Under the pieces are notes generated by a model, which was given only the letters and a program-made list of their open reading frames with translations, ran no database searches and was not told where the DNA came from. This document shows positions 1 to 64,000 of a DNA stretch of 64,000 bases, piece after piece. Source of the stretch: Weissella thailandensis (GTDB taxonomy: Bacteria; Bacillota; Bacilli; Lactobacillales; Lactobacillaceae). Both the position numbers and the translations under genes were made by a program. The stretch is taken from NCBI RefSeq assembly GCF_005405465.1, contig NZ_BJEC01000003.1:62001-126000 (forward strand), in the 5' to 3' direction. The stretch's first letter is position 1. Every line of letters begins with the position of its first letter.

Positions 1-1
1 G

Positions 2-127
2 ATTATTTTGAAGGACGGTCGTTTGCTAGCTTATGAATCTGTAGAAAAGATTCGTAAAGAAGAAGGGCTATCATTAGAAAAATACTATACACAGTTGTAT
101 ATCGAAGATAATGGAGGGTGTGAATAA
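2..127 (+). CDS. ABC transporter ATP-binding protein, C-terminal end only
   Basis: The open frame enters from the left edge and ends at a TAA that shares one base with the ATG of the next gene. Only 41 residues are visible. The tail (LSLEKYYTQLY and an acidic end) resembles the C-terminus of ABC-2 type exporter ATPases, which is all that can be compared because Walker and signature motifs lie outside the window. The one-base overlap with a membrane permease supports an ATPase-permease operon. The assignment rests mainly on context. Confidence 0.6.
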   Translation: MILKDGRLLAYESVEKIRKEEGLSLEKYYTQLYIEDNGGCE

Positions 128-837
128 TGTTAACCAACACACGACTCTTTAAAATTTTTGCGAAAGATTCTTTAAATCATAACCTTTTTATCATCGGGGT
201 TGGTGCCATTGTCAGTATTTTTATTTTTATTTGGCAATTATTACCTTTTGTACCGCATGCAGAAATTACCGGCACAATTACACCAACATCGTTTACCGAT
301 CGGTTAGTTATTTATGTGGGGACGTTAGTTATTGGTATTAATTTGATGCTTGGCGCGCGCATGTTTATTTCGGCTGCCAAGTCGTGGAATAAATCAAAAT
401 ACATTTTGTTACCTGCACAAGTTTGGCAAGTAGTTGTTTGGAATTTAATTGCGCGCTTTGTAGTCGGCTTTTTTTCGATGTTTATGACAACCATTGCTTT
501 CTTAGGCCTCGAATGGTTCTTGAATTCCTCATATCATGCGGATATCGTGGACGTTTTGACGTCGATTCCGATGTCCGAAATTGGTATGGCGTTTGATGCG
601 ACGATTGCCCTTTATTTGTTTGTTAATTTAGCAGTGGTTACAAATAATTGGTTAATGGGATTCGTTAGTGATAAGTGGCAGCAACGAGTCAAAGTATTAG
701 GATTGATTACGATGATTTTTATCATGGGCTATGCAATTTCCTGGGTACCAGATAATGGGGTTGCTGATATAATTGTTGATATTATCATGTTTGGACTAAT
801 TTGGTATTTGCTCAGATATCATAATGAAGCAAAATAA
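127..837 (+). CDS. ABC transporter membrane (permease) protein
   Basis: A 236-residue, very hydrophobic protein with about six predicted membrane segments, including ones near residues 19-41, 62-80, 102-128, 155-175 and 190-230. There is no signal peptide or enzymatic motif. It is translationally coupled to the preceding ATPase tail (TAATG junction, GGAGGG ribosome site just upstream), so it is probably the membrane half of a two-gene exporter. The substrate cannot be told from sequence. A rho-independent terminator follows at once, making this the last gene of its operon. Confidence 0.7.
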   Translation: MLTNTRLFKIFAKDSLNHNLFIIGVGAIVSIFIFIWQLLPFVPHAEITGTITPTSFTDRLVIYVGTLVIGINLMLGARMFISAAKSWNKSKYILLPAQVWQVVVWNLIARFVVGFFSMFMTTIAFLGLEWFLNSSYHADIVDVLTSIPMSEIGMAFDATIALYLFVNLAVVTNNWLMGFVSDKWQQRVKVLGLITMIFIMGYAISWVPDNGVADIIVDIIMFGLIWYLLRYHNEAK

Positions 838-844
838 TAAAAAT

Positions 845-873
845 AAAGGTCGGGACATTTTGTCCCGACCTTT
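845..873 (+). terminator. rho-independent terminator
   Basis: The stem AAAGGTCGGGACA / TGTCCCGACCTTT with a short TTT loop is followed by T residues. It belongs to a family of terminators in this window that share a GGGACA/TGTCCC stem. Confidence 0.85.
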
Positions 874-898
874 TAAATTGCACAAGTTCTTGTTATAA

Positions 899-1066
899 CC
901 AGCTTCAAAGCGATTTTTGTCACGCTCTGTATAAACGCGTTCCAAAAATCTGAAGCTTCAATGTAACGAAATTTGTGCCATTCCTGTCCTACGCTGCGCT
1001 ACGGCCAAAAATGCCACAAACCACGTTACACACCAGCTTCAAACCAATTTTTGTCACGCTCTCTGT
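899..1066 (+). repeat. intergenic hairpin repeat, copy 1 (with duplicated right end)
   Basis: Shares long blocks with the segments at 19319-19476 (inverted) and 50724-50905: ATAAACGCGTTCCAAAA, ATGTAACG, GGCCAAAAATG, CGTTACA, CAGCTTCAAA and TTTTTGTCACGCTCT. The inner part folds on itself: TGTAACG..ATTTGTG.CATT near 962-982 is complementary to AATG.CACAAA..CGTTACA near 1010-1030. The right-end module (AGCTTCAAA..TTTTTGTCACGCTCT) occurs twice, at 901-927 and 1034-1062. The repeat stops right at the stop codon of the next gene. Confidence 0.75.
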
Positions 1067-1749
1067 TAATGGCTGATTTTAATATTATTAAGTTTATGGT
1101 CGAGGTGGCTGAAGACGTGGTGGTCAGCGTAACCGACGAACATACCTTGTAAGAAAAATGAAAATAGGGTACCGATGTTGATGGCAGTTATCTTGCCTGA
1201 AAATGCCCAAGCAAGTAATGAAATCAACATTGGGAATGAGAAGTTGATGATTTGAGAAATTGCCGCATTGCCTTTAAAGAACATAAATCGCGTTAGATTT
1301 GTCAAATCATCAATTGGATGAAGAATGAATTGCAATCGTTGGGTAATTGATACCCCAAAACCAATACTGATAATCCCAAGGAAATCAATAACGATTCGCC
1401 AAGCAAGGGGGAAAGTTTCAAGAACAGCTAGACGCGTTGAAACAATTCCGATAATCCCGCTGAAAGCAACCACGAAGATAATATTACCAATGACGTGTGG
1501 CCAGTCGATACTGCGTTGCAAGATGCAGACCAACGTTGCGGCTAAAACACCATAAAAGAATAAAAATGTACTAATTGATGTGCCCGTAACATTGGCAAGA
1601 TTGGCTGCAGATGCGGTCCAAGGGGCTGAACCCATGTTAGTCGCAACTGTAATACCATTGCCAAATGTATTAAAAAGTAGTCCTGCTAGAAAATAGATGA
1701 CGATTTCATGTGAAGATAGTCGCCGAAGATGCCCGTGTTCGTTATACAT
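1066..1749 (-). CDS. YczE/YitT-type integral membrane protein
   Basis: A 227-residue protein with about five to six membrane helices (for example residues 16-36, 60-78, 86-104, 118-136, 160-182, 190-206). The N-terminal half carries NTFGNGITVATNMGSAPW, which resembles the conserved start of the YczE/YyaS/YitT family of uncharacterised membrane proteins. The start at 1749 has an AGAGG ribosome site. It is a single gene with no partner. The 3' end touches the hairpin repeat, so no separate terminator is visible. The function is not known; in Bacillus some relatives affect surfactin or transport, which should not be assumed here. Confidence 0.6.
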   Translation of the reverse strand: MYNEHGHLRRLSSHEIVIYFLAGLLFNTFGNGITVATNMGSAPWTASAANLANVTGTSISTFLFFYGVLAATLVCILQRSIDWPHVIGNIIFVVAFSGIIGIVSTRLAVLETFPLAWRIVIDFLGIISIGFGVSITQRLQFILHPIDDLTNLTRFMFFKGNAAISQIINFSFPMLISLLAWAFSGKITAINIGTLFSFFLQGMFVGYADHHVFSHLDHKLNNIKISH

Positions 1750-1892
1750 AAAATACCTCTAGAATAAATAACCTTAGTTTTCATTCTAACAAACTTTTGG
1801 TGAAGTGATTGATGAGTTTTGAAGGAATACTGTTGTTCAGCGAGTGCCCGACAACATATCTAGTCGTTTCTTATTGTCAGGTGGTTTTTGTA

Positions 1893-1922
1893 TTGTTCGG
1901 GAAAAATCTATTAAAGTTCGCT
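1893..1922 (+). promoter_or_regulatory. two PurBox-like sites upstream of the purine permease
   Basis: TTGTTCGGG at 1893-1901 and AAGTTCGCT at 1914-1922 read, on the minus strand, as CGAAC cores flanked by A/T bases. This is the pattern of PurBoxes bound by PurR in Bacillus and Lactococcus. The cores are 21 bp apart, about two helical turns, and the nearer one lies about 80 bp upstream of the likely transcription start. Similar boxes stand upstream of guaD and guaA in this window. Confidence 0.5.
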
Positions 1923-1936
1923 TTTTGCTTGTTTAA

Positions 1937-1993
1937 ATAACCGTTTTACGAAAAAAATCGGATTTTCTTTGATTTTTTACGGTTATCTATAAT
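1937..1993 (+). promoter_or_regulatory. promoter and inverted repeat of the purine permease
   Basis: A TATAAT -10 box lies at 1988-1993. An 8-bp inverted repeat, ATAACCGT (1937-1944) and ACGGTTAT (1979-1986), brackets the region where the -35 box should be. It could be an operator or a DNA hairpin; it does not match a known purine riboswitch. Confidence 0.45.
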
Positions 1994-2046
1994 ACAATAA
2001 GTTGGTTGTTTTAAAATTGAATTATTTATTAAGGGGTCTGATTTAC

Positions 2047-3354
2047 ATGTTTGAGCGTTACTTCAAGCTATCTGAATCAGGAACGTCTGTTAAAACTGAG
2101 CTATTAGCTGGTTTAACAACTTTCCTATCAATGGCTTATATTTTATTCGTTAACCCTTCAGTACTTGGTGCAACAGGTATGGACAAAAATGCTGTCTTTG
2201 TTGCCACAGGTCTAATTGGTGCCATCGCAACCATCTTTATGGGACTTGTTGCTAAGTATCCATTTGCGATTGCTCCCGGACTAGGTATCAATGCTTTCTT
2301 CGCTTACAGTGTTGTTATTGGTATGGGAATTAAGTGGCAAACTGCTTTGGCAGGAGTCTTTGTTGCCGGTGTGATTTTCTGGCTTTTGACGGTTTTCAAA
2401 ATTCGTGAAACCATCATTAATGCCATTCCGGCTGACTTAAAAGCAGCTATTGCTGGTGGTATTGGATTCTTCATTGCGATGATCGGATTAGTTGACGGTG
2501 GCTTGATTGCTGCTGACAAATCAACCATTATTGGTTGGGGTGATTGGAGTGATCCTAAGGTCATGCTAACAATTGTCGGTGTGTTAATTTCCTTCGCGCT
2601 ATATGCACGTAAGGTGCCAGGAGCTATCTTTATCGGAATGGTTGCAACTTCAATTATCGGTTTGGTGACAGGACTAATTCCAATGCCTTCATCAATCGTT
2701 TCAGGTGTTCCAAGTTTGGCACCAACTTTTGGTCAAGCTATTTTCGGTTTGCAGGATGTGTTTACCTGGCAGATGATACCGGTTATCCTGACGTTTTTGC
2801 TAGTTGCATTCTTTGATACTGCTGGTTCGCTAATCGGAATTGCACGTTCTGGTGGATACTTGGTCAACAATGAATTACCACGTGCCGGAAAAGCATTGAT
2901 GGCTGATGCTATTGGTATGCTGGGTGGTTCACTATTGGGAACATCACCAACAACGGCCTATGTTGAATCATCAACGGGTATTGCTGTTGGTGGTCGTACC
3001 GGATTAACATCACTATTTACTGGACTATTCTTGCTATTGTCATTGTTCTTCTCACCATTGCTAGTTGTTGTGACATCTAATGTGACAGCATCAGCATTGA
3101 TTATCGTTGGTGTTTTGATGGCAAGTAATTTGTCCGAAGTTGATTGGAAAGATTTCCCAATTGCTGCGGCATCATTCTTAACAGTTTTGGGGATGCCATT
3201 GTCATACTCAATTTCTGATGGTATCGCATTAGGATTTATCGTTTATCCATTGTTGATGCTAGTTACAGGACGTGGTAAGAAAGTCCACCCAATTATGTAC
3301 GCCTTGGGCATAACGTTTATCATATTCGTTATTATCTTACAGACAAATGGTTAA
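2047..3354 (+). CDS. pbuG: adenine/guanine/hypoxanthine permease, AzgA (PbuG/PbuO) family
   Basis: A 435-residue membrane protein starting MFERYFKLSESGTSVKTE, the usual N-terminus of AzgA-type purine permeases. It has about 12 helices and family blocks such as GLTTFLSMAYILFVNP (residues 19-34), AIAPGLGINAFFAY, and FFDTAGSLIG (about residues 257-266). Length is normal for the family. An in-frame TTG start exists at 2002, but the ATG at 2047 has the AAGGGG ribosome site and fits homologues. The gene is monocistronic, with PurBox-like sites upstream and a terminator downstream. It imports purine bases with protons; the exact base preference cannot be told. It complements guaD and the second, broken purine permease at 43.2-44.5 kb. 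Confidence 0.88.
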   Translation: MFERYFKLSESGTSVKTELLAGLTTFLSMAYILFVNPSVLGATGMDKNAVFVATGLIGAIATIFMGLVAKYPFAIAPGLGINAFFAYSVVIGMGIKWQTALAGVFVAGVIFWLLTVFKIRETIINAIPADLKAAIAGGIGFFIAMIGLVDGGLIAADKSTIIGWGDWSDPKVMLTIVGVLISFALYARKVPGAIFIGMVATSIIGLVTGLIPMPSSIVSGVPSLAPTFGQAIFGLQDVFTWQMIPVILTFLLVAFFDTAGSLIGIARSGGYLVNNELPRAGKALMADAIGMLGGSLLGTSPTTAYVESSTGIAVGGRTGLTSLFTGLFLLLSLFFSPLLVVVTSNVTASALIIVGVLMASNLSEVDWKDFPIAAASFLTVLGMPLSYSISDGIALGFIVYPLLMLVTGRGKKVHPIMYALGITFIIFVIILQTNG

Positions 3355-3355
3355 T

Positions 3356-3371
3356 TGTTTCATGTGAAACA
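3356..3371. other. parS-like site 1
   Basis: The 16-mer TGTTTCATGTGAAACA differs by one central base from the ParB-binding consensus TGTTTCACGTGAAACA. It sits between the permease stop codon and its terminator. Six related sites occur elsewhere in the window. Confidence 0.55.
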
Positions 3372-3404
3372 AAAAAGTCGGGACATTTTGTCCCGACTTT
3401 TTTA
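3371..3404 (+). terminator. rho-independent terminator
   Basis: AAAAAAGTCGGGACA / TGTCCCGACTTTTTT with a short TTT loop. Symmetric A and T tracts would let it work on both strands, serving the purine permease and the convergent dehydrogenase at 3442. Confidence 0.9.
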
Positions 3405-3441
3405 TATGGAAAAACATTATAAAACAGATTAAAGTTGTTTG

Positions 3442-4437
3442 TTAATTGAGCTCATGCTCGCTGGTGCCGCCGTTGATAATAGTTAGCATATCCTTCATAG
3501 AAATATCGACCATATTGCGAATAGCATTGTCAGTGTAAAAACCAATATGTGGAGTAATAATTGCATTTGGCAATGTCAAAATTGTCTTCAAGTAATCATT
3601 TTCAAAAGGCTTTTCTGAAAAGTCATCACTAAATATATTGGCTTCGCCTTCAATAGTATCTAGTCCAGCAGCTGTAATCTCATGATTTTGCAAAGCAGCA
3701 ATTAGCGCTGGTGTATACACGACACCTCCACGAGAAGCATTAATAAAAATAGCACTTGGCTTCATTTTTTTGAATACACTCTCATCAAACAGATGGTAAG
3801 TGCTCTCTAATAATGGCGTATGGGTCGTCACAATATCGGCTTCTTTGTACACGGTCTCGTGATCAACATAATCTAAAATACTATTGAGCTCCGGACGGTG
3901 GATAGGGTCAGCTGCAATGACGGTTGCGCCTAATGCTTTGAAAATTCGAGCGACTTCACTACCAATCTTACCAGCACCAATAATACCAACTGTTAGATCA
4001 TGAATTTCACGGGCTTGTAGACCTTCCCAGGTAAAGTTGTATGATTGCTCGCGACTTTGTGCGACATGGAGATGGCGTAGCAGCCACATAGTTTGGGCCA
4101 AAACCATTTCAGATACTGAACGTGGTGAATAAGCAGGAACATTTGTGACTTTTAATTGATTTTGAGTAGCTAAATCCAAGTTGATCGTGTCATAACCAGT
4201 AATACGTAATGTAATTTGCTTAATACCAAATTCATGTAATTTTTGGTACACGATGGGATCGTCAATTAGATTATCCTGCTCGGTAGAAATGCCGTCATAT
4301 CCCTTGGCTAAATCGACTGTATCAGGGTTTAACGTGACTTTATTAGAGTCTACCTCCACATCTGGATGAGTTTTTAGCCATTCTTTGATAGCAATTTCTT
4401 CATCATCCATGATGTTATACAGTAAAACCTTTTTCAT
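3442..4437 (-). CDS. D-2-hydroxyacid dehydrogenase (D-lactate / D-hydroxyisocaproate type)
   Basis: A 331-residue NAD-dependent enzyme that reversibly reduces a 2-oxo acid to its D-2-hydroxy acid in the cytoplasm. The Rossmann motif GIIGAGKIGSEVARIF is at residues 151-166. The catalytic triad matches family spacing: R236 (NASRGG), E264 (DTIEGE) and H297 (TPHIGFYTDNA). The C-terminal block after H297 is typical of the D-LDH/D-HicDH branch. The start has an AGGGAGA site. It lies 31 bp behind an aminotransferase on the same strand, so the pair can convert an amino acid into a hydroxy acid through its 2-oxo acid. It is a paralogue of the enzyme at 18326-19315. Substrate is uncertain: lactate, phenyllactate or hydroxyisocaproate. 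Confidence 0.85.
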   Translation of the reverse strand: MKKVLLYNIMDDEEIAIKEWLKTHPDVEVDSNKVTLNPDTVDLAKGYDGISTEQDNLIDDPIVYQKLHEFGIKQITLRITGYDTINLDLATQNQLKVTNVPAYSPRSVSEMVLAQTMWLLRHLHVAQSREQSYNFTWEGLQAREIHDLTVGIIGAGKIGSEVARIFKALGATVIAADPIHRPELNSILDYVDHETVYKEADIVTTHTPLLESTYHLFDESVFKKMKPSAIFINASRGGVVYTPALIAALQNHEITAAGLDTIEGEANIFSDDFSEKPFENDYLKTILTLPNAIITPHIGFYTDNAIRNMVDISMKDMLTIINGGTSEHELN

Positions 4438-4468
4438 TAAATATCTCCCTTATCTATGCTAATTAAAT

Positions 4469-5617
4469 CTAAAATGATAGCTTTGAAAAAGCAACCACTG
4501 CTTTTTCAAGTGTCGCCATGTCTTGTGTAACCGCAATGCGAATATAGCCTTTGCCAGCTTCACCAAATGCCTGACCAGGGATAACTAGTACACCAGTTTT
4601 TTCAAGTAAATAATTGCTGAATGCAACGTCATCCATACCAGTAGCAGAAATGTCAGCGAAAAGATAAATGCTACCAGCAACTGGTAGAATCTTTAGCCAA
4701 GGTAGTTTATTTAATTCAGTTGTCACGTATTCTAAACGTTCACCAAATTGTGCTTTTAATGCGGGTGTGATTTTGTCAATATGTTGCAAACCATACGCAC
4801 CAGCTGCTTGTGAAATGCTTGGGGCTGAAAAATCAATCCCTTCATTGAGCAGGCCAGCAGCGGCAATTACATCTGCAGGCCCAATCAAGTATCCAATTCT
4901 AAAGCCGGTCATGGCAAATACTTTTGACAAAGAACCGGCTACCAAAGTATGCTCAGGAGCAAGCGATTCCAACGGAACGAAATCGCTGTCGTCGTAGACA
5001 AATGGCCAATACACTTCGTCAGCAAGTAGATAGAAGTCATGTTCTTTAGCTAAATCAGCCAGTGCTTGTAAAGTTTCTTGATCATAGACAGCACCGGTCG
5101 GATTGTTAGGTGTATTAACTAAGATGGCTTTCGTTTTGTCTGTAATAGCTGCAGCGATATCTTCCTTGGTTGGTTGGAAGTTGTTTTCAGCTTTGCAGTT
5201 AACGACAACAACTTTAGCGTGATGGGCCTCAATTTGTACTTCATAAGGTGAAAAGTAAGGTGAGAAGATGATGACCTCATCATCAGGATTGAGGATTGCG
5301 CCAAAAGCTAAAAAGGTTGCATGGCCAGCGCCGACAGTAGCCCGGACGTTTTCTTTAGCATAGGTTAGATTAAAATTCTTTTGATAAAAATTGATAATCG
5401 CATCAAGATATTCTGGATCACCATCGCTAGCGGTGTAATGTGTTTTTCCCGCTGTTAAAGCATCTTTAGCAGCATTTAGAATTGGTTCAGGTGTAATCAT
5501 GTCTGGATCACCAATTGATAGATTGATGACATCAGTCATTAATGCTGCGTTCTTACCAATATCAGACATGATATTGGCGGCTGGATTTTGAAATAAATTA
5601 GAAAGGCTACGTGCCAT
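4469..5617 (-). CDS. class I/II PLP-dependent aminotransferase
   Basis: A 382-residue fold-type I aminotransferase. Visible family blocks include NLSIGDPD (about residues 32-39), NTPNNPTGAVYD (about 165-176), DEVYWPF (about 200-206), the PLP-lysine segment GSLSKVFAMTGFRIGY (lysine near residue 231) and a C-terminal GYIRIAVT with the substrate-carboxylate arginine. ATG at 5617 is preferred over an upstream ATG (5641) because GGGGGA stands just before it and homologues begin near MARSLSNLF. It is the first gene of a two-gene operon with the D-2-hydroxyacid dehydrogenase. Its amino acid specificity cannot be read from sequence; the partner suggests an aromatic or branched-chain substrate. It is a distant paralogue of the protein at 17117. 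Confidence 0.82.
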   Translation of the reverse strand: MARSLSNLFQNPAANIMSDIGKNAALMTDVINLSIGDPDMITPEPILNAAKDALTAGKTHYTASDGDPEYLDAIINFYQKNFNLTYAKENVRATVGAGHATFLAFGAILNPDDEVIIFSPYFSPYEVQIEAHHAKVVVVNCKAENNFQPTKEDIAAAITDKTKAILVNTPNNPTGAVYDQETLQALADLAKEHDFYLLADEVYWPFVYDDSDFVPLESLAPEHTLVAGSLSKVFAMTGFRIGYLIGPADVIAAAGLLNEGIDFSAPSISQAAGAYGLQHIDKITPALKAQFGERLEYVTTELNKLPWLKILPVAGSIYLFADISATGMDDVAFSNYLLEKTGVLVIPGQAFGEAGKGYIRIAVTQDMATLEKAVVAFSKLSF

Positions 5618-5796
5618 GTGAAATCCCCCATGAATTCTCATTTTATTTTAATTACATTATACATTTTTTTAGTGTCTTGTGCGAAGGATTTTTTAAAAAT
5701 ATACACAAAATTTGTATTTTAATACATCGGAGGGAAGACATAATTAGTTCATTATTTATTCGTAATAATAGCTAAATTAATTGAAGAGCTTTTCGT

Positions 5797-5816
5797 TGTA
5801 ACCGCTTTCTTATAAT
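5797..5816 (+). promoter_or_regulatory. cre-like site overlapping the promoter of the secreted epimerase
   Basis: TGTAACCGCTTTCT at 5797-5810 matches the catabolite-responsive element consensus TGWAANCGNTNWCA except for the last base. It directly abuts a TATAAT -10 box at 5811-5816. A CcpA dimer here would block RNA polymerase, so glucose repression is likely. Confidence 0.65.
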
Positions 5817-5864
5817 GTTAAATTAGTGATGTTTAAAACAAGCTTAAGAAAGGACGTGGTTGTA

Positions 5865-7016
5865 ATGAGTCATAATAACGGGTTGGTAAAAACTGTCGTG
5901 GCTAGTTTATCTCTATGCTTAGGGCTGGGTGTTAGCCAGGTTATTACTAACGACAAAGTTTTTGCTGAGGATACAGATAATAATGGTTCGGTTGAGAAAT
6001 TTGATAAATATAAAGGACATCAGGTCTATGAATACTCTGTTCAAAACAAATCGGGATTGAAAATCTCTGTTTTGAATCAAGGTGGGACCTTGCATGGTAT
6101 CTATGTACCTAATGGTAATGATGACAAGCAAAATATTTTATTGTCTTTCAAACATACCAAGCAGTACTACAGTAAGAATGCGCAAGCACTTTATGTTGGA
6201 CAGCAAATTGGGCCAGTTGGAAACCGTATTCGCAATGGTGAATTTAAGCTGAATGGCAAGAAGGTTTCTGTACCAACGAATGAAAATGGCAATACGTTAC
6301 ATAGTGGTGATCATGGTTTCAATTCTGTTCGTTGGAAGGGTGAAACCGGTACGTATGAAGGTAATCCAGCAATCACTCTACGGCATACCTTTAGCTCAAA
6401 GTACACTGGCTTCCCTGGTAAAATTCAAGCAACAACCAGGTACGTTGTGACTGATGACAATCAAGTTAAGGTACTGATGAGTGCTAAGAGTGATAAGAAT
6501 ACCGTTTTCGATCCGACAATTCACGCGTACTTTAACTTAGGTCAGGAAAAGACAATTAAAAATCAGGAATTGACGATGAATTCAACGCAACGACTGAAGT
6601 TGAATAAAGAAAAGGTGCCAACTGGTAAATTGCTTGATAACAAGGGGGCTTATGACTTCTCTGAGGCTAAACCACTGAAGGACCATCTTGATCCGTTGAT
6701 GAGTACCAAGGAGCAAGGGTTTGATACGATGTTCAAGGTTAATCCAGATAAAGACAAGCAAATTGCCAAGTTATCTGACCCAAAAACTGATCGTTCAGTG
6801 ACCTTCTTATCAGAACGTAATGGATTGGTGGTCTATTCGGGTAATGCTATCGACAAGAAGTTAACATTTGAATCTGGAAAGGGTCATCAGCATGCGGCTA
6901 TTGCGCTGGAGCCACAAACGCTACCTGATGCAGTCAATCACCCAAGTTTTGGAGATGTTTCACTAAAATCAGGTGATACCAAGACCAAGGAAATTACTTA
7001 TCAGATTGATTATTAG
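5865..7016 (+). CDS. secreted aldose 1-epimerase (galactose mutarotase family)
   Basis: A 383-residue protein with a signal peptide: a hydrophobic stretch at about residues 8-26 (VVASLSLCLGLGVSQVI) and a likely cleavage after FAED. The mature part is a galactose mutarotase-like beta-sandwich. Visible blocks are VGQQIGPVGNRIRNGEF, NTLHSGDHGFNS (conserved H) and HAYFNLG (conserved H), followed by the C-terminal ALEPQTLPDAVNHP with the catalytic E. It would interconvert alpha and beta anomers of sugars outside the cell; most epimerases are cytoplasmic, so export is unusual. ATG 5865 has AGAAAGGA upstream; a GTG at 5826 also lies in frame. A cre-like site overlaps its promoter. The exact sugar is unknown. 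Confidence 0.82.
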   Translation: MSHNNGLVKTVVASLSLCLGLGVSQVITNDKVFAEDTDNNGSVEKFDKYKGHQVYEYSVQNKSGLKISVLNQGGTLHGIYVPNGNDDKQNILLSFKHTKQYYSKNAQALYVGQQIGPVGNRIRNGEFKLNGKKVSVPTNENGNTLHSGDHGFNSVRWKGETGTYEGNPAITLRHTFSSKYTGFPGKIQATTRYVVTDDNQVKVLMSAKSDKNTVFDPTIHAYFNLGQEKTIKNQELTMNSTQRLKLNKEKVPTGKLLDNKGAYDFSEAKPLKDHLDPLMSTKEQGFDTMFKVNPDKDKQIAKLSDPKTDRSVTFLSERNGLVVYSGNAIDKKLTFESGKGHQHAAIALEPQTLPDAVNHPSFGDVSLKSGDTKTKEITYQIDY

Positions 7017-7060
7017 CAGAGTTATGTGAGATAAACTACCGGCAAATTAAAAAAATATTT

Positions 7061-7102
7061 TTTGAGATTGGGACATCGATTTTGTTTCAGTCTCTTTTTT
7101 AA
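7061..7102 (+). terminator. rho-independent terminator (imperfect stem)
   Basis: GAGATTGGGAC and GTTTCAGTCTC pair with several G-U bonds, followed by TTTTTT. It closes the epimerase gene and is a decayed member of the shared GGGACA terminator family. Confidence 0.7.
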
Positions 7103-7188
7103 TATATAAAAAGACGTTCATTATCCCGTAACCGTTAAATAAGGGTATTTATGGGGGAATGACGTCTTAAATCAATGCTATGAAAATT

Positions 7189-8150
7189 TTAAGGGTTAAC
7201 AATAAACTTTGCTGGCTGGTCATTATCTACTAACACAACATTATCAGCGACAATTTTAGCCATTGCGTCACGTGCTTCGACAGTAGCATTACCAACATGC
7301 GGTGTTAGAATGACGTTTTTAAGAATCTTAAAGCCATCGTCAACTTCAGGTTCACGTTCATAGACATCTAGTGCAGCACCTGCAATTTCACCATCTTTAA
7401 GAGCTTGTAATAGTGCAGCTTCATCGATGATTGGACCACGACCGACATTAATAATGTTTGCCGTTGGCTTCATTGCTTTGAAAGCAGCTTCATTAAATTG
7501 ATGATAATTTTCATCTGTTTGAGGTGCATTAATTGAAATAAAGTCACTTGTGGCAATTAATTCATCAAACGGACGATAAGTGACTTTCATTGAACGTTCT
7601 TCAGGATCGACAAAGGGGTACGCTTATAATACTGCACGTGCATCCCCAAAGCATTGGCCTTACGAGCCACGTCACTACCGATGTTACCGAGACCGACAAT
7701 TCCTAGCGTTTTACCAGCGATTTCATGACCTAAGAAGAATAATGGTGCCCAGCCAGGGAAACCATCACGATGCATTTTGTAGTTTCCTTCAACAATACGA
7801 TGACTCAATGCAAGCATTAGACCAATTGTCACCTCAGCAACCGCATTAGTTGAAACGGCGGGGGTGTTTGTGACAGGGATACCTTTTTCTTTAGCATAAG
7901 CAGTATCAATGTTGTTAAAACCAGCGCCAAAGTTAGCAATCAGTTTTAGTTTTGGGGCGGCGTCGATAATTTCACGATCGACCTTAGTTGATAGGGGTGT
8001 GATTAAAAAATCCGCATCACGGACGTTTTCAAGCAATGTTTCATGTGAAACTAAACCGTCACCGTCATAAATTGAAACATCGAACCCGTTATCGGTTAAT
8101 GTTTGTGTAGCCAGTGCGGGTAATTCTGCTGACAGATATGCCTTACTCAT
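7189..8150 (-). pseudogene. D-2-hydroxyacid dehydrogenase (glyoxylate/hydroxypyruvate reductase type), frameshifted
   Basis: Two overlapping frames give one family protein of about 320 residues. The N-terminal part starts MSKAYLSAELP at 8150 (AAGGAGA site) and includes GKTLGIVGLGNIGSDVARKA. The C-terminal part contains NVGRGPIID (catalytic R), YEREPEV (E) and TPHVGNAT (H). The frames join near 7615-7618, where a GGGG run on the plus strand is one base short, so the lesion is a single-base deletion in a homopolymer. All catalytic residues survive, so loss is recent or the base is a sequence error. A cre-like site lies just upstream. It belongs to a different branch from the two D-LDH-like enzymes in the window. 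Confidence 0.82.
8037..8052. other. parS-like site 2 (inside a gene)
   Basis: TGTTTCATGTGAAACT differs from site 1 only in the last base. It lies in the coding sequence of the frameshifted dehydrogenase. Confidence 0.5.
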
Positions 8151-8168
8151 GATTATCTCCTTTCCTTT

Positions 8169-8182
8169 TGATACCGCTTTCA
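8169..8182 (-). promoter_or_regulatory. cre-like site
   Basis: TGATACCGCTTTCA fits TGWAANCGNTNWCA with one mismatch. It is 19 bp upstream of the start codon of the frameshifted dehydrogenase, just ahead of its ribosome site, so catabolite control of that gene is likely. Confidence 0.55.
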
Positions 8183-8248
8183 TTATCTCGCGAATACCGT
8201 TAAAATTCAATTAGGTCGTCATAACTATGAAACTCCAAGAAGAGTTTG

Positions 8249-8278
8249 CAAAATAAAAGACAGCTAGATTAGCTGTCA
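8249..8278 (-). terminator. rho-independent terminator
   Basis: On the minus strand GACAGCTA / TAGCTGTC with a 3-base loop is followed by TTTTATTTT. It ends the transcript of the TIM-like gene. Confidence 0.8.
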
Positions 8279-8291
8279 GGGGTAAATGTTA

Positions 8292-8326
8292 TGGGTGGAT
8301 TCAAAGCGCTACTTGTCACACTCTGT
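8292..8326 (+). repeat. fragment of the intergenic hairpin repeat (right end)
   Basis: The segment TTCAAAGCGCTACTTGTCAC followed by ACTCTG matches the right-end module of the repeat at 901-927 and 50870-50905. Nothing of the left part remains. Confidence 0.55.
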
Positions 8327-8328
8327 CT

Positions 8329-9018
8329 TTACTTACTAAGTTTATTCAGCACATCCAGCACGGGTTGGAAGTCGGTTAGTGTATGGTAACGATCACCGAT
8401 TAGGACACCGTCGTAGCCGATGGCATTGGCGATTGGTGAGCCGGCTTCGTCCATGTGACCACCAAGAATGAGCTGATATGAAATTTCAGGATAGTTGTTT
8501 TTCATAAATTTACGAATGGCATCGTGAATATCACGAATTTCATCGATAGAATAGAGTGCCCGACCCATTTCGGTTGAAGCTAATGATTCATAGGCAATAA
8601 TAATTGGTTTGTTGATGGGCTCATCTTTTAATAAGATACCTAGTTCTTCAACGACCATTTCAATATTGCTATACTGTCCAACTGATAAGATTGGTGTAAT
8701 ATCATTTTCTAAAGCATTTTCGAGACGCTTACGAACAATCAATAGCCCTTCGTTAAGTGATTTACGACGTTCCAAATGACCAATAAAACTTGTTGTTATG
8801 CCAAGTGATTGTAAAACACTGGGTGATATTTCACCAACTGTACGTTGTTTGATCGTTAAATTTTGACTAACAACTTCAAAATTATCGTAAGTATTCGTTA
8901 CTGGTAGCGTTGGCGCAATCTTTAAATCAACGTCAACAGTTGTTTGACTGAGATCAGTTAAAAATTGTTTTTGTTGTTCAAAATCAACTAAATTCTTAAA
9001 GTTTAAAACTGCTAGCAT
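8329..9018 (-). CDS. divergent triosephosphate isomerase-like (TIM) protein
   Basis: A 229-residue TIM-barrel protein that aligns with TpiA along its length but is about 20 residues shorter. The three catalytic residues are in place: K8 (LNFK), H81 (IGHLERR, usual IGHSERR) and E144 (AYES, usual AYEP). The mobile loop 6, normally AYEPIWAIGTG, is instead AYESLASTEMG, and the phosphate loop GGS is GGH. This may be a paralogue with altered substrate rather than the glycolytic enzyme. A likely -10 (TATACT, minus strand) lies near 9060 and AGG-type ribosome site before the ATG. It is a single gene with its own terminator. Confidence 0.72.
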   Translation of the reverse strand: MLAVLNFKNLVDFEQQKQFLTDLSQTTVDVDLKIAPTLPVTNTYDNFEVVSQNLTIKQRTVGEISPSVLQSLGITTSFIGHLERRKSLNEGLLIVRKRLENALENDITPILSVGQYSNIEMVVEELGILLKDEPINKPIIIAYESLASTEMGRALYSIDEIRDIHDAIRKFMKNNYPEISYQLILGGHMDEAGSPIANAIGYDGVLIGDRYHTLTDFQPVLDVLNKLSK

Positions 9019-9311
9019 AGGCTATACCTCCATACATGATGGTCTCTCTCATATAGTTTAGTATAACATGATGATGATAAGTAATTCACAAAGCAAGAGG
9101 GCTATAGCAAGTTTTCATTGCATGGGTGGCAGCATAAGTAGGAGAATGGTTATAGATTTTTGTAAAATTATTAGGTACAATGTTTTCTTAAATGAGAGAA
9201 ACTGTTAAATATGAAGCGATGGGTTATCTCATTTACCAGTTAAAGGTTAAATTAATATCGTAAGCATAAGCTATACAATTAAATTAGTCTGCGTCAGTCT
9301 TGGGGGATGAC

Positions 9312-9905
9312 ATGAAGGTACGATACATACGTTTATCAATAAAAATATTATCAGTTATTATGCTCGTACTGCTTGGTTGGTTAGTCGTCCATTTATATCG
9401 CATTGGTGTTTTCAATGATACTGATTCGCTAATTAAACTGCTGAAAAAATATGGTATTTGGGCGCCAATCTTATTTGTTTTCGTCCAAATTGTCCAGGTC
9501 GTTATACCGATATTACCAGGAGGTGTTTCATTAGCAGCTGGTGTTGTGATGTTCGGCCCTTGGTTAGGTTTTTTGTATAATTATATTGGTATCGTCATTG
9601 GCTCAATGATTCTATTCTGGTTGGGTCGGCGTTATGGTCGACGGGTGATTGATATCTTTGTTAGTGAAGATACGCTAAATAAATATATCGATCGTTTGGA
9701 TTCCAAGGGATGGCATTGGACATTTGCCTTGTTGATTTTTTCGCCAGTGGCACCAGACGATGCCTTGGTACTATTAACAAGTTTGACGAAAATGACCTGG
9801 CGTGAATTTACGATTATTTTATTGGCGGGTAAGCCATTATCGATTTTCCTTTATAGCTTGGGAATGTTATACGGGGCAGATTGGTTATTAAGAATTGTTG
9901 GATAG
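9312..9905 (+). CDS. TVP38/TMEM64 (SNARE-associated, DedA-like) membrane protein
   Basis: A 197-residue inner-membrane protein with about five to six helices. The central block LPGGVSLAAGVVMFGPWLG followed by GIVIGSMILFWLGRRYGRR is the signature of the TVP38/VTT family. ATG 9312 is preferred over a TTG at 9300 because GGGGGA lies just upstream. Members are implicated in membrane lipid handling or envelope homeostasis, but the role in this organism is not known. It is monocistronic and closed by a palindromic terminator. Confidence 0.78.
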   Translation: MKVRYIRLSIKILSVIMLVLLGWLVVHLYRIGVFNDTDSLIKLLKKYGIWAPILFVFVQIVQVVIPILPGGVSLAAGVVMFGPWLGFLYNYIGIVIGSMILFWLGRRYGRRVIDIFVSEDTLNKYIDRLDSKGWHWTFALLIFSPVAPDDALVLLTSLTKMTWREFTIILLAGKPLSIFLYSLGMLYGADWLLRIVG

Positions 9906-9907
9906 TA

Positions 9908-9943
9908 AAAAAGCGGAAGTTCCACGTGGAACTTCCGCTTTTT
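9908..9943. terminator. bidirectional terminator containing parS-like site 3
   Basis: A perfect 36-bp palindrome: AAAAAGCGGAAGTTCCACG reads identically on the other strand, with T tracts at both ends. Its centre, GTTCCACGTGGAAC (9919-9932), is a perfect ParB-type palindrome. As RNA the hairpin would have to open a few central pairs to make a loop. It serves both the TVP38 gene and the convergent gene at 9968. Confidence 0.75.
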
Positions 9944-9967
9944 CTGTAACAGTAGTAAATTATTAAA

Positions 9968-11218
9968 TTACTTTTCTTTACGCTTTAGTAGGCTTGATAG
10001 GTAAATCAATACTACTGCAACAACACCAATTGAACTTAATACGATATAGTCAGTTGCTGAAGTTGCAGAAGATCCGCTGATATAAAGATTGTTTGTGAAC
10101 AAATCAATGGCAAATCGTAGAGGTGTCCAACTATAAATACCGTTCAAGAAGAATGGTGATAACATTTCCTTTGGATATGAAACTACACCCATTGATAGTA
10201 GCATAATCAAAATTAAGATTGGCCATCCAGCAAATCCAGCCCAATTCAAGATGCAAGTTTGCAGTAGGTAGAAGATGAAAATATTAAATATCAATAGTAG
10301 TAAGAAACTACCAGTATCTGGTACCGGAACACCAAACAATGTGTGGGCAAAGAAGTAAATCGTTAAGCTGGCAACAACTGACATGACAATACCAGTAACC
10401 ATTTGACTATTAATCGTACTCAAGGTGAAGCGACCATTTTCAGCATGCTTCTTGTGCTCGCGCCACAGTAGGATAGAAGCAATTAATGAACTCAACCATG
10501 AAAGAACAACAAGCAACATTGGCGCCATACCGCTGACACTCTTGTTAGGAAGCTTGTTCTTAATTTGAGTTGATACCTTGATTGGGTCGTTGATAACCTG
10601 CCATTGCGCAGTTGAAAGTGTTACGTTATTTTCTTTCAAAGCACCTTGCATTTTTTGTGACATACCATCACTCAATGCGTTGCTAATCTTTGGTAATGCT
10701 GTGGTAACAACTGATGAAGCTTGCGAGTTCATTCCTTGGTTAGCAATTACACGAATCTTAGCTTGACTTGGCAATGTTTTTGTCATTGCTTTTGCACCTG
10801 CTACTTGGGCCTTTAACTGGTCATTTGCAGCAATTGCTTGCTCAGGCATATCCTTCGTCTTTGATTGAATCACTAGACCTTTTAGATAATTTTGTTGGCT
10901 AGTTAAGCTCTTATCGAAGTCTTTATCGATAACAAGGGCACCATAGTATTTTTTGTCAGTGAATCCCTGCTTTAGGCTAGACTCTTTTTTGACATTGATT
11001 AACTTAAGTTGGGCATCTGAATCAGAAAACTTGTCCTTAAGTTGACTAACGATTTTTTTACTTTGTTGATCACCAGATGCATTAACAACAGCAACTGGTA
11101 ATTGCTTTAGTTCTACGGAATTACGAGCGCCAATTTGTGCGAATGAAAAAATTGCTAAAACGGCAAAGATAGCGACTGCGTAAAGCCAGAACATCTTACT
11201 TGAAATAACTTTCCACAT
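9968..11218 (-). CDS. YhgE/Pip-type ABC-2 family membrane protein
   Basis: A 416-residue protein with one N-terminal helix (about residues 11-29), a soluble external domain of about 200 residues, and five C-terminal helices (from about residue 230). The plan matches the YhgE/Pip and DUF3533 membrane proteins related to ABC-2 exporters. The external segment starts after KQLPVAVVNAS, a common element of this family. It lies divergent from a TetR regulator with a perfect ACAACATGTTGT palindrome between them, so it is probably repressed by that regulator and induced by some toxic or amphipathic compound. No ATPase is adjacent. The substrate is unknown. Confidence 0.72.
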   Translation of the reverse strand: MWKVISSKMFWLYAVAIFAVLAIFSFAQIGARNSVELKQLPVAVVNASGDQQSKKIVSQLKDKFSDSDAQLKLINVKKESSLKQGFTDKKYYGALVIDKDFDKSLTSQQNYLKGLVIQSKTKDMPEQAIAANDQLKAQVAGAKAMTKTLPSQAKIRVIANQGMNSQASSVVTTALPKISNALSDGMSQKMQGALKENNVTLSTAQWQVINDPIKVSTQIKNKLPNKSVSGMAPMLLVVLSWLSSLIASILLWREHKKHAENGRFTLSTINSQMVTGIVMSVVASLTIYFFAHTLFGVPVPDTGSFLLLLIFNIFIFYLLQTCILNWAGFAGWPILILIMLLSMGVVSYPKEMLSPFFLNGIYSWTPLRFAIDLFTNNLYISGSSATSATDYIVLSSIGVVAVVLIYLSSLLKRKEK

Positions 11219-11250
11219 AGAAATAAACCTTTCTCTTATTTATTTATAAA

Positions 11251-11262
11251 ACAACATGTTGT
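11251..11262. promoter_or_regulatory. TetR-type operator
   Basis: ACAACATGTTGT is a perfect 12-bp palindrome in the divergent promoter region of the membrane protein and the TetR regulator. It is the obvious binding site for the latter. Confidence 0.6.
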
Positions 11263-11331
11263 ATTATATATCTCAGCGAAAGAAAATTATGCAACAGCTA
11301 ATAGGGCTTTGTTGTAAATAGGAGTAAAATT

Positions 11332-11919
11332 TTGAAACAGGTAGATAGAACAACGCAGACAAAGGCTAATATTGTTCAAGCATTCGTGACTATTGTCAAG
11401 CAGAAGCCAGCTTTACAGATCAAAGTGTCAGATATCACACGGCAAGCTAATGTGGATCGTGGCACATTTTATCGTTATTTTGAAAGTAAAGATGCTTTAA
11501 TTGAAGATTGTGAAGAGGAGCTTTTAAATACAATATATCTCAGTCGACAAAATATTTTACATTCCTTAAAATCTGTACAAGATTTTAAGGAAAATCCCGG
11601 TATTATCGCGCCTCTATTGATGACAATTGCTGATAATTTAGAAATGATGGATGTTTTATTGAATCGTTTAGGTAATAATCATTTCTCCGTAAAATTCAGA
11701 GAGTTTTTGCTAGATGAAGGCATGATAACGATTGATCAATATTCTGGTAAGACGGAAAAAATTCCACTTAAACAGCGCGAGCTATTTTCAACTGCTACGA
11801 GTTCGGCAATTATTGGTTTAATTAGTTTATGGAGTCATAATCCAGATAACTATACGGAAAAAGATATTGAAGAAATTATTGGTGTGATGGCAACAAAAGG
11901 ATTTTTTGGCATTGTATAG
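11332..11919 (+). CDS. TetR/AcrR family transcriptional regulator
   Basis: A 195-residue protein. Residues about 8-55 form the TetR DNA-binding domain, with the typical helix-turn-helix ITRQANVDRGTFYRYFESKDAL. The C-terminal two thirds is helical and is the ligand-binding part. The best start is TTG at 11332, seven bases after AGGAG. It is divergent from the YhgE/Pip-type gene, with the palindromic operator between, so it likely represses that gene and itself. The ligand is unknown. Confidence 0.85.
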   Translation: MKQVDRTTQTKANIVQAFVTIVKQKPALQIKVSDITRQANVDRGTFYRYFESKDALIEDCEEELLNTIYLSRQNILHSLKSVQDFKENPGIIAPLLMTIADNLEMMDVLLNRLGNNHFSVKFREFLLDEGMITIDQYSGKTEKIPLKQRELFSTATSSAIIGLISLWSHNPDNYTEKDIEEIIGVMATKGFFGIV

Positions 11920-11928
11920 ATAAAAAAA

Positions 11929-11970
11929 TAAGGACGGTACTGTAAGCTTGAACTTGCAGTACCGTCCTTA
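11929..11970. terminator. bidirectional terminator
   Basis: AAGGACGGTACTG..AAG and CTT.CAGTACCGTCCTT form a 17-bp stem with T-rich tails on both strands, between convergent genes. Confidence 0.88.
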
Positions 11971-11977
11971 TATATTT

Positions 11978-13576
11978 TTACTCTTTAACAGTGTCATTTA
12001 ACTTTTTGGCTTGATAGTAATCAGGGAAAATCTGTGCACTTTTGACACCCCAATAATAGAAAATTAATGAGACACCAATAATGACGACGAAATCCCATGG
12101 ATAACTGATCCAACCAGCACCATTAAATTCATGACTACCAGCATATGAAATTAGTGAAATAAAGATAAGGTAAACAATCAACCATAGGGCTGACTTGAAA
12201 GCCTTCCAAGTATCACTGTTCTTGGCTTTGTACTCATAATAAAAGTAAATTGGTAATCCTAGAAGGATGACCATGATGACCTCAATTGTCGTTGGCCACA
12301 TTGACCAGTAAATGGCTAATGATGCTAGAACAAAGGCAACAGGTGCCATAAATGAAAGCATCTTTAGTTTAACAGGTCGTTTAAAGTTAGGTGCAGTATG
12401 TCGGAAAGCGGCAGCAGTAACAGGTCCTGTTAGATAAGCAATCAAAGTTGATGCACAGATAACAGTTGCTAATGTTGACCATGAACGGAACACCGAAACC
12501 ATGATCATACTGATACCTAAGTTTGTTAACATTGCAGCGCGAGGCATATAGAATCTTGAACTAAGTTTTCCTAAGTATTTTGGCACATGCTTGTTACTTT
12601 CCATTGCGAAAAGTACACGTCCTGTAGAAGCGGCAAATGAAACACCTGTTCCAACAGGAGAAACGAAAGCATCCAAATAAAGCAAAACTGATAACCAATG
12701 GATACCTAGTAATATTGCTAAGTCAGCAAATGGCGAGTTAAAGTTGATGCCATGCCAACCATGTTGCGCAATTGTTGCTGGATCGATTGCCATAATATAA
12801 GCACTTTGGATCAGAACATAGATAATACCACTGATTAACAATGACAAGAAGATACCACGACCGATATTCTTCTTGGTGTTTTTAATCTCACTTCCCATAT
12901 TAATGACTGTTTGGAAGGCATTAAATGAAAAGATAATACCTGCCGTGGCAGTTGCTGAGAAAATAGGTGCTGAGCCATATGGCATAAACTCATGTAATGA
13001 GTGACCGTAATTTTCAGGATGGAAACTCGATAATGCCAACATGATGACTGTAATTGCTGGCACCCCAATTTTGAAAAGTGAAATAAAGTTTGTAAAGCGC
13101 GTTAGTAAAGTGACTGACCAAAAATTAATAAGAGTGAATATTAGCATAAAGCCAAATACAACGAATAAGCCTGATGTCGTAATTTCACCATTACTAAAGA
13201 ATTGTTTGGTCCAATTTGCCCATGCCCATGGCCATGAACTCATATATTGCACTGCGGCAACAGCCTCAATCGGAATCAAAGTAATTAATGATACCCAGTT
13301 GGACCAAGATGCGATAAAGCCTAATAAAGGCCCATGAGAATATTGTGCGTAGCGGCTCATACCGCCGGCTTCTGGGAACATAGCTCCCAGCTCAATGTAA
13401 TTGTAGGCAATAGCGGCGATAACAAGACCACCAATTACCCATGAAATAATGGCAGCGGGTCCGGCTACACTAGTAGCTTCCCACGAACCGAATAACCAAC
13501 CCGAACCAATTAGAGATCCTAAGGTTAGCATGATAAGTTGAAATAAGCCGATTTTTTTTGTTTTGTCGGACTTCAT
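11978..13576 (-). CDS. APC-superfamily amino acid permease
   Basis: A 532-residue transporter with about 12 to 14 helices. The first helix region reads FQLIMLTLGSLIGSGWLFG, including the glycine-rich substrate-binding loop (GSLIGSG) of APC transporters, and is followed by SWVIGGLVIAAIAYNYIELG, the second conserved block. ATG 13576 is chosen over 13600 because AAGGAGGAG directly precedes it. The length and long C-terminus resemble YveA-like aspartate permeases, but the substrate is not certain. The gene is monocistronic and convergent with the TetR gene. Confidence 0.8.
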   Translation of the reverse strand: MKSDKTKKIGLFQLIMLTLGSLIGSGWLFGSWEATSVAGPAAIISWVIGGLVIAAIAYNYIELGAMFPEAGGMSRYAQYSHGPLLGFIASWSNWVSLITLIPIEAVAAVQYMSSWPWAWANWTKQFFSNGEITTSGLFVVFGFMLIFTLINFWSVTLLTRFTNFISLFKIGVPAITVIMLALSSFHPENYGHSLHEFMPYGSAPIFSATATAGIIFSFNAFQTVINMGSEIKNTKKNIGRGIFLSLLISGIIYVLIQSAYIMAIDPATIAQHGWHGINFNSPFADLAILLGIHWLSVLLYLDAFVSPVGTGVSFAASTGRVLFAMESNKHVPKYLGKLSSRFYMPRAAMLTNLGISMIMVSVFRSWSTLATVICASTLIAYLTGPVTAAAFRHTAPNFKRPVKLKMLSFMAPVAFVLASLAIYWSMWPTTIEVIMVILLGLPIYFYYEYKAKNSDTWKAFKSALWLIVYLIFISLISYAGSHEFNGAGWISYPWDFVVIIGVSLIFYYWGVKSAQIFPDYYQAKKLNDTVKE

Positions 13577-14015
13577 AGCTCCTCCTTTTGACAATAGCAA
13601 CTATTGTAACAAACTTATGAAATAATACCAAATTTAAGGTGCTTTCAGCTTTTTTAGCAGCTTTTTATCATTATTTATATATATATTTATATGTTATATT
13701 GTTTGAAACCGTTTGTATTTCAAGCAAGTGAGGGTTGTAACAAACTGTTGTTAATTATAGATAAACAGTAATTTTATTGTAAAGATTATTACAGTCTAAA
13801 AGCTAACTTAAACTTTCCTTATGGATTTATTGTTCGTTTTATTGCGAATTATGTACAACAAATCTGTAAATCCTATCCGCTTTTGTGTTCAAAATAAGTA
13901 AAAGTTATCCTTTTAAGTATTGCTATGTTACAGAATTTTTGTTGCGAATTTCGTAGGTTTTTTCGATAATATACTTACGTCTTTATTATTTTGAGGTTCA
14001 ATTAAGGAGATAAGC
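13577..14015. other. 439-bp AT-rich divergent intergenic region
   Basis: It holds promoters for the permease on the left and the small protein on the right. TATACT at 13970-13975 is a plausible -10 for the right side, and AAGGAGA (14004-14010) is its ribosome site. One PurBox-like core, TTGTTCGTTTT (13830-13840), is present but is far from either start. I see no riboswitch, repeat or convincing gene. Confidence 0.5.
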
Positions 14016-14189
14016 ATGATATTTAAAAAGCATCATGATAAAACTGAAGTGACAACTGCTAAGGTTGCTGTGCTATTGATTCCGGTAATGATATTATCGG
14101 CAGGAGTCACATCTTTAATGGCAGCAAAATCATATGAAATTATTCGACTAACGAATGCCCGTGGTAAAGCAATCGAGGAAGAGAAATAA
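14016..14189 (+). CDS. small membrane protein (57 aa)
   Basis: ATG at 14016 is seven bases behind a strong AAGGAGA and opens a 57-codon frame. Residues about 17-37 (VAVLLIPVMILSAGVTSLMA) form one membrane helix, flanked by a basic, His-containing N-terminus and a charged C-terminus ending KAIEEEK. The stop is five bases before the ATG of the next permease, so the two are very likely cotranscribed. I do not recognise the family. It could be a small partner subunit or regulator of the permease. Confidence 0.65.
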   Translation: MIFKKHHDKTEVTTAKVAVLLIPVMILSAGVTSLMAAKSYEIIRLTNARGKAIEEEK

Positions 14190-14193
14190 GTGC

Positions 14194-15291
14194 ATGGTTA
14201 ATCGTATTTTTACGTACTTAAAAGGCGATGTGATGTTTACTGTTAGTATGTTACTAGCGGTTGTTACGTCCTTTTTCGTAGTACCAGACTTGGGTGCTGT
14301 CAATTGGCATACCATTTTTAGTTTAATGACAATGATGATTTGGGTTAGCTTACTGGAGAATGCGGGTGTCCTACATGCTGTATCGGTTTGGTTGGTTAGC
14401 CGTAGCCATCATGCTCGAGCGTTGATGACCAGTGTGACTTTATTGTCTTTCTTTGGTGCAATGTTATTATCGAATGATATTGCTATTTTAACGTTAATGC
14501 CGATTTATTTACGCTTAGCGGCAAGTTTGTCGACGCAATTAAAAGTTATTGGATCAACTTTGATCATCATGGCTGCTAATTCTGGTGCTATTTTATTTCC
14601 ATTTGGTAAGTCACAAAACTTATACTTATTTGGTCACTATGGTGTTAGTGTTGGTGAATTCTTTACTTGGTCAGCATCGTTGACAGTGGTGTCGCTGATT
14701 TTGATGATCATTATCACGCGTTTTATTAAAATGGAACCACTGGCAATTGATTTAAAGCCAGCAGGGCACGTTGAAAGTCGCCAATTAGTTTTCTTGATAG
14801 CTACAGGAATTGTTTTAATTGCAACAATTTTTGGCTGGTTACCATTTAATGTTGTGGTACCAATTATCTTGATTGTGTTCTTTATTTATAATCATAAAAT
14901 ATTTAAAATGGTTGATTATGGTTTGTTAACAACATTTCTGTTTTTCTTTGTTGCAACAAACAACTTGGCCAATATACATATGGTACAAACGTTGGTTAGT
15001 TCATTATTCGACACACCAACACACGTGTTATTTGGTAGTTTTGCTCTGAGTCAAGTTATTTCTAATGTGCCTTCAACTATTTTGATTTCAACATTTACGG
15101 GTCATGCTCATGAATTGTTCTTAGGAACAAATATTGGTGGATTGGGAACGATGATTGCCTCAATGGCCAACTTGATTGGTTTTCGTGTATATCGTCAAAT
15201 TGAACCAGACTCATCATCAACATTTTTGAAATTGTTCATGGTGTTAAACTTCGTGATGGCTGCCGTACTATTAGTTTTGTTTGGTTTATAA
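14194..15291 (+). CDS. SLC13/ArsB-type (ion transporter superfamily) permease
   Basis: A 365-residue, almost wholly membrane protein with about 10 helices. Two similar halves contain re-entrant motifs typical of the ion transporter superfamily: LLSNDIAILTLMPI with ANSGAILFPFGKSQNL in the first half, and SNVPSTILIS with GTNIGGLGTMIASMANLI in the second. Such proteins carry anions, dicarboxylates or Na/H. ATG at 14194 is chosen because it follows GAGGAAGAG; a frame extending to 14155 would overlap the small gene. The substrate is not predictable. A terminator follows. Confidence 0.72.
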   Translation: MVNRIFTYLKGDVMFTVSMLLAVVTSFFVVPDLGAVNWHTIFSLMTMMIWVSLLENAGVLHAVSVWLVSRSHHARALMTSVTLLSFFGAMLLSNDIAILTLMPIYLRLAASLSTQLKVIGSTLIIMAANSGAILFPFGKSQNLYLFGHYGVSVGEFFTWSASLTVVSLILMIIITRFIKMEPLAIDLKPAGHVESRQLVFLIATGIVLIATIFGWLPFNVVVPIILIVFFIYNHKIFKMVDYGLLTTFLFFFVATNNLANIHMVQTLVSSLFDTPTHVLFGSFALSQVISNVPSTILISTFTGHAHELFLGTNIGGLGTMIASMANLIGFRVYRQIEPDSSSTFLKLFMVLNFVMAAVLLVLFGL

Positions 15292-15315
15292 TTAATTGAA
15301 AATGGATTACGAGTG

Positions 15316-15343
15316 AGGTTGGGATAAATATCCCAACCTTTTT
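15316..15343 (+). terminator. rho-independent terminator
   Basis: AGGTTGGGATA and TATCCCAACCT with a short loop followed by TTTTT; a GGGAtA variant of the shared terminator family. Confidence 0.85.
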
Positions 15344-15425
15344 AATAGAAAAAGGTATTAAATAATTAGCGAAACCCTTATAATAAAGTGGAGATTTTAG
15401 CTTTTATCGTGAGTCGGAGAAGAGT

Positions 15426-16031
15426 ATGCCTAAAAAATTAGATGAACCAGATATTAAAGCCCTAGCGAAAAAGCCTATATTTGAAAAGGTAGCAGATGGT
15501 GATTGGTACCAATATGGTAAAGAACCACAATTACAAGCAATTGTTAAGTCGAGTACGCAAGCGATTCAGAAGCTGAATAAAATTGCAGTGGACGATTTTG
15601 ACGAGGCATTAAAACAGTTGCATGAATTGGCCCCTCATATGGCTGATGACGTGGAAGTGTATTTCCCAATTACTAACATTGAGTATCCCAATAACTTGTT
15701 TATTGATGAAGGAACATTTATCAATTTAAATTTCACTATTTTGAGTGCTGGTAAAATTACAATTGGTAAAAATTGTTTCTTAGGTCCTAATACGCAGTTA
15801 TATACGCCTAACCATCATCCAAACAAAAAAGAAATGCGTCGTGAGGGATGGCAATATGATTTGCCAATTACCATCGGCGATGATTGTTGGTTTGGTGGTT
15901 CTGTGATTGTTTTGCCGGGTGTTGAGATTGGTGACAATGTCGTTGTTGGGGCAGGTAGTGTGGTTACCCACGATATACCAAGTAATACAGTTGTGGCAGG
16001 AAATCCTGCGCATATTATTCGTCACGTATAA
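15426..16031 (+). CDS. hexapeptide-repeat sugar O-acetyltransferase (Maa/LacA type)
   Basis: A 201-residue protein with a helical N-terminal region and a left-handed beta-helix from about residue 75. The C-terminal block GDNVVVGAGSVVTHDIPSNTVVAGNPA is the acetyl-CoA binding end of maltose/galactoside acetyltransferases; His in YTPNHHP (about residue 124) corresponds to the catalytic histidine. It transfers acetyl groups from acetyl-CoA to a sugar hydroxyl. It is convergent with a second, distinct member of the same family, so the two are not simple tandem duplicates. GGAGAAG precedes the ATG. The acceptor is unknown. Confidence 0.82.
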   Translation: MPKKLDEPDIKALAKKPIFEKVADGDWYQYGKEPQLQAIVKSSTQAIQKLNKIAVDDFDEALKQLHELAPHMADDVEVYFPITNIEYPNNLFIDEGTFINLNFTILSAGKITIGKNCFLGPNTQLYTPNHHPNKKEMRREGWQYDLPITIGDDCWFGGSVIVLPGVEIGDNVVVGAGSVVTHDIPSNTVVAGNPAHIIRHV

Positions 16032-16036
16032 ATAAA

Positions 16037-16092
16037 AAAGCTGAGAAGTATTGATAATCTGGTTAGAGCCAGTATCTACTTCTCAGTTTTTT
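16037..16092. terminator. bidirectional terminator
   Basis: AAGCTGAGAAGTA and TACTTCTCAGTTTTTTT pair around a loop of about 25 bases, between the two convergent acetyltransferase genes. The last bases touch the stop codon of the minus-strand gene. Confidence 0.82.
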
Positions 16093-16688
16093 TATATCAA
16101 ATCTTGACCAGTAAAACCGGTTTTGTCGGCTGGTGTGATTTCTCGTAATACATGACAAGGATTACCAACGGCGATAACATTTCTTGGAATATCATGTGTT
16201 ACGACACTACCAGCGCCAATGATGACATCATCTCCGATGGTTACACCAGGTAAAACGGTGACATTAGCGGCCAACCAGCAACGATTACCGATGGTGATTG
16301 GTTTTGCAATGCAACCGCCAATTTCACGTTCGCGTGCATCGAATGAATGATTACTTGTATAAAGGCCAACTTTCGGACCAAAAAGGACGCGATCTCCAAT
16401 TGTGACCTTAGCACCGTCTAAAATCACAGCATCATAGTTAGCGTAAAAATGGTCACCAACATGGATGTTGCGACCAAACTCGCAGCGAAAATTAGGGTTT
16501 AAGTCTGGTGCAACACCAGCGCTGCCAAATAAATGACGGATTAACTGTTCCTTATGCTCTTTGTCATTTTCAGCATTAATTTCATTAGTTAATACTGTTG
16601 AACGATCTCTAGCTGCCACTAAAATAGGGTCTAAGTCATTATAAGTTTTACCAGTAGCCATATTCGCGAATTTTTCATCTAAGTCCAT
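16092..16688 (-). CDS. maltose/galactoside O-acetyltransferase family protein
   Basis: A 198-residue enzyme. The N-terminal Mac domain (MATGKTYNDLDPILVAARD) is typical of maltose acetyltransferases, and the left-handed beta-helix follows. LYTSNHSFD holds the catalytic histidine, and GAGSVVTHDIPRNVIAVGNP is the CoA-binding end. The length matches Maa. A good AGGAGG-like site precedes the start at 16688. Its physiological role, as for other Maa proteins, is probably detoxifying or modifying excess sugars. It is a single gene. Confidence 0.85.
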   Translation of the reverse strand: MDLDEKFANMATGKTYNDLDPILVAARDRSTVLTNEINAENDKEHKEQLIRHLFGSAGVAPDLNPNFRCEFGRNIHVGDHFYANYDAVILDGAKVTIGDRVLFGPKVGLYTSNHSFDAREREIGGCIAKPITIGNRCWLAANVTVLPGVTIGDDVIIGAGSVVTHDIPRNVIAVGNPCHVLREITPADKTGFTGQDLI

Positions 16689-16768
16689 GTGTTCCTCCTA
16701 AAATCATTACTATCAGGATATCATAAAAATTCAGAGCCCAGGATATTTAGAAACGATGCTTAAAAAGG

Positions 16769-16798
16769 TTGACAGTTCTCGCGACATTAGAGTATGGT
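16769..16798 (+). promoter_or_regulatory. promoter of the attenuated aminotransferase operon
   Basis: TTGACA at 16769-16774 is a perfect -35 box. TATGGT at 16793-16798 lies 18 bp further as the -10 box. Transcription would start near 16805, giving a leader of about 310 bases before the aminotransferase. Confidence 0.6.
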
Positions 16799-16830
16799 TA
16801 GAATATCATTAAAGCCAGGAGCTAATATTC

Positions 16831-16893
16831 ATGAAATTACGCAATATATCACAATTGAATAATTGGAACTATAACTTTCGTTTCTTTATGTAG
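16831..16893 (+). CDS. aromatic-rich leader peptide (20 aa)
   Basis: ATG at 16831 has an AGGAG eight bases upstream (16817-16821) and opens a 20-codon frame ended by TAG at 16891. The second half reads W-N-Y-N-F-R-F-F at residues 12-19: all three aromatic amino acids, five aromatic codons out of eight. No other short frame nearby has such a ribosome site. It sits in the long leader RNA of an aminotransferase operon, upstream of mutually exclusive hairpins and a terminator. The layout is that of a ribosome-sensing attenuator that responds to Trp, Tyr or Phe charging. This function is inferred; expression of the peptide has not been shown. Confidence 0.7.
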   Translation: MKLRNISQLNNWNYNFRFFM

Positions 16894-16913
16894 TGTTTGC
16901 ATCTAGTAATTAG

Positions 16914-17067
16914 CAGGTGCAGGCACGTAACACATGTTTGTACCTGTGGGAAATGAAAGCTATTTGGCTTGAGTAAAAAGACCCTGCAGGTTTGAGAATA
17001 ATCTGTGAGAGGAAGAGTAGATAGGTATAGACCCTCTGGATTGTTTTCAATCGAGAGGGTCTTTTTT
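16914..17067 (+). promoter_or_regulatory. transcription attenuator with alternative hairpins and terminator
   Basis: Segment 1 (16914-16925) pairs with segment 2 (16935-16946) in a 12-bp stem with G-U pairs. Segment 2 extended (16942-16950) can instead pair with segment 3 (16983-16991), nine pairs. Segment 3 also contains AAAAAGACCCT (16975-16985), complementary to AGGGTCTTTTT at 17056-17066, the 3' arm of the terminator. The terminator itself is AGACCCTCT..ATTG / CAAT..AGAGGGTCT plus T6 (17029-17067). AGAGG (17009-17013) can also trap CCTCT (17033-17037) of its 5' arm. No T-box core (TGGNACCGCG) is present. Confidence 0.65.
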
Positions 17068-17116
17068 CATAGAAATGATGTTGCCAGTTTTTAATAATCA
17101 AAGGAGTAAGTCAGCT

Positions 17117-18298
17117 ATGGAAATGACAAAATACTTAAATACGCAGCTAGCAGGTGTTAAAGCTTCAGATATTTTAGCTTTCGCCAATTTTGCTTCAGGA
17201 ATTCCAAATATTGTGAATTTTACCGTGGGCGAACCTGATTTCAATACACCAGAACATGTGCAACAAGCCGCTATTCGTAGTATTCAAGAGAATCACTCGC
17301 ATTATGCACCATCAAATGGGACACAAGAATTACGGCAAAATGTTAGTGATTATTTAGCTGATAAGTACGATCAACATTACACGCCGGAAGAAGTTATTGT
17401 GACTGAAGGTGCCACTGAAGCTATCTATACAGCAATTGTATCTGTACTTAATCCTGGAGATAAGGTCATTATTCCAACACCAACATTTCCATTGTACATT
17501 GCTGATGTGACAGTGGCTGGTGGCCAACCAATCTTAGTTGATACGTCTGCAACAGATTTTAAGTTAACACCAGAATTATTGGCGCAGACCATTGACCGCG
17601 AAGGGCCATCAGTAAAAATGTTGGTACTAAACTATCCAGGTAATCCGACTGGTGTGACTTATTCGCAAGCAGAATTGGATGCCTTGGGGGATGTACTAAG
17701 GGACAAACCAATTTTTGCCTTGTGTGATGAGATATACAGTGAATTAAATTATGACCATCCGCATGCTTCATTAACAAAATCGCTACGTGAACAAACAATT
17801 CCAATTTCCGGTGTATCAAAATCACATGCCATGACGGGTTGGCGGATTGGTTTGCTTTGTGCACCACAGAATTTGGTCAATGAATTGAGTAAAATTCATC
17901 AATTCACTATTACTAGCACAGCAACGGTTGCCCAAGATGCGGCGGCTGAAGCTTTAGGAAATGGTCAAGATGATGCCTTACCGATGAAAGCGGAGTACCA
18001 GAAAAGACGTGATTATATTTTAGATACATTAAATGAACTAGGTTTTCAAACAGCTAAACCTAGTGGGGCATTTTACATCTACACGAAAATTGCACCTGAT
18101 TTGGAGCAGGATGATGTGAAGTTTGCTTATGATTTGGCTAAAAGTGGACACGTTGCTGCGGTCCCTGGTTCATATTTTGGACCAGGAGGGGATCACTACC
18201 TACGTTTAAGTTATGCAACGAGTATGGCCGAAATCAAACGAGGTATGAGCCAATTACAGCAATATGTGGCTGATCAACGAGTTTCACAAACAGTTTAA
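17117..18298 (+). CDS. PLP-dependent aminotransferase, probably aromatic
   Basis: A 393-residue class I aminotransferase that moves an amino group between an amino acid and 2-oxoglutarate. Blocks seen: NFTVGEPDFNTPEHV (about residues 34-48), NYPGNPTGVTYS (about 173-184), DEIYSELNY (about 203-211), the PLP-lysine segment SGVSKSHAMTGWRIGL (K near 237) and LRLSYATSM at the C-terminus. ATG 17117 has AAGGAG ten bases upstream, just after the attenuator terminator. It is followed after 27 bp by a D-2-hydroxyacid dehydrogenase. An aromatic substrate is inferred from the leader peptide; sequence alone would allow several. It corresponds to AraT/PatA-type LAB enzymes. Confidence 0.82.
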   Translation: MEMTKYLNTQLAGVKASDILAFANFASGIPNIVNFTVGEPDFNTPEHVQQAAIRSIQENHSHYAPSNGTQELRQNVSDYLADKYDQHYTPEEVIVTEGATEAIYTAIVSVLNPGDKVIIPTPTFPLYIADVTVAGGQPILVDTSATDFKLTPELLAQTIDREGPSVKMLVLNYPGNPTGVTYSQAELDALGDVLRDKPIFALCDEIYSELNYDHPHASLTKSLREQTIPISGVSKSHAMTGWRIGLLCAPQNLVNELSKIHQFTITSTATVAQDAAAEALGNGQDDALPMKAEYQKRRDYILDTLNELGFQTAKPSGAFYIYTKIAPDLEQDDVKFAYDLAKSGHVAAVPGSYFGPGGDHYLRLSYATSMAEIKRGMSQLQQYVADQRVSQTV

Positions 18299-18325
18299 GA
18301 AAGTATGAAAGCGGGGAATTTAAAA

Positions 18326-19315
18326 ATGAAGATTTTGTTATTGAGCGTTCGAACAGATGAGCGTGCAGCGATTGAAAAGTGGGGCGACCGTCATCCAGAT
18401 GTAGATTTAACGACCGCAGAATGGGAGTTACACTCAGATACGGTTGATCAAGTTGCAGGTTATGATGGTTTGGTGATTCAGCAACGTAGTCAAATCGAAC
18501 CAGATGTGTACCCGCGTTTACATGAATTGGGCATTAAGCAAATTACCACACGGACAGCGGGTTACGATGTGATTGATTTGCAAGCAGCTGCCGATAACGA
18601 CATAGTTATCAGTAATGTACCGGCTTATTCACCTCGGTCAGTGGCTGAATTAGCCTTAACACATACATTACGTTTAATTAGAAAGCAGGAATTAGTTGAT
18701 CAACGTGTTCGTGAACAAGATTTTCGTTGGACTGGGTTACAAGGAAGTGAAATTCATTCACTAACAATAGGTATTATTGGTGCCGGTCGAATTGGTGGAA
18801 CATCAGCACGACTCTTTCATGCTTTAAATGCCAAAGTCATCGCTTATGATATTAAACCTAACCATGAGTTAGATGATGTGCTAACTTTCTTGCCTTTTGA
18901 AGAGGTGCTACAACAAGCTGATGTTATTTGTTTGCATGTTGATTTAAACGAAACTTCAAAGGCGTTGATTGATGCAAAAGCCCTAGAATTGATGAAACCA
19001 ACAGCATACCTAGTTAATGAATGTCGTGGACCAGTAGTGGATACTACTGCTTTGTTGGCTGCTTTGAAAGAAAAGCGATTAGCTGGGGCAGCGTTAGATA
19101 CAATGGTTGGCGAAGAGACATTCTTTAACTTCGATTTACGAGGCCAAGAATTGCCAAATCAGGATTTGATTGCGTTACGTGAATACAATAATGTGATTAT
19201 TACACCACACGTTGGTTTCTATACTAATATTGCCGTGCAAAACATGGTTGATATTAGTCTGGATGACACGTTAGCAATTATTACTGGCGAAACCAGCGAA
19301 CATACAGTTGGATAA
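18326..19315 (+). CDS. D-2-hydroxyacid dehydrogenase (D-hydroxyisocaproate / phenyllactate type)
   Basis: A 329-residue NAD-dependent dehydrogenase. Rossmann motif GIIGAGRIGGTSARLF at about residues 149-164; catalytic R234 (NECRGP), E263 (VGEE) and H295 (TPHVGFYT). ATG 18326 is preceded by GGGGA; an upstream ATG (18305) is less well placed. It pairs with the aminotransferase in front, as the enzyme at 3442 does with its own partner. Together they would turn an amino acid into its D-2-hydroxy acid and reoxidise NADH. If the aromatic assignment is right, products would be phenyllactate, hydroxyphenyllactate or indolelactate, known antifungal LAB metabolites. Confidence 0.83.
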   Translation: MKILLLSVRTDERAAIEKWGDRHPDVDLTTAEWELHSDTVDQVAGYDGLVIQQRSQIEPDVYPRLHELGIKQITTRTAGYDVIDLQAAADNDIVISNVPAYSPRSVAELALTHTLRLIRKQELVDQRVREQDFRWTGLQGSEIHSLTIGIIGAGRIGGTSARLFHALNAKVIAYDIKPNHELDDVLTFLPFEEVLQQADVICLHVDLNETSKALIDAKALELMKPTAYLVNECRGPVVDTTALLAALKEKRLAGAALDTMVGEETFFNFDLRGQELPNQDLIALREYNNVIITPHVGFYTNIAVQNMVDISLDDTLAIITGETSEHTVG

Positions 19316-19318
19316 GGA

Positions 19319-19476
19319 AGAGGGCGAGACAAAAATCATTTTGAAGTCGGTGTGTAAGGTGATTTGCGATGTTTTTGTCCGCAGCAAATCACGGGCAGGA
19401 ATGGTGTAAATTGCGTTACATTGTGGCGTCAGTTTTTTGGAACGCGTTTATGCTATAAAATTTACAAGCTTATAAT
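19319..19476 (-). repeat. intergenic hairpin repeat, copy 2 (inverted)
   Basis: The reverse complement carries the same blocks in the same order as copies 1 and 50724: GTAAATTTTATAGCATAAAC, CGCGTTCCAAAA, ATGTAACGCAATTT, GCGGACAAAAA, CGCAAAT, CTTACACACC, CTTCAAA and TTTTTGTCTCGCCCTCT. Left and right arms again can pair. It lies between the dehydrogenase and a terminator. Confidence 0.75.
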
Positions 19477-19494
19477 TACTATATTATAAGCACA

Positions 19495-19532
19495 AAAGGG
19501 TTGAGACATTTGCTTTGTCTCAACCCTTTTTA
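19495..19532. terminator. bidirectional terminator
   Basis: AAAAGGGTTGAGACA and TGTCTCAACCCTTTT around a TTTGCTT loop; a member of the shared terminator family, between convergent genes. Confidence 0.88.
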
Positions 19533-19548
19533 ATGTTTAAAAGATAAT

Positions 19549-19564
19549 TGTTTCACATGGAACA
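19549..19564. other. parS-like site 4
   Basis: TGTTTCACATGGAACA; its complement is TGTTCCATGTGAAACA. It ends immediately before the stop codon of the PEBP gene. Confidence 0.5.
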
Positions 19565-20068
19565 TTAGTTACTACGAGCAGGTAAGTCTACTGAAGCTGT
19601 ATCTAATATATGTCCTTTAGCTGCACGACGGAAATCATTTAGGAAATAACCAGCAGCTAAGTCTAATTCTGTATCTAATGCAAAAACTTTAAGTGTATAA
19701 TCGTGTGTTTTATCAGGAGGCATTGGACCAGTATAGCTTTGTGTTAATTCCGGATTGTCCAGACGATATTCTGCGTACTGAGAATTAGTTCCGGGAACAT
19801 ATGACACGTTGGAATGGGTGATATCTTCAGGAATATCAGCTACTGGTAAGTTAGCTGCTAACCAATGAATCCAGACGAAACCGGCTACAGGCACTGAATC
19901 ATAATCGATGAAGACGACGGCTAATGATTTGGTACCTTCAGGGGCCTCATCAACTTTAATTGGGAAGTTAACAATTGGTGTGTCATTGCGTCGATATTGT
20001 TCAGGCGCAAATTTTGCGTACTTATCGGGAATAAAATTATTATTATCTAGTGTGACATCAATTTTCAT
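19565..20068 (-). CDS. YbhB/YbcL family PEBP (Raf-kinase-inhibitor-like) protein
   Basis: A 167-residue protein of the phosphatidylethanolamine-binding fold. Family blocks are SLAVVFIDYDSV (anion-pocket D), FVWIHWLAANLP (His of the pocket), YTGPMPPDKTHDYTLKVFALDTEL (the GP.PP..H segment) and a C-terminal helix AAKGHIL. No signal peptide is seen, so it is cytoplasmic. A GGAGGG site precedes the start. Bacterial members are widespread but have no agreed role. It is a single gene. Confidence 0.87.
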   Translation of the reverse strand: MKIDVTLDNNNFIPDKYAKFAPEQYRRNDTPIVNFPIKVDEAPEGTKSLAVVFIDYDSVPVAGFVWIHWLAANLPVADIPEDITHSNVSYVPGTNSQYAEYRLDNPELTQSYTGPMPPDKTHDYTLKVFALDTELDLAAGYFLNDFRRAAKGHILDTASVDLPARSN

Positions 20069-20133
20069 AAATAAACCCTCCTGTGTTAAGTAGTAGCTTC
20101 AATCTAGCATGTTGCATTGAGACGTGCAATGAA

Positions 20134-20733
20134 TCAAGACACGTCATCATTAATTTTAACACCTAGTAGACTAACGAAGGTGATTGCTTGTTGCGGACTG
20201 ATGATGCAGCCACGTACTTGATCAGTTGTGACGTTTAGTGTTTCGAAGTAACTGCTAGAAATATCAACGCCAACTAGAGAAGTACCTAGAAAATCTGTTT
20301 TATCGAGCTCACATTGGGTAAATTTCAAGCTTTTTTTAATTGTTACATCTTGGAAGTATGAATCAACTAAGCTACTTTTTTCTAATTGGCTATTCTCAAT
20401 TTTTGAACCAGATAGGTTTATATAATCGGCTTTTGAGTTGGTAACTAAGGTGTTTTTCCATTGATTATTTGAAAAATCAACACCCATTAATTGGCATTTT
20501 TCGAAAGTTGTTCGATAGAAAACACTGGATGTAAAATCATTATTCAGAAAATGACATTTTTCAAGCTGACAGTCGAGCCATTCACTATCTGAAAAGTCGG
20601 TTTGTTGAAACTCACAGTTTTTGAATTTGACTGAGTCAATACGGATTCTGTCGGCAGAGTATAGCAATAAACACTCTTCGTAGGTCTCTCCAGGCACCAC
20701 CTCATCTAGGGATAATCGTTGTTTTTTAATCAT
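20134..20733 (-). CDS. pentapeptide-repeat protein
   Basis: A 199-residue protein made of about 25 degenerate A(D/N)LxX-type five-residue repeats, for example CEFQQ-TDFSD-SEWLD-CQLEK-CHFLN-NDFTS and later DYINL-SGSKI-ENSQL-EKSSL-VDSYF. Such proteins fold into a right-handed square beta-helix that can mimic DNA. ATG 20733 is chosen since AGAAAGG stands upstream; an extension to 20766 is possible. The size is near that of Qnr/EfsQnr-like gyrase-protecting proteins, but repeat type alone cannot prove that role. It is a single gene, not obviously linked to neighbours. Confidence 0.72.
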   Translation of the reverse strand: MIKKQRLSLDEVVPGETYEECLLLYSADRIRIDSVKFKNCEFQQTDFSDSEWLDCQLEKCHFLNNDFTSSVFYRTTFEKCQLMGVDFSNNQWKNTLVTNSKADYINLSGSKIENSQLEKSSLVDSYFQDVTIKKSLKFTQCELDKTDFLGTSLVGVDISSSYFETLNVTTDQVRGCIISPQQAITFVSLLGVKINDDVS

Positions 20734-20837
20734 AGAATTTTGCCTTTCTGCTATTTTAACAGTCATTCTAATGACAATGTAATATTAGTTGAACAAACGG
20801 ACAATAATGCTAATCAGGATGCCTGACTGATGTGTTG

Positions 20838-21773
20838 TTATTTTATTGTTGTTTCGCCATGGATTAATTCAGGGACAATATATTCTGATGTCACGATTTC
20901 TCCAGCTAGTTCGGCTAGTAATAATTGCACCATTTTTTCGGCAATTTCTTTAAGTGGTTGTTGCACGGTGGTTAGCGATTGTTCAGCTAATTGGTGGATA
21001 TAAATGCCATCAAATCCCACGATACCCACTTCATCTGGTACAGCCAATCCTTGATGACGGCTAGCGCGTAGTGCTCCCAAACCTAGGCGATCAGTGGCGG
21101 CAATGATGCCGGTATTAGCGCTTAAATGATTATTTTGTAAGAATTGAAGTGCAATCTGTTCATTGTTGGGCAAATGATGAATTTCAGGCTCACGTCCAGC
21201 TTCTAGCATGGCTTGTCGATAACCAGCTTCACGGTTAGTTTCAAAGGGTTCATCAATCGCCATCCCCAAAAATAACAGGCGTTGGTATTGTTGATTAATC
21301 AATAATTGCGTCGCTAGATACGTACCAGCTTTGTTATCAATATCTACAGATGTGATGCCCGCTTCGGTACCATAGATAACAACGGGGATAGGTAGACTAT
21401 TTAAGACATCAAAATCACTATGACGAGCGCCACATACTAAGAATCCATCGACATTCGTCAAATCAAAATTACGGTCATGTCGCATTTCGAGTGTGTAGCC
21501 CTCATTGCGTAAAGCATCAGTTAGGTGCATGAGCAAATGAGCATAATAAGGCTCAATTTCATTGACGTCATCTAATAAGATGAAGGCGATATTATAGTGG
21601 CGATTGTTTGCTAGTGCTCTACCTGCACGATTTTGAACATATCCTAATTGTGAAATAACTCGTTGGACATCGGTCCTAATTTCAGCTGATACTTGCTCAG
21701 GATGATTAATAACTCGAGAGACGGTCATTTTTGAAACATGCGCCTCGTGAGCCACGTCAGATATTGAAACCAT
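20838..21773 (-). CDS. LacI/GalR family transcriptional regulator
   Basis: A 311-residue regulator. The N-terminal helix-turn-helix and hinge (VSISDVAHEAHVSKMTVSRV, then NHPEQVSAEI and NRAGRALANN) are canonical LacI. The rest is a periplasmic-binding-like sugar sensor, with ending PLKEIAEKMVQLLL typical of the dimer domain. It is divergent from a sugar symporter, with several palindromes between. It probably represses the symporter until its sugar is present. The sugar is not known; the symporter type suggests a disaccharide such as sucrose or maltose. Confidence 0.87.
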   Translation of the reverse strand: MVSISDVAHEAHVSKMTVSRVINHPEQVSAEIRTDVQRVISQLGYVQNRAGRALANNRHYNIAFILLDDVNEIEPYYAHLLMHLTDALRNEGYTLEMRHDRNFDLTNVDGFLVCGARHSDFDVLNSLPIPVVIYGTEAGITSVDIDNKAGTYLATQLLINQQYQRLLFLGMAIDEPFETNREAGYRQAMLEAGREPEIHHLPNNEQIALQFLQNNHLSANTGIIAATDRLGLGALRASRHQGLAVPDEVGIVGFDGIYIHQLAEQSLTTVQQPLKEIAEKMVQLLLAELAGEIVTSEYIVPELIHGETTIK

Positions 21774-21797
21774 GATGTTGACCTCGATACTTGATTT

Positions 21798-21957
21798 AAA
21801 AACGTTTTCATAAATTACTCATTCCATCATACCATGGATATGACCGTGCGCGTAAATTTACGCATGGCGAGAAACTTGTTACCGGTAACATCGAGAATGC
21901 GCTTTCATAATTTGATTTGGCAACGTATAGTTTTATTTGTAAGTGAAGCGCTTTCAT
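21798..21957. promoter_or_regulatory. operator cluster between LacI regulator and symporter
   Basis: Three perfect palindromes lie in about 90 bp: AAAACGTTTT (near 21799-21808), GCGTAAATTTACGC (21850-21863) and TGTTACCGGTAACA (21877-21890). Two copies of GCGCTTTCAT follow (21900-21909 and 21948-21957), resembling right halves of cre sites. At least one should be the operator of the LacI protein, and the last two could bind CcpA. Confidence 0.6.
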
Positions 21958-22003
21958 TCGATGAACGCAAATATAAATAAATTTATGAGTATGGAGTTAT
22001 ATC

Positions 22004-23359
22004 ATGTCAGAGATAAAAAAAGTACTTGGTAAAAAGCATTTGCCAACGTTATCAATTGCCACATTGATGTTAATGACCTTCGGAAACTTAGGAACATCCA
22101 TGGCTTTTTCATTACAAAGTGCCAATATGGGACGTATTTTTCAAACATTGGGCGCTGATCCTACTAAATTAGGATTCTTCTTTATTTTGCCACCATTGGC
22201 AGGAATGGTTGTTCAACCATTAGTTGGTTATTTTTCAGACCGTACTTGGATTCCAAAAATTGGTCGTCGTTTACCATACCTGATTTTGGGCTCATTGGTA
22301 GCAATCGTTGTGATGGCATTATTGCCAAATGCGGGTTCATTTGGATTTAAAGCATCAACGGCTCTTTGGTTTGGTGCCGTTGCAATCCTATTTATGGACT
22401 TATCATCAAATATGTCTATGCAACCATTTAAGATGATGATTTCAGACATGGTCAATGACAGTCAAAAGGATATGGCATGGTCATGGCAGACAATTTGGGG
22501 AAATATTGGTGGTGTGATTGCAAACCTATTCCCATATTTCTTTACTGCTATTGGTGTTGCTAACGTTGCTGCCCAAGGTCAGTTACCAGCATCGGTTAAA
22601 TGGTCATTCTATGTAGGTGCAATTATTCTTGCAGTTTCTGCAGCCTTTACGGTTTGGAAAGTAGATGAATACGAGCCAAGTAAATATGCCGAATATCATG
22701 GGATTAGTGAAACAACTGAAAAGACTAATATTCTAAAAATTATCAAAAATGCACCAAAGGTCTTTTGGACACTGGGTATTGTACAATTCTTTTGCTGGGC
22801 AGGATTCCAATATCTTTGGACGTATGGAACAGGTGCTGTTGCTGCCAATATTTGGCACACAACTGATGCCTCATCGGGTGCCTTCCAAGCAGCCGGAAAT
22901 TGGTTTGGTGTCTTATCATCAATTGAAACTGTGGCTGCGATTGTCTGGGGCTTGGTGATTTCACGTTTGAGTAATAAAACGCGTAAGCCAGCTTATACCC
23001 TTGGCTTGTTCTTAGGAGCGGTTGGGTTCTTTATGTTAGCAACAACCGGTTCAAAGGCGATGTCAGCTCTATCATTTGTTTTGATTGGGATTGCATGGGT
23101 TACTATGAATGCTATTCCATTTACAATTTTAACGAATGCCTTAGATGGTATGCATGATGGTACTTATATGGGCTTGTTTAATACATGGATCTGTTTCCCA
23201 CAAATTGTTGCTTCAATTGTGTCGTTCGCAGTTTATCCATTATTAGGAAACCAAATGCCACATATGATTATGGTATCAGCGGTGCTATTCATTATAGGTG
23301 GGCTGAGTGTTTGGTTCATAAAGGAAACATCTGTTGAACATGGGGATGCTGTTCACTAG
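22004..23359 (+). CDS. MFS sugar:cation symporter (SLC45/GPH-like)
   Basis: A 451-residue protein with 12 membrane helices. Motifs typical of SLC45-type disaccharide symporters include the early FQTLGADPTKLGFFFILPPLAGM, VGYFSDRTWIPKIGRRLP between helices 2 and 3 (D-R..GRR), and MVNDSQKDMAWSWQ in the middle. These transporters bring in sucrose- or maltose-like sugars. A GGAG site precedes the ATG. It is divergent from and probably controlled by the LacI regulator. No glycosidase or phosphorylase is next to it, so the hydrolase must lie elsewhere. Strong terminator behind. Confidence 0.82.
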   Translation: MSEIKKVLGKKHLPTLSIATLMLMTFGNLGTSMAFSLQSANMGRIFQTLGADPTKLGFFFILPPLAGMVVQPLVGYFSDRTWIPKIGRRLPYLILGSLVAIVVMALLPNAGSFGFKASTALWFGAVAILFMDLSSNMSMQPFKMMISDMVNDSQKDMAWSWQTIWGNIGGVIANLFPYFFTAIGVANVAAQGQLPASVKWSFYVGAIILAVSAAFTVWKVDEYEPSKYAEYHGISETTEKTNILKIIKNAPKVFWTLGIVQFFCWAGFQYLWTYGTGAVAANIWHTTDASSGAFQAAGNWFGVLSSIETVAAIVWGLVISRLSNKTRKPAYTLGLFLGAVGFFMLATTGSKAMSALSFVLIGIAWVTMNAIPFTILTNALDGMHDGTYMGLFNTWICFPQIVASIVSFAVYPLLGNQMPHMIMVSAVLFIIGGLSVWFIKETSVEHGDAVH

Positions 23360-23367
23360 ATGTAACA

Positions 23368-23428
23368 TAAAGAGTACCCTTGTATTTGTCTATTATTATG
23401 TAGACAAATACAAGGGTACTCTTTTTTA
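23368..23428 (+). terminator. strong rho-independent terminator
   Basis: AAAGAGTACCCTTG..TAGACAAATACAAGGG form a stem of about 24 perfect pairs around TTATTATG, followed by TTTTTT. Confidence 0.92.
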
Positions 23429-23510
23429 GGGTAGAAATTGGACCAATCGTGTTATTGTTATTAATATGGTTAAATAGTTATAGGAATAAGTAGGGTATGA
23501 GGAGTTTCAG

Positions 23511-24377
23511 ATGAAAAAGAAGAGTAAATATATATTATTTGGTATAGTCATTTTAGGGGTGGCGATAGCTGGGTTTGGCACATACGCAATGTTATCAAAT
23601 AAACAGCCAACTGATACTAAAATTACTATTGGGTCACAAGGAACGGATACAGTCGTATGGAAACATATTGCTGATTCGAAAGTCGCCAAGCAAAAGCATC
23701 TAAACATCGAAGTTAAGGATTTTACAGATTCTAACAGTTTGAATAAAGCTTTGGCTAATGATGAAATTCAGGTAAATGCTTTCCAATCTTATGCATTTTA
23801 TACTACCTATAACAAGAATAATCCTGATAAAAAGGTTTATGCGCTAGGAACAACTTATATTCAGCCAATGGGAATCTATTCTGGTAAGTATAAGTCAATT
23901 TCAAGCATTCCGAAAAATAGTACCGTGGCGATTGCTAATGATGCCGCTGCGGAGAGTCGCGGGCTTAAATTACTAGAATCAGCTGGGTTAGTAACCTTGA
24001 ATAAGCATCAGGTGGACGAGTTAGTGGCGCCCAGTGATGTCAAAGAGAATCCTAAACAATTAAAAATTAAGACGGTTGAATCGACAAGTACACCATCTTT
24101 GCTTCATGATGATGGGATTGCTGCAGTAGCCATTGATAATAATACGGCGCAAATTTCAAAACTAGATGTGTTTAAAGATGCGATTTTCCATGAAAAATTG
24201 GATCAAAATACCAAGTCAAATGTTAACGTCATTGTAACGAATAAACAGCATATCAATGATGAAAACTATAAAAAAATCTTGCATCTATATCACGACAAAA
24301 AGATACAGAAATGGATAAAAGCTAATTATTCAGGAAAAGTAGAAATTAACAAGTCAATTAGTGAATTGGAGAAGTAA
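23511..24377 (+). CDS. NlpA/MetQ-like substrate-binding protein without lipobox cysteine
   Basis: A 288-residue extracytoplasmic binding protein. Residues about 7-29 (YILFGIVILGVAIAGFGTYA) form an N-terminal helix with no cysteine, so it should be anchored by this helix instead of by a lipid. The rest aligns with the methionine-binding NlpA family: KITIGSQGTDTVVWKHIADS, NAFQSYAFYTTYN, and IPKNSTVAIANDAAAESRGLKLL are recognisable. GAGGAG precedes the ATG. No MetN or MetI genes follow; the next gene, nine bases away, is a CapA-like protein. The ligand may be an amino acid, not necessarily methionine. Confidence 0.75.
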   Translation: MKKKSKYILFGIVILGVAIAGFGTYAMLSNKQPTDTKITIGSQGTDTVVWKHIADSKVAKQKHLNIEVKDFTDSNSLNKALANDEIQVNAFQSYAFYTTYNKNNPDKKVYALGTTYIQPMGIYSGKYKSISSIPKNSTVAIANDAAAESRGLKLLESAGLVTLNKHQVDELVAPSDVKENPKQLKIKTVESTSTPSLLHDDGIAAVAIDNNTAQISKLDVFKDAIFHEKLDQNTKSNVNVIVTNKQHINDENYKKILHLYHDKKIQKWIKANYSGKVEINKSISELEK

Positions 24378-24386
24378 ATATTTAAT

Positions 24387-25712
24387 ATGAAATTAATATT
24401 AGCGGGAGACATGCTATTTTCAAGTCGTAACTTGGTTAATAGATTAGATCCAACTTTAGTAAAAAAATTACAAGCAGCTGATGCTGTATTTGCGAATGCA
24501 GAATTTTCTACACCAAAGCCAGATAAAGCCGTTGCTGCTGGTAGAGGATACGTAACAGCGGTCCGGCCGGATACGTTAAAAGAATTTGCGGATCTTAATA
24601 TTAAATTGATTTCTCTAGCAAATAATCATAGTGGTGACTTCGGTATTGAGGGAATGCGTGATTCACTTGAAGCTGCAGCAGCGCAAGGACTTATTGTGGG
24701 TGGGTTAGCTAATTCTCTTGATGAGGCTCGTATGCCAAGTTTTAGTGATACATCTTCTGGTAGAATCGGCTTTGTCACGGCGACAGCCACGAGAGCAGAT
24801 GTATTTATGGCAAGCAATGCGGGCAATGGTGTACCGGCACGTCCGGGTGTTAATCCATTGCGTTGGCGTGAAACATATGAGGTTTCACCAGAACAATATG
24901 AGCAATTGGAAAAAATATCTGATGATTTGGGGTTAACGGCAAGTAATGAGCAAGGGCGACACATAGAAGGATTTGAAGAGCCCGATGCCAATACATTGAT
25001 TTTTGGTTCATTATTTGAAAAGAACTTAACATTCCATAAGAAAGAAGAAACACAATTCAAAACAGAGGTTAATGCAACTGATTTAGAGGCTCTAACAGAC
25101 AGTATTCGTGATGCAAAATTCCGTAGCGATTTTGTCTTTCTAAATATTCATTCCCATGAAGGTATCAATGCTAATTGGTATGATGATGCACCAGCTGACT
25201 TCTTTGTTGAAACAGCACATGCTGCGATTGATGCGGGAGCAGATGTCGTTATTGGGCATGGGGCACACTTTATGCGTGGTGTGGAAACTTATCATGGCAA
25301 ACCAATATTTTATAATTTGGGCAGCTTAATGATGGAATTTGAATCAGGAAATTCTATCATTCCACCAGAAATGTATGCAGAATATGGCTTGGATGAGCAT
25401 CCTAAACCATCTCAGTTACATCGCCAACGTGCAATGGACGATAATGGTAATTTCATTGGGTTTAATGCTGATTCCAAGTTTTCACAAAACATCATTTTAG
25501 AAGTGGATGTTGATGAAAATAACGATGCTAAAATTCATGTTATACCGATAGATTTGGGCCTGACGAATGAAAATCCTGTGAAACGTGGCTTGCCAAGCAT
25601 TCCTAATGCTGAATCGGCATCATTGTTATTAGAACGGTTAAATCAGCTAAGTCGACCATTACATACGCAGTTTTCTTATGATGAAGTAACGAATACGTTT
25701 GTAATTGATTAA
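24387..25712 (+). CDS. CapA-family (poly-gamma-glutamate synthesis type) metallophosphatase-like protein
   Basis: A 441-residue protein that resembles the calcineurin-like PGA_cap domain. Metal-site segments are GDMLF at residues 7-11 (D8), NAEFS (N about 37), LANNHSGDFG (N-H about 72-73), LNIHSHEG (H-x-H) and VIGHGAHFMRG (GH..H). No signal peptide is seen, which differs from many anchored CapA proteins. It is cotranscribed with the MetQ-like gene. No capB/capC synthesis genes are near, so a poly-glutamate capsule is unlikely; some relatives are annotated as phosphodiesterases. Function is not established. Confidence 0.75.
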   Translation: MKLILAGDMLFSSRNLVNRLDPTLVKKLQAADAVFANAEFSTPKPDKAVAAGRGYVTAVRPDTLKEFADLNIKLISLANNHSGDFGIEGMRDSLEAAAAQGLIVGGLANSLDEARMPSFSDTSSGRIGFVTATATRADVFMASNAGNGVPARPGVNPLRWRETYEVSPEQYEQLEKISDDLGLTASNEQGRHIEGFEEPDANTLIFGSLFEKNLTFHKKEETQFKTEVNATDLEALTDSIRDAKFRSDFVFLNIHSHEGINANWYDDAPADFFVETAHAAIDAGADVVIGHGAHFMRGVETYHGKPIFYNLGSLMMEFESGNSIIPPEMYAEYGLDEHPKPSQLHRQRAMDDNGNFIGFNADSKFSQNIILEVDVDENNDAKIHVIPIDLGLTNENPVKRGLPSIPNAESASLLLERLNQLSRPLHTQFSYDEVTNTFVID

Positions 25713-25726
25713 AATAGTAGGAAACG

Positions 25727-25759
25727 GGTTGGGACAAAACAAATGTCTCAACCTTTTTT
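25727..25759 (+). terminator. rho-independent terminator
   Basis: GGTTGGGACA and TGTCTCAACC around AAACAAA, with TTTTTT after; shared terminator family. Confidence 0.88.
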
Positions 25760-25850
25760 GTACTAAAAATGTATTAATTAATAGTTTATAAATTTTGTAG
25801 TATAAACGCGTTACGCACCAGTTTCAAAGCGACTTTTTTATCGCTTGCCT
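25760..25850 (+). repeat. intergenic hairpin repeat, copy 3 (internally deleted)
   Basis: The left end (TACTAAAAATGTATTAATTA, ATAAATTTTGTAGTATAAAC) is directly joined to the right end (GCGTTACGCACCAGTTTCAAAG). The middle hairpin arms present in the other copies are missing between two GTT motifs. This suggests deletion by short-repeat recombination. Confidence 0.65.
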
Positions 25851-25868
25851 ATTTGTGTCCAAAATATG

Positions 25869-25917
25869 ACCAATTATCTAAATAAATGTACCAACTATCT
25901 TATTTGACCAATATAAG
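25869..25917 (+). promoter_or_regulatory. direct repeats ahead of the ABC exporter
   Basis: ACCAATTATCT (25869-25879) and ACCAACTATCT (25890-25900) are 21 bp apart, exactly two helical turns, and a weaker third (ACCAATATAAG, from 25907) follows. TATAAT at 25930-25935 is the -10 box. The spacing is that of LytTR-type or other dimeric response regulator sites. No such regulator is adjacent. Confidence 0.45.
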
Positions 25918-25982
25918 AAGAAATATCGGTATAATAATGGGTAATTAAGTAGGGGCACACTGGTAGTTAAGGGGGAGTGGGG

Positions 25983-26849
25983 ATGTATTTAGAAACGAAG
26001 GAGCTGACGAAAGCATTCGGAGAACAAGTGGCTGTCGATAACTTGAACATGTCAATTGACCAAGGAAGTTTTACGGCTATTCTGGGTCCGAATGGTGCTG
26101 GTAAATCCACAACAATATCGATGTTGTTGGGATTATTGTCACCTACGAGTGGCAAAATCATTTACCATACAAAAACGCCAAAGATTGGTGTGGTATTTCA
26201 AACTAGCGTCTTAGATACAGAACTAACTGTGACAGAGAATTTGTCCGTACGTCAGAAAATGACTGGTAAAGCAGATAAATTAGAAATTGATCAGGTGATG
26301 CATAAATTAGGGGTTAGCTCATTTGCTAATAAGCGATATGGTCAGCTGTCGGGTGGGCAAAGACGACGTACTGATATTGCACGGGCATTAATAGGCAATC
26401 CGGATATTTTATTTTTAGATGAACCGACTGCAGGATTAGATATTCAGACTAGAAAAACAATTTGGGAAATCTTAACAAAATTGCGGCAAGAAGAAAATTT
26501 AACGATTGTTTTGACAACCCATTATTTAGAAGAAGCTGATCAATCAGACATGATTTTTATCATTGATCAGGGTAAATTAGTTGCTCATGGATCAGCTACT
26601 GATTTGAAATATCAATATGCGAAAAACCAATTGATTTTAGAAACAAACGATATGGAAAATGCTAAAAAGCAGCTGCATGCAGTCAAATATACCATTCTGC
26701 CAGACAACAGATTGCAGGTGATGCCGGAAAATACGCAAGTAGCTTTACGTATTTTGGGTGATCTTGCACCGTTGATTACCCACTTTGAATATCGTGAAGG
26801 AACTATCGATGATGCATTCATTACATTAACCGGAAAGGAGATGCACTGA
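25983..26849 (+). CDS. ABC-2 type exporter, ATP-binding protein
   Basis: A 288-residue ATPase. Walker A GPNGAGKST (K41), Q-loop region VVFQTSVLD, signature LSGGQRRR, Walker B ILFLDEPTAGLD and the switch H in TTHYLEEAD are all intact. After residue 210 there is a regulatory tail typical of drug- or lipid-export ATPases (DrrA/CcmA type). The ATG at 25983 follows GGGGGAG; a GTG six bases upstream is less well placed. The permease gene begins one base after the stop. Direct repeats upstream suggest control by a response regulator. Confidence 0.9.
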   Translation: MYLETKELTKAFGEQVAVDNLNMSIDQGSFTAILGPNGAGKSTTISMLLGLLSPTSGKIIYHTKTPKIGVVFQTSVLDTELTVTENLSVRQKMTGKADKLEIDQVMHKLGVSSFANKRYGQLSGGQRRRTDIARALIGNPDILFLDEPTAGLDIQTRKTIWEILTKLRQEENLTIVLTTHYLEEADQSDMIFIIDQGKLVAHGSATDLKYQYAKNQLILETNDMENAKKQLHAVKYTILPDNRLQVMPENTQVALRILGDLAPLITHFEYREGTIDDAFITLTGKEMH

Positions 26850-26850
26850 T

Positions 26851-27717
26851 ATGTTCACATTATGTTATCGAAATTTATTATTATATTTTCGTAACAAATC
26901 AGGAGTCTTTTTTTCATTACTTGCAGCTTTAATTTCTTTTATTTTATATATTGCGTTTTTAAAAGATACGATTGCTGGTAGTTGGGGTAGAATACCTGGA
27001 CATACTACATTTTTAGACTTATGGCTAATTGGTGGTACTTTAGGCATCACAGCAATTACGACAACATTATCTGCTTTAAGTCAGCGCGTTGAGGATCATG
27101 AAAAAGATACGGAAAATGATTTTATTTTAACAGGGACGAGTCGGTTCAAATTAGCTTTTGGCTATGTTTTGAGTGCAACAGTGATTAGTTTTGTGATGCA
27201 GATTATTGTCTTTTTAGTAATGTATGGATACTTTTATCTTGTTGATGATTTAAGCATTTCACTGTCAAAAATTTTCGTATTAATTAGTTTAATGGCTATA
27301 GGATCGATCGTAAATGCGCTGGTTAGTACAGTTATTATGATGTTTGTACATAATCGAAATACACTGAATGCGATTGCTAGTCTTGTAGGAACAGTATCAG
27401 GTTTTTTGGTCGGGGCATATATACCCATCGGTATCTTACCTGAATTTGCGCAATTTTTAGTTAAATTAACACCTGGATCGTATGTTGCATCACTTTATCG
27501 TCAGACGTTACTGAATGACGATATGATAGAGCTGTTTCCAAAAGAGATGCAACGTAATGCGTTTTCTGAAGAATTGGGCATTCAGTTGAAATGGGATAAT
27601 CTATTGAATTTTAATCAATCATTACTGGTTACGATTGGTTTATTTGTATTTTTCCTAAGTATTGTTTTAGTTGTTGAATACAAGACTTCTAATAGTATGA
27701 GTAAATTAGATCATTAA
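26851..27717 (+). CDS. ABC-2 type exporter, permease
   Basis: A 288-residue membrane protein with six helices: about residues 20-40, 57-78, 103-127, 138-162, 170-195 and 255-276. The pattern and a loop with PGSYVASLYRQTLL match ABC-2 permeases. Its ATG follows the ATPase stop (TGATATG), so they are translationally coupled. Together they form one exporter for a lipid, drug or peptide; the substrate is unknown. Confidence 0.86.
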   Translation: MFTLCYRNLLLYFRNKSGVFFSLLAALISFILYIAFLKDTIAGSWGRIPGHTTFLDLWLIGGTLGITAITTTLSALSQRVEDHEKDTENDFILTGTSRFKLAFGYVLSATVISFVMQIIVFLVMYGYFYLVDDLSISLSKIFVLISLMAIGSIVNALVSTVIMMFVHNRNTLNAIASLVGTVSGFLVGAYIPIGILPEFAQFLVKLTPGSYVASLYRQTLLNDDMIELFPKEMQRNAFSEELGIQLKWDNLLNFNQSLLVTIGLFVFFLSIVLVVEYKTSNSMSKLDH

Positions 27718-27808
27718 TCGTTCTTAGATAGTATGAGTTGTATTCAGACAGGTTGTTAGTTAGACTCGAAGTGTAGTCATTATATAAAATGCTAGATTGG
27801 AGAATGCG

Positions 27809-28660
27809 ATGAAGAAAGTGACATTAGCAGGTGTAGAAGTACCAGCAATTGGAATTGGAACATGGCATATGGGGGAAGATCCATCACAGGAACAACACGA
27901 AATCCAAGCTATTCGTAGTGGCTTAGATGCTGGTGCCCGTGTCGTTGATACAGCTGAGATGTATGGTTCAGGTAAATCAGAAACATTGGTTGGAAAAGCA
28001 TTGGCACCTTATCAACGTAATGAAATTTACTTGGTCTCAAAAGTATTGCCACACAATGCATCTAAGGCGAAATTGGAACAACATTTAGATGCGTCGTTAC
28101 AGCGATTGCAAACGGATTATCTTGACCTTTATCTCTATCATTGGCGTGGTGGTGTGCCCTTAGCTGAAACGATTGCCGAATTAGATCGTATGAAGCAAAT
28201 TGGGAAAATCAAAGCTTGGGGTGTATCAAATTTTGACGTCACGGACATGGAGGAACTTTTGGAATTACCTGCCGGAAAGAATGTAGCCGTGAATCAAGAT
28301 CTTTATAATATTGAGGAACGTGGTATTGAGTATGACTTGCTACCTTGGCAGAGTGAGCATCATGTCCCTTTGATTGCCTATAGCCCAGTTGGTGGTAAAC
28401 AGAATGAATTGGGAACTTCAATGCTGACTAATCAAGTAGTTAAAGAGATTGCTAATCAACATGATGTGACACCGTATGTGTTGTTGCTCGCCTGGATTAT
28501 ACGAAATGGTCAGACGATTGCTATTCCACAGACTAATAATCCAGAACATGCTGCAGCCAATATGCAGGCGGCTAGTTTAGAACTAACCGCTGCGGAGCTT
28601 AAGCGATTAGATCAAGAGTATCCAAGACCAGATCATAAAGTACCCTTGGCTATTAATTAA
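27809..28660 (+). CDS. aldo/keto reductase
   Basis: A 283-residue NADPH-dependent TIM-barrel reductase. The catalytic tetrad is present: D47 and Y52 (DTAEMYGSGKSE), K78 (LVSKVL) and H111 (YLYHWRGG). The conserved GKIKAWGVSNFD and the C-terminal PQTNNPEHAAANM cofactor-phosphate segment are visible. ATG 27809 follows TTGGAGA; the TTG 12 bases before is inside that site. It is a single gene. Substrate is probably a small aldehyde or keto-sugar, as for 2,5-diketo-gluconate reductase-like enzymes. Confidence 0.88.
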   Translation: MKKVTLAGVEVPAIGIGTWHMGEDPSQEQHEIQAIRSGLDAGARVVDTAEMYGSGKSETLVGKALAPYQRNEIYLVSKVLPHNASKAKLEQHLDASLQRLQTDYLDLYLYHWRGGVPLAETIAELDRMKQIGKIKAWGVSNFDVTDMEELLELPAGKNVAVNQDLYNIEERGIEYDLLPWQSEHHVPLIAYSPVGGKQNELGTSMLTNQVVKEIANQHDVTPYVLLLAWIIRNGQTIAIPQTNNPEHAAANMQAASLELTAAELKRLDQEYPRPDHKVPLAIN

Positions 28661-28676
28661 TATGTTACTAATGTAA

Positions 28677-28719
28677 AAAGTGGTTGGAACTGTTATGTTG
28701 TTCCAACCACTTTTTTATG
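28677..28719. terminator. bidirectional terminator
   Basis: AAAGTGGTTGGAAC and GTTCCAACCACTTTTTT around TGTTATGTT, between convergent genes. Confidence 0.9.
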
Positions 28720-28721
28720 GT

Positions 28722-29651
28722 TTAGTTTTTAATGACAACATCTTCACGAGCATGTATTAGCTCTGTAATTAATGTATTAGTTGGGGTAGGAATATTTAAT
28801 TCCTTTCCCATGCGGGCAATCGCACCGTTTAAGTAATCAATTTCAGTATGTCGTCCAGACGCAATGTCTTGATGCATTGATGGATAATGGTCACCTGCTT
28901 GATCTGGCGCCAGTGATGAGTTAATTGTTTTTAAAGCAAGTTCGGCAGTTAAAGGGATGCCCTTAGCTTGAGCGACAGCTTCAAATTCATCAACAACACG
29001 TTTTGCTAAAACTGGTGTGTATTGGCTTTTGCGTAGGTCCATAATTTTACAATCTAAGATGGTACAGAAAGTGTTTAAAACGCTGTTTAAACAAGCCTTT
29101 TTCCAGATTGATAATAAGACATTGTTACTGGGACGAGCATCTAAGTCAGCTTTGTTTAGTACATCATTGACCTTAATGACTGTTTCATGTGAAACATTTC
29201 CTACGGCTTGAAATTCGATGTACCCAGAACCATTTAGAACGACGGTACCAGGACCAATTAATTCACTAGTCCAAAGCGTCGTACCAACTAGTAAATCGAG
29301 ATGAGGGTTGAATTTTTTAATTGTTTCCAGGTTACCAATACCGTTTGATAAACATAAAACTGCTGTATTATCAGTTAATAAATGTGAAATTTTATTCAGC
29401 ATATCATTTAATTGCGTTGCCTTTGTAAATAGCAAAACTAGGTCAAAATCATCGTTAACATCTTCAGGAAAAGCAGCTGGTATTTTTACAAATTGTTGTT
29501 TACCAGCGGTTTCTATAGAGAGCCCTTTTGTGTTGATAGTTGCGATATGTTCTGACCACAAATCTATTAATGTGACTTGATTACCCGCTTGATGAAGCAT
29601 GTAACCAAAGCGACTGCCCATTGCACCACTACCTGCAATTGCTATTTTCAT
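28722..29651 (-). CDS. panE: 2-dehydropantoate 2-reductase (ketopantoate reductase)
   Basis: A 309-residue NADPH-dependent enzyme that reduces ketopantoate to pantoate for coenzyme A. The N-terminal GSGAMGSRFG is the dinucleotide motif, LCLSNGIGN is the family block after the second strand, and KKACLNSVLN holds the catalytic lysine and substrate asparagines. Length is normal. No other pantothenate genes are nearby. In lactic acid bacteria PanE-like proteins also act as D-hydroxyisocaproate dehydrogenases on branched 2-oxo acids, which would fit the two other hydroxyacid modules here. A parS-like site lies inside the gene. Confidence 0.82.
   Translation of the reverse strand: MKIAIAGSGAMGSRFGYMLHQAGNQVTLIDLWSEHIATINTKGLSIETAGKQQFVKIPAAFPEDVNDDFDLVLLFTKATQLNDMLNKISHLLTDNTAVLCLSNGIGNLETIKKFNPHLDLLVGTTLWTSELIGPGTVVLNGSGYIEFQAVGNVSHETVIKVNDVLNKADLDARPSNNVLLSIWKKACLNSVLNTFCTILDCKIMDLRKSQYTPVLAKRVVDEFEAVAQAKGIPLTAELALKTINSSLAPDQAGDHYPSMHQDIASGRHTEIDYLNGAIARMGKELNIPTPTNTLITELIHAREDVVIKN
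29181..29196. other. parS-like site 5 (inside panE)
   Basis: TGTTTCATGTGAAACA, identical over all 16 bases to site 1 at 3356. Confidence 0.55.
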
Positions 29652-29722
29652 GATGTACCCTTTCTTTTAGAACGCTTTCACCTATATTTTACCAGAATTA
29701 CGGTGTAGCGAACGATGTTATG

Positions 29723-30319
29723 TTAGGGTGTCATTTTATTATCTGACAATGCAGATTTTCTGAGTAGAACGATCAACATTAATGATGTATCTAATATGAA
29801 TAAATAAATTGGAAATGAAGCTGTACTAAATGACCAATGAGTGGTTGCCGCTAAAATTGCCGAGGTTGATGAAATCACTCCACCGATGTAATAGACAGGG
29901 GCTTCAGTATTGGGATAAAGCCAAGCCTTACGCAATGTTGGTATTGAGGCAATCGCATCGCTAAGGATTGAAAAGATAATAGCAAGAATTGGGTCGTCAG
30001 TAAGGCGCCAAATTACGATGGCGAAGATGGCCACGATTCCGCAGAGATAATCCAGGAAGCTCAATTTCCAATAAGCCGATTTGTTAAACATTGAGGCGAT
30101 GAATACTAATAGGGGCATAAATCCAGCCATAAATACTGGTAAGATAGACCAATCAAAGCCAGTTGCTGCAATCGTTGCGACGACAGAAATCAGTGGCGAT
30201 ACTGCCCACAATAACCAAGTCACCTTATTAGGTTGCGCTTTACCTTGTAGAGTTGCGATTAAGTAAACTGAACCAAAAACAACGGAGCATAATGCACCGA
30301 CTAACACAAGATATTGCAT
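29723..30319 (-). CDS. uncharacterised membrane protein, 198 aa
   Basis: A protein with about six to seven helices (residues 3-23, 33-52, 57-76, 84-104, 108-122, 140-160, 168-186). I do not recognise the family with certainty. The segment QPNKVTWLLWAVSPLIS followed by a similar helical unit resembles the PQ-loop/SemiSWEET style of small transporters. It begins one base after the stop of a GNAT acetyltransferase and is surely cotranscribed with it. Confidence 0.55.
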   Translation of the reverse strand: MQYLVLVGALCSVVFGSVYLIATLQGKAQPNKVTWLLWAVSPLISVVATIAATGFDWSILPVFMAGFMPLLVFIASMFNKSAYWKLSFLDYLCGIVAIFAIVIWRLTDDPILAIIFSILSDAIASIPTLRKAWLYPNTEAPVYYIGGVISSTSAILAATTHWSFSTASFPIYLFILDTSLMLIVLLRKSALSDNKMTP

Positions 30320-30320
30320 A

Positions 30321-30776
30321 TTAATGGCCCTCGCTCAAAAGCATATCGATATGAGGGATGTCATCTTCTAGATAGACATCGGATATGGCCTGAAAACCAA
30401 AAGATTCATAAAAGTTGCGTAGATAATTTTGCGCACCAATTTTAATATCTTGCTCCGGATACATCCGCCGAATTTCTTTGATGGTCTCGGTAACGATTTG
30501 ACGGCCAAATTGTTGATGACGATAGGATTTGGCTACTAACACACGTCCGAAACGTATGTAATTTGGATCATCGTCAGAGATAATACGTGTATAAGCGATC
30601 AAATCATGATTATTTGTTAAATAAACATGGCGAGCATTAAAATCGGCATCATCAACTTCTTGATAAACGCATTTTTGCTCTACAACAAATACCTTGGTAC
30701 GTGCTTGCATAATCGTAATTAGTTCTGAACTATTTAGTTCATTGTTATTTTTAATAGTAAGCGTTACTTCTGCCAT
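30321..30776 (-). CDS. GNAT family N-acetyltransferase (ElaA-like)
   Basis: A 151-residue acetyltransferase. EQKCVYQEVDDADFNARHVYL is typical of ElaA-like proteins, and RFGRVLVAKSYRHQQFGRQIV is the acetyl-CoA loop (R/Q-x-x-G-x-G/A variant). FYESFGFQAISDVYLEDDIPHIDM matches the C-terminal family end. The acceptor is unknown. It forms an operon with the membrane protein behind it. Confidence 0.84.
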   Translation of the reverse strand: MAEVTLTIKNNNELNSSELITIMQARTKVFVVEQKCVYQEVDDADFNARHVYLTNNHDLIAYTRIISDDDPNYIRFGRVLVAKSYRHQQFGRQIVTETIKEIRRMYPEQDIKIGAQNYLRNFYESFGFQAISDVYLEDDIPHIDMLLSEGH

Positions 30777-31006
30777 GGTTAACGTACCACCTCCTGGAAA
30801 AATAGAATATTAAATGACTTCCTAATGCCCAATGTTATCATATTTCAACAAATAAAAATGTATTTTTATTATATTTTTTAAATAAATATACATATAGGGT
30901 ATTGTTATTCATTATTTCTATGATACTTCATAAACGTTTAGCTTGACGATAATAATAAAATTCCGTAATCTTTAAGAAAAATAAGCAATTTAGTGGGGAA
31001 AACGTA

Positions 31007-31948
31007 ATGAAGAATGTATATTTCAACCATGATGGGAACGTTGATGATTTAGTATCGTTATTACTTTTGTTGCAAATGCCAGATGTTAACTTATTAGGGG
31101 TTGGGGTGACTGATGCTGATGGCTATGTTGAGCCATCAGTTTCAGCATCGCGAAAAATTGTTGATTTGTTTGGTCATGAAGGTCGGCAACCGATGGATAT
31201 TGCCAAGTCAAATTCACGAGCTGCGCATCAATTTTCAAAAGAGTGGCGCTTAAGTTCGTTTTCATTTGATGATTTTCCAATTTTAAACGAGCATGGTGAG
31301 CCTAAAACACCAGTTGCGACAAAACCAGGCCATCTGGATATGATTGATAAGATTAAGTCAGCTGATGACAGAGTAACTTTAGTTATGACTGGTCCATTGT
31401 CGGATTTGGCACGTGCACTAGATGAAGAACCAAGTATTGTTGAAAAGATTGAAAGTGTTCATTGGATGGGTGGTGCTTTGAACAGCAAAGGAAATGTTGC
31501 TGAGCCGGGTGCTGATGACACGATGGAGTGGAATGCTTATTGGGATGCCGAGGCGGTGAAAAAAGTCTGGGATTCAGATTTGAAGATTGTTATGGTCGGG
31601 TTGGACAGTACAGATCAAGTGACTTTAACTGCTGAATTGCGGCAACGTTGGGCTAAGCAACGCCGTCATCCAGCGTTAGATTTAATTGGACAGGGCTATT
31701 CATTAGTGCATTCGTTTGAGGCGAACTCGACTTATTATCTATGGGACGTACTCACAACTTTGGCATCAGCGTATCCAGAATTAGTAGAGTCGGTACAAGT
31801 AAAGACGGATGTAGTAACAACTGGTGCATCAGAAGGTCGGACATATCAAACGGATGAAGGTCGTGAGATTACTTTTGTCACAAGTGTTGATGCAGAAGCC
31901 TTTTATGACAAGATTGATGAGCTAGCAAAATTAGGGGATAGTAAATAG
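31007..31948 (+). CDS. inosine/uridine-preferring nucleoside hydrolase family protein
   Basis: A 313-residue N-ribohydrolase that splits nucleosides into base and ribose. The N-terminal calcium-site motif, usually DxDxGxDD, appears as NHDGNVDD at residues 7-14; [20 protein letters not shown] and the [11 protein letters not shown] block (usual EFN...DPEA) are all visible. The start has a GGGG-type site. Thirty-five bases downstream is NanE, a combination with no obvious shared pathway except sugar/nucleoside scavenging. Preference among nucleosides is unknown. Confidence 0.83.
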
Positions 31949-31983
31949 TCGATAGATTGAACAGGTTGAGGGAGTCATTCAAA

Positions 31984-32673
31984 ATGGATAAGCAAGCGTT
32001 GATGCATCAAATTGCTAATGGATTAATCGTTTCATGTCAAGCATTGCCAGGTGAACCGTTGTATACGGAAAAAGGTGGGGTTATGCCACTATTAGCTCTG
32101 GCGGCACAACAAGGTGGTGCAGTCGGAATTCGTGCCAACTCAGTCCGTGATATTCAGGAAATTAAGGCAGCGGTCAATTTACCCATTATTGGGATTATTA
32201 AGCGTGATTACCCACCTGAAGAACCGTATATCACTGCTACCATGCAAGAAGTTGATGAATTGATGATGGCAAAACCTGATGTAATTGCATTTGATGGCAC
32301 ATTACGACCACGACATGATGGCCTAACAATTAGCGAATTTATTGGTCAAATTAAAGAAAAATATCCAGAACAATTATTGATGGCAGACATTGCGACGTTT
32401 GCAGATGGCTTAAATGCATGGCAAGCTGGGGTTGATTTTGTAGGCACAACGCTTACTGGTTATACTGCGAATAGTGACAAAATTGATGGCCCAAATTATC
32501 AATTGATCCAACAATTGGTTGATAATGGCATTGATGTTATTGCGGAAGGTAAAATCCATACGCCTGAAGAAGCAAAAAAGATTCAAGGAATGGGTGTTGC
32601 CGGTATTGTCGTCGGTGGTGCGATTACCCGACCAAAAGAAATTACAGAGCGTTTTGTGCGTGAATTAAGTTAG
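31984..32673 (+). CDS. nanE: N-acetylmannosamine-6-phosphate 2-epimerase
   Basis: A 229-residue TIM-barrel enzyme that converts ManNAc-6-P to GlcNAc-6-P. Family segments: [15 protein letters not shown] (residues 10-24), [22 protein letters not shown] (catalytic lysine), [13 protein letters not shown] and [13 protein letters not shown], ending [18 protein letters not shown] 31984 is chosen because GAGGGAG precedes it; a TTG at 31957 is unlikely. The other sialic acid genes (nanA, nanK, a transporter) are absent from the window, so its ManNAc-6-P source is unclear. Confidence 0.88.
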
Positions 32674-32681
32674 ACTAGATA

Positions 32682-32718
32682 AAAGTGGTTGAGACATTTG
32701 TGTTGTCTCAACCACTTT
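32682..32718 (+). terminator. rho-independent terminator
   Basis: AAAGTGGTTGAGACA and TGTCTCAACCACTTTTT around TTTGTGT; shared terminator family. Confidence 0.9.
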
Positions 32719-32813
32719 TTGCCTGTCACTTATATATGATAGGTTATTTTTGTGTACCAAAAGAATGTTTTTAACAGTTTTTGAATGCGTGGAAAATACA
32801 TAAAATGAATGTA

Positions 32814-32827
32814 AGAAAGCGTTTTCT
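32814..32827 (+). promoter_or_regulatory. cre-like operator of the GH36 gene
   Basis: AGAAAGCGTTTTCT differs from a perfect cre only at the two end bases. It lies 19 bp before the start codon. Nearly the same sequence, AGAAAACGTTTTCT, stands before the permease at 36288, so both genes share this control. Confidence 0.65.
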
Positions 32828-32845
32828 ATAAGAAAGGGGCTTGTT

Positions 32846-34960
32846 ATGACTTATATAACTGTTACTACGAAGCAAGCAAAATTAAAATTTGAAGTTTTAG
32901 ACAATCAAAAGGTTGCCTTAATTCAAGTCAATAGCAATGATTTATCAGCATTAACTGAACAACAAAAGCAGCAATTAACTATTACAGAAGTACAAGTTAC
33001 TGGTGAAAATTTTCATCATAAAGGTTTAAATTTTGTGAATACAACGCCAGGCGTTAATTTAGTCTACCAATCGTACCAAGTGGATGAATTAGCTAGCGGT
33101 AAGCTATTAAAAATTACTACACAAGCGAAGAAACAACAATTGGTTGTTGAAAACTATTATCAATTATTTGATGAGACTGCAATTATTAAAAGTTGGGTCG
33201 CCATTCATAATATGGGGAACGACAACGTAGGGATTGAGTATGTTTCTTCATTTGCAATGACGGGAATTAATCAAGGTAATGATATTGAAGGAAATTTTGC
33301 AATCAATAATTTACTTTATAAACCGCATAATAATTGGCAAGCTGAAGCGCAGTGGCAACAACAAACCTTAAAAGAGGCTGGATTGGATTATTGGACCGAT
33401 ATTGTTGATGATCAACAAAATAGCACGAAAAGAATTAGTGTTACGAATAATTCATCATGGTCGGCATCAGAGTTTTCACCAAATGGCATACTAACTAATA
33501 CAGTTACGAATCAATCAGCTATTTGGCAAATTGAAAATAATGGCGCTTGGCATTATGAATTTACTGATAGTGGGAATGGCGAATTATTAACATTATTGCT
33601 TTCGGGGCCAGAGGAATTAGATAATCATTGGTGGAAAAATTTGCAACCTGGTGAATCATTTGAAACTGTTAAGGTTGCTTTTGGACAGGTTATGGGCGAT
33701 TATGAAAAAGCCATTGAGGAGATGACAAAATATCGCCGGTTAATCAGGCGGACTAACTACGATAATCAGAAGTTGCCTGTTATTTTTAATGACTATATGA
33801 ATGGCTTGATGGGTGACCCAACTGAAGAAAAGGAACGTCCTTTAATTGATGCAGCTGCTGAAATCGGGTGTGATTATTTTGTTATTGATTGCGGCTGGTA
33901 TGCAGATGGTTATTGGTGGGATAGTGTCGGAGAATGGTTGCCTTCTGATGAACGATTTCCAAATGGTATAACAACAGTCATTCAGTATATTCGTGATAAG
34001 GGTCTGGTGCCTGGATTATGGCTAGAGATTGAAGTGGTGGGAATTAATTCACCACTAGCTAATAAATTGCCTGATGATTGGTTCTTTATGCGACACGGTA
34101 AACGTATTATTGACTGTGATCGTTATCATTTAGATTTCAGAAACCCCGAAGTACGTCAATTTGCTGATAAGGTTATTAAACGATTAGTTGAAGATTATGG
34201 CGTTGGCTATATCAAGATGGATTATAACATTACTACTGGTATTGGCACTGAAACGAATGCAGATAGTGTTGGGGATGGTTTGCTAAATCACAATCGCGCT
34301 TATTTACAGTGGTTAGATGATGTCTTCACACGTTATCCCGATTTAGTTATTGAAAATTGTGGTAGTGGTGGCATGCGACATGACTATGCCATGTTACAAC
34401 GTCATAGTATTCAATCAATGACAGACCAAAAAGATTATGTACGTAATGGTAATATTGCGGCTGTGGGTTCTTCAGTGGTTACACCAGAACAGTGTGCGAT
34501 TTGGTCATACCCATTACAGAAGGGTGATAAAGAGGAAGTTATTTTTAATATGGTGAATGCTATGTTGGTACGCATCCATCAGAGTGGCCTCTTAAATCAA
34601 ATTGATCAAGAGCGACTAGACTTGGTAGCTGAAGGCATTCAGGTTTATAAAGCCTATCGGGAAAAAATCCCAATGATGGTACCTGTTTGGCCAGAGATGT
34701 TAAGCCATTTAGATGATGAATGGTATAGTTTTGGACTAAAAGGTGATCACGAGTTATATTTGGCTGTTTGGCATGGTATTGGTGATGTTACAAGTCACCA
34801 ACTATCTTTGGCAAAGTATGGTGATATCCAAAAGGTGACGCAAATTTATCCAAGTGTTGATGAAGATGACAATAGTCAATGTCAGTTTAAAGATGGACAG
34901 TTAAGTGTAAACTTCAATCATGAAAAAATGGCACGTTTATATCATGTAACTTTTAATTAA
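32846..34960 (+). CDS. GH36 family glycosidase (alpha-galactosidase type)
   Basis: A 704-residue enzyme with an N-terminal beta-sandwich (about residues 1-310) and a TIM barrel. D459 in YIKMDYN is the predicted nucleophile and D527 in SMTDQKDY the acid/base; the distance of 68 residues fits GH36 alpha-galactosidases. VIDCGWYADGYWWDSVGEWL and ENCGSGGMRHDYAML are further GH36 signatures. No signal peptide, so it acts on imported sugar. Genes around it encode a GH127 beta-L-arabinofuranosidase and a sugar permease, so the true substrate may be a galactose/arabinose oligosaccharide. AAAGGGG precedes the ATG; a cre-like site lies before that. Confidence 0.86.
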   Translation: MTYITVTTKQAKLKFEVLDNQKVALIQVNSNDLSALTEQQKQQLTITEVQVTGENFHHKGLNFVNTTPGVNLVYQSYQVDELASGKLLKITTQAKKQQLVVENYYQLFDETAIIKSWVAIHNMGNDNVGIEYVSSFAMTGINQGNDIEGNFAINNLLYKPHNNWQAEAQWQQQTLKEAGLDYWTDIVDDQQNSTKRISVTNNSSWSASEFSPNGILTNTVTNQSAIWQIENNGAWHYEFTDSGNGELLTLLLSGPEELDNHWWKNLQPGESFETVKVAFGQVMGDYEKAIEEMTKYRRLIRRTNYDNQKLPVIFNDYMNGLMGDPTEEKERPLIDAAAEIGCDYFVIDCGWYADGYWWDSVGEWLPSDERFPNGITTVIQYIRDKGLVPGLWLEIEVVGINSPLANKLPDDWFFMRHGKRIIDCDRYHLDFRNPEVRQFADKVIKRLVEDYGVGYIKMDYNITTGIGTETNADSVGDGLLNHNRAYLQWLDDVFTRYPDLVIENCGSGGMRHDYAMLQRHSIQSMTDQKDYVRNGNIAAVGSSVVTPEQCAIWSYPLQKGDKEEVIFNMVNAMLVRIHQSGLLNQIDQERLDLVAEGIQVYKAYREKIPMMVPVWPEMLSHLDDEWYSFGLKGDHELYLAVWHGIGDVTSHQLSLAKYGDIQKVTQIYPSVDEDDNSQCQFKDGQLSVNFNHEKMARLYHVTFN

Positions 34961-34973
34961 ATCAGCTATATAA

Positions 34974-35010
34974 AAAAGTGGTTAGGAATAAATTTCCTAA
35001 CCACTTTTCG
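34974..35010. terminator. bidirectional terminator
   Basis: AAAAAGTGGTTAGGAA and TTCCTAACCACTTTT around a TAAA loop, between convergent GH36 and AraC genes. Confidence 0.87.
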
Positions 35011-35011
35011 T

Positions 35012-35989
35012 TTAAAACGATTTTTCCTCGTTTGCTGATTCTTCGGGCATTTTTCCAAAATCAGGTACGTCATTTAAATGACGAGAAATTTCTTCTGGAA
35101 TTGGTAATACAGGGCTGATAACTTGATTATTATGATAAATTTCATCGAATTGTGCACGATATTTACTTGGTGTTATGCCACAAACTTTTTTGAATTGGCG
35201 CATAAATAGCTTTTCGTTTTCGAAATAAGCGTTTGAAGCAATTTCCTTGATTGAAAGATTGGTTCTAATCAACAAAGATTGTGCGGTTTGTATTTTTAAC
35301 TGTAATAAATATTGTTTGGGTGGAATGCCAGTAACTTTTTTAAAGAGTTTTGAAAGGTACTGGGGATTTAATTGGATTTCTTCTGCCATATCCATAACCG
35401 TGGGTGATTTATATAGGTTTACTCGAATCCATTCTTTTAGTCGGTCAATACGCTCAACGTTACTGGCCTTATCTGTTAACCGGTTAAGGATAGACTTGCT
35501 GATATCCGTCAAAATCATTGTCGCTAAGCAATTTGCTATTTTCCGATCATAGGCATTTTGTAGGTCACTATTTAGTAGCTGATGAATGAATACAATGAAA
35601 TGATCGGTATTGGTTAGTCGAAAGTATTGTGGAATGACACAAACGGTAGGTTGTTGATTATCAATGGGTAATGACTCTAGATTTGTATTTTTAAATGTTG
35701 TTGTATTTTTTGGCAGAATAAAATGTAGCCAGTAAAATTCTATATCGTTTGAGGAAGATTGCGTACCAGTCATTAATTGATATGGTGGCACAAATAAAAA
35801 ATCGTTTGTATTAAGGGTATATTGTGTATTTTGGATTTTAATGTGTAAGGGTCCTTTTGTACAAAGAATCATTTCATAATCGCCATGGTGATAACGGTCG
35901 CTATGTTGCCAACCTTTTTGTGCTGAAAAAATACCACCGACCATGAAAGTTACATTATTATCAATATCAAATGTATAATACTCCATCAT
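35012..35989 (-). CDS. AraC family transcriptional regulator
   Basis: A 325-residue regulator. Residues 15-100 form a cupin-like sugar-sensing domain (HHGDYEMILCTKGPLHI), and residues about 180-285 contain two helix-turn-helices, with MAEEIQLNPQYLSKLFKKVT and IKEIASNAYFENEKLFMRQF typical of AraC. It lies between the GH36 gene and the permease/GH127 operon and is divergent from the latter. It is probably the activator of both in response to an arabinoside or galactoside. Confidence 0.86.
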   Translation of the reverse strand: MMEYYTFDIDNNVTFMVGGIFSAQKGWQHSDRYHHGDYEMILCTKGPLHIKIQNTQYTLNTNDFLFVPPYQLMTGTQSSSNDIEFYWLHFILPKNTTTFKNTNLESLPIDNQQPTVCVIPQYFRLTNTDHFIVFIHQLLNSDLQNAYDRKIANCLATMILTDISKSILNRLTDKASNVERIDRLKEWIRVNLYKSPTVMDMAEEIQLNPQYLSKLFKKVTGIPPKQYLLQLKIQTAQSLLIRTNLSIKEIASNAYFENEKLFMRQFKKVCGITPSKYRAQFDEIYHNNQVISPVLPIPEEISRHLNDVPDFGKMPEESANEEKSF

Positions 35990-36213
35990 TCATTCACCTT
36001 TATGTGTTTTAAATGGGTCAAAAAAGTATACCTAAAATCATGTAAAGTATACTAAATAAATTAATCTTTTAAAAAATATCTGTAAAACGTTGATTTAATA
36101 ACGGTTTAAGATTGATTTTAAAATACGCCTGATAAACTTTTTTTGAAATGAAAAATAACATAATGACAAAAAAATGTACCATTTGCTATATTTTAGCAGT
36201 TTTTGCCGTTTAT

Positions 36214-36251
36214 TGGAAGCGCTATCATATATGGTATAGAAAACGTTTTCT
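36214..36251 (+). promoter_or_regulatory. control region of the permease-GH127 operon
   Basis: TGGAAGCGCTATCA (36214-36227) fits the cre consensus with one mismatch. AGAAAACGTTTTCT (36238-36251) is a perfect palindrome almost identical to the site before GH36. A TATGGTATAGA stretch between them may be the -10 region. CcpA and a local regulator could both bind. Confidence 0.6.
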
Positions 36252-36287
36252 GATTATGTTGTGCAAAAAAGAATTGAGGGAAGTACA

Positions 36288-37638
36288 GTGTTAAAAAAGA
36301 AAAATTTAAAGCTTTTTAGCCCTGCTGGAAACTCTGCCGGGACTACATCGACTGTTGATCCGGATACGATATCTCCAGAAACGGGCAAACCATGGTCTAA
36401 AGCATTAGTTTGGCGGTTTCTGATTGCCTTTATTATCTATGGTATTTTGAATAATGCAGCATTTACATTGAATGGTGCAGTTCTATTACCACAGCATATT
36501 AAGGATGTGGAAATCGGGAATCCAACGGCGGCTTATGGTGTTATTACGTCGGTTACGTCACTGGTATCATTGTTTGTCGGTTATATTTGGGGAACTTTAT
36601 CTGACCGTACAAGATCACGTTTTGGTAAGCGAACACCTTGGATTTTCATCGGTTCGTTTGTTGCGGGTATTGGATTATATTCACTAGGAATTTTTGAATC
36701 AACAACTAGTTTGACGATGGCATATATCTTTAATACTTTAGGTCAAAATGCTATCCAAACACCAATGTATGCCTTTCTAGCTGACCGAGCTCCTAAAAAT
36801 GTTCGTGGTACATTATCATCAGGATTTGGTGCCACCTCTGTCGGGGCACCAGTTGGGCAATTCATTAGTTCATACTTCTTAGGCCAATCATATCAAAGCA
36901 TGGGCTTTGTCGTTGGTGGTATTATGATTGCTGCATCGGGGTTGATTGTATTAGCAATGGCACCACGTGAGAAGTCATCAAAGGAAGCTGTTGTTCCTAA
37001 GAATGAATCGGTCTTGGATGGATGTTATGTCAACGTTGTTACCACCTAGCCTAAAAGGCGGACACGACTTTTACAAGGCATGTGTGGGACGTTTCCTTGT
37101 TATGACCAGTTATACAATGATTTTCCAATATTTGGTTTATATTCTGGAGGATCACCTAGGACTATCAGTACTAGCAGCTGCTAGAGCGATGAATACATTA
37201 TCACTATTTACGTTAGTTGTTTCAATGATTGGTTTGTTTATTTCTGGACCACTTTCAGATCGTTTGAGAGCTCGTAAAATTCCAGTTGCTTTTGGTGGGT
37301 TACTGATGATTGCTGGAGCAATAAGTATGCTACTATTTAAATCAGTAAATGGTGTTATTGGTTACGTTGTTCTGGCAGGCCTTGGTTATGGTATTTACTT
37401 GGCCGTTGATATGGCGTTGAATATTGATGTTATTCCTGATGAAGCTAAAGAGAAAAAGACGACTGGTAAGTATGTCGGCTTTGGTAATCTGACAAATACC
37501 GCTGGACAGATGTTGGCTCCTGCTGCGACATCAATTATTGTGACAGCAACAGGTAGTTATAATCTTGTATTTACCGGTTCTATTATGGTTACATTGGTCG
37601 GTATTGCATTCATTCTATGGATTAAACACGTTAAATAA
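36288..37638 (+). pseudogene. MFS sugar permease, frameshifted
   Basis: Two frames together give a complete 12-helix permease of about 450 residues. The first half contains SDRTRSRFGKRTPWIFIGS, the loop motif of SLC45/GPH-like sugar symporters, and six helices. The second half has the remaining helices with SGPLSDRLRARKIP. The frames switch near 37015-37022, where one extra G in GGATGGATG breaks the reading (..SVLD joined to DVMSTLL restores it). Start: GTG 36288 with GAGGGA upstream. It lies between the AraC regulator and GH127, so it should have carried the sugar for these enzymes. One base decides whether it is dead or a sequence error. Confidence 0.82.
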
Positions 37639-37652
37639 AGGAGATTTTCGCA

Positions 37653-39614
37653 ATGCAAAATGTCACATTAAAACATACAACTGTTACTTCAGATTTTTGG
37701 CAAAGATACCGTGATTTAATGGCAAATGAATCAATCCCATTTCAATGGGATATGATCAACGACAATAATCATGTTGAAGTTACAAATGACCCATTTGCTG
37801 CTGGTGGTTCTGCTGATAAAAGCCATGCCATTGCGAACCTTAAAATTGCTGCTGGACAAATGTCGGGTGATTTTTTCGGTATGGATTTTCAAGATACTGA
37901 TGTCTATAAGTGGTTAGAAACAGCAGCCTATGTTTTGAACTATGCACCAAGTGATAAACTTCGACAACAAGCAGATTCAGTTGTTGATTTGATTGCCGAT
38001 GCACAGGAGGATGATGGGTATCTGTCAACTATGTTCCAGATTGAAATGCCTGAGCGAAAGTTCAAACGTTTGCAGCAATCGCATGAACTATATTCAATGG
38101 GACACTATATTGAAGCTGGGGTAGCATATTATTCAGTTACAGGAAATGAAAAAGCGTTAAATATCGCGAAGAAAATGGCTGATTGTATTGATAACCACTT
38201 TGGGGCGGCAGAAGGTAAGGTACTTGGTATTCCAGGGCATCCCGAAATTGAATTAGCATTAGCACGTTTATATGAAGCAACGCATGAACAAAAATATTTA
38301 GATTTAGCACAATACTTTATTAAACAACGCGGTCAAGACACAGAGTTCTTTGCTAAGCAAAATGAGGCGGATGGCATTGATCGTGATTTCTTCCCTGACT
38401 TGGGAACTATTGGTAATCGATACTATTTCGCTGATAAACCAGTAACTGAGCAGACTGATGTTCATGGACATGCAGTTCGTGTCTTATATTTCTGTACAGG
38501 CCTTGCTCATGTTGCGCGTTTAACGCATGATCAAGAGCTACAAGATGCGGCAGAGCGTCTTTGGCGAGATACTGTTAAAAAGCAACTGTATATTACTGGT
38601 AACGTTGGCCAAACTACCCATGGAGAAGCGTTTACCTACGATTATGATTTACCAAATGATACAGATTATGGTGAGACTTGTGCATCGGTTTCAATGGTTT
38701 TCTTTGCTAAACAGATGTTGGAAAACCATATGAGTGGTGAATACGGAGACATTATTGAGAAAGAATTGTTTAACGGCGCATTGAGTGGGATTGCATTAGA
38801 TGGTAAACATTACTTTTATGTTAATCCATTGGAGGCTGATCCCAAGGCGAGTCGTGGCAATCAAGGAAAGAACCACATTGCAACTAGGCGTTCATCTTGG
38901 TTTGCCTGTGCTTGTTGTCCTGCCAACATTACGCGTCTGATTGCCTCAATCGATAAATATTTGTATGAGATTAAGGACAATACTATTCTTTCACATCAAT
39001 TTATTGCTAACGAGACAACGTTTGATAATGGTGTTGAAATTAAATTAGATAGTAATTATCCATGGGATGGCAATGTAAAGTACGCAATTACCAATACTAA
39101 GAAAACAGCATTTACATTTGGTATCAGAATTCCTAGTTGGACATTGCATGCTTATCAGGTGACTGTTAATGGGAAAACAGTAGATTCAGAATTAGTAGAT
39201 CAAATTTTGTATGTTGATCTCGATGATGATGCTGAAATTATGGTGCGATTTGATATGTCAGCACATACAGTTAGAACAAATACACGAGTTAAGGACAATA
39301 TTGGTAAGGTAGCTATTCAAAGAGGTCCCATTGTCTATTGTGCAGAAGAAGATGATAATGAAGGACCACTTTGGCTTTATGAGCTTGATAAAAAACCTGC
39401 ATTTAATTACGCTTATGAAGCAGAGTTGCTGGATGGTGTTGGAACATTAACTACAAATAATGTAACAAAATTAGTAGAAGAAAAAACGTCAGAGGCACTT
39501 TATACCTTCGATGAAGAAAAAACAATGCAAAAGGCACAATTAAAGCTAATCCCTTACTATGCCTGGGCTAATAGAAATGAAGGGCAAATGACGGTTTGGC
39601 TGCACCAAGCTTAG
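37653..39614 (+). CDS. GH127 beta-L-arabinofuranosidase
   Basis: A 653-residue enzyme of the former DUF1680 family. The Zn-Cys active site is recognisable: E341 and C343 (YGETCAS) and C421-C422 (FACACCPAN), with C421 the expected nucleophile; E325 (HGEAF) is the likely acid/base. These match the spacing in the Bifidobacterium enzyme HypBA1 (E322, E338, C340, C417, C418). No signal peptide, so it works inside the cell on imported beta-arabinosides such as those from hydroxyproline-rich plant glycoproteins. AAGGAG before the ATG, 14 bases after the permease. A terminator follows. Confidence 0.9.
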   Translation: MQNVTLKHTTVTSDFWQRYRDLMANESIPFQWDMINDNNHVEVTNDPFAAGGSADKSHAIANLKIAAGQMSGDFFGMDFQDTDVYKWLETAAYVLNYAPSDKLRQQADSVVDLIADAQEDDGYLSTMFQIEMPERKFKRLQQSHELYSMGHYIEAGVAYYSVTGNEKALNIAKKMADCIDNHFGAAEGKVLGIPGHPEIELALARLYEATHEQKYLDLAQYFIKQRGQDTEFFAKQNEADGIDRDFFPDLGTIGNRYYFADKPVTEQTDVHGHAVRVLYFCTGLAHVARLTHDQELQDAAERLWRDTVKKQLYITGNVGQTTHGEAFTYDYDLPNDTDYGETCASVSMVFFAKQMLENHMSGEYGDIIEKELFNGALSGIALDGKHYFYVNPLEADPKASRGNQGKNHIATRRSSWFACACCPANITRLIASIDKYLYEIKDNTILSHQFIANETTFDNGVEIKLDSNYPWDGNVKYAITNTKKTAFTFGIRIPSWTLHAYQVTVNGKTVDSELVDQILYVDLDDDAEIMVRFDMSAHTVRTNTRVKDNIGKVAIQRGPIVYCAEEDDNEGPLWLYELDKKPAFNYAYEAELLDGVGTLTTNNVTKLVEEKTSEALYTFDEEKTMQKAQLKLIPYYAWANRNEGQMTVWLHQA

Positions 39615-39637
39615 TTGTTTACCAAAATAATATAGAG

Positions 39638-39680
39638 AAGGAGGCCGAAACAGGTAAAGTTGTTTTGGCCTCCTTAATTT
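39638..39680. terminator. bidirectional terminator
   Basis: AAGGAGGCCGAAACA and TGTTTTGGCCTCCTT around GGTAAAGT; between convergent GH127 and CHY genes. Confidence 0.82.
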
Positions 39681-39697
39681 TATTTTTTAATAAATAT

Positions 39698-40069
39698 TCA
39701 CGACTCAAAATAAATATCCTGATGGCGCGCACATTTGGGATTAAATGCGTGATGACAGTTTGGACATTCGTTTTGTGAATAAGCTTGATAATCCATTGTC
39801 TGATGACACACACCACACATGACGGATTGAGCTGTTGGATCAGCTGGTGCAAATTTATGTGTCATGATGGCATCATGACACTGGTAACAAGCAAAGTGTT
39901 GATGGCATTGGGCGCATGCTAGGGCAACAACATCATTTTTAGTATGGTAGTGCATGCAACGACTATCTTTGTCCAAACCAACACCTTGTATTGTTAGTGC
40001 TGGCGTACGTTTATCTAAAGACGGTCGTTTTGATGACTTCGCCGCTTGTAAATGATTTTGTAATACCAT
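39698..40069 (-). CDS. CHY-type zinc finger protein
   Basis: About 123 residues. The family core GVGLDKDSRCMHYHTKNDVVALAC begins near residue 30 and is followed by the metal-binding pairs CAQCHQHFACYQCHD, CGVCHQTM and CPNCHHAFNPKCARH. The start is unsure: ATG 40069 has GAGGATG just upstream but overlaps the end of birA by 59 bases. The overlap on the same strand suggests translational coupling. Function of single CHY proteins is not known; they bind several zinc ions. Confidence 0.75.
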   Translation of the reverse strand: MVLQNHLQAAKSSKRPSLDKRTPALTIQGVGLDKDSRCMHYHTKNDVVALACAQCHQHFACYQCHDAIMTHKFAPADPTAQSVMCGVCHQTMDYQAYSQNECPNCHHAFNPKCARHQDIYFES

Positions 40070-40988
40070 GTTCATCCTCAATAATTAAGCCACCATCATT
40101 GGCAATTTGTTTTGCCGTACCAGTGATCATTTTGTTACCCAATTTTAGGGTTACTTGTTTACCGATAACATTTGAACGCCGACGATATTCATCTAATAGT
40201 GTTGGAATATCACCATGGTCATAAGTATCAATAATACGTTGTGCTAATGTAACTAATAATCGATTGCGATCAACGGTCACTTTGCTATCGATACCTTGCG
40301 CAATATTTGATAATTCATCAGGGAAGGTTTCAGTGGTCAAATTTAGACCAATTCCCATAATGAATGCCGACGCTGACTTAGATTCAAGCTCAATATTTGC
40401 TTCGGTAATAATGCCGCCAACTTTTTTATCATTAATAAATAAATCATTAACCCATTTCAAATCAATCCGTTCGTCCGGGAAGAATTGCTCCAAGGTTTGT
40501 GCAATAACAACCGCCATACTGGTTGTTAGTAGACCGACTTGCGACCAATCTTCAGTCTTGTCGGGCAGAATAATCGTAAAATATAGACCACTAGTAGCAG
40601 GAGAATAAAAGGCACGACCACGCCGGCCATAACCACTAGACTGTGATTCAGCAGTAAAAATCACCGGTTTGTGTACCTGATGTGTTGTTAAATATTGTTT
40701 CGCTAGGTGTTGGGTCGATGTGACATCTTGTTCAACGACTATGTCATCAACACGTTGCTCATCCAAGTAATAACGCACAATATCTTCGTCTAAAGTAGAC
40801 GTTTCAATATATTGATAGCCTAAATTTTTGCGACTTTCAATGTGATGATTTTTCTTTTTTAAAGCATTAATGGCCTTCCAAATGCTTTCACGACTGACTT
40901 GTAGATCAGTTGCTAATTCATCTCCAGATGTCCAATCACCTTGATGAGCTAATAGTTCAAATAACACTTTTTGTTTGGTCGTTGTCAA
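40011..40988 (-). CDS. birA: bifunctional biotin-protein ligase / biotin operon repressor
   Basis: A 325-residue protein. Residues 1-60 form a winged helix (GDELATDLQVSRESIWKAI). The ligase part holds the biotinyl-AMP loop SSGYGRRGRAFYSP and DLKWVNDLFINDKKVGGIITE, and a C-terminal SH3-like cap. It attaches biotin to acetyl-CoA carboxylase and pyruvate carboxylase-type proteins, and in free holo form represses biotin genes. The start is TTG 40988, after GAAGGAG. It is cotranscribed with bioY, twelve bases before. Confidence 0.9.
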   Translation of the reverse strand: MTTTKQKVLFELLAHQGDWTSGDELATDLQVSRESIWKAINALKKKNHHIESRKNLGYQYIETSTLDEDIVRYYLDEQRVDDIVVEQDVTSTQHLAKQYLTTHQVHKPVIFTAESQSSGYGRRGRAFYSPATSGLYFTIILPDKTEDWSQVGLLTTSMAVVIAQTLEQFFPDERIDLKWVNDLFINDKKVGGIITEANIELESKSASAFIMGIGLNLTTETFPDELSNIAQGIDSKVTVDRNRLLVTLAQRIIDTYDHGDIPTLLDEYRRRSNVIGKQVTLKLGNKMITGTAKQIANDGGLIIEDEHGITKSFTSGEVIKTTVFR

Positions 40989-41000
40989 AATAATCTCCTT

Positions 41001-41561
41001 CTAAAAAATGTCTTGCAGGGCAGGCATTTTCCTTAATCGTCTAGCTAGTATAACGGATAGTGTTGCTTTAATCATATCACCTGGTAGGAAAGCGACATTG
41101 GAAAGTAGGGCAGTCGTCAGTGACATATGTGATTGGATAGAAAGCCAGACTGAGCCAATGATATCAATCAATAAGACGCCAGCAATCATAACAGTCATTA
41201 ATTCTAGCCACCAAGAAAGACGATTGTGTCGTTTAAGTAAGTAAAGTAATGTTCCCAATATTGCTGGTACAAATAGCCAGGCAATTAGATACCCACCGGT
41301 TGGTCCAAGAAAAACGGCAAAACCACCACGACCACCAGATAATACAGGTAGTCCAGAAAGTGCTAGCGCTAAAAATAAAGATACAGAAAATGTACCATAT
41401 TTAGCACCTAATAATTCAGTCGTTAATAGGACACCCATATTTTGAAGAATGATTGGTACCGGAATGAACCCGAGTGGAATACCGGGGAAAACACCAAGAA
41501 TAATTAATATGGCGGTCATCATTGCGGCTAGAGTTAGTTTTTTTGTTTGTTGGTTCTGCAT
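41001..41561 (-). CDS. bioY: BioY-type biotin transporter substrate-binding component
   Basis: A 186-residue protein with six helices. The conserved N-terminal TLAAMMTAILIILGVFPGIP and the core GPTGGYLIAWLFVPAILG match BioY, the biotin-binding S component of ECF transporters. ATG 41561 is chosen because homologues begin there; the ribosome site is weak. The ECF ATPases and T component are not in the window, so it likely uses the shared module. It heads an operon with birA. Confidence 0.86.
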   Translation of the reverse strand: MQNQQTKKLTLAAMMTAILIILGVFPGIPLGFIPVPIILQNMGVLLTTELLGAKYGTFSVSLFLALALSGLPVLSGGRGGFAVFLGPTGGYLIAWLFVPAILGTLLYLLKRHNRLSWWLELMTVMIAGVLLIDIIGSVWLSIQSHMSLTTALLSNVAFLPGDMIKATLSVILARRLRKMPALQDIF

Positions 41562-41600
41562 AATAGTTTCATCCAGTCTGATAGATTTTAGAACAAGTTC

Positions 41601-41629
41601 ATTATAATCGTTAGTAACCGTTAAATCAA
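41601..41629 (-). promoter_or_regulatory. bioY-birA promoter
   Basis: On the minus strand TTGATT (41629-41624), 17 bp, then TATAAT (41606-41601). The GTTAGTAAC palindrome and CGTTA repeats between the boxes could be a BirA operator, but they do not closely match the usual consensus. Confidence 0.6.
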
Positions 41630-41650
41630 TCATTGGGTTACTGTTAGTGT

Positions 41651-41662
41651 AACACGAACAAT
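41651..41662 (+). promoter_or_regulatory. PurBox upstream of guanine deaminase
   Basis: AACACGAACAAT is an excellent PurBox (CGAAC core with A/T flanks). It is about 70 bp upstream of the extended -10 box of guaD, similar to the place where PurR acts as activator in Lactococcus. Confidence 0.6.
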
Positions 41663-41727
41663 ATTTGTTTATTTTTGTGTTTAGTTAATGATTATGCGGA
41701 TTTACCAGTGATAATGATGGATATGTT

Positions 41728-41736
41728 TGTTATAAT
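41728..41736 (+). promoter_or_regulatory. extended -10 promoter of guanine deaminase
   Basis: TGTTATAAT is a perfect extended -10 box; no clear -35 box is seen, which suits an activator-dependent promoter. Confidence 0.5.
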
Positions 41737-41774
41737 CTTATTTATTCAAGAACGATATATTTTTTGAGGTGATG

Positions 41775-43115
41775 ATGATTAATTACAAAACAGTTTTACA
41801 AGGTAGTTATTATACGGCTATCGATGAAAATCAAGTGGGCTATCAGGCGGATAGTCTAGTTTGTATTAACGACGAAGGAAAGATTGCGCGGATTGTTTTA
41901 GCAGGGGATGATGATTATCAATTAATTGTTAATGATGCAAAACAGCAGGGGACATTGGTGTCCTTGTCTGATGACCAAGTGTTATTACCTGGCTTCATTG
42001 ATTTACATGTCCACGCACCACAATGGCCAAATGCGGGATTAGCCTTAGATAGGCCATTATATGAGTGGTTAGAAGAATATACTTTCCCATTAGAAGCCAA
42101 GTTTAAAGATGCTAAGTATGCTCACTTAGTGTATGACAATCTTGTTGAGACATTATTGGCCAACGGGACAACGACAGCCCTTTATTTTGGTTCGGTCGAT
42201 AATACAGGTAATTTGGAACTTGTTAAATCATGCCTAACGCATCATCAACGAGGCTTTGTTGGGAAAGTTGTCATGGATAATCCAGAGCAAACACCGGCTT
42301 ATTACCGTGATGAATCAGCAACTACGGCTTTAAGTGAAACAGAAAACTTTATTCATGAAGTGGCAACTTTAAATGAAAACCAAACGATACCGGTAACCCC
42401 AGTGATTACACCGAGATTTTTACCATCTTGTACAGATGATGTCTTGGCTGGTCTAGGCAAACTAGCGGCTAAATACGATCTACCAATTCAGTCGCATTGT
42501 AGTGAAAGTGATTGGGAAAATGGGTACGCATTGGCAACCCACGGTAAACGTGATGCCACTGTGTTAGATGAGTTTGGCCTATTAACAGATAAATCAGTGA
42601 TGGCGCATGGCACATTATTGAATGGTGAGGATATCCAGCGATTTAAAGATCGTGGCGTCGGTATTGCCCATTGCCCTATATCTAACGTCTATTTTGGTAA
42701 CGCTGTATTGCCAGCTAAAAAATTACTGTCAGAAAATGTCAAAGTGGGAATGGGAACGGATATTTCTGGAGGCTATGATCCTAGTGTTTACCAAAATATT
42801 CGCCAAGCTATTATGTCATCACGGCTACTCAATGACGGGGTAGATAGTGAGATAACACCTGACTTACGTGGTAAACATGATTCAGCAATTACTGCCAAAA
42901 ATGCTTTTTATATGGCGACCGTCGGTGGGGCTAAAAGTTTGAATTTGGTGACGGGACAGATTAAGGAAGGCTATATAGCTGATTTACAGATTGTCCATGC
43001 AAAGTATCCAACGTTTGGTCAACAAGTGCCAGAAGATACATTTGAAAAGTTGATGTATCAAACGACAGCATCAGAAATTGATCATGTGATGACACAAGGT
43101 GTTTTTGTTAAATAA
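41775..43115 (+). CDS. guaD: guanine deaminase
   Basis: A 446-residue amidohydrolase that converts guanine to xanthine and ammonia. FIDLHVHAPQWPNAG carries the HxH zinc ligands and the PQ typical of GuaD; SHCSESDWE has the third histidine and glutamate, MAHGTLL the fourth histidine, and GMGTDISGG the catalytic aspartate. Two ATGs and a GTG overlap at the start; ATG 41775 is best spaced from GAGG. It is followed by a xanthine/uracil-type permease, so guanine salvage through xanthine is the probable pathway. PurBox upstream. Confidence 0.9.
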   Translation: MINYKTVLQGSYYTAIDENQVGYQADSLVCINDEGKIARIVLAGDDDYQLIVNDAKQQGTLVSLSDDQVLLPGFIDLHVHAPQWPNAGLALDRPLYEWLEEYTFPLEAKFKDAKYAHLVYDNLVETLLANGTTTALYFGSVDNTGNLELVKSCLTHHQRGFVGKVVMDNPEQTPAYYRDESATTALSETENFIHEVATLNENQTIPVTPVITPRFLPSCTDDVLAGLGKLAAKYDLPIQSHCSESDWENGYALATHGKRDATVLDEFGLLTDKSVMAHGTLLNGEDIQRFKDRGVGIAHCPISNVYFGNAVLPAKKLLSENVKVGMGTDISGGYDPSVYQNIRQAIMSSRLLNDGVDSEITPDLRGKHDSAITAKNAFYMATVGGAKSLNLVTGQIKEGYIADLQIVHAKYPTFGQQVPEDTFEKLMYQTTASEIDHVMTQGVFVK

Positions 43116-43117
43116 AA

Positions 43118-43133
43118 TGTTTCATGTGGAACA
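43118..43133. other. parS-like site 6
   Basis: TGTTTCATGTGGAACA, in the short gap between guaD and the permease. Identical to site 7 at 51975. Confidence 0.5.
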
Positions 43134-43162
43134 TTGTGAACTAAAAGGAGAAGAAAAAGTTC

Positions 43163-44509
43163 ATGGCTGAAGAGAAGAGTGGCTTATTAATTGGAGCAAA
43201 TGATAAGGTTCCAGCAGCAGAAGCGGGCTTATTAGGTTTACAGCACGTACTTGCAATGGATGTGTATGTACCGCCACTAATTATTGCTGGTTTGCTTTCA
43301 ATGAGCGCTGTAGAAACGTCCGGATTCTTACAAGTTGCCTTTCTAGCATGTGGTATAGGGACTTTGCTACAAACATCAGTATTTATGAAAATGCCCATGT
43401 CACAAGGACCTTCATACGTTCCAATTGGGGCTATTGTGGGTGTATTCATGGCTAATGGTGCTGCTAATGGTGGCATGGCTGCTGTTATTGGTTCGAGTGC
43501 AGTCGCTGCGGTTTTATTGATTTTACTTGGCTTATCAGGAGTTTATCAAAAAATAGTCAATACATTAGTGCCATCTATCGTTGGTGGGACGATTATCACT
43601 TGTGTGGGTCTATCGCTGTTGCCATCGGCTCTGAATGATAACATTTTTCAAGCGAGCGGCAACATTTATCAAAATATCGATCTAGCGTCTATCACGATGA
43701 TTGCCTTATTAATTTCAATTGCCATTGGGACACACTTACCACAATTACAAAGGATTTTTAAGATTGGTTCAATTGTGATTGCCTTGGCAGTTGGTACCAT
43801 TGCAGCAAGCTTTATGGGTCTGGTGAATTGGTCAACGGTGGCTAAAGCTGATTAGTTTAGCTTACCGCACTTCACAGCGTTGCACTATGGAATAAGTTTT
43901 AATTTATCAGCCATCATTACATTTATTATTATATTTATGGTCTTAACGACTGAAACGACTGGTACATGGTTTGCAATGAGTGCTGTGACGAAGGAAGAAA
44001 TTACTAATAAACAATGGAATCGTGGTGTGATTGGTGAAGGACTAAGTTGCTTGATTTCAGCTTTGCTAGGTAGTACCCCAATGACGGGGTATTCAACTAA
44101 TGCTGGGATTGTTTCGATTACCGGTGTTGCTAGCCGTCGGGTATTCGTGGCTGCCGGAATTTGGTTTGTTATTTTAGGATTCTTTGGTAAGTTATCAGCA
44201 TTACTTGCCGCAATTCCATCAGCGGTCGTTGGTGGTGTCTTTGCAGTTATTGTTGTAATCATCATGCTAAGTGGTTTGAATGTTATTGGTGATTTGAATA
44301 TGACGGGGAATAAGGGTTATGTGATTGGTGTGCCAATTGTTATGACGTTAGCTTTGGTGTTCTTACCTGATAAGGTAGTTAACGATTCACCACAAATGTT
44401 GCAATATTTGTTAGGATCACCAATTACGGTGGCAGCAATTACGGCAGTGATTTTGAATTTGGTATTATCAACCAAAAAATCAGCGTCTTCAGCATCTGCC
44501 GCTAATTAG
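43163..44509 (+). pseudogene. xanthine/uracil permease (NCS2 family), interrupted by an in-frame TAG
   Basis: A single reading frame of about 448 codons is cut by TAG at 43853-43855. Before it: EAGLLGLQHVLAMDVYVPPL, the N-terminal NCS2 signature, and five to six helices. After it, in the same frame: TTETTGTWFAMSAVT (the conserved E/TG motif of NCS2) and GEGLSCLISALLGSTPMT, plus the last helices. A TGG, CAG, TAC or AAG codon has probably mutated; TGG to TAG would fit best. AAAAGGAG site before the ATG. It sits behind guaD, so xanthine uptake is expected. Either a recent loss, stop readthrough or a base error. Confidence 0.82.
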
Positions 44510-44519
44510 AAAATATTTT

Positions 44520-44562
44520 AACGAAGAGCCGTGGTGCATTGTGTACCGACCTCTTCGTTTTT
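44520..44562 (+). terminator. rho-independent terminator
   Basis: AACGAAGAG and CTCTTCGTT with a long loop, then TTTAT. Ends the guaD-permease operon. Confidence 0.75.
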
Positions 44563-44570
44563 ATTTACGA

Positions 44571-44612
44571 CAAAAAACCGATAGCAACGATTTTTTCATT
44601 GCTATCGGTTCT
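44571..44612 (-). terminator. rho-independent terminator
   Basis: On the minus strand AACCGATAGCAATGA and TCGTTGCTATCGGTT, followed by TTTTTTG. Serves the glucan-binding protein gene. Confidence 0.87.
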
Positions 44613-44627
44613 AAATAGAAGTTAGTT

Positions 44628-45320
44628 TTACTCATCAGGCATCATGTACCGTAGATAGTAAGTGTTGTCTTTACCGAAGTAATACGTATGTCCATCAATC
44701 ACGTGGTAACCTTGTACGGGTTGTCCATCATTTTCGATGTAGTACTTGTTACCATAGTCTTCCACCCATCTATTTGTCTGACGGACACCATTTTCGAAGT
44801 AATTGTACCTGCTGTTCAGCATACGGAATCCTGTGTAAAGTTTACCATCTTCAATCCAGCGCCAGCCGACACCTTCGAAGTTAATATAACCACTTGGGAC
44901 TTCCTCACGTAGATAGTAAGTACCATTTGATCCGAAGAAGTATGCTTGACCGTTAATGAACTGATAACCTTGTACAGCCCGTCCATTACTATCAAGGTAA
45001 TAGGTCAATCCGTAGGCCTTGGCCCATTGATTGTTCTGGCGAACACCATTAGTGAACCAGTAATAAGAACCAGCGTAATAGCGCATTCCGGTATATGGTT
45101 GTCCATTTTCTAACCAATTATATCCACCATTAGCAGTAGAAACTTCCGGTGAGTAAACGTAACCTGTTCTAGTGTCTTGTTGTGTATTTACTTGTTGCGT
45201 TGTGCTTGCAGTAGTATCTGCAGAAACCGATGTTGTCGGTGTGATGGCTAAGCCACCAAGGACAGCACCACCTACTAAGGCTGACACTAATGAAGCTTTA
45301 CTAATAAGTCGAGTTGTCAT
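44628..45320 (-). CDS. secreted protein with glucan-binding (YG/cell-wall-binding) repeats
   Basis: A 230-residue protein. Residues 1-35 are a signal peptide (hydrophobic SALVGGAVLGGLAI, likely cleavage after SVSA). Residues about 52-228 are two similar units of roughly 80 residues, each reading W..(I/L)E(D/N)G..YTG(M/F)R, Y.WF/YFENGVRQ.N.W, YY..(S/N)(N/D)G..VQGY and (I/V)(N/D)G..YFFG/YYFG. These are the repeats found in dextransucrase glucan-binding domains. There is no catalytic domain and no sortase or GW anchor, so it probably holds onto alpha-glucan or the cell surface. Single gene with its own terminator. Confidence 0.82.
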   Translation of the reverse strand: MTTRLISKASLVSALVGGAVLGGLAITPTTSVSADTTASTTQQVNTQQDTRTGYVYSPEVSTANGGYNWLENGQPYTGMRYYAGSYYWFTNGVRQNNQWAKAYGLTYYLDSNGRAVQGYQFINGQAYFFGSNGTYYLREEVPSGYINFEGVGWRWIEDGKLYTGFRMLNSRYNYFENGVRQTNRWVEDYGNKYYIENDGQPVQGYHVIDGHTYYFGKDNTYYLRYMMPDE

Positions 45321-45619
45321 TTTGTGTACCTCCTTTGTATATTATTAATTTTAACAAAGGCGGCAATATAATGTTACTAATATGTATCCAAAAAATGTCA
45401 AAATAATGACATCACACGCCAAAAAAGACCATTAAAACAAACTTAAAGGCATGTTTATTAGAATTTAGACTTTATATCAGACAAAGCTTTAGAAGATATG
45501 ATTGTTGGAGTCAATGATTGTTGAAACAGTTATTAAATGAGAAAAATGGATTTTTATTATCTCTTGCAAATTGTATATCACAGTGTTAAACTCGTTAATA
45601 ATTAAAATTACATTAAAAA

Positions 45620-45857
45620 TCTGATGAGAAGAGTAGCCGCTATGTATCTTTAACAGAAAGCCTTGTAGATGAGATTAGGTATTGAGAACAGCAGTGAAGA
45701 TGAGCTCTGATAATTTTCTTTTTTGTTCACGCAAAGGGAACGGTTGAATGCGTTATGATTCCAGTGAGGCACTATTTTCCGCGGAATAGTGTGAATAGGG
45801 ATGGTAACGCGAATATTCGGCCCAAAGGTAAGCAATTGCCTTTGGGCCGATTTTTTT
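45620..45857 (+). ncRNA. T-box leader, probably methionine specific
   Basis: The T-box core reads AGGGATGGTAACGCG (45797-45811), one base off the TGGNACCGCG consensus; TGGT fits a tRNA ending ACCA. It is followed by terminator TTCGGCCCAAAGG / CCTTTGGGCCGA plus T7 (45816-45857). Stem I appears to run from AGAG (45630-45633) to CTCT (45705-45708), with ATG at 45700-45702 in the specifier position, before GA. Uncharged tRNA-Met would favour the antiterminator. The downstream gene is a methionine synthase-like methyltransferase, which agrees. Confidence 0.82.
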
Positions 45858-45895
45858 GTAAATTTTAAAAAATTAAAAATTGAGGTATATGAAAC

Positions 45896-47029
45896 ATGAC
45901 AGAAGCCACTGTAAATAAAATTAAGTTTCCCAATCGATATGATGTCGTTGGTAGTTTGTTAAGAACGGATGAATTAAAGGTCGCACGTGATAATTTTGAG
46001 ACAGGTAACATTACACAAGCACAATTAACGGCCATTCAATATGAAGAAACTAAAAAAATTGTTGATGAACAAGGTGCACTAGGCTTGAAAGATGTGACTG
46101 ATGGTGAATTTAACCGTTCTTGGTGGCATTTGGACTTCTTATGGGGGTTAAATGGGGTGTCAACTTATGACTACCACAAGAGTTATAAGTTCCATGGTAG
46201 TAAAACGCGAACGGATAATGTCGAACTAGTTGGTAAAATTGCATATAACCCAGAGCATCCTTTCTTTGATAGTTTTAAATATCTGGCATCTATTACACCA
46301 GATGGCGTGACACCTAAACAAACGATTCCGTCACCATCAATGTTGTTCCGTGACAATCGTAGTGATAACTGGTCTGAATTTTATGATACTTATAATGAGT
46401 ATCTGACGGATTTGGCTAATGCTTATCATCAAACAATCTTACACTTTTATGAACTAGGGGCACGTTATGTACAACTTGATGATACAACGTGGGCATTTTT
46501 GATTAGTAAATTGTATGAGACGGCTGACCAACCAGAAGAGCATCAAAAGTATTTGCAAATCGCTCAGGATGCAGTCACTGTTATCAATGCGCTATTGAAG
46601 GATTTACCAGAAGACTTGACGGTTACAACGCATATTTGTCGTGGTAATTTCCAATCAACTTATTTGTTTGCAGGTGGTTATGACGATGTTGCCGAGTATT
46701 TAGGACAACTAAATTATGATGGCGTCTTTTTGGAATATGATGATAGCCGTTCTGGTTCATTTGGACCTTTAGCTAAAATTTGGAATGGGGATAAAAATAA
46801 GCGCATTGTCCTTGGTTTGATTACTTCAAAGCAGCCTAAGCTTGAAGATCAGAGTACGATTATCGACCGGGTCAATGAAGCAGCCCAATATGTACCATTG
46901 GAAAATCTTGCCTTATCAACACAATGTGGTTTTGCTTCTACAGAAGAAGGTAATAAATTAACACAACAGCAACAGTGGGATAAGTTACGTTTTGTTATTC
47001 AAACTGCTCAAAAGATTTGGGGCGAATAA
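45896..47029 (+). CDS. MetE C-terminal-like methyltransferase (YxjG/YxjH family)
   Basis: A 377-residue TIM-barrel protein similar to the catalytic half of cobalamin-independent methionine synthase. KFPNRYDVVGSLLRTDELK, DGEFNRSWWHLDF and RYVQLDDTTW are typical of the YxjG/H subgroup; zinc ligands are H and C in TTHICRGN and C in LSTQCGFAS. It probably transfers a methyl group to homocysteine, possibly from a donor other than methyl-folate polyglutamate. It is placed behind a T-box whose specifier seems to be Met. GAGG site before the ATG. Length is normal for the group, half that of MetE. Confidence 0.87.
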   Translation: MTEATVNKIKFPNRYDVVGSLLRTDELKVARDNFETGNITQAQLTAIQYEETKKIVDEQGALGLKDVTDGEFNRSWWHLDFLWGLNGVSTYDYHKSYKFHGSKTRTDNVELVGKIAYNPEHPFFDSFKYLASITPDGVTPKQTIPSPSMLFRDNRSDNWSEFYDTYNEYLTDLANAYHQTILHFYELGARYVQLDDTTWAFLISKLYETADQPEEHQKYLQIAQDAVTVINALLKDLPEDLTVTTHICRGNFQSTYLFAGGYDDVAEYLGQLNYDGVFLEYDDSRSGSFGPLAKIWNGDKNKRIVLGLITSKQPKLEDQSTIIDRVNEAAQYVPLENLALSTQCGFASTEEGNKLTQQQQWDKLRFVIQTAQKIWGE

Positions 47030-47059
47030 ATTTATTGCTAATAATTATTGAACTGAAAA

Positions 47060-47106
47060 TAAGCGATTAATCAAAGGTGTATTGCCAGGATTAATCGTTT
47101 ATTTTA
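47060..47106 (+). terminator. probable rho-independent terminator
   Basis: AAGCGATTAATC and GATTAATCGTTT around a loop of about 17 bases, followed by ATTTTATT. Weaker than its neighbours. Confidence 0.6.
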
Positions 47107-47149
47107 TTGGGCATGTAAAAAAATACTTAAATGCTAGCAATAGCAACGA

Positions 47150-47187
47150 TGAAAGCGCTTAAAAAGTTAGTGAAATTCTGCTATAAT
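47150..47187 (+). promoter_or_regulatory. promoter with cre-like site for the 84-aa gene
   Basis: TGAAAGCGCTTAAA (47150-47163) has a perfect left half and centre of a cre. TATAAT lies at 47182-47187. The cre overlaps the -35 region. Confidence 0.55.
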
Positions 47188-47257
47188 TAGGTTAAACAGT
47201 TAATAAATATAAAATTTAAAAGGAAACAGAATTGCTCCCTTTGAAAGGATTATTGTC

Positions 47258-47512
47258 ATGACACTAACACCGCGTATTTCAATTGCAACTATGATGACTG
47301 TACTGCCACTAAAAGGGAAAATTTTTTTTGAAAAGTCGGCGGATGGCTACTTCAAAACAGCAGATATTGGTCCTCAGATAGACATTTTCGTCAAAGACCC
47401 AAATGATGTTGAAAGAATGTTAACCGAATTTAATTATGTTATTGATGAGCATTCGGTTGATGAGAATAAAAACGAATTTATTCAATATACTGACTTAAAA
47501 CTAGTTAAATAG
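47258..47512 (+). CDS. hypothetical protein, 84 aa
   Basis: A small soluble protein with no family I recognise. It starts with a hydrophobic stretch (ISIATMMTVLPL, residues 7-18) and ends acidic. Supports for a real gene: AAAGGA ten bases before the ATG, a TATAAT promoter with a cre-like site, and a good terminator. It is monocistronic. The middle, QIDIFVKDPNDVERML, could form a small alpha/beta fold. Confidence 0.6.
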   Translation: MTLTPRISIATMMTVLPLKGKIFFEKSADGYFKTADIGPQIDIFVKDPNDVERMLTEFNYVIDEHSVDENKNEFIQYTDLKLVK

Positions 47513-47523
47513 ACAAAATAAAA

Positions 47524-47564
47524 ATGCCCTTAGGAAATTTTTGGTATTCCTAGGGGCATTTTTC
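47524..47564. terminator. bidirectional terminator
   Basis: ATGCCCTTAGGAA and TTCCTAGGGGCAT with T/A tracts on both sides, between convergent genes. Confidence 0.85.
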
Positions 47565-47566
47565 AG

Positions 47567-48679
47567 CTATTTAACTAATGATGTCTGTTGCACATCGGCA
47601 ATCGTCTTGGTACCGGCCAATTGCATTGTGATTTTTAATTCGTGATTCAAATGATTGACCACATCAGTGACACCTTGGGCACCACCTAAGGCGAGCCCGT
47701 AAATAATTGGTCGCGCTAAGGCAACTAAATCAGCACCGGATGCGAGTGCCTTAAAGACATGTGATCCGCGGCGCACACCGCTGTCAAAAATAATTGGTAC
47801 TTGGTGGTTAACAGCAGTGGCAATGCCCTGTAGAACGTCAATTGATGCGGGACCACCATTTAATTGACGACCACCATGATTAGAAACCCAAATTCCCTGC
47901 GCACCAGCACTAATTGCTAATAAAGCATCTTCAGGTGTTTGGATTCCTTTGATAATAACTGGTAAATCAGTGTAATCGATGACACGTTTAATATCAGCAA
48001 TACCAATTTGATGCGCTTCGTTATCAAACACGTCTTTCCCATGGCCGACACCAACATCAGATTGTCCAGAACCGACACGGAAGTCTTCTAAGTTAGCCAT
48101 TGGTACTGGAAAGTGGAAATCATTAACGACATCTGATTCACGGTATCCGGCAGCCGTTAGATCAGTTGTAATGACGATGGCTTTAATCCCGGCCGCCGCC
48201 GCTTTATCAAGTAGGAATTTGTTAAGACCGTCGTCTTGGCTAAGATATAATTAGAAAAATTGTGGTGCATCATGCCCAGCTTCAGCCGCTTCGGCAATAA
48301 GTTTTGAAGAGTAAGTGCTTTGGGTCATTAGTGATCCAGTTGCCGCCATACCTTCAGCAGTAGCAACTTCACCACGGGCATGTGCCACACCTTGCGCTGC
48401 TGCGGGTGCCATGACAATTGGTGTATCCAATGGTAGACCAAAGATACTTGTTTTGGTTTCTGGGTTACCAATGTTTGATAATACATGCGGTAAAATCTGA
48501 GTATGGTTGAAAGCAATGGTATTTTCTCGTAGTGTCCATTCATCTTCTGAACCACCCCTAATAAAATCAAAACCAGCTTTTGGCAAAATTTCTTTTGCTA
48601 AATTTTCTAGTGATGGTAAGTTAACAACATTTAAATGTTGTTCTCGTTCACTCAATTCATAACCATTGACCACTACCAA
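47567..48679 (-). pseudogene. L-lactate oxidase / FMN-dependent 2-hydroxyacid oxidase, interrupted by an in-frame stop
   Basis: One frame of about 370 codons is cut by TAA at 48253-48251, most likely from a CAA (Q) codon: PQFF-stop-LYLSQDDGLNKF. Family parts present before the stop are FDFIRGGSEDEWTLREN and TPIVMAPAAAQGVAH; after it come GIKAIVITTDLTAAGYRE, LPVIIKGIQTPEDAL, WVSNHGGRQLNGGPAS (catalytic His) and DSGVRRGSHVFKALASGADL (FMN phosphate). Start: TTG 48679, eight bases after GGAGG; ATG 48685 is too close. If whole it would oxidise lactate to pyruvate with hydrogen peroxide. Lost function or base error cannot be told apart. Confidence 0.82.
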
Positions 48680-48859
48680 TATCATATCCTCCAAAATTTC
48701 ATTAATGTTTTTTCATTATTTTATCATTTTTCGTTAGCTATCGTTTGAGGAATTTAAAAAATGAAGGCCTTTAGGTTAAAGTATGGGGAAAATATTTGCA
48801 TAATATACCATCCGGGTTATATTTATACGTAAGAGATTAAGAATTAAAGGGGTAAATAC

Positions 48860-49369
48860 ATGACCGGTATTCAACGACAAGAAGCCATTAAAGCAGCATT
48901 AAGCAATCCAGATACAGTCATTAGTGCCAATAAATTTGCGAAACAATTTAAAGTATCACGTCAGACTATTGTGGGTGACATTGCCTTGCTACGGGCAAGG
49001 GGTGAGCAAATAATTGCAACGCCACAAGGTTATCGTTATCAAATGAAACTACAGCAGCATACGATTTTAGTTGTTCAGCACACCGCAGTACAAATCGCCG
49101 ATGAGTTAATGGCTTTGGTGAATGCAGGTGTTACTGTGGCAGATGTACAAGTAGATCACCCAGTTTATGGGCTCCTAAAAGGTGAATTAGCTATTCAAAA
49201 CACTGCTGATGTGAAGCAATTTATCTATCATTTAGAACAGACCGATGGGGAAGCATTATCAACATTGACCAATGGTTTGCATATGCATCAAATAGAGTAT
49301 GAAGATGTGGCAGATTTAGAACAAGCCAAAACAGCATTAAGACAATTAAATATTTTGTATGAAAATTAG
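48860..49369 (+). CDS. niaR: NiaR-type niacin-responsive transcriptional repressor
   Basis: A 169-residue protein. Residues 1-60 are a winged helix (SANKFAKQFKVSRQTIVGDI). The C-terminal 3H domain has the metal-binding histidines: residue H in VQHTAVQIADELM, VDHPVYGLLKG and TNGLHMHQIEYED. NiaR proteins bind nicotinic acid and repress niacin uptake or NAD genes. The niacin transporter gene is next, after a promoter with two identical CAAGACACC motifs. AAAGGGG precedes the ATG. Confidence 0.9.
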   Translation: MTGIQRQEAIKAALSNPDTVISANKFAKQFKVSRQTIVGDIALLRARGEQIIATPQGYRYQMKLQQHTILVVQHTAVQIADELMALVNAGVTVADVQVDHPVYGLLKGELAIQNTADVKQFIYHLEQTDGEALSTLTNGLHMHQIEYEDVADLEQAKTALRQLNILYEN

Positions 49370-49374
49370 CTAGG

Positions 49375-49431
49375 TTGACAAGACACCCCCGTGTTGCTAT
49401 GATTTAAACATCAAAAGGGCGTCAAGACACC
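49375..49431 (+). promoter_or_regulatory. niaP promoter with two NiaR-site candidates
   Basis: TTGACA (49375-49380), 17 bp, TATGAT (49398-49403). CAAGACACC occurs at 49379-49387, overlapping the promoter, and again at 49423-49431, just after the start point. The pair would let NiaR block transcription. Confidence 0.65.
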
Positions 49432-49478
49432 TAGATAGGAGTAGGCTGGTTATTTACCAGTCAGTATTTTAGTACGTC

Positions 49479-50669
49479 ATGAGTAGTATACGGAAACTGT
49501 TGACTGTTACGGGTTTAGCATGGCTATTTGATGCCATGGATGTGGGGTTATTGTCATTTATTTTGGTGGCTATTCAACAGGAATGGGCACTCTCTTCAGT
49601 GCAAGTAGGCTGGATTGGGTCGGTTAATTCGATTGGTCTTGCGGTTGGTGCGTTCACATTTGGTGCTTTGGCAGATCAAAAGGGTCGCAAGTTAATGTTG
49701 ATCGTGACTTTGTTGATTTTTTCAATTGCGACAGGATTATCCGCTTTGACTGTCGGATTTGTTAGTTTTATTATTTTACGTTTCTTTGTCGGTGTTGGCT
49801 TGGGTGGTGAATTACCAGTTGCTTCTACGCTAGTGTCAGAAAGAGTGCCTAAAGAGCGGCGCGGCCGAATTATTGTCTTATTAGAAAGTTTCTGGGCTGT
49901 CGGTTGGTTAATTGCTAGTTTGTTAGCTTACTTTATTATGCCCAAATTTGGTTGGCGCATAACGTTGGTTGTTTCGGCACTAACAGCATTTTATGTATTA
50001 GTACTACGTCGACATTTACCAGGTGATAGACAAAACATTCACACGTCACCAAAACCCAAGGAATCAATTGGTAAGAAATTAGCCCAATTATTTCATAAAG
50101 ATCATCGTCAGCAAACGATTATGCTTTGGATTGCTTGGTTTATGATTATGTTTTCGTATTACGGTATTTTCTTGTGGTTACCAAGCGTATTAGTTGGCAA
50201 AGGTTTTAGCATGGTTAATAGTTTCGGTTATGTTGTTATTATGACATTAGCCCAATTGCCAGGTTATTTTACGTCAGCTTGGCTTGTTGAGAAATGGGGA
50301 CGAAAGCCAGTCATCGCACTATTTTTAGCAGGGACAGCAATCTTTGCCATGGTATTTGGTTTTTCTGATAGTTTGACTATGATTATGATATCGGGGATGT
50401 TGTTATCCTTCTTTAATCTGGGCGCTTGGGGAGCGATGTATGCCTATTCGCCTGAATTATATCCAACGTCAATTAGAGCAACGGCTAATGGTGCTACGCA
50501 AGGCTTTGGTCGTTTAGGTGGTATATTAGGACCGCTTTCAATTGGTTTCTTTTTGAGTTTGCATTTTACATTTGCACATATATTTAGTGTTTTCACTGTT
50601 GCTTTAGTCATTGCGATAGTTGTTATTTTGACTATGGGTAAAGAGACACGAGGGACATCGATTGATTAA
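49479..50669 (+). CDS. niaP: MFS niacin transporter
   Basis: A 396-residue, 12-helix major facilitator. LFDAMDVGLLSFIL in helix 1 and GALADQKGRKL between helices 2 and 3 (motif A), RFFVGVGLGGELPVASTLVSE in helix 4 and YSPELYPTSIRATANG are typical of NiaP-like members of the SHS/AAHS group. Pairing with NiaR strongly supports nicotinate uptake. There is no good ribosome site before the ATG; AGGAG lies about 40 bases upstream and a small hairpin, CTGG..CCAG, lies between. Confidence 0.85.
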   Translation: MSSIRKLLTVTGLAWLFDAMDVGLLSFILVAIQQEWALSSVQVGWIGSVNSIGLAVGAFTFGALADQKGRKLMLIVTLLIFSIATGLSALTVGFVSFIILRFFVGVGLGGELPVASTLVSERVPKERRGRIIVLLESFWAVGWLIASLLAYFIMPKFGWRITLVVSALTAFYVLVLRRHLPGDRQNIHTSPKPKESIGKKLAQLFHKDHRQQTIMLWIAWFMIMFSYYGIFLWLPSVLVGKGFSMVNSFGYVVIMTLAQLPGYFTSAWLVEKWGRKPVIALFLAGTAIFAMVFGFSDSLTMIMISGMLLSFFNLGAWGAMYAYSPELYPTSIRATANGATQGFGRLGGILGPLSIGFFLSLHFTFAHIFSVFTVALVIAIVVILTMGKETRGTSID

Positions 50670-50687
50670 TAAAAGATGTTTTTAATG

Positions 50688-50723
50688 AAGAGGTTGGGAC
50701 AAAACAACGGTCCCAACCTCTTT
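50688..50723 (+). terminator. rho-independent terminator
   Basis: AGAGGTTGGGAC and GTCCCAACCTCTTT around AAAACAACG; shared family. Confidence 0.88.
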
Positions 50724-50905
50724 GTGCTAAAAATGCATTAATTATAAGGCTATAAATTTTATAGCATAAACGTGTTCCAAAAGTCTAAAGCCTCAATGTA
50801 ACGCGATTTGTGACATTCTGTCCGTCGTTTTGCTTCGGCCAAAAATGACGCAAATAACGTTACACTGGCTTCAAAGCGGCTTTTGTCTCGCTCTCTTTTT
50901 GACAC
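50724..50905 (+). repeat. intergenic hairpin repeat, copy 4 (most complete)
   Basis: From GTGCTAAAAATGCATTAATT to TTTTGTCTCGCTCTCTTTTT. It includes the inner palindrome GCTATAAATTTTATAGC, CATAAACGTGTTCCAAAA, and the arms TGTAACGCGATTTGTGACATT-like and AATGACGCAAATAACGTTACA-like that can pair across about 25 bases. Copies at 899 and 19319 carry matching changes in both arms. Confidence 0.75.
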
Positions 50906-51004
50906 ATGATCAATCTAGAATTTTGCTGTTTGATACTGGAAATGATAAGGTACACGTAATTATTAGTGCTTGTTCTTCAGAATATTTGTCAAGGAGGTTT
51001 GCCG

Positions 51005-51874
51005 ATGACAAAGAACGTGAATGAAACTGATGTTGCACAAAACGAATTGCCAAAACAAGAACAGCCTGAACCAGGGCTTCAAAAAAAGATGACACCCGTC
51101 CCTGATGATGGTAGTACGAGTTATATTGGGCATGACCGGTTGAAAAATAAAAAAGCATTGATTACAGGCGGTGATTCTGGAATTGGCCGGGCAGTGGCAA
51201 TTGCATACGCACATGAAGGGGCAGATGTGGTGTTGAATTATTTGCCAGCAGAAGAGGAAGATGCGCAAGATGTTAAAAATATTGTGATCAATTTGGGCAG
51301 ACGTATTGCCCTTGTACCAGGTGATCTCAGAGAGGAAACCTTTAGCCAGGAATTAGTTGCACAGGCAATATCATTTTTTGGCGATTTTGATATCTTAGTA
51401 TTGGTTGCAGGCAAGCAGCATGCTGTATTCGATATTGAAGATTTATCGACAGATCAATTAGTTGATACTTATACGACTAACGTATTTAGTTTGGTGTGGT
51501 TGATTAAAGCAGCCTTACCGCATTTGAATAAAGCGGGTAGCATTATTACAACAAGCTCGGTACAAGCAAAGAAACCTCTGCCATACTTAGTTGATTACGC
51601 AAGCACAAAAGCGGCTATTCGTAATATCACGGAAAGTTTAGCCAAACAGTTGGCACCTAGAAATATCCGTGTAAATTGTGTCGCACCTGGACCAATTTGG
51701 ACACCTTTCCAGATTGCGGGTGGTCAGCCACAAGAAAAGATTCCAGAACTTGGTAAAAATACCGCAATAGGTCGACCTGGTCAGCCAGCGGAAGTAGCAG
51801 GTGCCTATGTGTATTTAGCTTCCGGGGATGCGATATATGTGACTGGGGAAACCATTCACGTTGCAGGTGGTTGA
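51005..51874 (+). CDS. short-chain dehydrogenase/reductase (YghA/YhdF-like general stress type)
   Basis: A 289-residue SDR with the extended N-terminal tail (residues 1-42, EPGLQKKMTPVPDDG) of the YghA/GsiB-linked group. NAD-binding GGDSGIGRAVA at about residues 54-64, and the catalytic S (TTSSVQA), Y and K (YLVDYASTKAAI) are present. The end (YVYLASGDAIYVTGETIHVAGG) is canonical. ATG 51005 has AAGGAGG eight bases before. Substrate is unknown; relatives are stress-induced aldehyde or alcohol oxidoreductases. Confidence 0.87.
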   Translation: MTKNVNETDVAQNELPKQEQPEPGLQKKMTPVPDDGSTSYIGHDRLKNKKALITGGDSGIGRAVAIAYAHEGADVVLNYLPAEEEDAQDVKNIVINLGRRIALVPGDLREETFSQELVAQAISFFGDFDILVLVAGKQHAVFDIEDLSTDQLVDTYTTNVFSLVWLIKAALPHLNKAGSIITTSSVQAKKPLPYLVDYASTKAAIRNITESLAKQLAPRNIRVNCVAPGPIWTPFQIAGGQPQEKIPELGKNTAIGRPGQPAEVAGAYVYLASGDAIYVTGETIHVAGG

Positions 51875-51883
51875 AGGTATTAG

Positions 51884-51927
51884 GATTAAAATTTACAGAC
51901 TGATAATTAATGCATTTTTAGCATAAA
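51884..51927 (-). repeat. fragment of the intergenic hairpin repeat (left end, inverted)
   Basis: Its reverse complement, ATGCTAAAAATGCATTAATT followed by ATCAG..GTAAATTTTAAT, matches the left end of copy 4. Together with copy 4 it brackets the short-chain dehydrogenase gene in inverted orientation. Confidence 0.6.
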
Positions 51928-51968
51928 AAAAGTGGTTAAGACATTTATTTTGTCTTAACCACCTTTTT
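51926..51968. terminator. bidirectional terminator
   Basis: AAAAAGTGGTTAAGACA and TGTCTTAACCACCTTTTTT; shared family. Confidence 0.88.
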
Positions 51969-51974
51969 TGTGTA

Positions 51975-51990
51975 TGTTTCATGTGGAACA
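51975..51990. other. parS-like site 7
   Basis: TGTTTCATGTGGAACA, the same 16-mer as at 43118. Confidence 0.5.
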
Positions 51991-52020
51991 TCAAATAATC
52001 TTGTAAGTTTCGAGTTGAAT

Positions 52021-52698
52021 TTATTGATAAACCTTTTTCAGATTATCCAAATCTTGTGTAGATAGGGTTGTTTTACCTTGATCAACTGGATACATCACTG
52101 AATCTTTATTTTGTGTATGATCTAGTCCAAGTGCATGGCCAATCTCATGAATTGCGGCAGATAGTCTAGCCGGGTAGGCGGTGTTAAGCGTTGCCTTACC
52201 GTGATTATAATCAGAGCTAACTAAGCCATATTGTGAATATATTTTTGGTCCACCAACACCTAGTTCTTGCATATTATTTTCGTCACTGACGGTTTTATTG
52301 TAGATACCGAGACGCAAAGTATTTTTTGAATCATCCTGTTCTTCAGCAGTTAGTTTCACAATACCCGTTTGATTGTAGACATCAATGGCCTGTAAAAAGA
52401 TTTGGCGAGTTGCTTCTGGGACATCATCATCAAAATAATATCTGTATGTATTCGATAATTCTTTATCAACAACGATTGATTCTAAACCAGATTCTGACCT
52501 TGTTTCAGAGCTTTGTGTATCTGAGTGGGTTTCAGTCTTACTGTCGACCAAAAAGGGAATTTTTTCTGACCAGTTTTTTAGGTCAACGGTCAGCGTGGTG
52601 AGTTGATTATTGATTTGTTGGCTAACTGTGGGGGTTGTTGCCCAATTATAGACAAGGACGGCGGCAATGATTAAAAAAATACTTTTTAAGAATTTCAA
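52021..52698 (-). CDS. membrane-anchored matrixin-like zinc metalloprotease
   Basis: A 225-residue protein. Residues 5-20 (KSIFLIIAAVLVYNWA) are an N-terminal membrane anchor or uncleaved signal; a Ser/Thr-rich linker follows. The catalytic domain has HEIGHALGLDH near the C-terminus, the full zinc motif HExxHxxGxxH, and the Met-turn SVMYP about 10 residues later. This is metzincin family M10A. TTG 52698 is the best start, since AGGAG lies just before. Lactic acid bacteria often carry such proteins; substrates are unknown. Single gene. Confidence 0.85.
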   Translation of the reverse strand: MKFLKSIFLIIAAVLVYNWATTPTVSQQINNQLTTLTVDLKNWSEKIPFLVDSKTETHSDTQSSETRSESGLESIVVDKELSNTYRYYFDDDVPEATRQIFLQAIDVYNQTGIVKLTAEEQDDSKNTLRLGIYNKTVSDENNMQELGVGGPKIYSQYGLVSSDYNHGKATLNTAYPARLSAAIHEIGHALGLDHTQNKDSVMYPVDQGKTTLSTQDLDNLKKVYQ

Positions 52699-52802
52699 TG
52701 CGGACTCCTTTCTAATGGTCTTTAGGTGATGTTTTATAAGCCATGTTACATAATAACATACCAAATTAAGGGTTACCTTATAGTGAGAAAATTTTGAAAC
52801 TG

Positions 52803-52848
52803 AAAGGGAGCTGGGACAGTTATTTTGTCCCAACTCCCTTATTTGTTT
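52803..52848 (-). terminator. rho-independent terminator
   Basis: AAGGGAGTTGGGACA and TGTCCCAGCTCCCTTT on the minus strand; ends the ArsR-type gene. Shared family, with weak T tail. Confidence 0.75.
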
Positions 52849-52852
52849 TGTG

Positions 52853-53743
52853 TTAACTATAGAAAAGTTTTAAATTAATGTCCTGATTATAATTGCCGAA
52901 TCCCTTACCAAATAAGGTACAGCCACCTTGGTTTTCAGAATCCGTTTTAATGGCAAAACGAATTTTAAATGTTTGTCGAGAAATATCAAGATCAGACAAG
53001 GATATAGAGGTAAATGGTTGACCATCTAAGTATGTGCCATGGTCTGTGATACGCAAAATTTTCTGTATACCATATTGATTTACGTTATCTGGCACCCAAT
53101 CAGGGGTGTACTTGCCACGGATATCGGAAAAATCACCAGGGCTTGTCCAAGTACCAACTTCAACGTCATTGATGTAGAACGTAATGTCTGATGGCCAGAC
53201 ATTATTTGAAAATGGGAACTCAGAACCTAGTTCGATAGACATGTCCAACATTTCAAGATGTTCATTTTTTTCTAAAAAATTGGGCGATTGGTATTCAACA
53301 AAGCCATTAGAAAACCAAATCATACCAGCGTAAATTCGTTGTGGATCCATAAAATAGGCGGGATTATCTACTTTACCAATGTAGTCATCTTGTCCTGCTA
53401 ACCCGCAAGATGGTTCTACGGAAAAGTCTGTGTATTGTCCAACGGGGATGTTTGTTTCGTGAACATCGAAGGATGGATAAATGCGCTCAGGAAATCTGAC
53501 CGATATATTGTCCACTTTTAACATAGAAAGTTTATTATGTCCGTCTTTTGCAAAAGCAATAATACCAGCATCTGCTAAGGTTTGCAGATGTTTGAGCGTA
53601 ATTGTTGTACTAATGCCAAGATGATCAGCGATATCGCGCACATTGAGTTTCTCGTGAGATAAAATTTGAATAATTTTCAAGCGCATGGGATTTGCGAGTG
53701 CTTTATAAACGGGTAATGAATTTTCAGAAATATCTAATTGCAT
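52853..53743 (-). CDS. ArsR-type regulator with a large C-terminal domain
   Basis: A 296-residue regulator. Residues about 10-80 are an ArsR winged helix (ALANPMRLKIIQILSHEKL, RDIADHLGISTTITLKHLQTL). No metal-binding CxC is present. Residues about 85-295 are a beta-rich domain, with many aromatic residues, of a kind I do not know by name. It is divergent from the GH43-symporter-GH51 operon with an inverted repeat between, so it probably senses an arabinose-containing sugar. The ATG has an AGGAG site. Confidence 0.75.
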   Translation of the reverse strand: MQLDISENSLPVYKALANPMRLKIIQILSHEKLNVRDIADHLGISTTITLKHLQTLADAGIIAFAKDGHNKLSMLKVDNISVRFPERIYPSFDVHETNIPVGQYTDFSVEPSCGLAGQDDYIGKVDNPAYFMDPQRIYAGMIWFSNGFVEYQSPNFLEKNEHLEMLDMSIELGSEFPFSNNVWPSDITFYINDVEVGTWTSPGDFSDIRGKYTPDWVPDNVNQYGIQKILRITDHGTYLDGQPFTSISLSDLDISRQTFKIRFAIKTDSENQGGCTLFGKGFGNYNQDINLKLFYS

Positions 53744-53768
53744 ATGCGAACTCCTAAAATAACAAAAA

Positions 53769-53791
53769 TATTGTTTGTTTATTAAACAATA
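53769..53791. promoter_or_regulatory. inverted-repeat operator of the arabinofuranosidase operon
   Basis: TATTGTTT (53769-53776) and AAACAATA (53784-53791) are 7 bp apart. Close to the ArsR-type gene start; a likely autoregulatory site. Confidence 0.5.
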
Positions 53792-53899
53792 ACATAAATG
53801 TTTCTTTTGAGTGAATGAAAAGACTTTTTAAGGGTTCTTTCAATAATAAAAATGTTGTTTATATCATAAAATTAGTAGAAAAGATTAACAAAAATGTAT

Positions 53900-53913
53900 T
53901 GAAAGCGCTTGCA
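53900..53913 (+). promoter_or_regulatory. cre site of the arabinofuranosidase operon
   Basis: TGAAAGCGCTTGCA matches the cre consensus except for one base. It lies 61 bp before the GH43 start codon. Confidence 0.7.
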
Positions 53914-53973
53914 ACGTGATTTAAAATAAACGTGTTGAGAAATAAATCACATACTAAAAAGGTGGTACAGAAA

Positions 53974-54942
53974 ATGGCTAATAATTATATCAACCCGCTA
54001 ATTATTCAACGGGCTGATCCATATATTTATAAACACACAGACGGGTATTACTATTTTACTGCATCTGTCCCTGCTTATAATTTAATCGAAATTCGCCGTG
54101 CCAAAACAATTAATGGATTAGCACATGCGATGCCAAGGACTGTTTGGCGTAAACATGATCAAGGTGAAATGAGTGAATTGATTTGGGCGCCAGAAATACA
54201 TTATATCAATAACAAATGGTATATCTACTTCGCTGCGACAGATACAACTGAGTTCGATGAATTAGGTATGTTTACCCATCGTATGTATTGCATCGCATGT
54301 GATAACGACGACCCAATGGTAGGTGAAGAGGTTTGGCATGAAAAAGGACAAATTGTGACTGATAAGGACACTTTTAGTTTAGATGCGACGACCTTTACGC
54401 ATAATGACAAGCTCTATTATGTTTGGGCACAAAAAGATAAAGAAATTAAGGGGAATTCTAATCTATATATTGCTGAAATGAGCAATCCATGGACGCTTAA
54501 AACGCAACCAGTCATGCTTTCGAAACCGGAATTTGATTGGGAAACAAAAATCTTTTCAGTGAATGAAGGACCAGCTGTCTTGAAACGAAACGGGAAAATT
54601 TTTATTACTTTTTCTGGATCGGCTACTGATGAAAATTATGCCATGGGAATGCTATGGATAGACGATAGTGAAGATGTATTGGATGCAGATAAATGGCACA
54701 AACTTGACCATGCTATTTTCCAATCAGATATGGACAATGGCCTATACGGTCCAGGACATAACTCCTTTACCGTTGCAGAAGATGGTGAAACGGATCTATT
54801 AGTTTATCACGTACGAAATTACTTAGATATCAAGGGTGATCCACTATACGATCCTAATCGTCATACGATGGTTCAGCCGTTCACCTGGAATAGTGATGGT
54901 TTTCCAGAATTTGGTAAGCCAGTACCGTTTTCATTTGATTAG
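53974..54942 (+). CDS. GH43 alpha-L-arabinofuranosidase (exo-acting, intracellular)
   Basis: A 322-residue five-bladed beta-propeller enzyme. Catalytic residues are visible: D15 (QRADPYIY) as base, D137 (FSLDATTF) as pKa modulator and E198 (VNEGPAV) as acid. No signal peptide or binding module, so it trims imported arabino-oligosaccharides. The style (INPLIIQRADPYIYKHTDGY) is close to GH43 subfamily 26, exo-1,5-arabinofuranosidases. ATG 53974 has AAGGTGG upstream; 53932 is a less likely start. First gene of a three-gene operon. Confidence 0.87.
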   Translation: MANNYINPLIIQRADPYIYKHTDGYYYFTASVPAYNLIEIRRAKTINGLAHAMPRTVWRKHDQGEMSELIWAPEIHYINNKWYIYFAATDTTEFDELGMFTHRMYCIACDNDDPMVGEEVWHEKGQIVTDKDTFSLDATTFTHNDKLYYVWAQKDKEIKGNSNLYIAEMSNPWTLKTQPVMLSKPEFDWETKIFSVNEGPAVLKRNGKIFITFSGSATDENYAMGMLWIDDSEDVLDADKWHKLDHAIFQSDMDNGLYGPGHNSFTVAEDGETDLLVYHVRNYLDIKGDPLYDPNRHTMVQPFTWNSDGFPEFGKPVPFSFD

Positions 54943-54965
54943 AAAATACAGAGGGGAGTAATAAC

Positions 54966-56237
54966 ATGAGCAACATGGTAAAAGAAAGTCGCCATTTTTG
55001 GGGATTTGCGCTTTCAGAATTTAGTTATTTCTTTATTTGGGCAATAACCTATGGATTCCTAACATTATGGCTAGAGAAAGTTGCTAACGTAACTGGTGCT
55101 CAAGCCGGAATTATTTTTTCATTGATGGCAGGTATGTCATTGATATTCCAACCTATCTTTGGTGTTGTTTCTGATAAGTTAGTCTTTAGAAAGAACTTAT
55201 TGTTAACGATTTCGATTGCGGCAATTTTAACTGGGCCGTATTTCCAATGGTTGTTTATGCCGCTTTTCAACATTAGTCCAATTCTAGTATCTGTGATTAC
55301 AGGTGTCTTCTTGGCCTTTGTTTTAAATGGTGGTGTTTCAGTTATTGAGCAATATGTTGAACGTGCCTCAATAGCAAATAAATTTGAATATGGTCATGCC
55401 CGCATGGGTGGATCGGTTGCCGGTGTCGTCGCTGCAGTTGTGGCTGGTCGCTTGATCTTGTGGGAACCAAATTCAATTTGGTGGGCGACATCAGTAGCCG
55501 CTGTATTTTTGACATTACTATCGGTATTTTCAACTAAGATAAATTTTGAAAATGCTGCAGCAGTCATGGGTGATAATAAAGATGAAAAGATGACCAAAAA
55601 AGATATCTTCTCAATCTTTAAATTGCGTAACTTCTGGATTTTAGCTCTATTCTATATGGGTGCGTCTGCCTTATTTGATGTTTTTGACCAACAATTTATT
55701 GTTTTCTTCAAAACTTTTTTTGAAACAGATGCACAAGGTACCATGGTTTACTCGTACATGACTTCTGCACAAACCGCATTAGAATTGGCTTTGATGATTC
55801 CAATGCCTTATATTATTAACAAAATCGGTGCCCGTAATGGATTAATTATTTATGGATTCTTAACTTGTCTACGAATCGTTGGGTCAGCATTATCACCTTC
55901 ATGGATTTGGATTATATTCTTCCGCTTGTTGGCTGGACTTGAAATGCCGCTATTGCTTGTGTCGATTATGAAGTACATTGCTGAAGCGTTTGATATCCGT
56001 TTGTATGCAACTATTTATGCCTTGGCATCAAATTTTGCTAAGCAAATCTCTGTGTTCATTTTCTCTTCTGCCGCTGGATCAATGTATGACTCAATTGGGT
56101 ATCAACATACGTACCTTATTTTAGGTGGTATCGTGTTTGTGATTACATTGATTGCCGCCACGTTCCTTGAAAAAGGGCAGAAATTGAGTACGGTTAAGCA
56201 TTCTGATGATGTTGAAACAGATGTTGCCGAAGAATGA
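54966..56237 (+). CDS. MFS oligosaccharide:H+ symporter (LacY/RafB-like)
   Basis: A 423-residue, 12-helix permease. SEFSYFFIWAITYGFLTLWL in helix 1 and EYGHARMGGSVAGVVAAVVAG in helix 5, where LacY has its sugar-contacting residues, suggest the oligosaccharide:proton symporter family; GVVSDKLVFRKN is the loop 2-3 motif. Lying between GH43 and GH51, it should take up arabino-oligosaccharides. GAGGGGAG site before the ATG. Confidence 0.82.
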   Translation: MSNMVKESRHFWGFALSEFSYFFIWAITYGFLTLWLEKVANVTGAQAGIIFSLMAGMSLIFQPIFGVVSDKLVFRKNLLLTISIAAILTGPYFQWLFMPLFNISPILVSVITGVFLAFVLNGGVSVIEQYVERASIANKFEYGHARMGGSVAGVVAAVVAGRLILWEPNSIWWATSVAAVFLTLLSVFSTKINFENAAAVMGDNKDEKMTKKDIFSIFKLRNFWILALFYMGASALFDVFDQQFIVFFKTFFETDAQGTMVYSYMTSAQTALELALMIPMPYIINKIGARNGLIIYGFLTCLRIVGSALSPSWIWIIFFRLLAGLEMPLLLVSIMKYIAEAFDIRLYATIYALASNFAKQISVFIFSSAAGSMYDSIGYQHTYLILGGIVFVITLIAATFLEKGQKLSTVKHSDDVETDVAEE

Positions 56238-56298
56238 CGTAAGACATGAGAGAATGCTATAAATATTTGTTTTTCAATAATTATTTAGAGGGGGAAAT

Positions 56299-57795
56299 AT
56301 GAAAGCAACGTTATCTGTTGATCTAACGAATCAAATTTCAGAAATTGATCCTAGATTGTGGGGTTCTTTTACGAAACACCTTGGGCGCAGTGTGTATGAA
56401 GGTATTTATCAACCTGAGCATGAAACGGCTGATGAAGATGGCTTTCGAAAAGACGTTATTGAGGCAGTGAAGAAGCTTAAGGTACCACTTATTCGTTATC
56501 CAGGTGGAAATTTTGTGTCAGGTTATAATTGGCAAGATGGTATTGGGCCTAAAGATGAACGGCCAGTGCGCCTTGATTTAGCCTGGCGTAGTTTGGAAAC
56601 TAATCAATTTGGTCTGCATGAATTTATTAAATGGTGTAAAAAGGTTAATGCTGCTCCTGATATGGCGGTAAATCTTGGTACACGAGGAATTGATGAAGCA
56701 CGAAATTTAGTGGAGTACTGTAACTTTCCAAAAGGGACGTATTGGAGTGATTTACGGCGTAAAAATGGAGCTGAAGAGCCATTTAATATTAAAGTTTGGT
56801 CAGTTGGTAACGAGATGGATGGTGACTGGCAAATCGGTCATCAAACGGCACATGAGTATGGTCGTTTGGTGCATGAAACTGCCAAAGCCATGCGTTTGGT
56901 TGATCCGAGTGTTGAGTTAGTTGCTTGTGGTAGCTCAAATCATCAAAACGAAACTTATGGTAGTTGGGAAGAAACAGTTTTAGATAATGCGTATGATGAT
57001 GTTGATTATTTATCTTTGCATCAATATTATGATAATTATGAAGATAACTTGTCAGAGTTCCTAGGTAAATCAGTTGATTTTGATAATTTTATTTCAGAAG
57101 TTATTGCAATTAGTGATGCTGTGAAAGCACGGAAGCATAGTCATAAGCAAATTAACTTAGCTTTTGATGAGTGGAATGTATGGTATCACTCAGTAGGAGT
57201 AGATGATGAGCAAGAACCATGGACACAAGCACCGCATTTGTTGGAAGATCATTATGATTTTGAAGATGCGCTACTGGTGGGAAGCTTAGCGATTACGTTA
57301 TTAAAGCATGCTGATCGGGTTAAGATTGGTTGCTTGGCCCAGTTGGTGAATGTGATTGCGCCAATTATGACGAATACAGAAGGTTCGCCATCTGTTTGGT
57401 ATCAAACAATTTTCTACCCATTTATGCAAGTATCAAATTATGGTCAAGGAATTGCCCTCACACCAAAACAGACGGTACCAACATATCAAGCAAAGGAATA
57501 TGAGGTACCTTATGTGGATTCGATTGCTGTTTATAATCCAGAGACAGCAGAAGTGGTTGTTTTCATTGTTAATAAGGCTAATGAGCAAACGGCATTCACT
57601 TTGGATATAGATAGTGCAAAATTGGGTGAAGTTGTTGCAGCAACACAATTTGCTGGGTACGATATTCATCAAACGAATGAAGATCAATCTATGGATCTAC
57701 AAGATTTGAAAGATGTGAATGTTGTTGGCAATCAAGTTAACGCACAATTAGAACCACTTTCTTGGAATATGATCCGTATTAAGGCTGAGGCATAA
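56299..57795 (+). CDS. abfA: GH51 alpha-L-arabinofuranosidase
   Basis: A 498-residue intracellular enzyme. Acid/base E172 (SVGNEMDGD) and nucleophile E291 (AFDEWNVWYH) are at normal positions for GH51. RYPGGNFVSGYNWQDGIGP, the substrate-binding segment, and the C-terminal beta-domain from about residue 390 are also seen. It removes terminal arabinose from arabinoxylan or arabinan fragments. GAGGGGG site before the ATG. Last gene of the operon, followed by a terminator. L-arabinose isomerase and kinase are not in the window. Confidence 0.93.
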   Translation: MKATLSVDLTNQISEIDPRLWGSFTKHLGRSVYEGIYQPEHETADEDGFRKDVIEAVKKLKVPLIRYPGGNFVSGYNWQDGIGPKDERPVRLDLAWRSLETNQFGLHEFIKWCKKVNAAPDMAVNLGTRGIDEARNLVEYCNFPKGTYWSDLRRKNGAEEPFNIKVWSVGNEMDGDWQIGHQTAHEYGRLVHETAKAMRLVDPSVELVACGSSNHQNETYGSWEETVLDNAYDDVDYLSLHQYYDNYEDNLSEFLGKSVDFDNFISEVIAISDAVKARKHSHKQINLAFDEWNVWYHSVGVDDEQEPWTQAPHLLEDHYDFEDALLVGSLAITLLKHADRVKIGCLAQLVNVIAPIMTNTEGSPSVWYQTIFYPFMQVSNYGQGIALTPKQTVPTYQAKEYEVPYVDSIAVYNPETAEVVVFIVNKANEQTAFTLDIDSAKLGEVVAATQFAGYDIHQTNEDQSMDLQDLKDVNVVGNQVNAQLEPLSWNMIRIKAEA

Positions 57796-57863
57796 CCTGC
57801 AAGTATATTTCGCCTGGATCCTTTTAAAACTTAAAAAGAAGAATATAGAGATTTTATAATCGA

Positions 57864-57913
57864 AGATCCCAGATAATTATAGCCTGTGAGCCAGTAATTA
57901 TCTGGGATCTTTA
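57864..57913. terminator. bidirectional terminator
   Basis: AAGATCCCAGATAATTA and TAATTATCTGGGATCTT around a loop of about 15 bases, between convergent genes. Confidence 0.88.
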
Positions 57914-57916
57914 CTT

Positions 57917-59229
57917 TTAAGCATGAGGGAAAACAGAGTCGAGCAATTGTTTACCTTTAGCATAATTAGCTTCACGTTCGCTTTGGGGCATCATACTGCC
58001 ACCAGTTGCCCAAACGATATGAGTTGCGTTTGGAGAATTAAAGGTAGGCATATTGTTGATTGTCGGTGCTATACCAGTAAAGCCAGCTGCAGCAGAAGGC
58101 TCAACTGTAATATGTTGCGTATCCTGTAGTTGGGCGACGTATCGGTAAATGTCTTCATCAGGGAAAGTGACACTGCCAAATAGTAACGTGCGCACGACCT
58201 TGCCGGCTAACCGTGACGGACGACCAACTGCTAGACCGTCAGCCGCAGTTAGACCGTCCAGACCAATATCATAAACCGAGATGTGATTATTGAGTTTTGT
58301 CATCATCCCAAGTGTCACAGAAGGTACGTGGGTTGGTTCGCAGAAAATTGCGTGAACATGCGGTCCTAGGATGGTCTTTAGTCCGAAAGTCACACCGCCA
58401 GGACTGCCACCAACACCGGCGGGTAAATATACGATAATCGGATGCTCTTGGTCAACTTTTATCTGGTGTTCCTTTAGTTGCTTCTGTAAACGTACAGCTG
58501 CAACGGCATAACCTAAAAATAAATCGTTAGATCCTTCATCATCAACAAAGTGAATATTAGGGTCTAAGGCAGCATCAGTACGAGCCTTTGGAATGATTGC
58601 TGAAAAGTTTGTGTTGAATTCTTTAACCGTTACGCCGTTCTCACGTAGTTTATCTTTTTTCCACTGACGAGCATCATGCGACATATAAACGGTGGTTTTA
58701 AAACCAAATGTGGCTGCCATGATACCGACGCTTAATGCCAAATTGCCAGTTGAAGCAACAATGACACCGTATTTAGAAAATAATTGGCGAAATTCGGTAG
58801 AAGCTAACATGGCATAATTATCCATGTTAGTTAACCTGCCATTAGAAATTGCGATTTCTTCAGCGAATTTCAGGACTTCATAAATGCCGCCACGAGATTT
58901 AATTGAACCTGAAATGGGTAATTGATTATCAGCTTTTAAAAACAAACGACCAGCCAGTTTTTGCTGTGTTTGATGTTCCCAGGATTCATGCATGTCCTTT
59001 AATGGTATTAAGGGTGATTCAATGATACCATTTGTGGCAGCTGTTTCCGGGAAAACCTTGGCTAAGTAGGGGGCAAAACGTTCTAAACGGGCGGCAGCTC
59101 AAGAATGTCGGCTTTTGAAAACGGCAAATCAGCTGTCTGATTATAGTCGGGGTTACGCCAAAAAGTCGGCTTTGCGGTGATCAAATCTTGAATTTGTGGA
59201 TAGTCTGTTATCAGCGATTCTAAGTTCAT
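57917..59229 (-). pseudogene. dsdA: D-serine dehydratase, frameshifted
   Basis: The start (MNLESLITDYPQIQDL, 59229, AAAGGATG site) and the long remainder are in different frames. They join near 59097-59100: ADILE should be followed by AAARLERFAPYLAKVF, but one G is missing from GAGGCTGCC. The remainder holds the PLP-lysine segment SGSIKSRGGIYEV, ASTGNLALSVGI and the glycine loop PAGVGGSPGGV, and runs to the normal end. The whole would be about 437 residues, the usual length of DsdA. It would convert D-serine to pyruvate and ammonia. Single gene. Confidence 0.85.
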
Positions 59230-59462
59230 GTACCAGTCATCCTTTCGTCCTCAAATTTAAAATTATTATAACGTAAAGAAATAGTAACTAGACCAATTAT
59301 GTTAGCTAATGTGACGCGTTATTTATTTGTCTATATTCGTTTTGGGTTTAATCATTCGGTGACGCTTGGTTTGCCGTAATTTCAATTATTAAAAAATTTC
59401 TATGTTATTCTCATTTATTATTGTAGAATTATGATAATCTGATGAAAATGAAGGTGATTTAC

Positions 59463-60308
59463 ATGAAGTCAAACCGCCATATGGATAATGTTTCACGAGT
59501 GGTTGTGAAAATAGGCACGAGCTCTTTAATGAACGCGAATGGTAAATTGAATTTGCAGGCGATTGATCAGTTAAGTTATACCTTAACGGGACTAGTTAAT
59601 GAAGGTAAACAGGTTATTCTCGTCAGTTCAGGTGCAATTGGTGCCGGAATGGGACGCGTAGGATTGACTAAACGACCGGAACAAATTCAAAAGCAACAAG
59701 CTTTGGCTTCAATTGGGCAAAGTGAGTTGATGACGGTGTATCAACAACGATTTGCAGCTTATGGTCAACAAATTAGTCAAGTGTTATTAACACACGACGT
59801 CTTAGACTACCCACAGAGTAGAGCATATGTTCATAATGCAATGGAGCAACTATTAGACTGGGGAATTATTCCGATAGTTAATGAAAATGATACGGTGGCG
59901 GTTGATGAATTGGATCATCGTACGACTTTTGGTGATAATGATCAATTATCCGCAATTGTTGCGGTACGTTCGCATGCGGATCTGCTGATTATGTTGTCAG
60001 ATATTGATGGCTTTTATACTGGTAATCCGCATCAAGATACCGAAGCAAAATTGATTAGGGAATTGCATGAGGTAACTGATGATTCATTGAAAAGAGCTGG
60101 TGGCGCAGGCACGGAATTTGGTACGGGTGGTATGACGACAAAGTTAAAAGCAGCAGCCGAAATTTTATCACATCATCAGATGATGGTTTTGGCAAATGGT
60201 GCCAACCCGTCGATTATTTTTAATATTATGAACGGCGAGGAGATTGGTACACTTTTTATGCCAAAAGATATGAGTGAGGGAATGGATAATGACAGAATTG
60301 TTGAATAA
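59463..60308 (+). CDS. proB: glutamate 5-kinase
   Basis: A 281-residue amino acid kinase for the first step of proline synthesis. VVVKIGTSSLMN (N-terminal lysine), LVSSGAIGAGMGR, PIVNENDTVAVDEL and FGDNDQLSAIVA, as well as GTGGMTTKLKAA, are all typical. The C-terminal PUA domain found in E. coli ProB is absent, which is usual for many lactic acid bacteria. ATG 59463 has AAGGTGA upstream; the earlier ATG 59442 lies before that site. The end overlaps proA by 20 bases. Confidence 0.93.
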   Translation: MKSNRHMDNVSRVVVKIGTSSLMNANGKLNLQAIDQLSYTLTGLVNEGKQVILVSSGAIGAGMGRVGLTKRPEQIQKQQALASIGQSELMTVYQQRFAAYGQQISQVLLTHDVLDYPQSRAYVHNAMEQLLDWGIIPIVNENDTVAVDELDHRTTFGDNDQLSAIVAVRSHADLLIMLSDIDGFYTGNPHQDTEAKLIRELHEVTDDSLKRAGGAGTEFGTGGMTTKLKAAAEILSHHQMMVLANGANPSIIFNIMNGEEIGTLFMPKDMSEGMDNDRIVE

Positions 60309-61536
60309 AATTGGACAACAAGCCCAAATAGCCGCCCAAACACTGGCGCAAGTACCCACGCCTACTAAAAACCAGGTGCTGCGCGCAATGGCCGATGCTT
60401 TGGAGGAAAGAACACCGGAAATTTTAGCAGCTAACCAAGCGGATTTAGCAGATACGACCGGCTTAGAAGATAAATTTATTGACCGCTTAACATTGACTGC
60501 AGATCGTTTGGCAGGTATTGCGGATGGTGTGCGGAAAGTAGCCAATTTATCTGATCCATTGGGAAGCATTGAGCAGGGATGGACAACTGACTCGGGTTTA
60601 GAAATTAGCCAAAAACGCGTGCCACTTGGTGTGGTTGGCATTATTTATGAAGCACGACCAAACGTGACTGTTGATTCGGCGGTGCTTTGCTTTAAATCAG
60701 GTAATGCTGTTATCTTACGTGGTGGCAAGGAAGCATTGCAAACTAATATTAAAATAGCTGTGATTCTGCGTGAGGTTTTGGGCACATTTAATTTACCAAA
60801 GGATATTGTTCAAGTCGTGGCTGAGACATCACATGAACTAGCGCAACAATTTATGCGCCTGAATGAGTATATTGATGTGTTGATTCCACGTGGATCAGCT
60901 CGTTTAATTCAGACAGTTGTGGCACATGCAACGGTACCGGTTATTGAAACGGGCGCTGGTAATTGCCATATTTATGTGGACGAAACGGCTGATTTACAGA
61001 TGGCGACTGATATTGTCATTAATGCTAAAACACAACGACCCTCGGTTTGCAATGCAACTGAAAAGCTACTTGTTAATGCGGCAATTGCGCCTGATTTCTT
61101 ACCACAAATTGCGCAGGCGTTGGCTAGCAGTCATGTAGAAATTCGTGGTGATGAACAAGCTTGTCAAATTCTGGGTAATCAGGTACGACCAGCTCAGCCA
61201 GAAGATTGGGATACTGAATATAATGATTTTATTATTGCAATTAAGGTAGTTGATGGATTAGATGAAGCGATCAGTCATATTAATCAGCATAATACCAAGC
61301 ATTCGGAAGCGATTATCACGACTGACTATGAACATAGTCAACAATTTACGCAGCAAGTTGATGCAGCATGTGTTTATGTGAATGCATCAACCCGTTTCAC
61401 GGATGGTTTTGAATTTGGCTTTGGTGCCGAGATTGGTATTTCAACACAAAAGCTACATGCACGTGGACCAATGGGCTTGAAAGAATTAACGACAACGAAG
61501 TATATTATTTTAGGGCAAGGACAAATTAGAGAATAA
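60289..61536 (+). CDS. proA: gamma-glutamyl phosphate reductase
   Basis: A 415-residue NADPH-dependent enzyme that makes glutamate-5-semialdehyde. PLGVVGIIYEARPNVTVD and LRGGKEALQTN are the cofactor-site blocks, RPSVCNATEKLL includes the catalytic cysteine, and FGFGAEIGISTQKLHARGPMG is the conserved C-terminal block. ATG 60289 follows GAGGG inside proB. Together with proB it makes the precursor that ProC turns into proline; proC is not in the window. Confidence 0.94.
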   Translation: MTELLNKIGQQAQIAAQTLAQVPTPTKNQVLRAMADALEERTPEILAANQADLADTTGLEDKFIDRLTLTADRLAGIADGVRKVANLSDPLGSIEQGWTTDSGLEISQKRVPLGVVGIIYEARPNVTVDSAVLCFKSGNAVILRGGKEALQTNIKIAVILREVLGTFNLPKDIVQVVAETSHELAQQFMRLNEYIDVLIPRGSARLIQTVVAHATVPVIETGAGNCHIYVDETADLQMATDIVINAKTQRPSVCNATEKLLVNAAIAPDFLPQIAQALASSHVEIRGDEQACQILGNQVRPAQPEDWDTEYNDFIIAIKVVDGLDEAISHINQHNTKHSEAIITTDYEHSQQFTQQVDAACVYVNASTRFTDGFEFGFGAEIGISTQKLHARGPMGLKELTTTKYIILGQGQIRE

Positions 61537-61538
61537 AA

Positions 61539-61582
61539 AAGCGACAGGACACTGATAATTTCAGTATCCTGTCGCTTTTTAT
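61539..61582. terminator. bidirectional terminator
   Basis: AAAAAGCGACAGGA..ACTGA and TCAGT..TCCTGTCGCTTTTT around TAATT, between convergent proA and guaA. Confidence 0.9.
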
Positions 61583-61605
61583 TTTAATTTATTAGCGAGT
61601 AGGAT

Positions 61606-63159
61606 TTATTCCCACTCAACAGTTGCAGGTGGCTTAGCTGTAATATCATAGACTACGCGGTTAACGTGGTCTGTTTCATTGACAATGCGACGAGAAATTT
61701 CTTCCAATACGTCCCATGGCAACTTAGCAAAGTCAGCTGTCATACCATCAACTGAAGTGATAGCACGAATAGCAATCGTGTGGTCATAAGTACGACCGTC
61801 ACCCATGACACCAACTGAACGAACACCTGGCAAAACAGTGAAGTATTGCCAAACTTCGCTGTCCAAACCTTGCTTAGCGATTTCATCACGTAAGATGGCA
61901 TCAGATTCACGGACGATTTCTAGCTTATCCTCTGTGACTTCACCAAGTACACGGATTCCAAGGCCTGGTCCAGGGAATGGTTGACGCCAAACAAGTTCAT
62001 GTGGCATACCAAGCTTTTCACCAAGTAGACGAACTTCATCTTTAAACAATTTGTTCAAAGGCTCGATCAATTGGAATTGAATGTCTTCTGGTAGTCCACC
62101 AACATTGTGATGAGATTTGATCGTTTGTGCTGTATCAGTACCAGACTCAATAACGTCAGTATATAACGTACCTTGTGCCAAGAAGTCGATACCATCTAAC
62201 TTAACAGCTTCTTCGTCAAAGACACGAATAAATTCGTTACCAATGATTTTGCGCTTTTGTTCAGGGTCAGTAACACCAGCTAGCTTATTCAAGAAACGTT
62301 CTTGCGCGTCAACTTTGATGATGTTTAGACCAAACTTGCCACCAAGGGCGTCCATCACTTCATCGGCTTCATTCTTACGTAGTAAACCATGGTCTACGAA
62401 AATTGATGTTAATTGATTACCGATGGCTTTGTGTAGCAAAACACCAACGACAGATGAGTCAACACCACCTGAAAGACCTAGTAGGACGCGTTTGTCACCG
62501 ACTGTTTCGCGAATTTTAGCAATTTGCTCGTCAATGAAGTCATCCATTGACCAGTCACGATTTGCGTGAACAGCATGATCGATAAAGTTTTCCAGAATCT
62601 TCATACCATAAACGGTGTGGCGAACTTCCGCGTGGAATTGAACACCGTATAGTTGGCGTTCAGGGTTTTCCATCGCAGCAATTGGTGTGCTATCAGAAGT
62701 GGCGACGGCAGTGAAACCATCGGGTACTGCGCTAACAGAATCACCGTGTGACATCAAAACAGTTTGTTCTGCTGGTGTTTCGGCAAATAGTGTTGAGTGC
62801 TCGTCAGTAACCTTCAAAACGGTTTCGCCATATTCGGATGTGCCACTTGCGGGTTGCACTTTACCACCAGGCAACATGTGTGCCATTAGTTGCATACCAT
62901 AGCAAACACCTAAAATAGGGATGTTAAGATTGAAAATTTCTGGATCGATAGAAAATGCACCGTCAGCATAAACGGAATTAGGACCACCCGAGAAAATTAG
63001 GCCTTTGGGTTTTAGTTCTTTAATTTCAGCTGCGGTAATAGAGTGTGGCTTTAATTCAGAATATACCCCCAATTCACGAATACGTCGTGAGATCAGTTGG
63101 TTATATTGAGAACCAAAGTCCAAAACAAGAATACTATCGTGTGTATCTGTGTTGGCCAT
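61606..63159 (-). CDS. guaA: GMP synthase (glutamine-hydrolysing)
   Basis: A 517-residue two-domain enzyme that aminates XMP to GMP. Residues 1-195 form the glutaminase domain with [10 protein letters not shown] (catalytic cysteine) and GVQFHAEV (histidine, and glutamate two residues later). [12 protein letters not shown] is the ATP pyrophosphatase loop. The end [17 protein letters not shown] is canonical. ATG 63159, preceded by GGGGGAT, is preferred to 63171. A PurBox lies upstream, and in context it completes guanine to XMP to GMP traffic. Confidence 0.96.
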
Positions 63160-63187
63160 GATATCCCCCATTTAAATTGATAATTCT

Positions 63188-63241
63188 ATTATACGTAATT
63201 TGTGACAAATTTCAATGATGGTTTATGCTAATGTTCGTTAT
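63188..63241 (-). promoter_or_regulatory. guaA promoter with PurBox
   Basis: Minus strand: TTGAAA (63215-63210), 16 bp, TATAAT (63193-63188). AATAACGAACATT, a good PurBox with the CGAAC core at 63237-63233, stands about 20 bp upstream of the -35 box. Confidence 0.65.
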
Positions 63242-63361
63242 TGAACAAAAGCCTTTCATGTAAATTTTCTAATAATGTGTTCAATGAAATGAATATTTTT
63301 TAATCTATTTTTCATTTAGTAAAACGTTTATTTGTATTTTATATTTATGTAAAAAATTAGC

Positions 63362-63390
63362 TTGCAATCCATCTTTTAGACCGCTATAGT
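63362..63390 (+). promoter_or_regulatory. promoter of the BMP-family gene
   Basis: TTGCAA (63362-63367), 17 bp, TATAGT (63385-63390). The leader of about 70 bases ends in GGAGG before the ATG; no riboswitch motif is seen. Confidence 0.6.
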
Positions 63391-63467
63391 AGTTAAAATT
63401 ATATATTCTTAAAGGACTCTTAAATGAGTGGTTGGGTTGAGGGCTTAATACTTGGAGGTATTTCAAA

Positions 63468-64000
63468 ATGGTTTCACGTCGATTGATGATTGCTGGTGGT
63501 GTGGTGGTAGTTGCCATCGCTGGTATTGGTTTAGCATCGATGAATGGTGGTCAAGCACAGGGTAAAAATCAGTTCACCGCAGCGATGGTTTCTGATACAA
63601 ATGGCGTCAATGATAAAGGGTTCAATCAAAGTGCTTGGGAAGGCTTGCAAAAATGGGGTAAGCAAAATAATTTGACCAAGGGTAAAGATGGTTATAATTA
63701 TTTTCAACCCAAGTCAGTTGCTGACTATGATACGCAATTAACGCAAGCGGCAACAGCTAAATATGATTTGGTGGCGGCAATCGGCAACACATTTAAAGAC
63801 TCGATTGAAACAGTTGCCGAGAAACAACCGAAAACAAAGTTCGTGTTGGTTGATGAACAGGCTGATAAAAAGTATAAGAATGTTGCTTCGGTTAAATTTC
63901 ATTCTGAACAGTCATCTTATTTGGTTGGTGTAGCTGCTGCAAAGAAGGCGCAAGCAGTTGGTGATAAAACAGTCGGTTTTATTGGCGGCATGCGTAATTC
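63468..64000 (+). CDS. BMP-family nucleoside-binding protein, N-terminal part
   Basis: The first 177 residues of a binding protein; the gene runs off the right edge. AAMVSDTNGVNDKGFNQSAWEGL is the hallmark of the BMP (Med/BmpA) family, which feeds purine nucleosides to ABC transporters in Gram-positives. Residues about 7-24 (MIAGGVVVVAIAGIGLAS) are hydrophobic but there is no lipobox cysteine, as in the MetQ-like protein at 23511. GGAGG site before the ATG. It is divergent from guaA. The ABC components presumably follow outside the window. Confidence 0.85.
   Translation, partial: MVSRRLMIAGGVVVVAIAGIGLASMNGGQAQGKNQFTAAMVSDTNGVNDKGFNQSAWEGLQKWGKQNNLTKGKDGYNYFQPKSVADYDTQLTQAATAKYDLVAAIGNTFKDSIETVAEKQPKTKFVLVDEQADKKYKNVASVKFHSEQSSYLVGVAAAKKAQAVGDKTVGFIGGMRN

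Follow-up and report, generated by a model that had tools for sequence, protein, structure and literature searches.

Introduction

How is the operon for an aminotransferase and a hydroxyacid dehydrogenase in Weissella thailandensis controlled? In the Lactobacillales, control by amino acids is usually credited to T-boxes. For this operon, which lies in the 64,000-nucleotide stretch of contig NZ_BJEC01000003.1 that was analysed (the window), a sequence-only reading had proposed attenuation by an aromatic leader peptide. This is also the best reading of our comparison, since the frame, the aromatic codons, the alternative helices and the terminator are kept in related loci. There we find that the ORF and its control codons are conserved, that its stop codon has a near-fixed place at segment 1, and that seven segments with matching neighbours lead up to a terminator. 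The leader is likely to be a translation-coupled transcription attenuator, sensing via a 20-codon leader peptide how far the tRNAs for Trp, Tyr and Phe are charged, and to belong to an order-wide family in which the control codons are changed for each pathway.

Results

Leader ORF, promoter and operon

The features at the start of the locus and the two genes behind it are the following.

16769..16798, + strand: probable promoter, TTGACA - 18 nt - TATGGT (10 of 12 positions matching; weak alone)
16817..16821, + strand: Shine-Dalgarno (SD) sequence AGGAG of the leader ORF, from the sequence, 9 nt upstream of the ORF
16831..16893, + strand: leader ORF MKLRNISQLNNWNYNFRFFM, 20 codons and stop UAG, with control codons W12, Y14, F16, F18 and F19
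17117..18298, + strand: aminotransferase (PRK07309-like, PLP-dependent), first gene after the leader (501 bits; curated cut-off of 576 unreached)
18305..19315, + strand: D-2-hydroxyacid dehydrogenase (D-lactate dehydrogenase family; best model under its cut-off)

The sequence-only reading had the ORF, its own AGGAG and its W, Y, F, F and F codons exactly right. Its SD sequence, its ATG and an aromatic content confined to the frame predict that this short ORF, with its many control codons, is translated. An SD-like motif is present in 123/134 aromatic-class leaders. Both strands of 601 bases held 3 promoter-like sites against 2.3 expected, and such sites precede 123 of the 146 dereplicated elements of the family, against 7.6 expected from mononucleotide shuffles. 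The folding of the leader RNA (16805-17075) beats 200/200 dinucleotide shuffles (z -4.87).

The dehydrogenase starts at 18305, 6 nt past the aminotransferase stop, or at the in-frame ATG at 18326. The same gene pair occurs in the five closest named relatives (L008-L012; the L010 copy is cut at the contig end), and the aminotransferase of the closest named locus, from W. fangxianensis, is 96% identical to that of the window. A dehydrogenase lies next to the aminotransferase in 19/31 aminotransferase loci, with only about 235-270 nt searchable in 11 of the remaining 12. Going by the substrates typical of these protein families, the pathway probably yields aromatic 2-hydroxy acids. Among plasmids, DNA similarity gave no match, and a protein search gave 30 records, every one below 60% identity.

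Seven segments and a terminator

Behind the control codons, the leader can be divided into segments that pair with their neighbours.

16875..16884, + strand: segment 0 (final control codons), partner 0b (helix P0)
16893..16904, + strand: segment 1, beginning at the last base (G) of the stop codon, partner 2
16915..16926, + strand: segment 2, partner 1 or 3
16927..16949, + strand: segment 3 (like segment 1), partner 2 or 4
16950..16959, + strand: segment 0b, which would pair with segment 0 when the ORF end is free of ribosomes
16979..16993, + strand: segment 4, partner 3 or 5 (or 7)
16999..17014, + strand: segment 5, partner 4 or 6
17029..17043, + strand: segment 6, the 5' arm of the terminator, partner 5 or 7
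17048..17067, + strand: segment 7, the 3' terminator arm, which ends at 17062, with the U run

The intrinsic terminator that the sequence-only reading placed ahead of the aminotransferase is confirmed at 17029-17067 (stem 17029-17062, -23.5 kcal/mol, U run to 17067). Like the ORF and its aromatic codons, the alternative pairings that it described recur in relatives and across the order, which is more than chance would give, but they were numbered one step off. Its helix 1:2 (16914-16925/16935-16946) is the second helix, 2:3, and its 2:3 (16942-16950/16983-16991) is 3:4. The pairing of its third segment with the terminator is supported by the test below, under the correct name of 4:7. What had been overlooked is the real segment 1 (16893-16904, pairing with 16915-16926). 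Once this is placed correctly, the worry that a stalled ribosome would end short of segment 1 disappears.

Neighbouring helices are mutually exclusive (median shared nt of 10, 5, 7, 9 and 10 in segments 2-6). With leaders chosen by a procedure that gave weight to aromatic residues, here and in the ribosome-geometry counts below, the stop codon is UAG in 57/63 loci, and in 48/63 it begins 2 nt ahead of segment 1. Variants exist. By inspection, the permease loci L139 and L151 appear to have five segments with 4:5 as the terminator and the parity unchanged, and L151 has a second terminator behind the first; L146 has lost helix 1:2.

Pairing within loci

The helices were examined by a re-pairing test on 63 dereplicated Lactobacillaceae loci (60-63 per pair), in which partners were permuted between loci 5000 times. 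Pairing within loci was stronger than in 5000/5000 re-pairings for 2:3, 3:4, 5:6 and 6:7, which are absent from the covariance model and so have support independent of it, and also for 0:0b, 1:2 and 4:5, to which the alignment had been fitted, so that their support leans on the model. The pair 4:7 passes as well, as would be expected from the close likeness of segments 4 and 6, and for 1:3 there is a slight within-locus effect (3/5000 re-pairings equally good). Within-locus pairing of 1:4, 2:5, 3:6, 2:4, 3:5 and 5:7 was no stronger than re-paired in the 63 loci.

Taken alone, the aminotransferase class passes for 0:0b, 3:4, 4:5, 5:6, 6:7 and 4:7, and fails for 1:2 and 2:3, where there is no covariation. 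The FSFFFR class alone passes for 3:4, 4:5 and 6:7 at 0/5000, with 4:7 at 3/5000, 5:6 at 8/5000 and 2:3 at 29/5000; 0:0b and 1:2 fail in this class.

Spread of the family

By DNA similarity, the leader is found in 5/28 genomes of the genus, its own included; a sixth match (L007) was 31 bases long and due to chance. One genome of the genus (L004) has a one-base insertion ahead of the stop codon, which changes the ending to FRFY before the stop, still aromatic. The leader is also found in named Ligilactobacillus, Bombilactobacillus and Liquorilactobacillus loci, and peptides of related loci follow the same plan with differing sequences (MKNHRISQVNSWRYYFRFFM, MKLAKQHSNNWYYNFYFFR, MVINNLQHLNNSYLYFRFFR, MMQARHNRQLNTWHYYFRFFS and MSIKVMPVKLNKFYYFWFFQGCL). 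The comparison with homologous loci did not find the hairpins kept and the frame lost. In Companilactobacillus, a scan for the motif GTGTTTG and a reading by eye upstream of L013, L014, L016, L017 and L021 found no such leader.

A covariance model of 9 sequences and 31 pairs (R1) matched 147/397 genomes of the family, which we take to be Lactobacillaceae in GTDB's sense, in 24/40 genera at E<=1, where the weakest matches are due to chance. A second model (R2), made of 102 aligned matches of which two were spurious (second matches in L045 and L076), matched 251/395 genomes of the order in 64/80 genera at E<=0.05 under strict filters. Contrary to the sequence-only reading, the system is no rarity in this order. 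Among 398 Bacilli genomes, 36 had matches at E<=0.01, 30 inside the order and 6 outside it, the latter among about 359 out-of-order genomes. The five out-of-order loci that were read (L291, L302, L303, L305 and L310) all have aromatic leaders. We infer that family f3 of the matches is Enterococcaceae and f4 is Streptococcus. A second match in the W. thailandensis genome itself (L257, E 0.0019) has no convincing leader.

The element set was drawn from 240 of 315 loci (L001-L315). Because their scores were weak, twelve of the loci collected first (L149, L154-L162, L164 and L165) were judged by eye to be chance matches and dropped, which left 228 with repeat fetches included, dereplicated to 146.

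Leader codons and the downstream gene

Downstream genes were classed by BLAST to one reference per class, named by Pfam or NCBIfam. The 146 elements precede genes for TrpX-like ABC transporters (63), aminotransferases (31), aroE (17), MFS (6), livJ (5) and transketolase (4); three each for 2-hydroxyacid dehydrogenase, APC permease and ilvB (the doubtful L257 being one of the ilvB elements); two each for PTS_EIIC_2 (whose reference has no NCBIfam name and was named by Pfam), ilvA, DAHP synthase and another ABC binding protein (whose reference was named by inspection only); and one each for aroC and ilvE. L221 has no class, as the fetched piece holds no gene.

The contingency test used 144 elements (all except L257 and L221), with leaders picked regardless of their residues. 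Aromatic-type or linked genes were the aminotransferase, TrpX-like ABC, aroE, DAHP synthase, chorismate synthase, transketolase and permease genes. In the last 8 residues, F/Y/W outnumber I/L/V in 134/134 leaders ahead of these genes, though the permease, MFS and EIIC-like genes were counted as aromatic-type by their own leaders (MFS also by a chorismate mutase domain in L144), so that the match of codon and gene is not independent for them. Conversely, I/L/V outnumber F/Y/W in 10/10 leaders of branched-chain genes (ilvA, ilvB, ilvE and livJ). Fisher's test gives p 1.3e-15, but the sequences are related to one another, and 10/10 branched-chain leaders come from family f5. For example, NLLISVIR and a stop lead acetolactate synthase (L235), NIISIIR and a stop lead threonine dehydratase (L238), and AIIISIIIR and a stop lead a branched-chain binding protein (L271). 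Genome G584 has aromatic and branched-chain versions of the element side by side. Leaders of the same architecture with swapped codons at branched-chain genes point to the sensing of codons.

Since an earlier choice of leaders was weighted to aromatic residues, the frame test was redone with a residue-neutral choice. F/Y/W then make up 44.5% of the last 12 codons in frame versus 10.5% and 13.4% in the other frames, under a choice that favours previously seen stop positions. For the 10 branched-chain leaders the frame contrast is weak, because I/L/V make up 47.5% in frame versus 39.1% and 12.7% in the other frames.

The use of Trp differs between classes. Within the last 12 residues, 24/31 aminotransferase, 4/4 transketolase and 2/6 MFS leaders have Trp codons, against 0/17 aroE leaders. 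None of the 63 leaders of TrpX-like transporters has Trp anywhere, which suggests that many of these transporters take up Phe/Tyr. Two TrpX-like transporters of family f4 have the solved relatives 6hni, 3lft and 3lkv; we take 6hni to bind tyrosine and 3lft to bind tryptophan, and thus Phe/Tyr transport need not hold for every member.

A proposed mechanism

We propose that the position of the ribosome on the leader ORF decides between two sets of helices. When aromatic amino acids are plentiful, the ribosome at the stop codon would cover segment 1 and spare segment 2. With segment 1 hidden, helices 2:3 and 4:5 and the terminator 6:7 would form, and transcription would stop. On starvation, a ribosome stalled on the W/Y/F codons would cover segment 0 and leave segment 1 free, and the formation of 1:2, 3:4 and 5:6 would then prevent the terminator, so that the operon would be read. 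In a chain with an odd number of segments, freeing segment 1 would thus abolish the terminator, and hiding it would allow the terminator to form. In the least supported step, without a ribosome, P0 would close around 1:2 and isolate segment 3, leading to the form with 4:5 and the terminator.

The geometry of the loci was examined on the assumption that the ribosome extends 13 nt past its A site. When placed at the stop codon, it covers a median of 12/12 nt of segment 1 and touches segment 2 in 2/62 loci; when placed on the first control codon, it covers a median of 0 nt of segment 1. In 59/62 loci, 8 nt separate the last aromatic codon from segment 1; a stall at this codon would cover about half of segment 1, which counts against the model.

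Helix sums, which omit loop costs, favour 12+34+56 over 23+45 in 55/59 loci when segment 1 is free, and 23+45 over 34+56 in 57/59 when it is masked. By the same sums, 4:5 equals or exceeds 5:6 in strength in no more than 43/59 loci, and the P0 off-state without a ribosome is favoured in only 25/59.

Equilibrium folding left out 20 loci, the twelve chance loci and eight others (L066, L073, L084, L104, L138 and L151-L153), the latter mostly for an unclear terminator; terminator calling skipped loci lacking an SD-like motif, L041 excepted. In transcripts that stop short of arm 7, a ribosome stalled at the first control codon leaves arm 6 more sequestered than one at the stop codon in 42/110 loci and less so in 19, the rest being within 0.1. 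With the full terminator, its mean probability is 0.80/0.79/0.74 for stalls at the first/middle/last codon versus 0.73 at the stop, the opposite sign to that predicted. The window element (L040) does not fit either: arm 6 is sequestered at 0.47/0.41/0.59 when stalled versus 0.50 at the stop, and the terminator has probabilities of 0.04/0.43/0.18 versus 0.01. These calculations do not support the ribosome step and in part point the opposite way, though they are blind to the sequence of events during transcription, on which the model depends.

Discussion

Comparison with known attenuators

Leader-peptide attenuators of proteobacteria include those of trp, phe, his, leu and ilv. These control amino-acid operons (PMC9413887, in the part accessible) and resemble the Weissella-type family in having a short ORF with control codons that match the pathway, helices that form as alternatives, and an intrinsic terminator. 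They differ in that trp has four segments whereas the family has seven, that helix 1:2 goes with termination in trp whereas it is predicted to go with read-through here, and that in the family the stop codon abuts segment 1 and an extra helix, P0, is built from the control codons. The predicted parity is the reverse of that in the trp model, which is a further correction to the sequence-only reading.

Within the same order, Rfam RF01743 leu-phe_leader of Lactococcus, which we take to be a leader-peptide attenuator as well, is distinct by its model. With a gathering cut-off of 70 bits, it has no match in the W. thailandensis genome, and among 395 Lactobacillales genomes it gave none above cut-off and 4 weak matches. 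In Bacillota, leader-peptide attenuation with a Leu-rich peptide has been described for ilv-leu of Staphylococcus aureus (PMC5794164, as far as its accessible text goes); this is a single operon, and it is likened here by description, not by sequence.

Alternative explanations

Could the RNA bind its ligand directly? We take Rosinski-Chupin and colleagues to be the authors of the report on gbs2033 and gbs1262 of Streptococcus agalactiae. In the accessible part of that report (PMC4448216), the 5' elements of these genes give transcripts of two lengths, short and long, that share a start site; the elements precede paralogous ABC transporters, have similar sequences in Lactobacillales and, for the gbs2033 type, also occur ahead of the aroFBC-tyrA operon of Enterococcus faecium. 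Premature termination was seen there by RNA-seq, and riboswitches sensing aromatic compounds were proposed from RNA-seq and covariation; by text search, the word 'peptide' is absent from its main text (PMC4448216). Since the f4 matches that were read precede TrpX-like transporters, the gbs2033 and gbs1262 elements probably belong to the Weissella-type family, to which they are likened by description, not by sequence. A riboswitch for an aromatic amino acid or a precursor, with the ORF incidental, would fit the strong structure and the conserved core sequence, and equilibrium folding lends the ribosome switch no support. Nevertheless, we consider it improbable. The leader codons track the pathway while the architecture stays constant, the frame is kept with its SD sequence and start codon, the place of the stop codon is linked to that of segment 1, and one ligand-binding core is unlikely to serve Phe/Tyr and Ile genes alike.

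Slightly less probable again is arrest by the nascent peptide, in the manner of TnaC, where a peptide with an aromatic C-terminus would sense the free amino acid in the ribosome tunnel. The partial conservation of residues other than the control residues (an upstream QLN, and an S and an R close to the stop) speaks for this. Though QLN is left without explanation, the AGC codons for S fall within segment 0 and are, by inspection, compatible with P0 pairing; moreover, the control residues differ from leader to leader in how many there are and how they are ordered, and are replaced by Ile/Leu/Val in paralogues.

A stand-alone, trans-acting small RNA is very unlikely. Rfam types RF02863 (sRNA_2410) as a gene for an sRNA, whereas we read the Weissella-type family as a leader. 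The 195-nt sRNA_2410 was seen in E. faecium by RNA-seq and, as two transcripts, on a Northern blot (PMC5593968, in its accessible part), and related loci match its model. The window scores 17.4 bits (E 1.6), below the gathering cut-off of 61 bits, which is reached by 0/20 Lactobacillaceae loci and, outside Lactobacillaceae, by 8/20 related loci (four from f3) and 11/20 of a second set (nine from f3), two of which are the same place as a locus of the first set. In ten of the loci above the cut-off that were examined, the match starts inside the leader ORF, and where a terminator is visible it ends before, inside or just beyond it. As against an independent RNA, 145/146 dereplicated elements precede a gene of the classes used (L257 itself being doubtful) and the terminator, where called, lies between leader and gene; the look of an sRNA is expected of a terminated leader.

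A T-box or protein-dependent antitermination is the least credible, for although the same genome has 26 T-box matches, 12 of them above cut-off, RF00230 (gathering 93 bits) has no match in the window, no Rfam family matches there at gathering, and none of the six sub-threshold Rfam matches to 16690-17120 at E<=5 is a T-box. One of the six is a PyrR site, at 18.7 bits versus a cut-off of 54.

What the family may mean

Across the Lactobacillales, we lean towards one ancestral, reprogrammable attenuator chassis: a domino of seven segments (five in some permease loci) whose parity is the reverse of that of trp and in which the control codons themselves form a lock helix. Copies of it would have arisen within genomes, with their codons changed from Phe/Tyr/Trp to Ile/Leu/Val, and it would unite parts of an sRNA family with candidate riboswitches. 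Leader-peptide attenuation as such is already known. What appears to be new here, from the comparison of sequences, is the proposed inverted design of seven segments, the spread across the order and the swapping of codons. In the accessible text of the open-licence literature, the family is nowhere described as leader-peptide attenuators, and in those sources and in Rfam it has so far been labelled only partly, and differently.

If this is true, one Rfam 'sRNA' and perhaps two candidate 'riboswitches' would be relabelled as attenuator leaders, and the leader codons alone would give hints on the functions of downstream genes. In Weissella, the supply of Trp, Tyr and Phe would be tied to the aminotransferase and hydroxyacid dehydrogenase pathway. 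A second system, programmed by codons, at aromatic and branched-chain genes would change the annotation of regulons in lactic acid bacteria.

Discussion

At the loci with TrpX-like ABC genes, which are related to TrpX, named 'tryptophan ABC transporter' in NCBIfam, the leaders contain Phe/Tyr codons, and Trp codons occur in none of the 63 (e.g., L061, L223). Because of this codon content, we suggest Phe/Tyr transport for many of the 63 loci. Caution is needed with this assignment, since solved relatives of two such transporters bind differing ligands. At another related locus, L144, an aromatic leader precedes an MFS transporter gene whose product is fused at its C-terminus to a chorismate mutase domain (CM_2):

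L144, locus bases about 834-2309: MFS gene, behind leader MTQLLTTNAYYFGFYYFR

This protein is suggested to be a transporter of an aromatic amino acid or precursor. Leaders of the YYYYWFF type precede transketolase genes in L054, L073, L090 and L112; erythrose-4-phosphate is a transketolase product and an aromatic precursor.

In L050, the 2-hydroxyacid dehydrogenase gene led by the attenuator is followed downstream by a T-box (2821-3059, 123 bits); thus, one locus holds both systems. A T-box-like match in the window (45612-45826; G000:C3:107612-107826) scores 62.7 bits, below the cut-off.

Upstream of the window leader's probable promoter is a convergent pair of maltose/galactoside O-acetyltransferase-like genes:

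15426-16031, +
16092-16688, -

Within the leader is a QLN motif, common across leader classes and similarly placed in many leaders, that is not accounted for by helices or codons:

16852-16860: QLN (CAA TTG AAT), leader codons 8-10, upstream of the control codons

By inspection, the L146 aminotransferase leader keeps the ORF, P0 (the helix using the control-codon end), 4:5 and the terminator, and is without helix 1:2. It is a natural variant on which the attenuator model could be tested.
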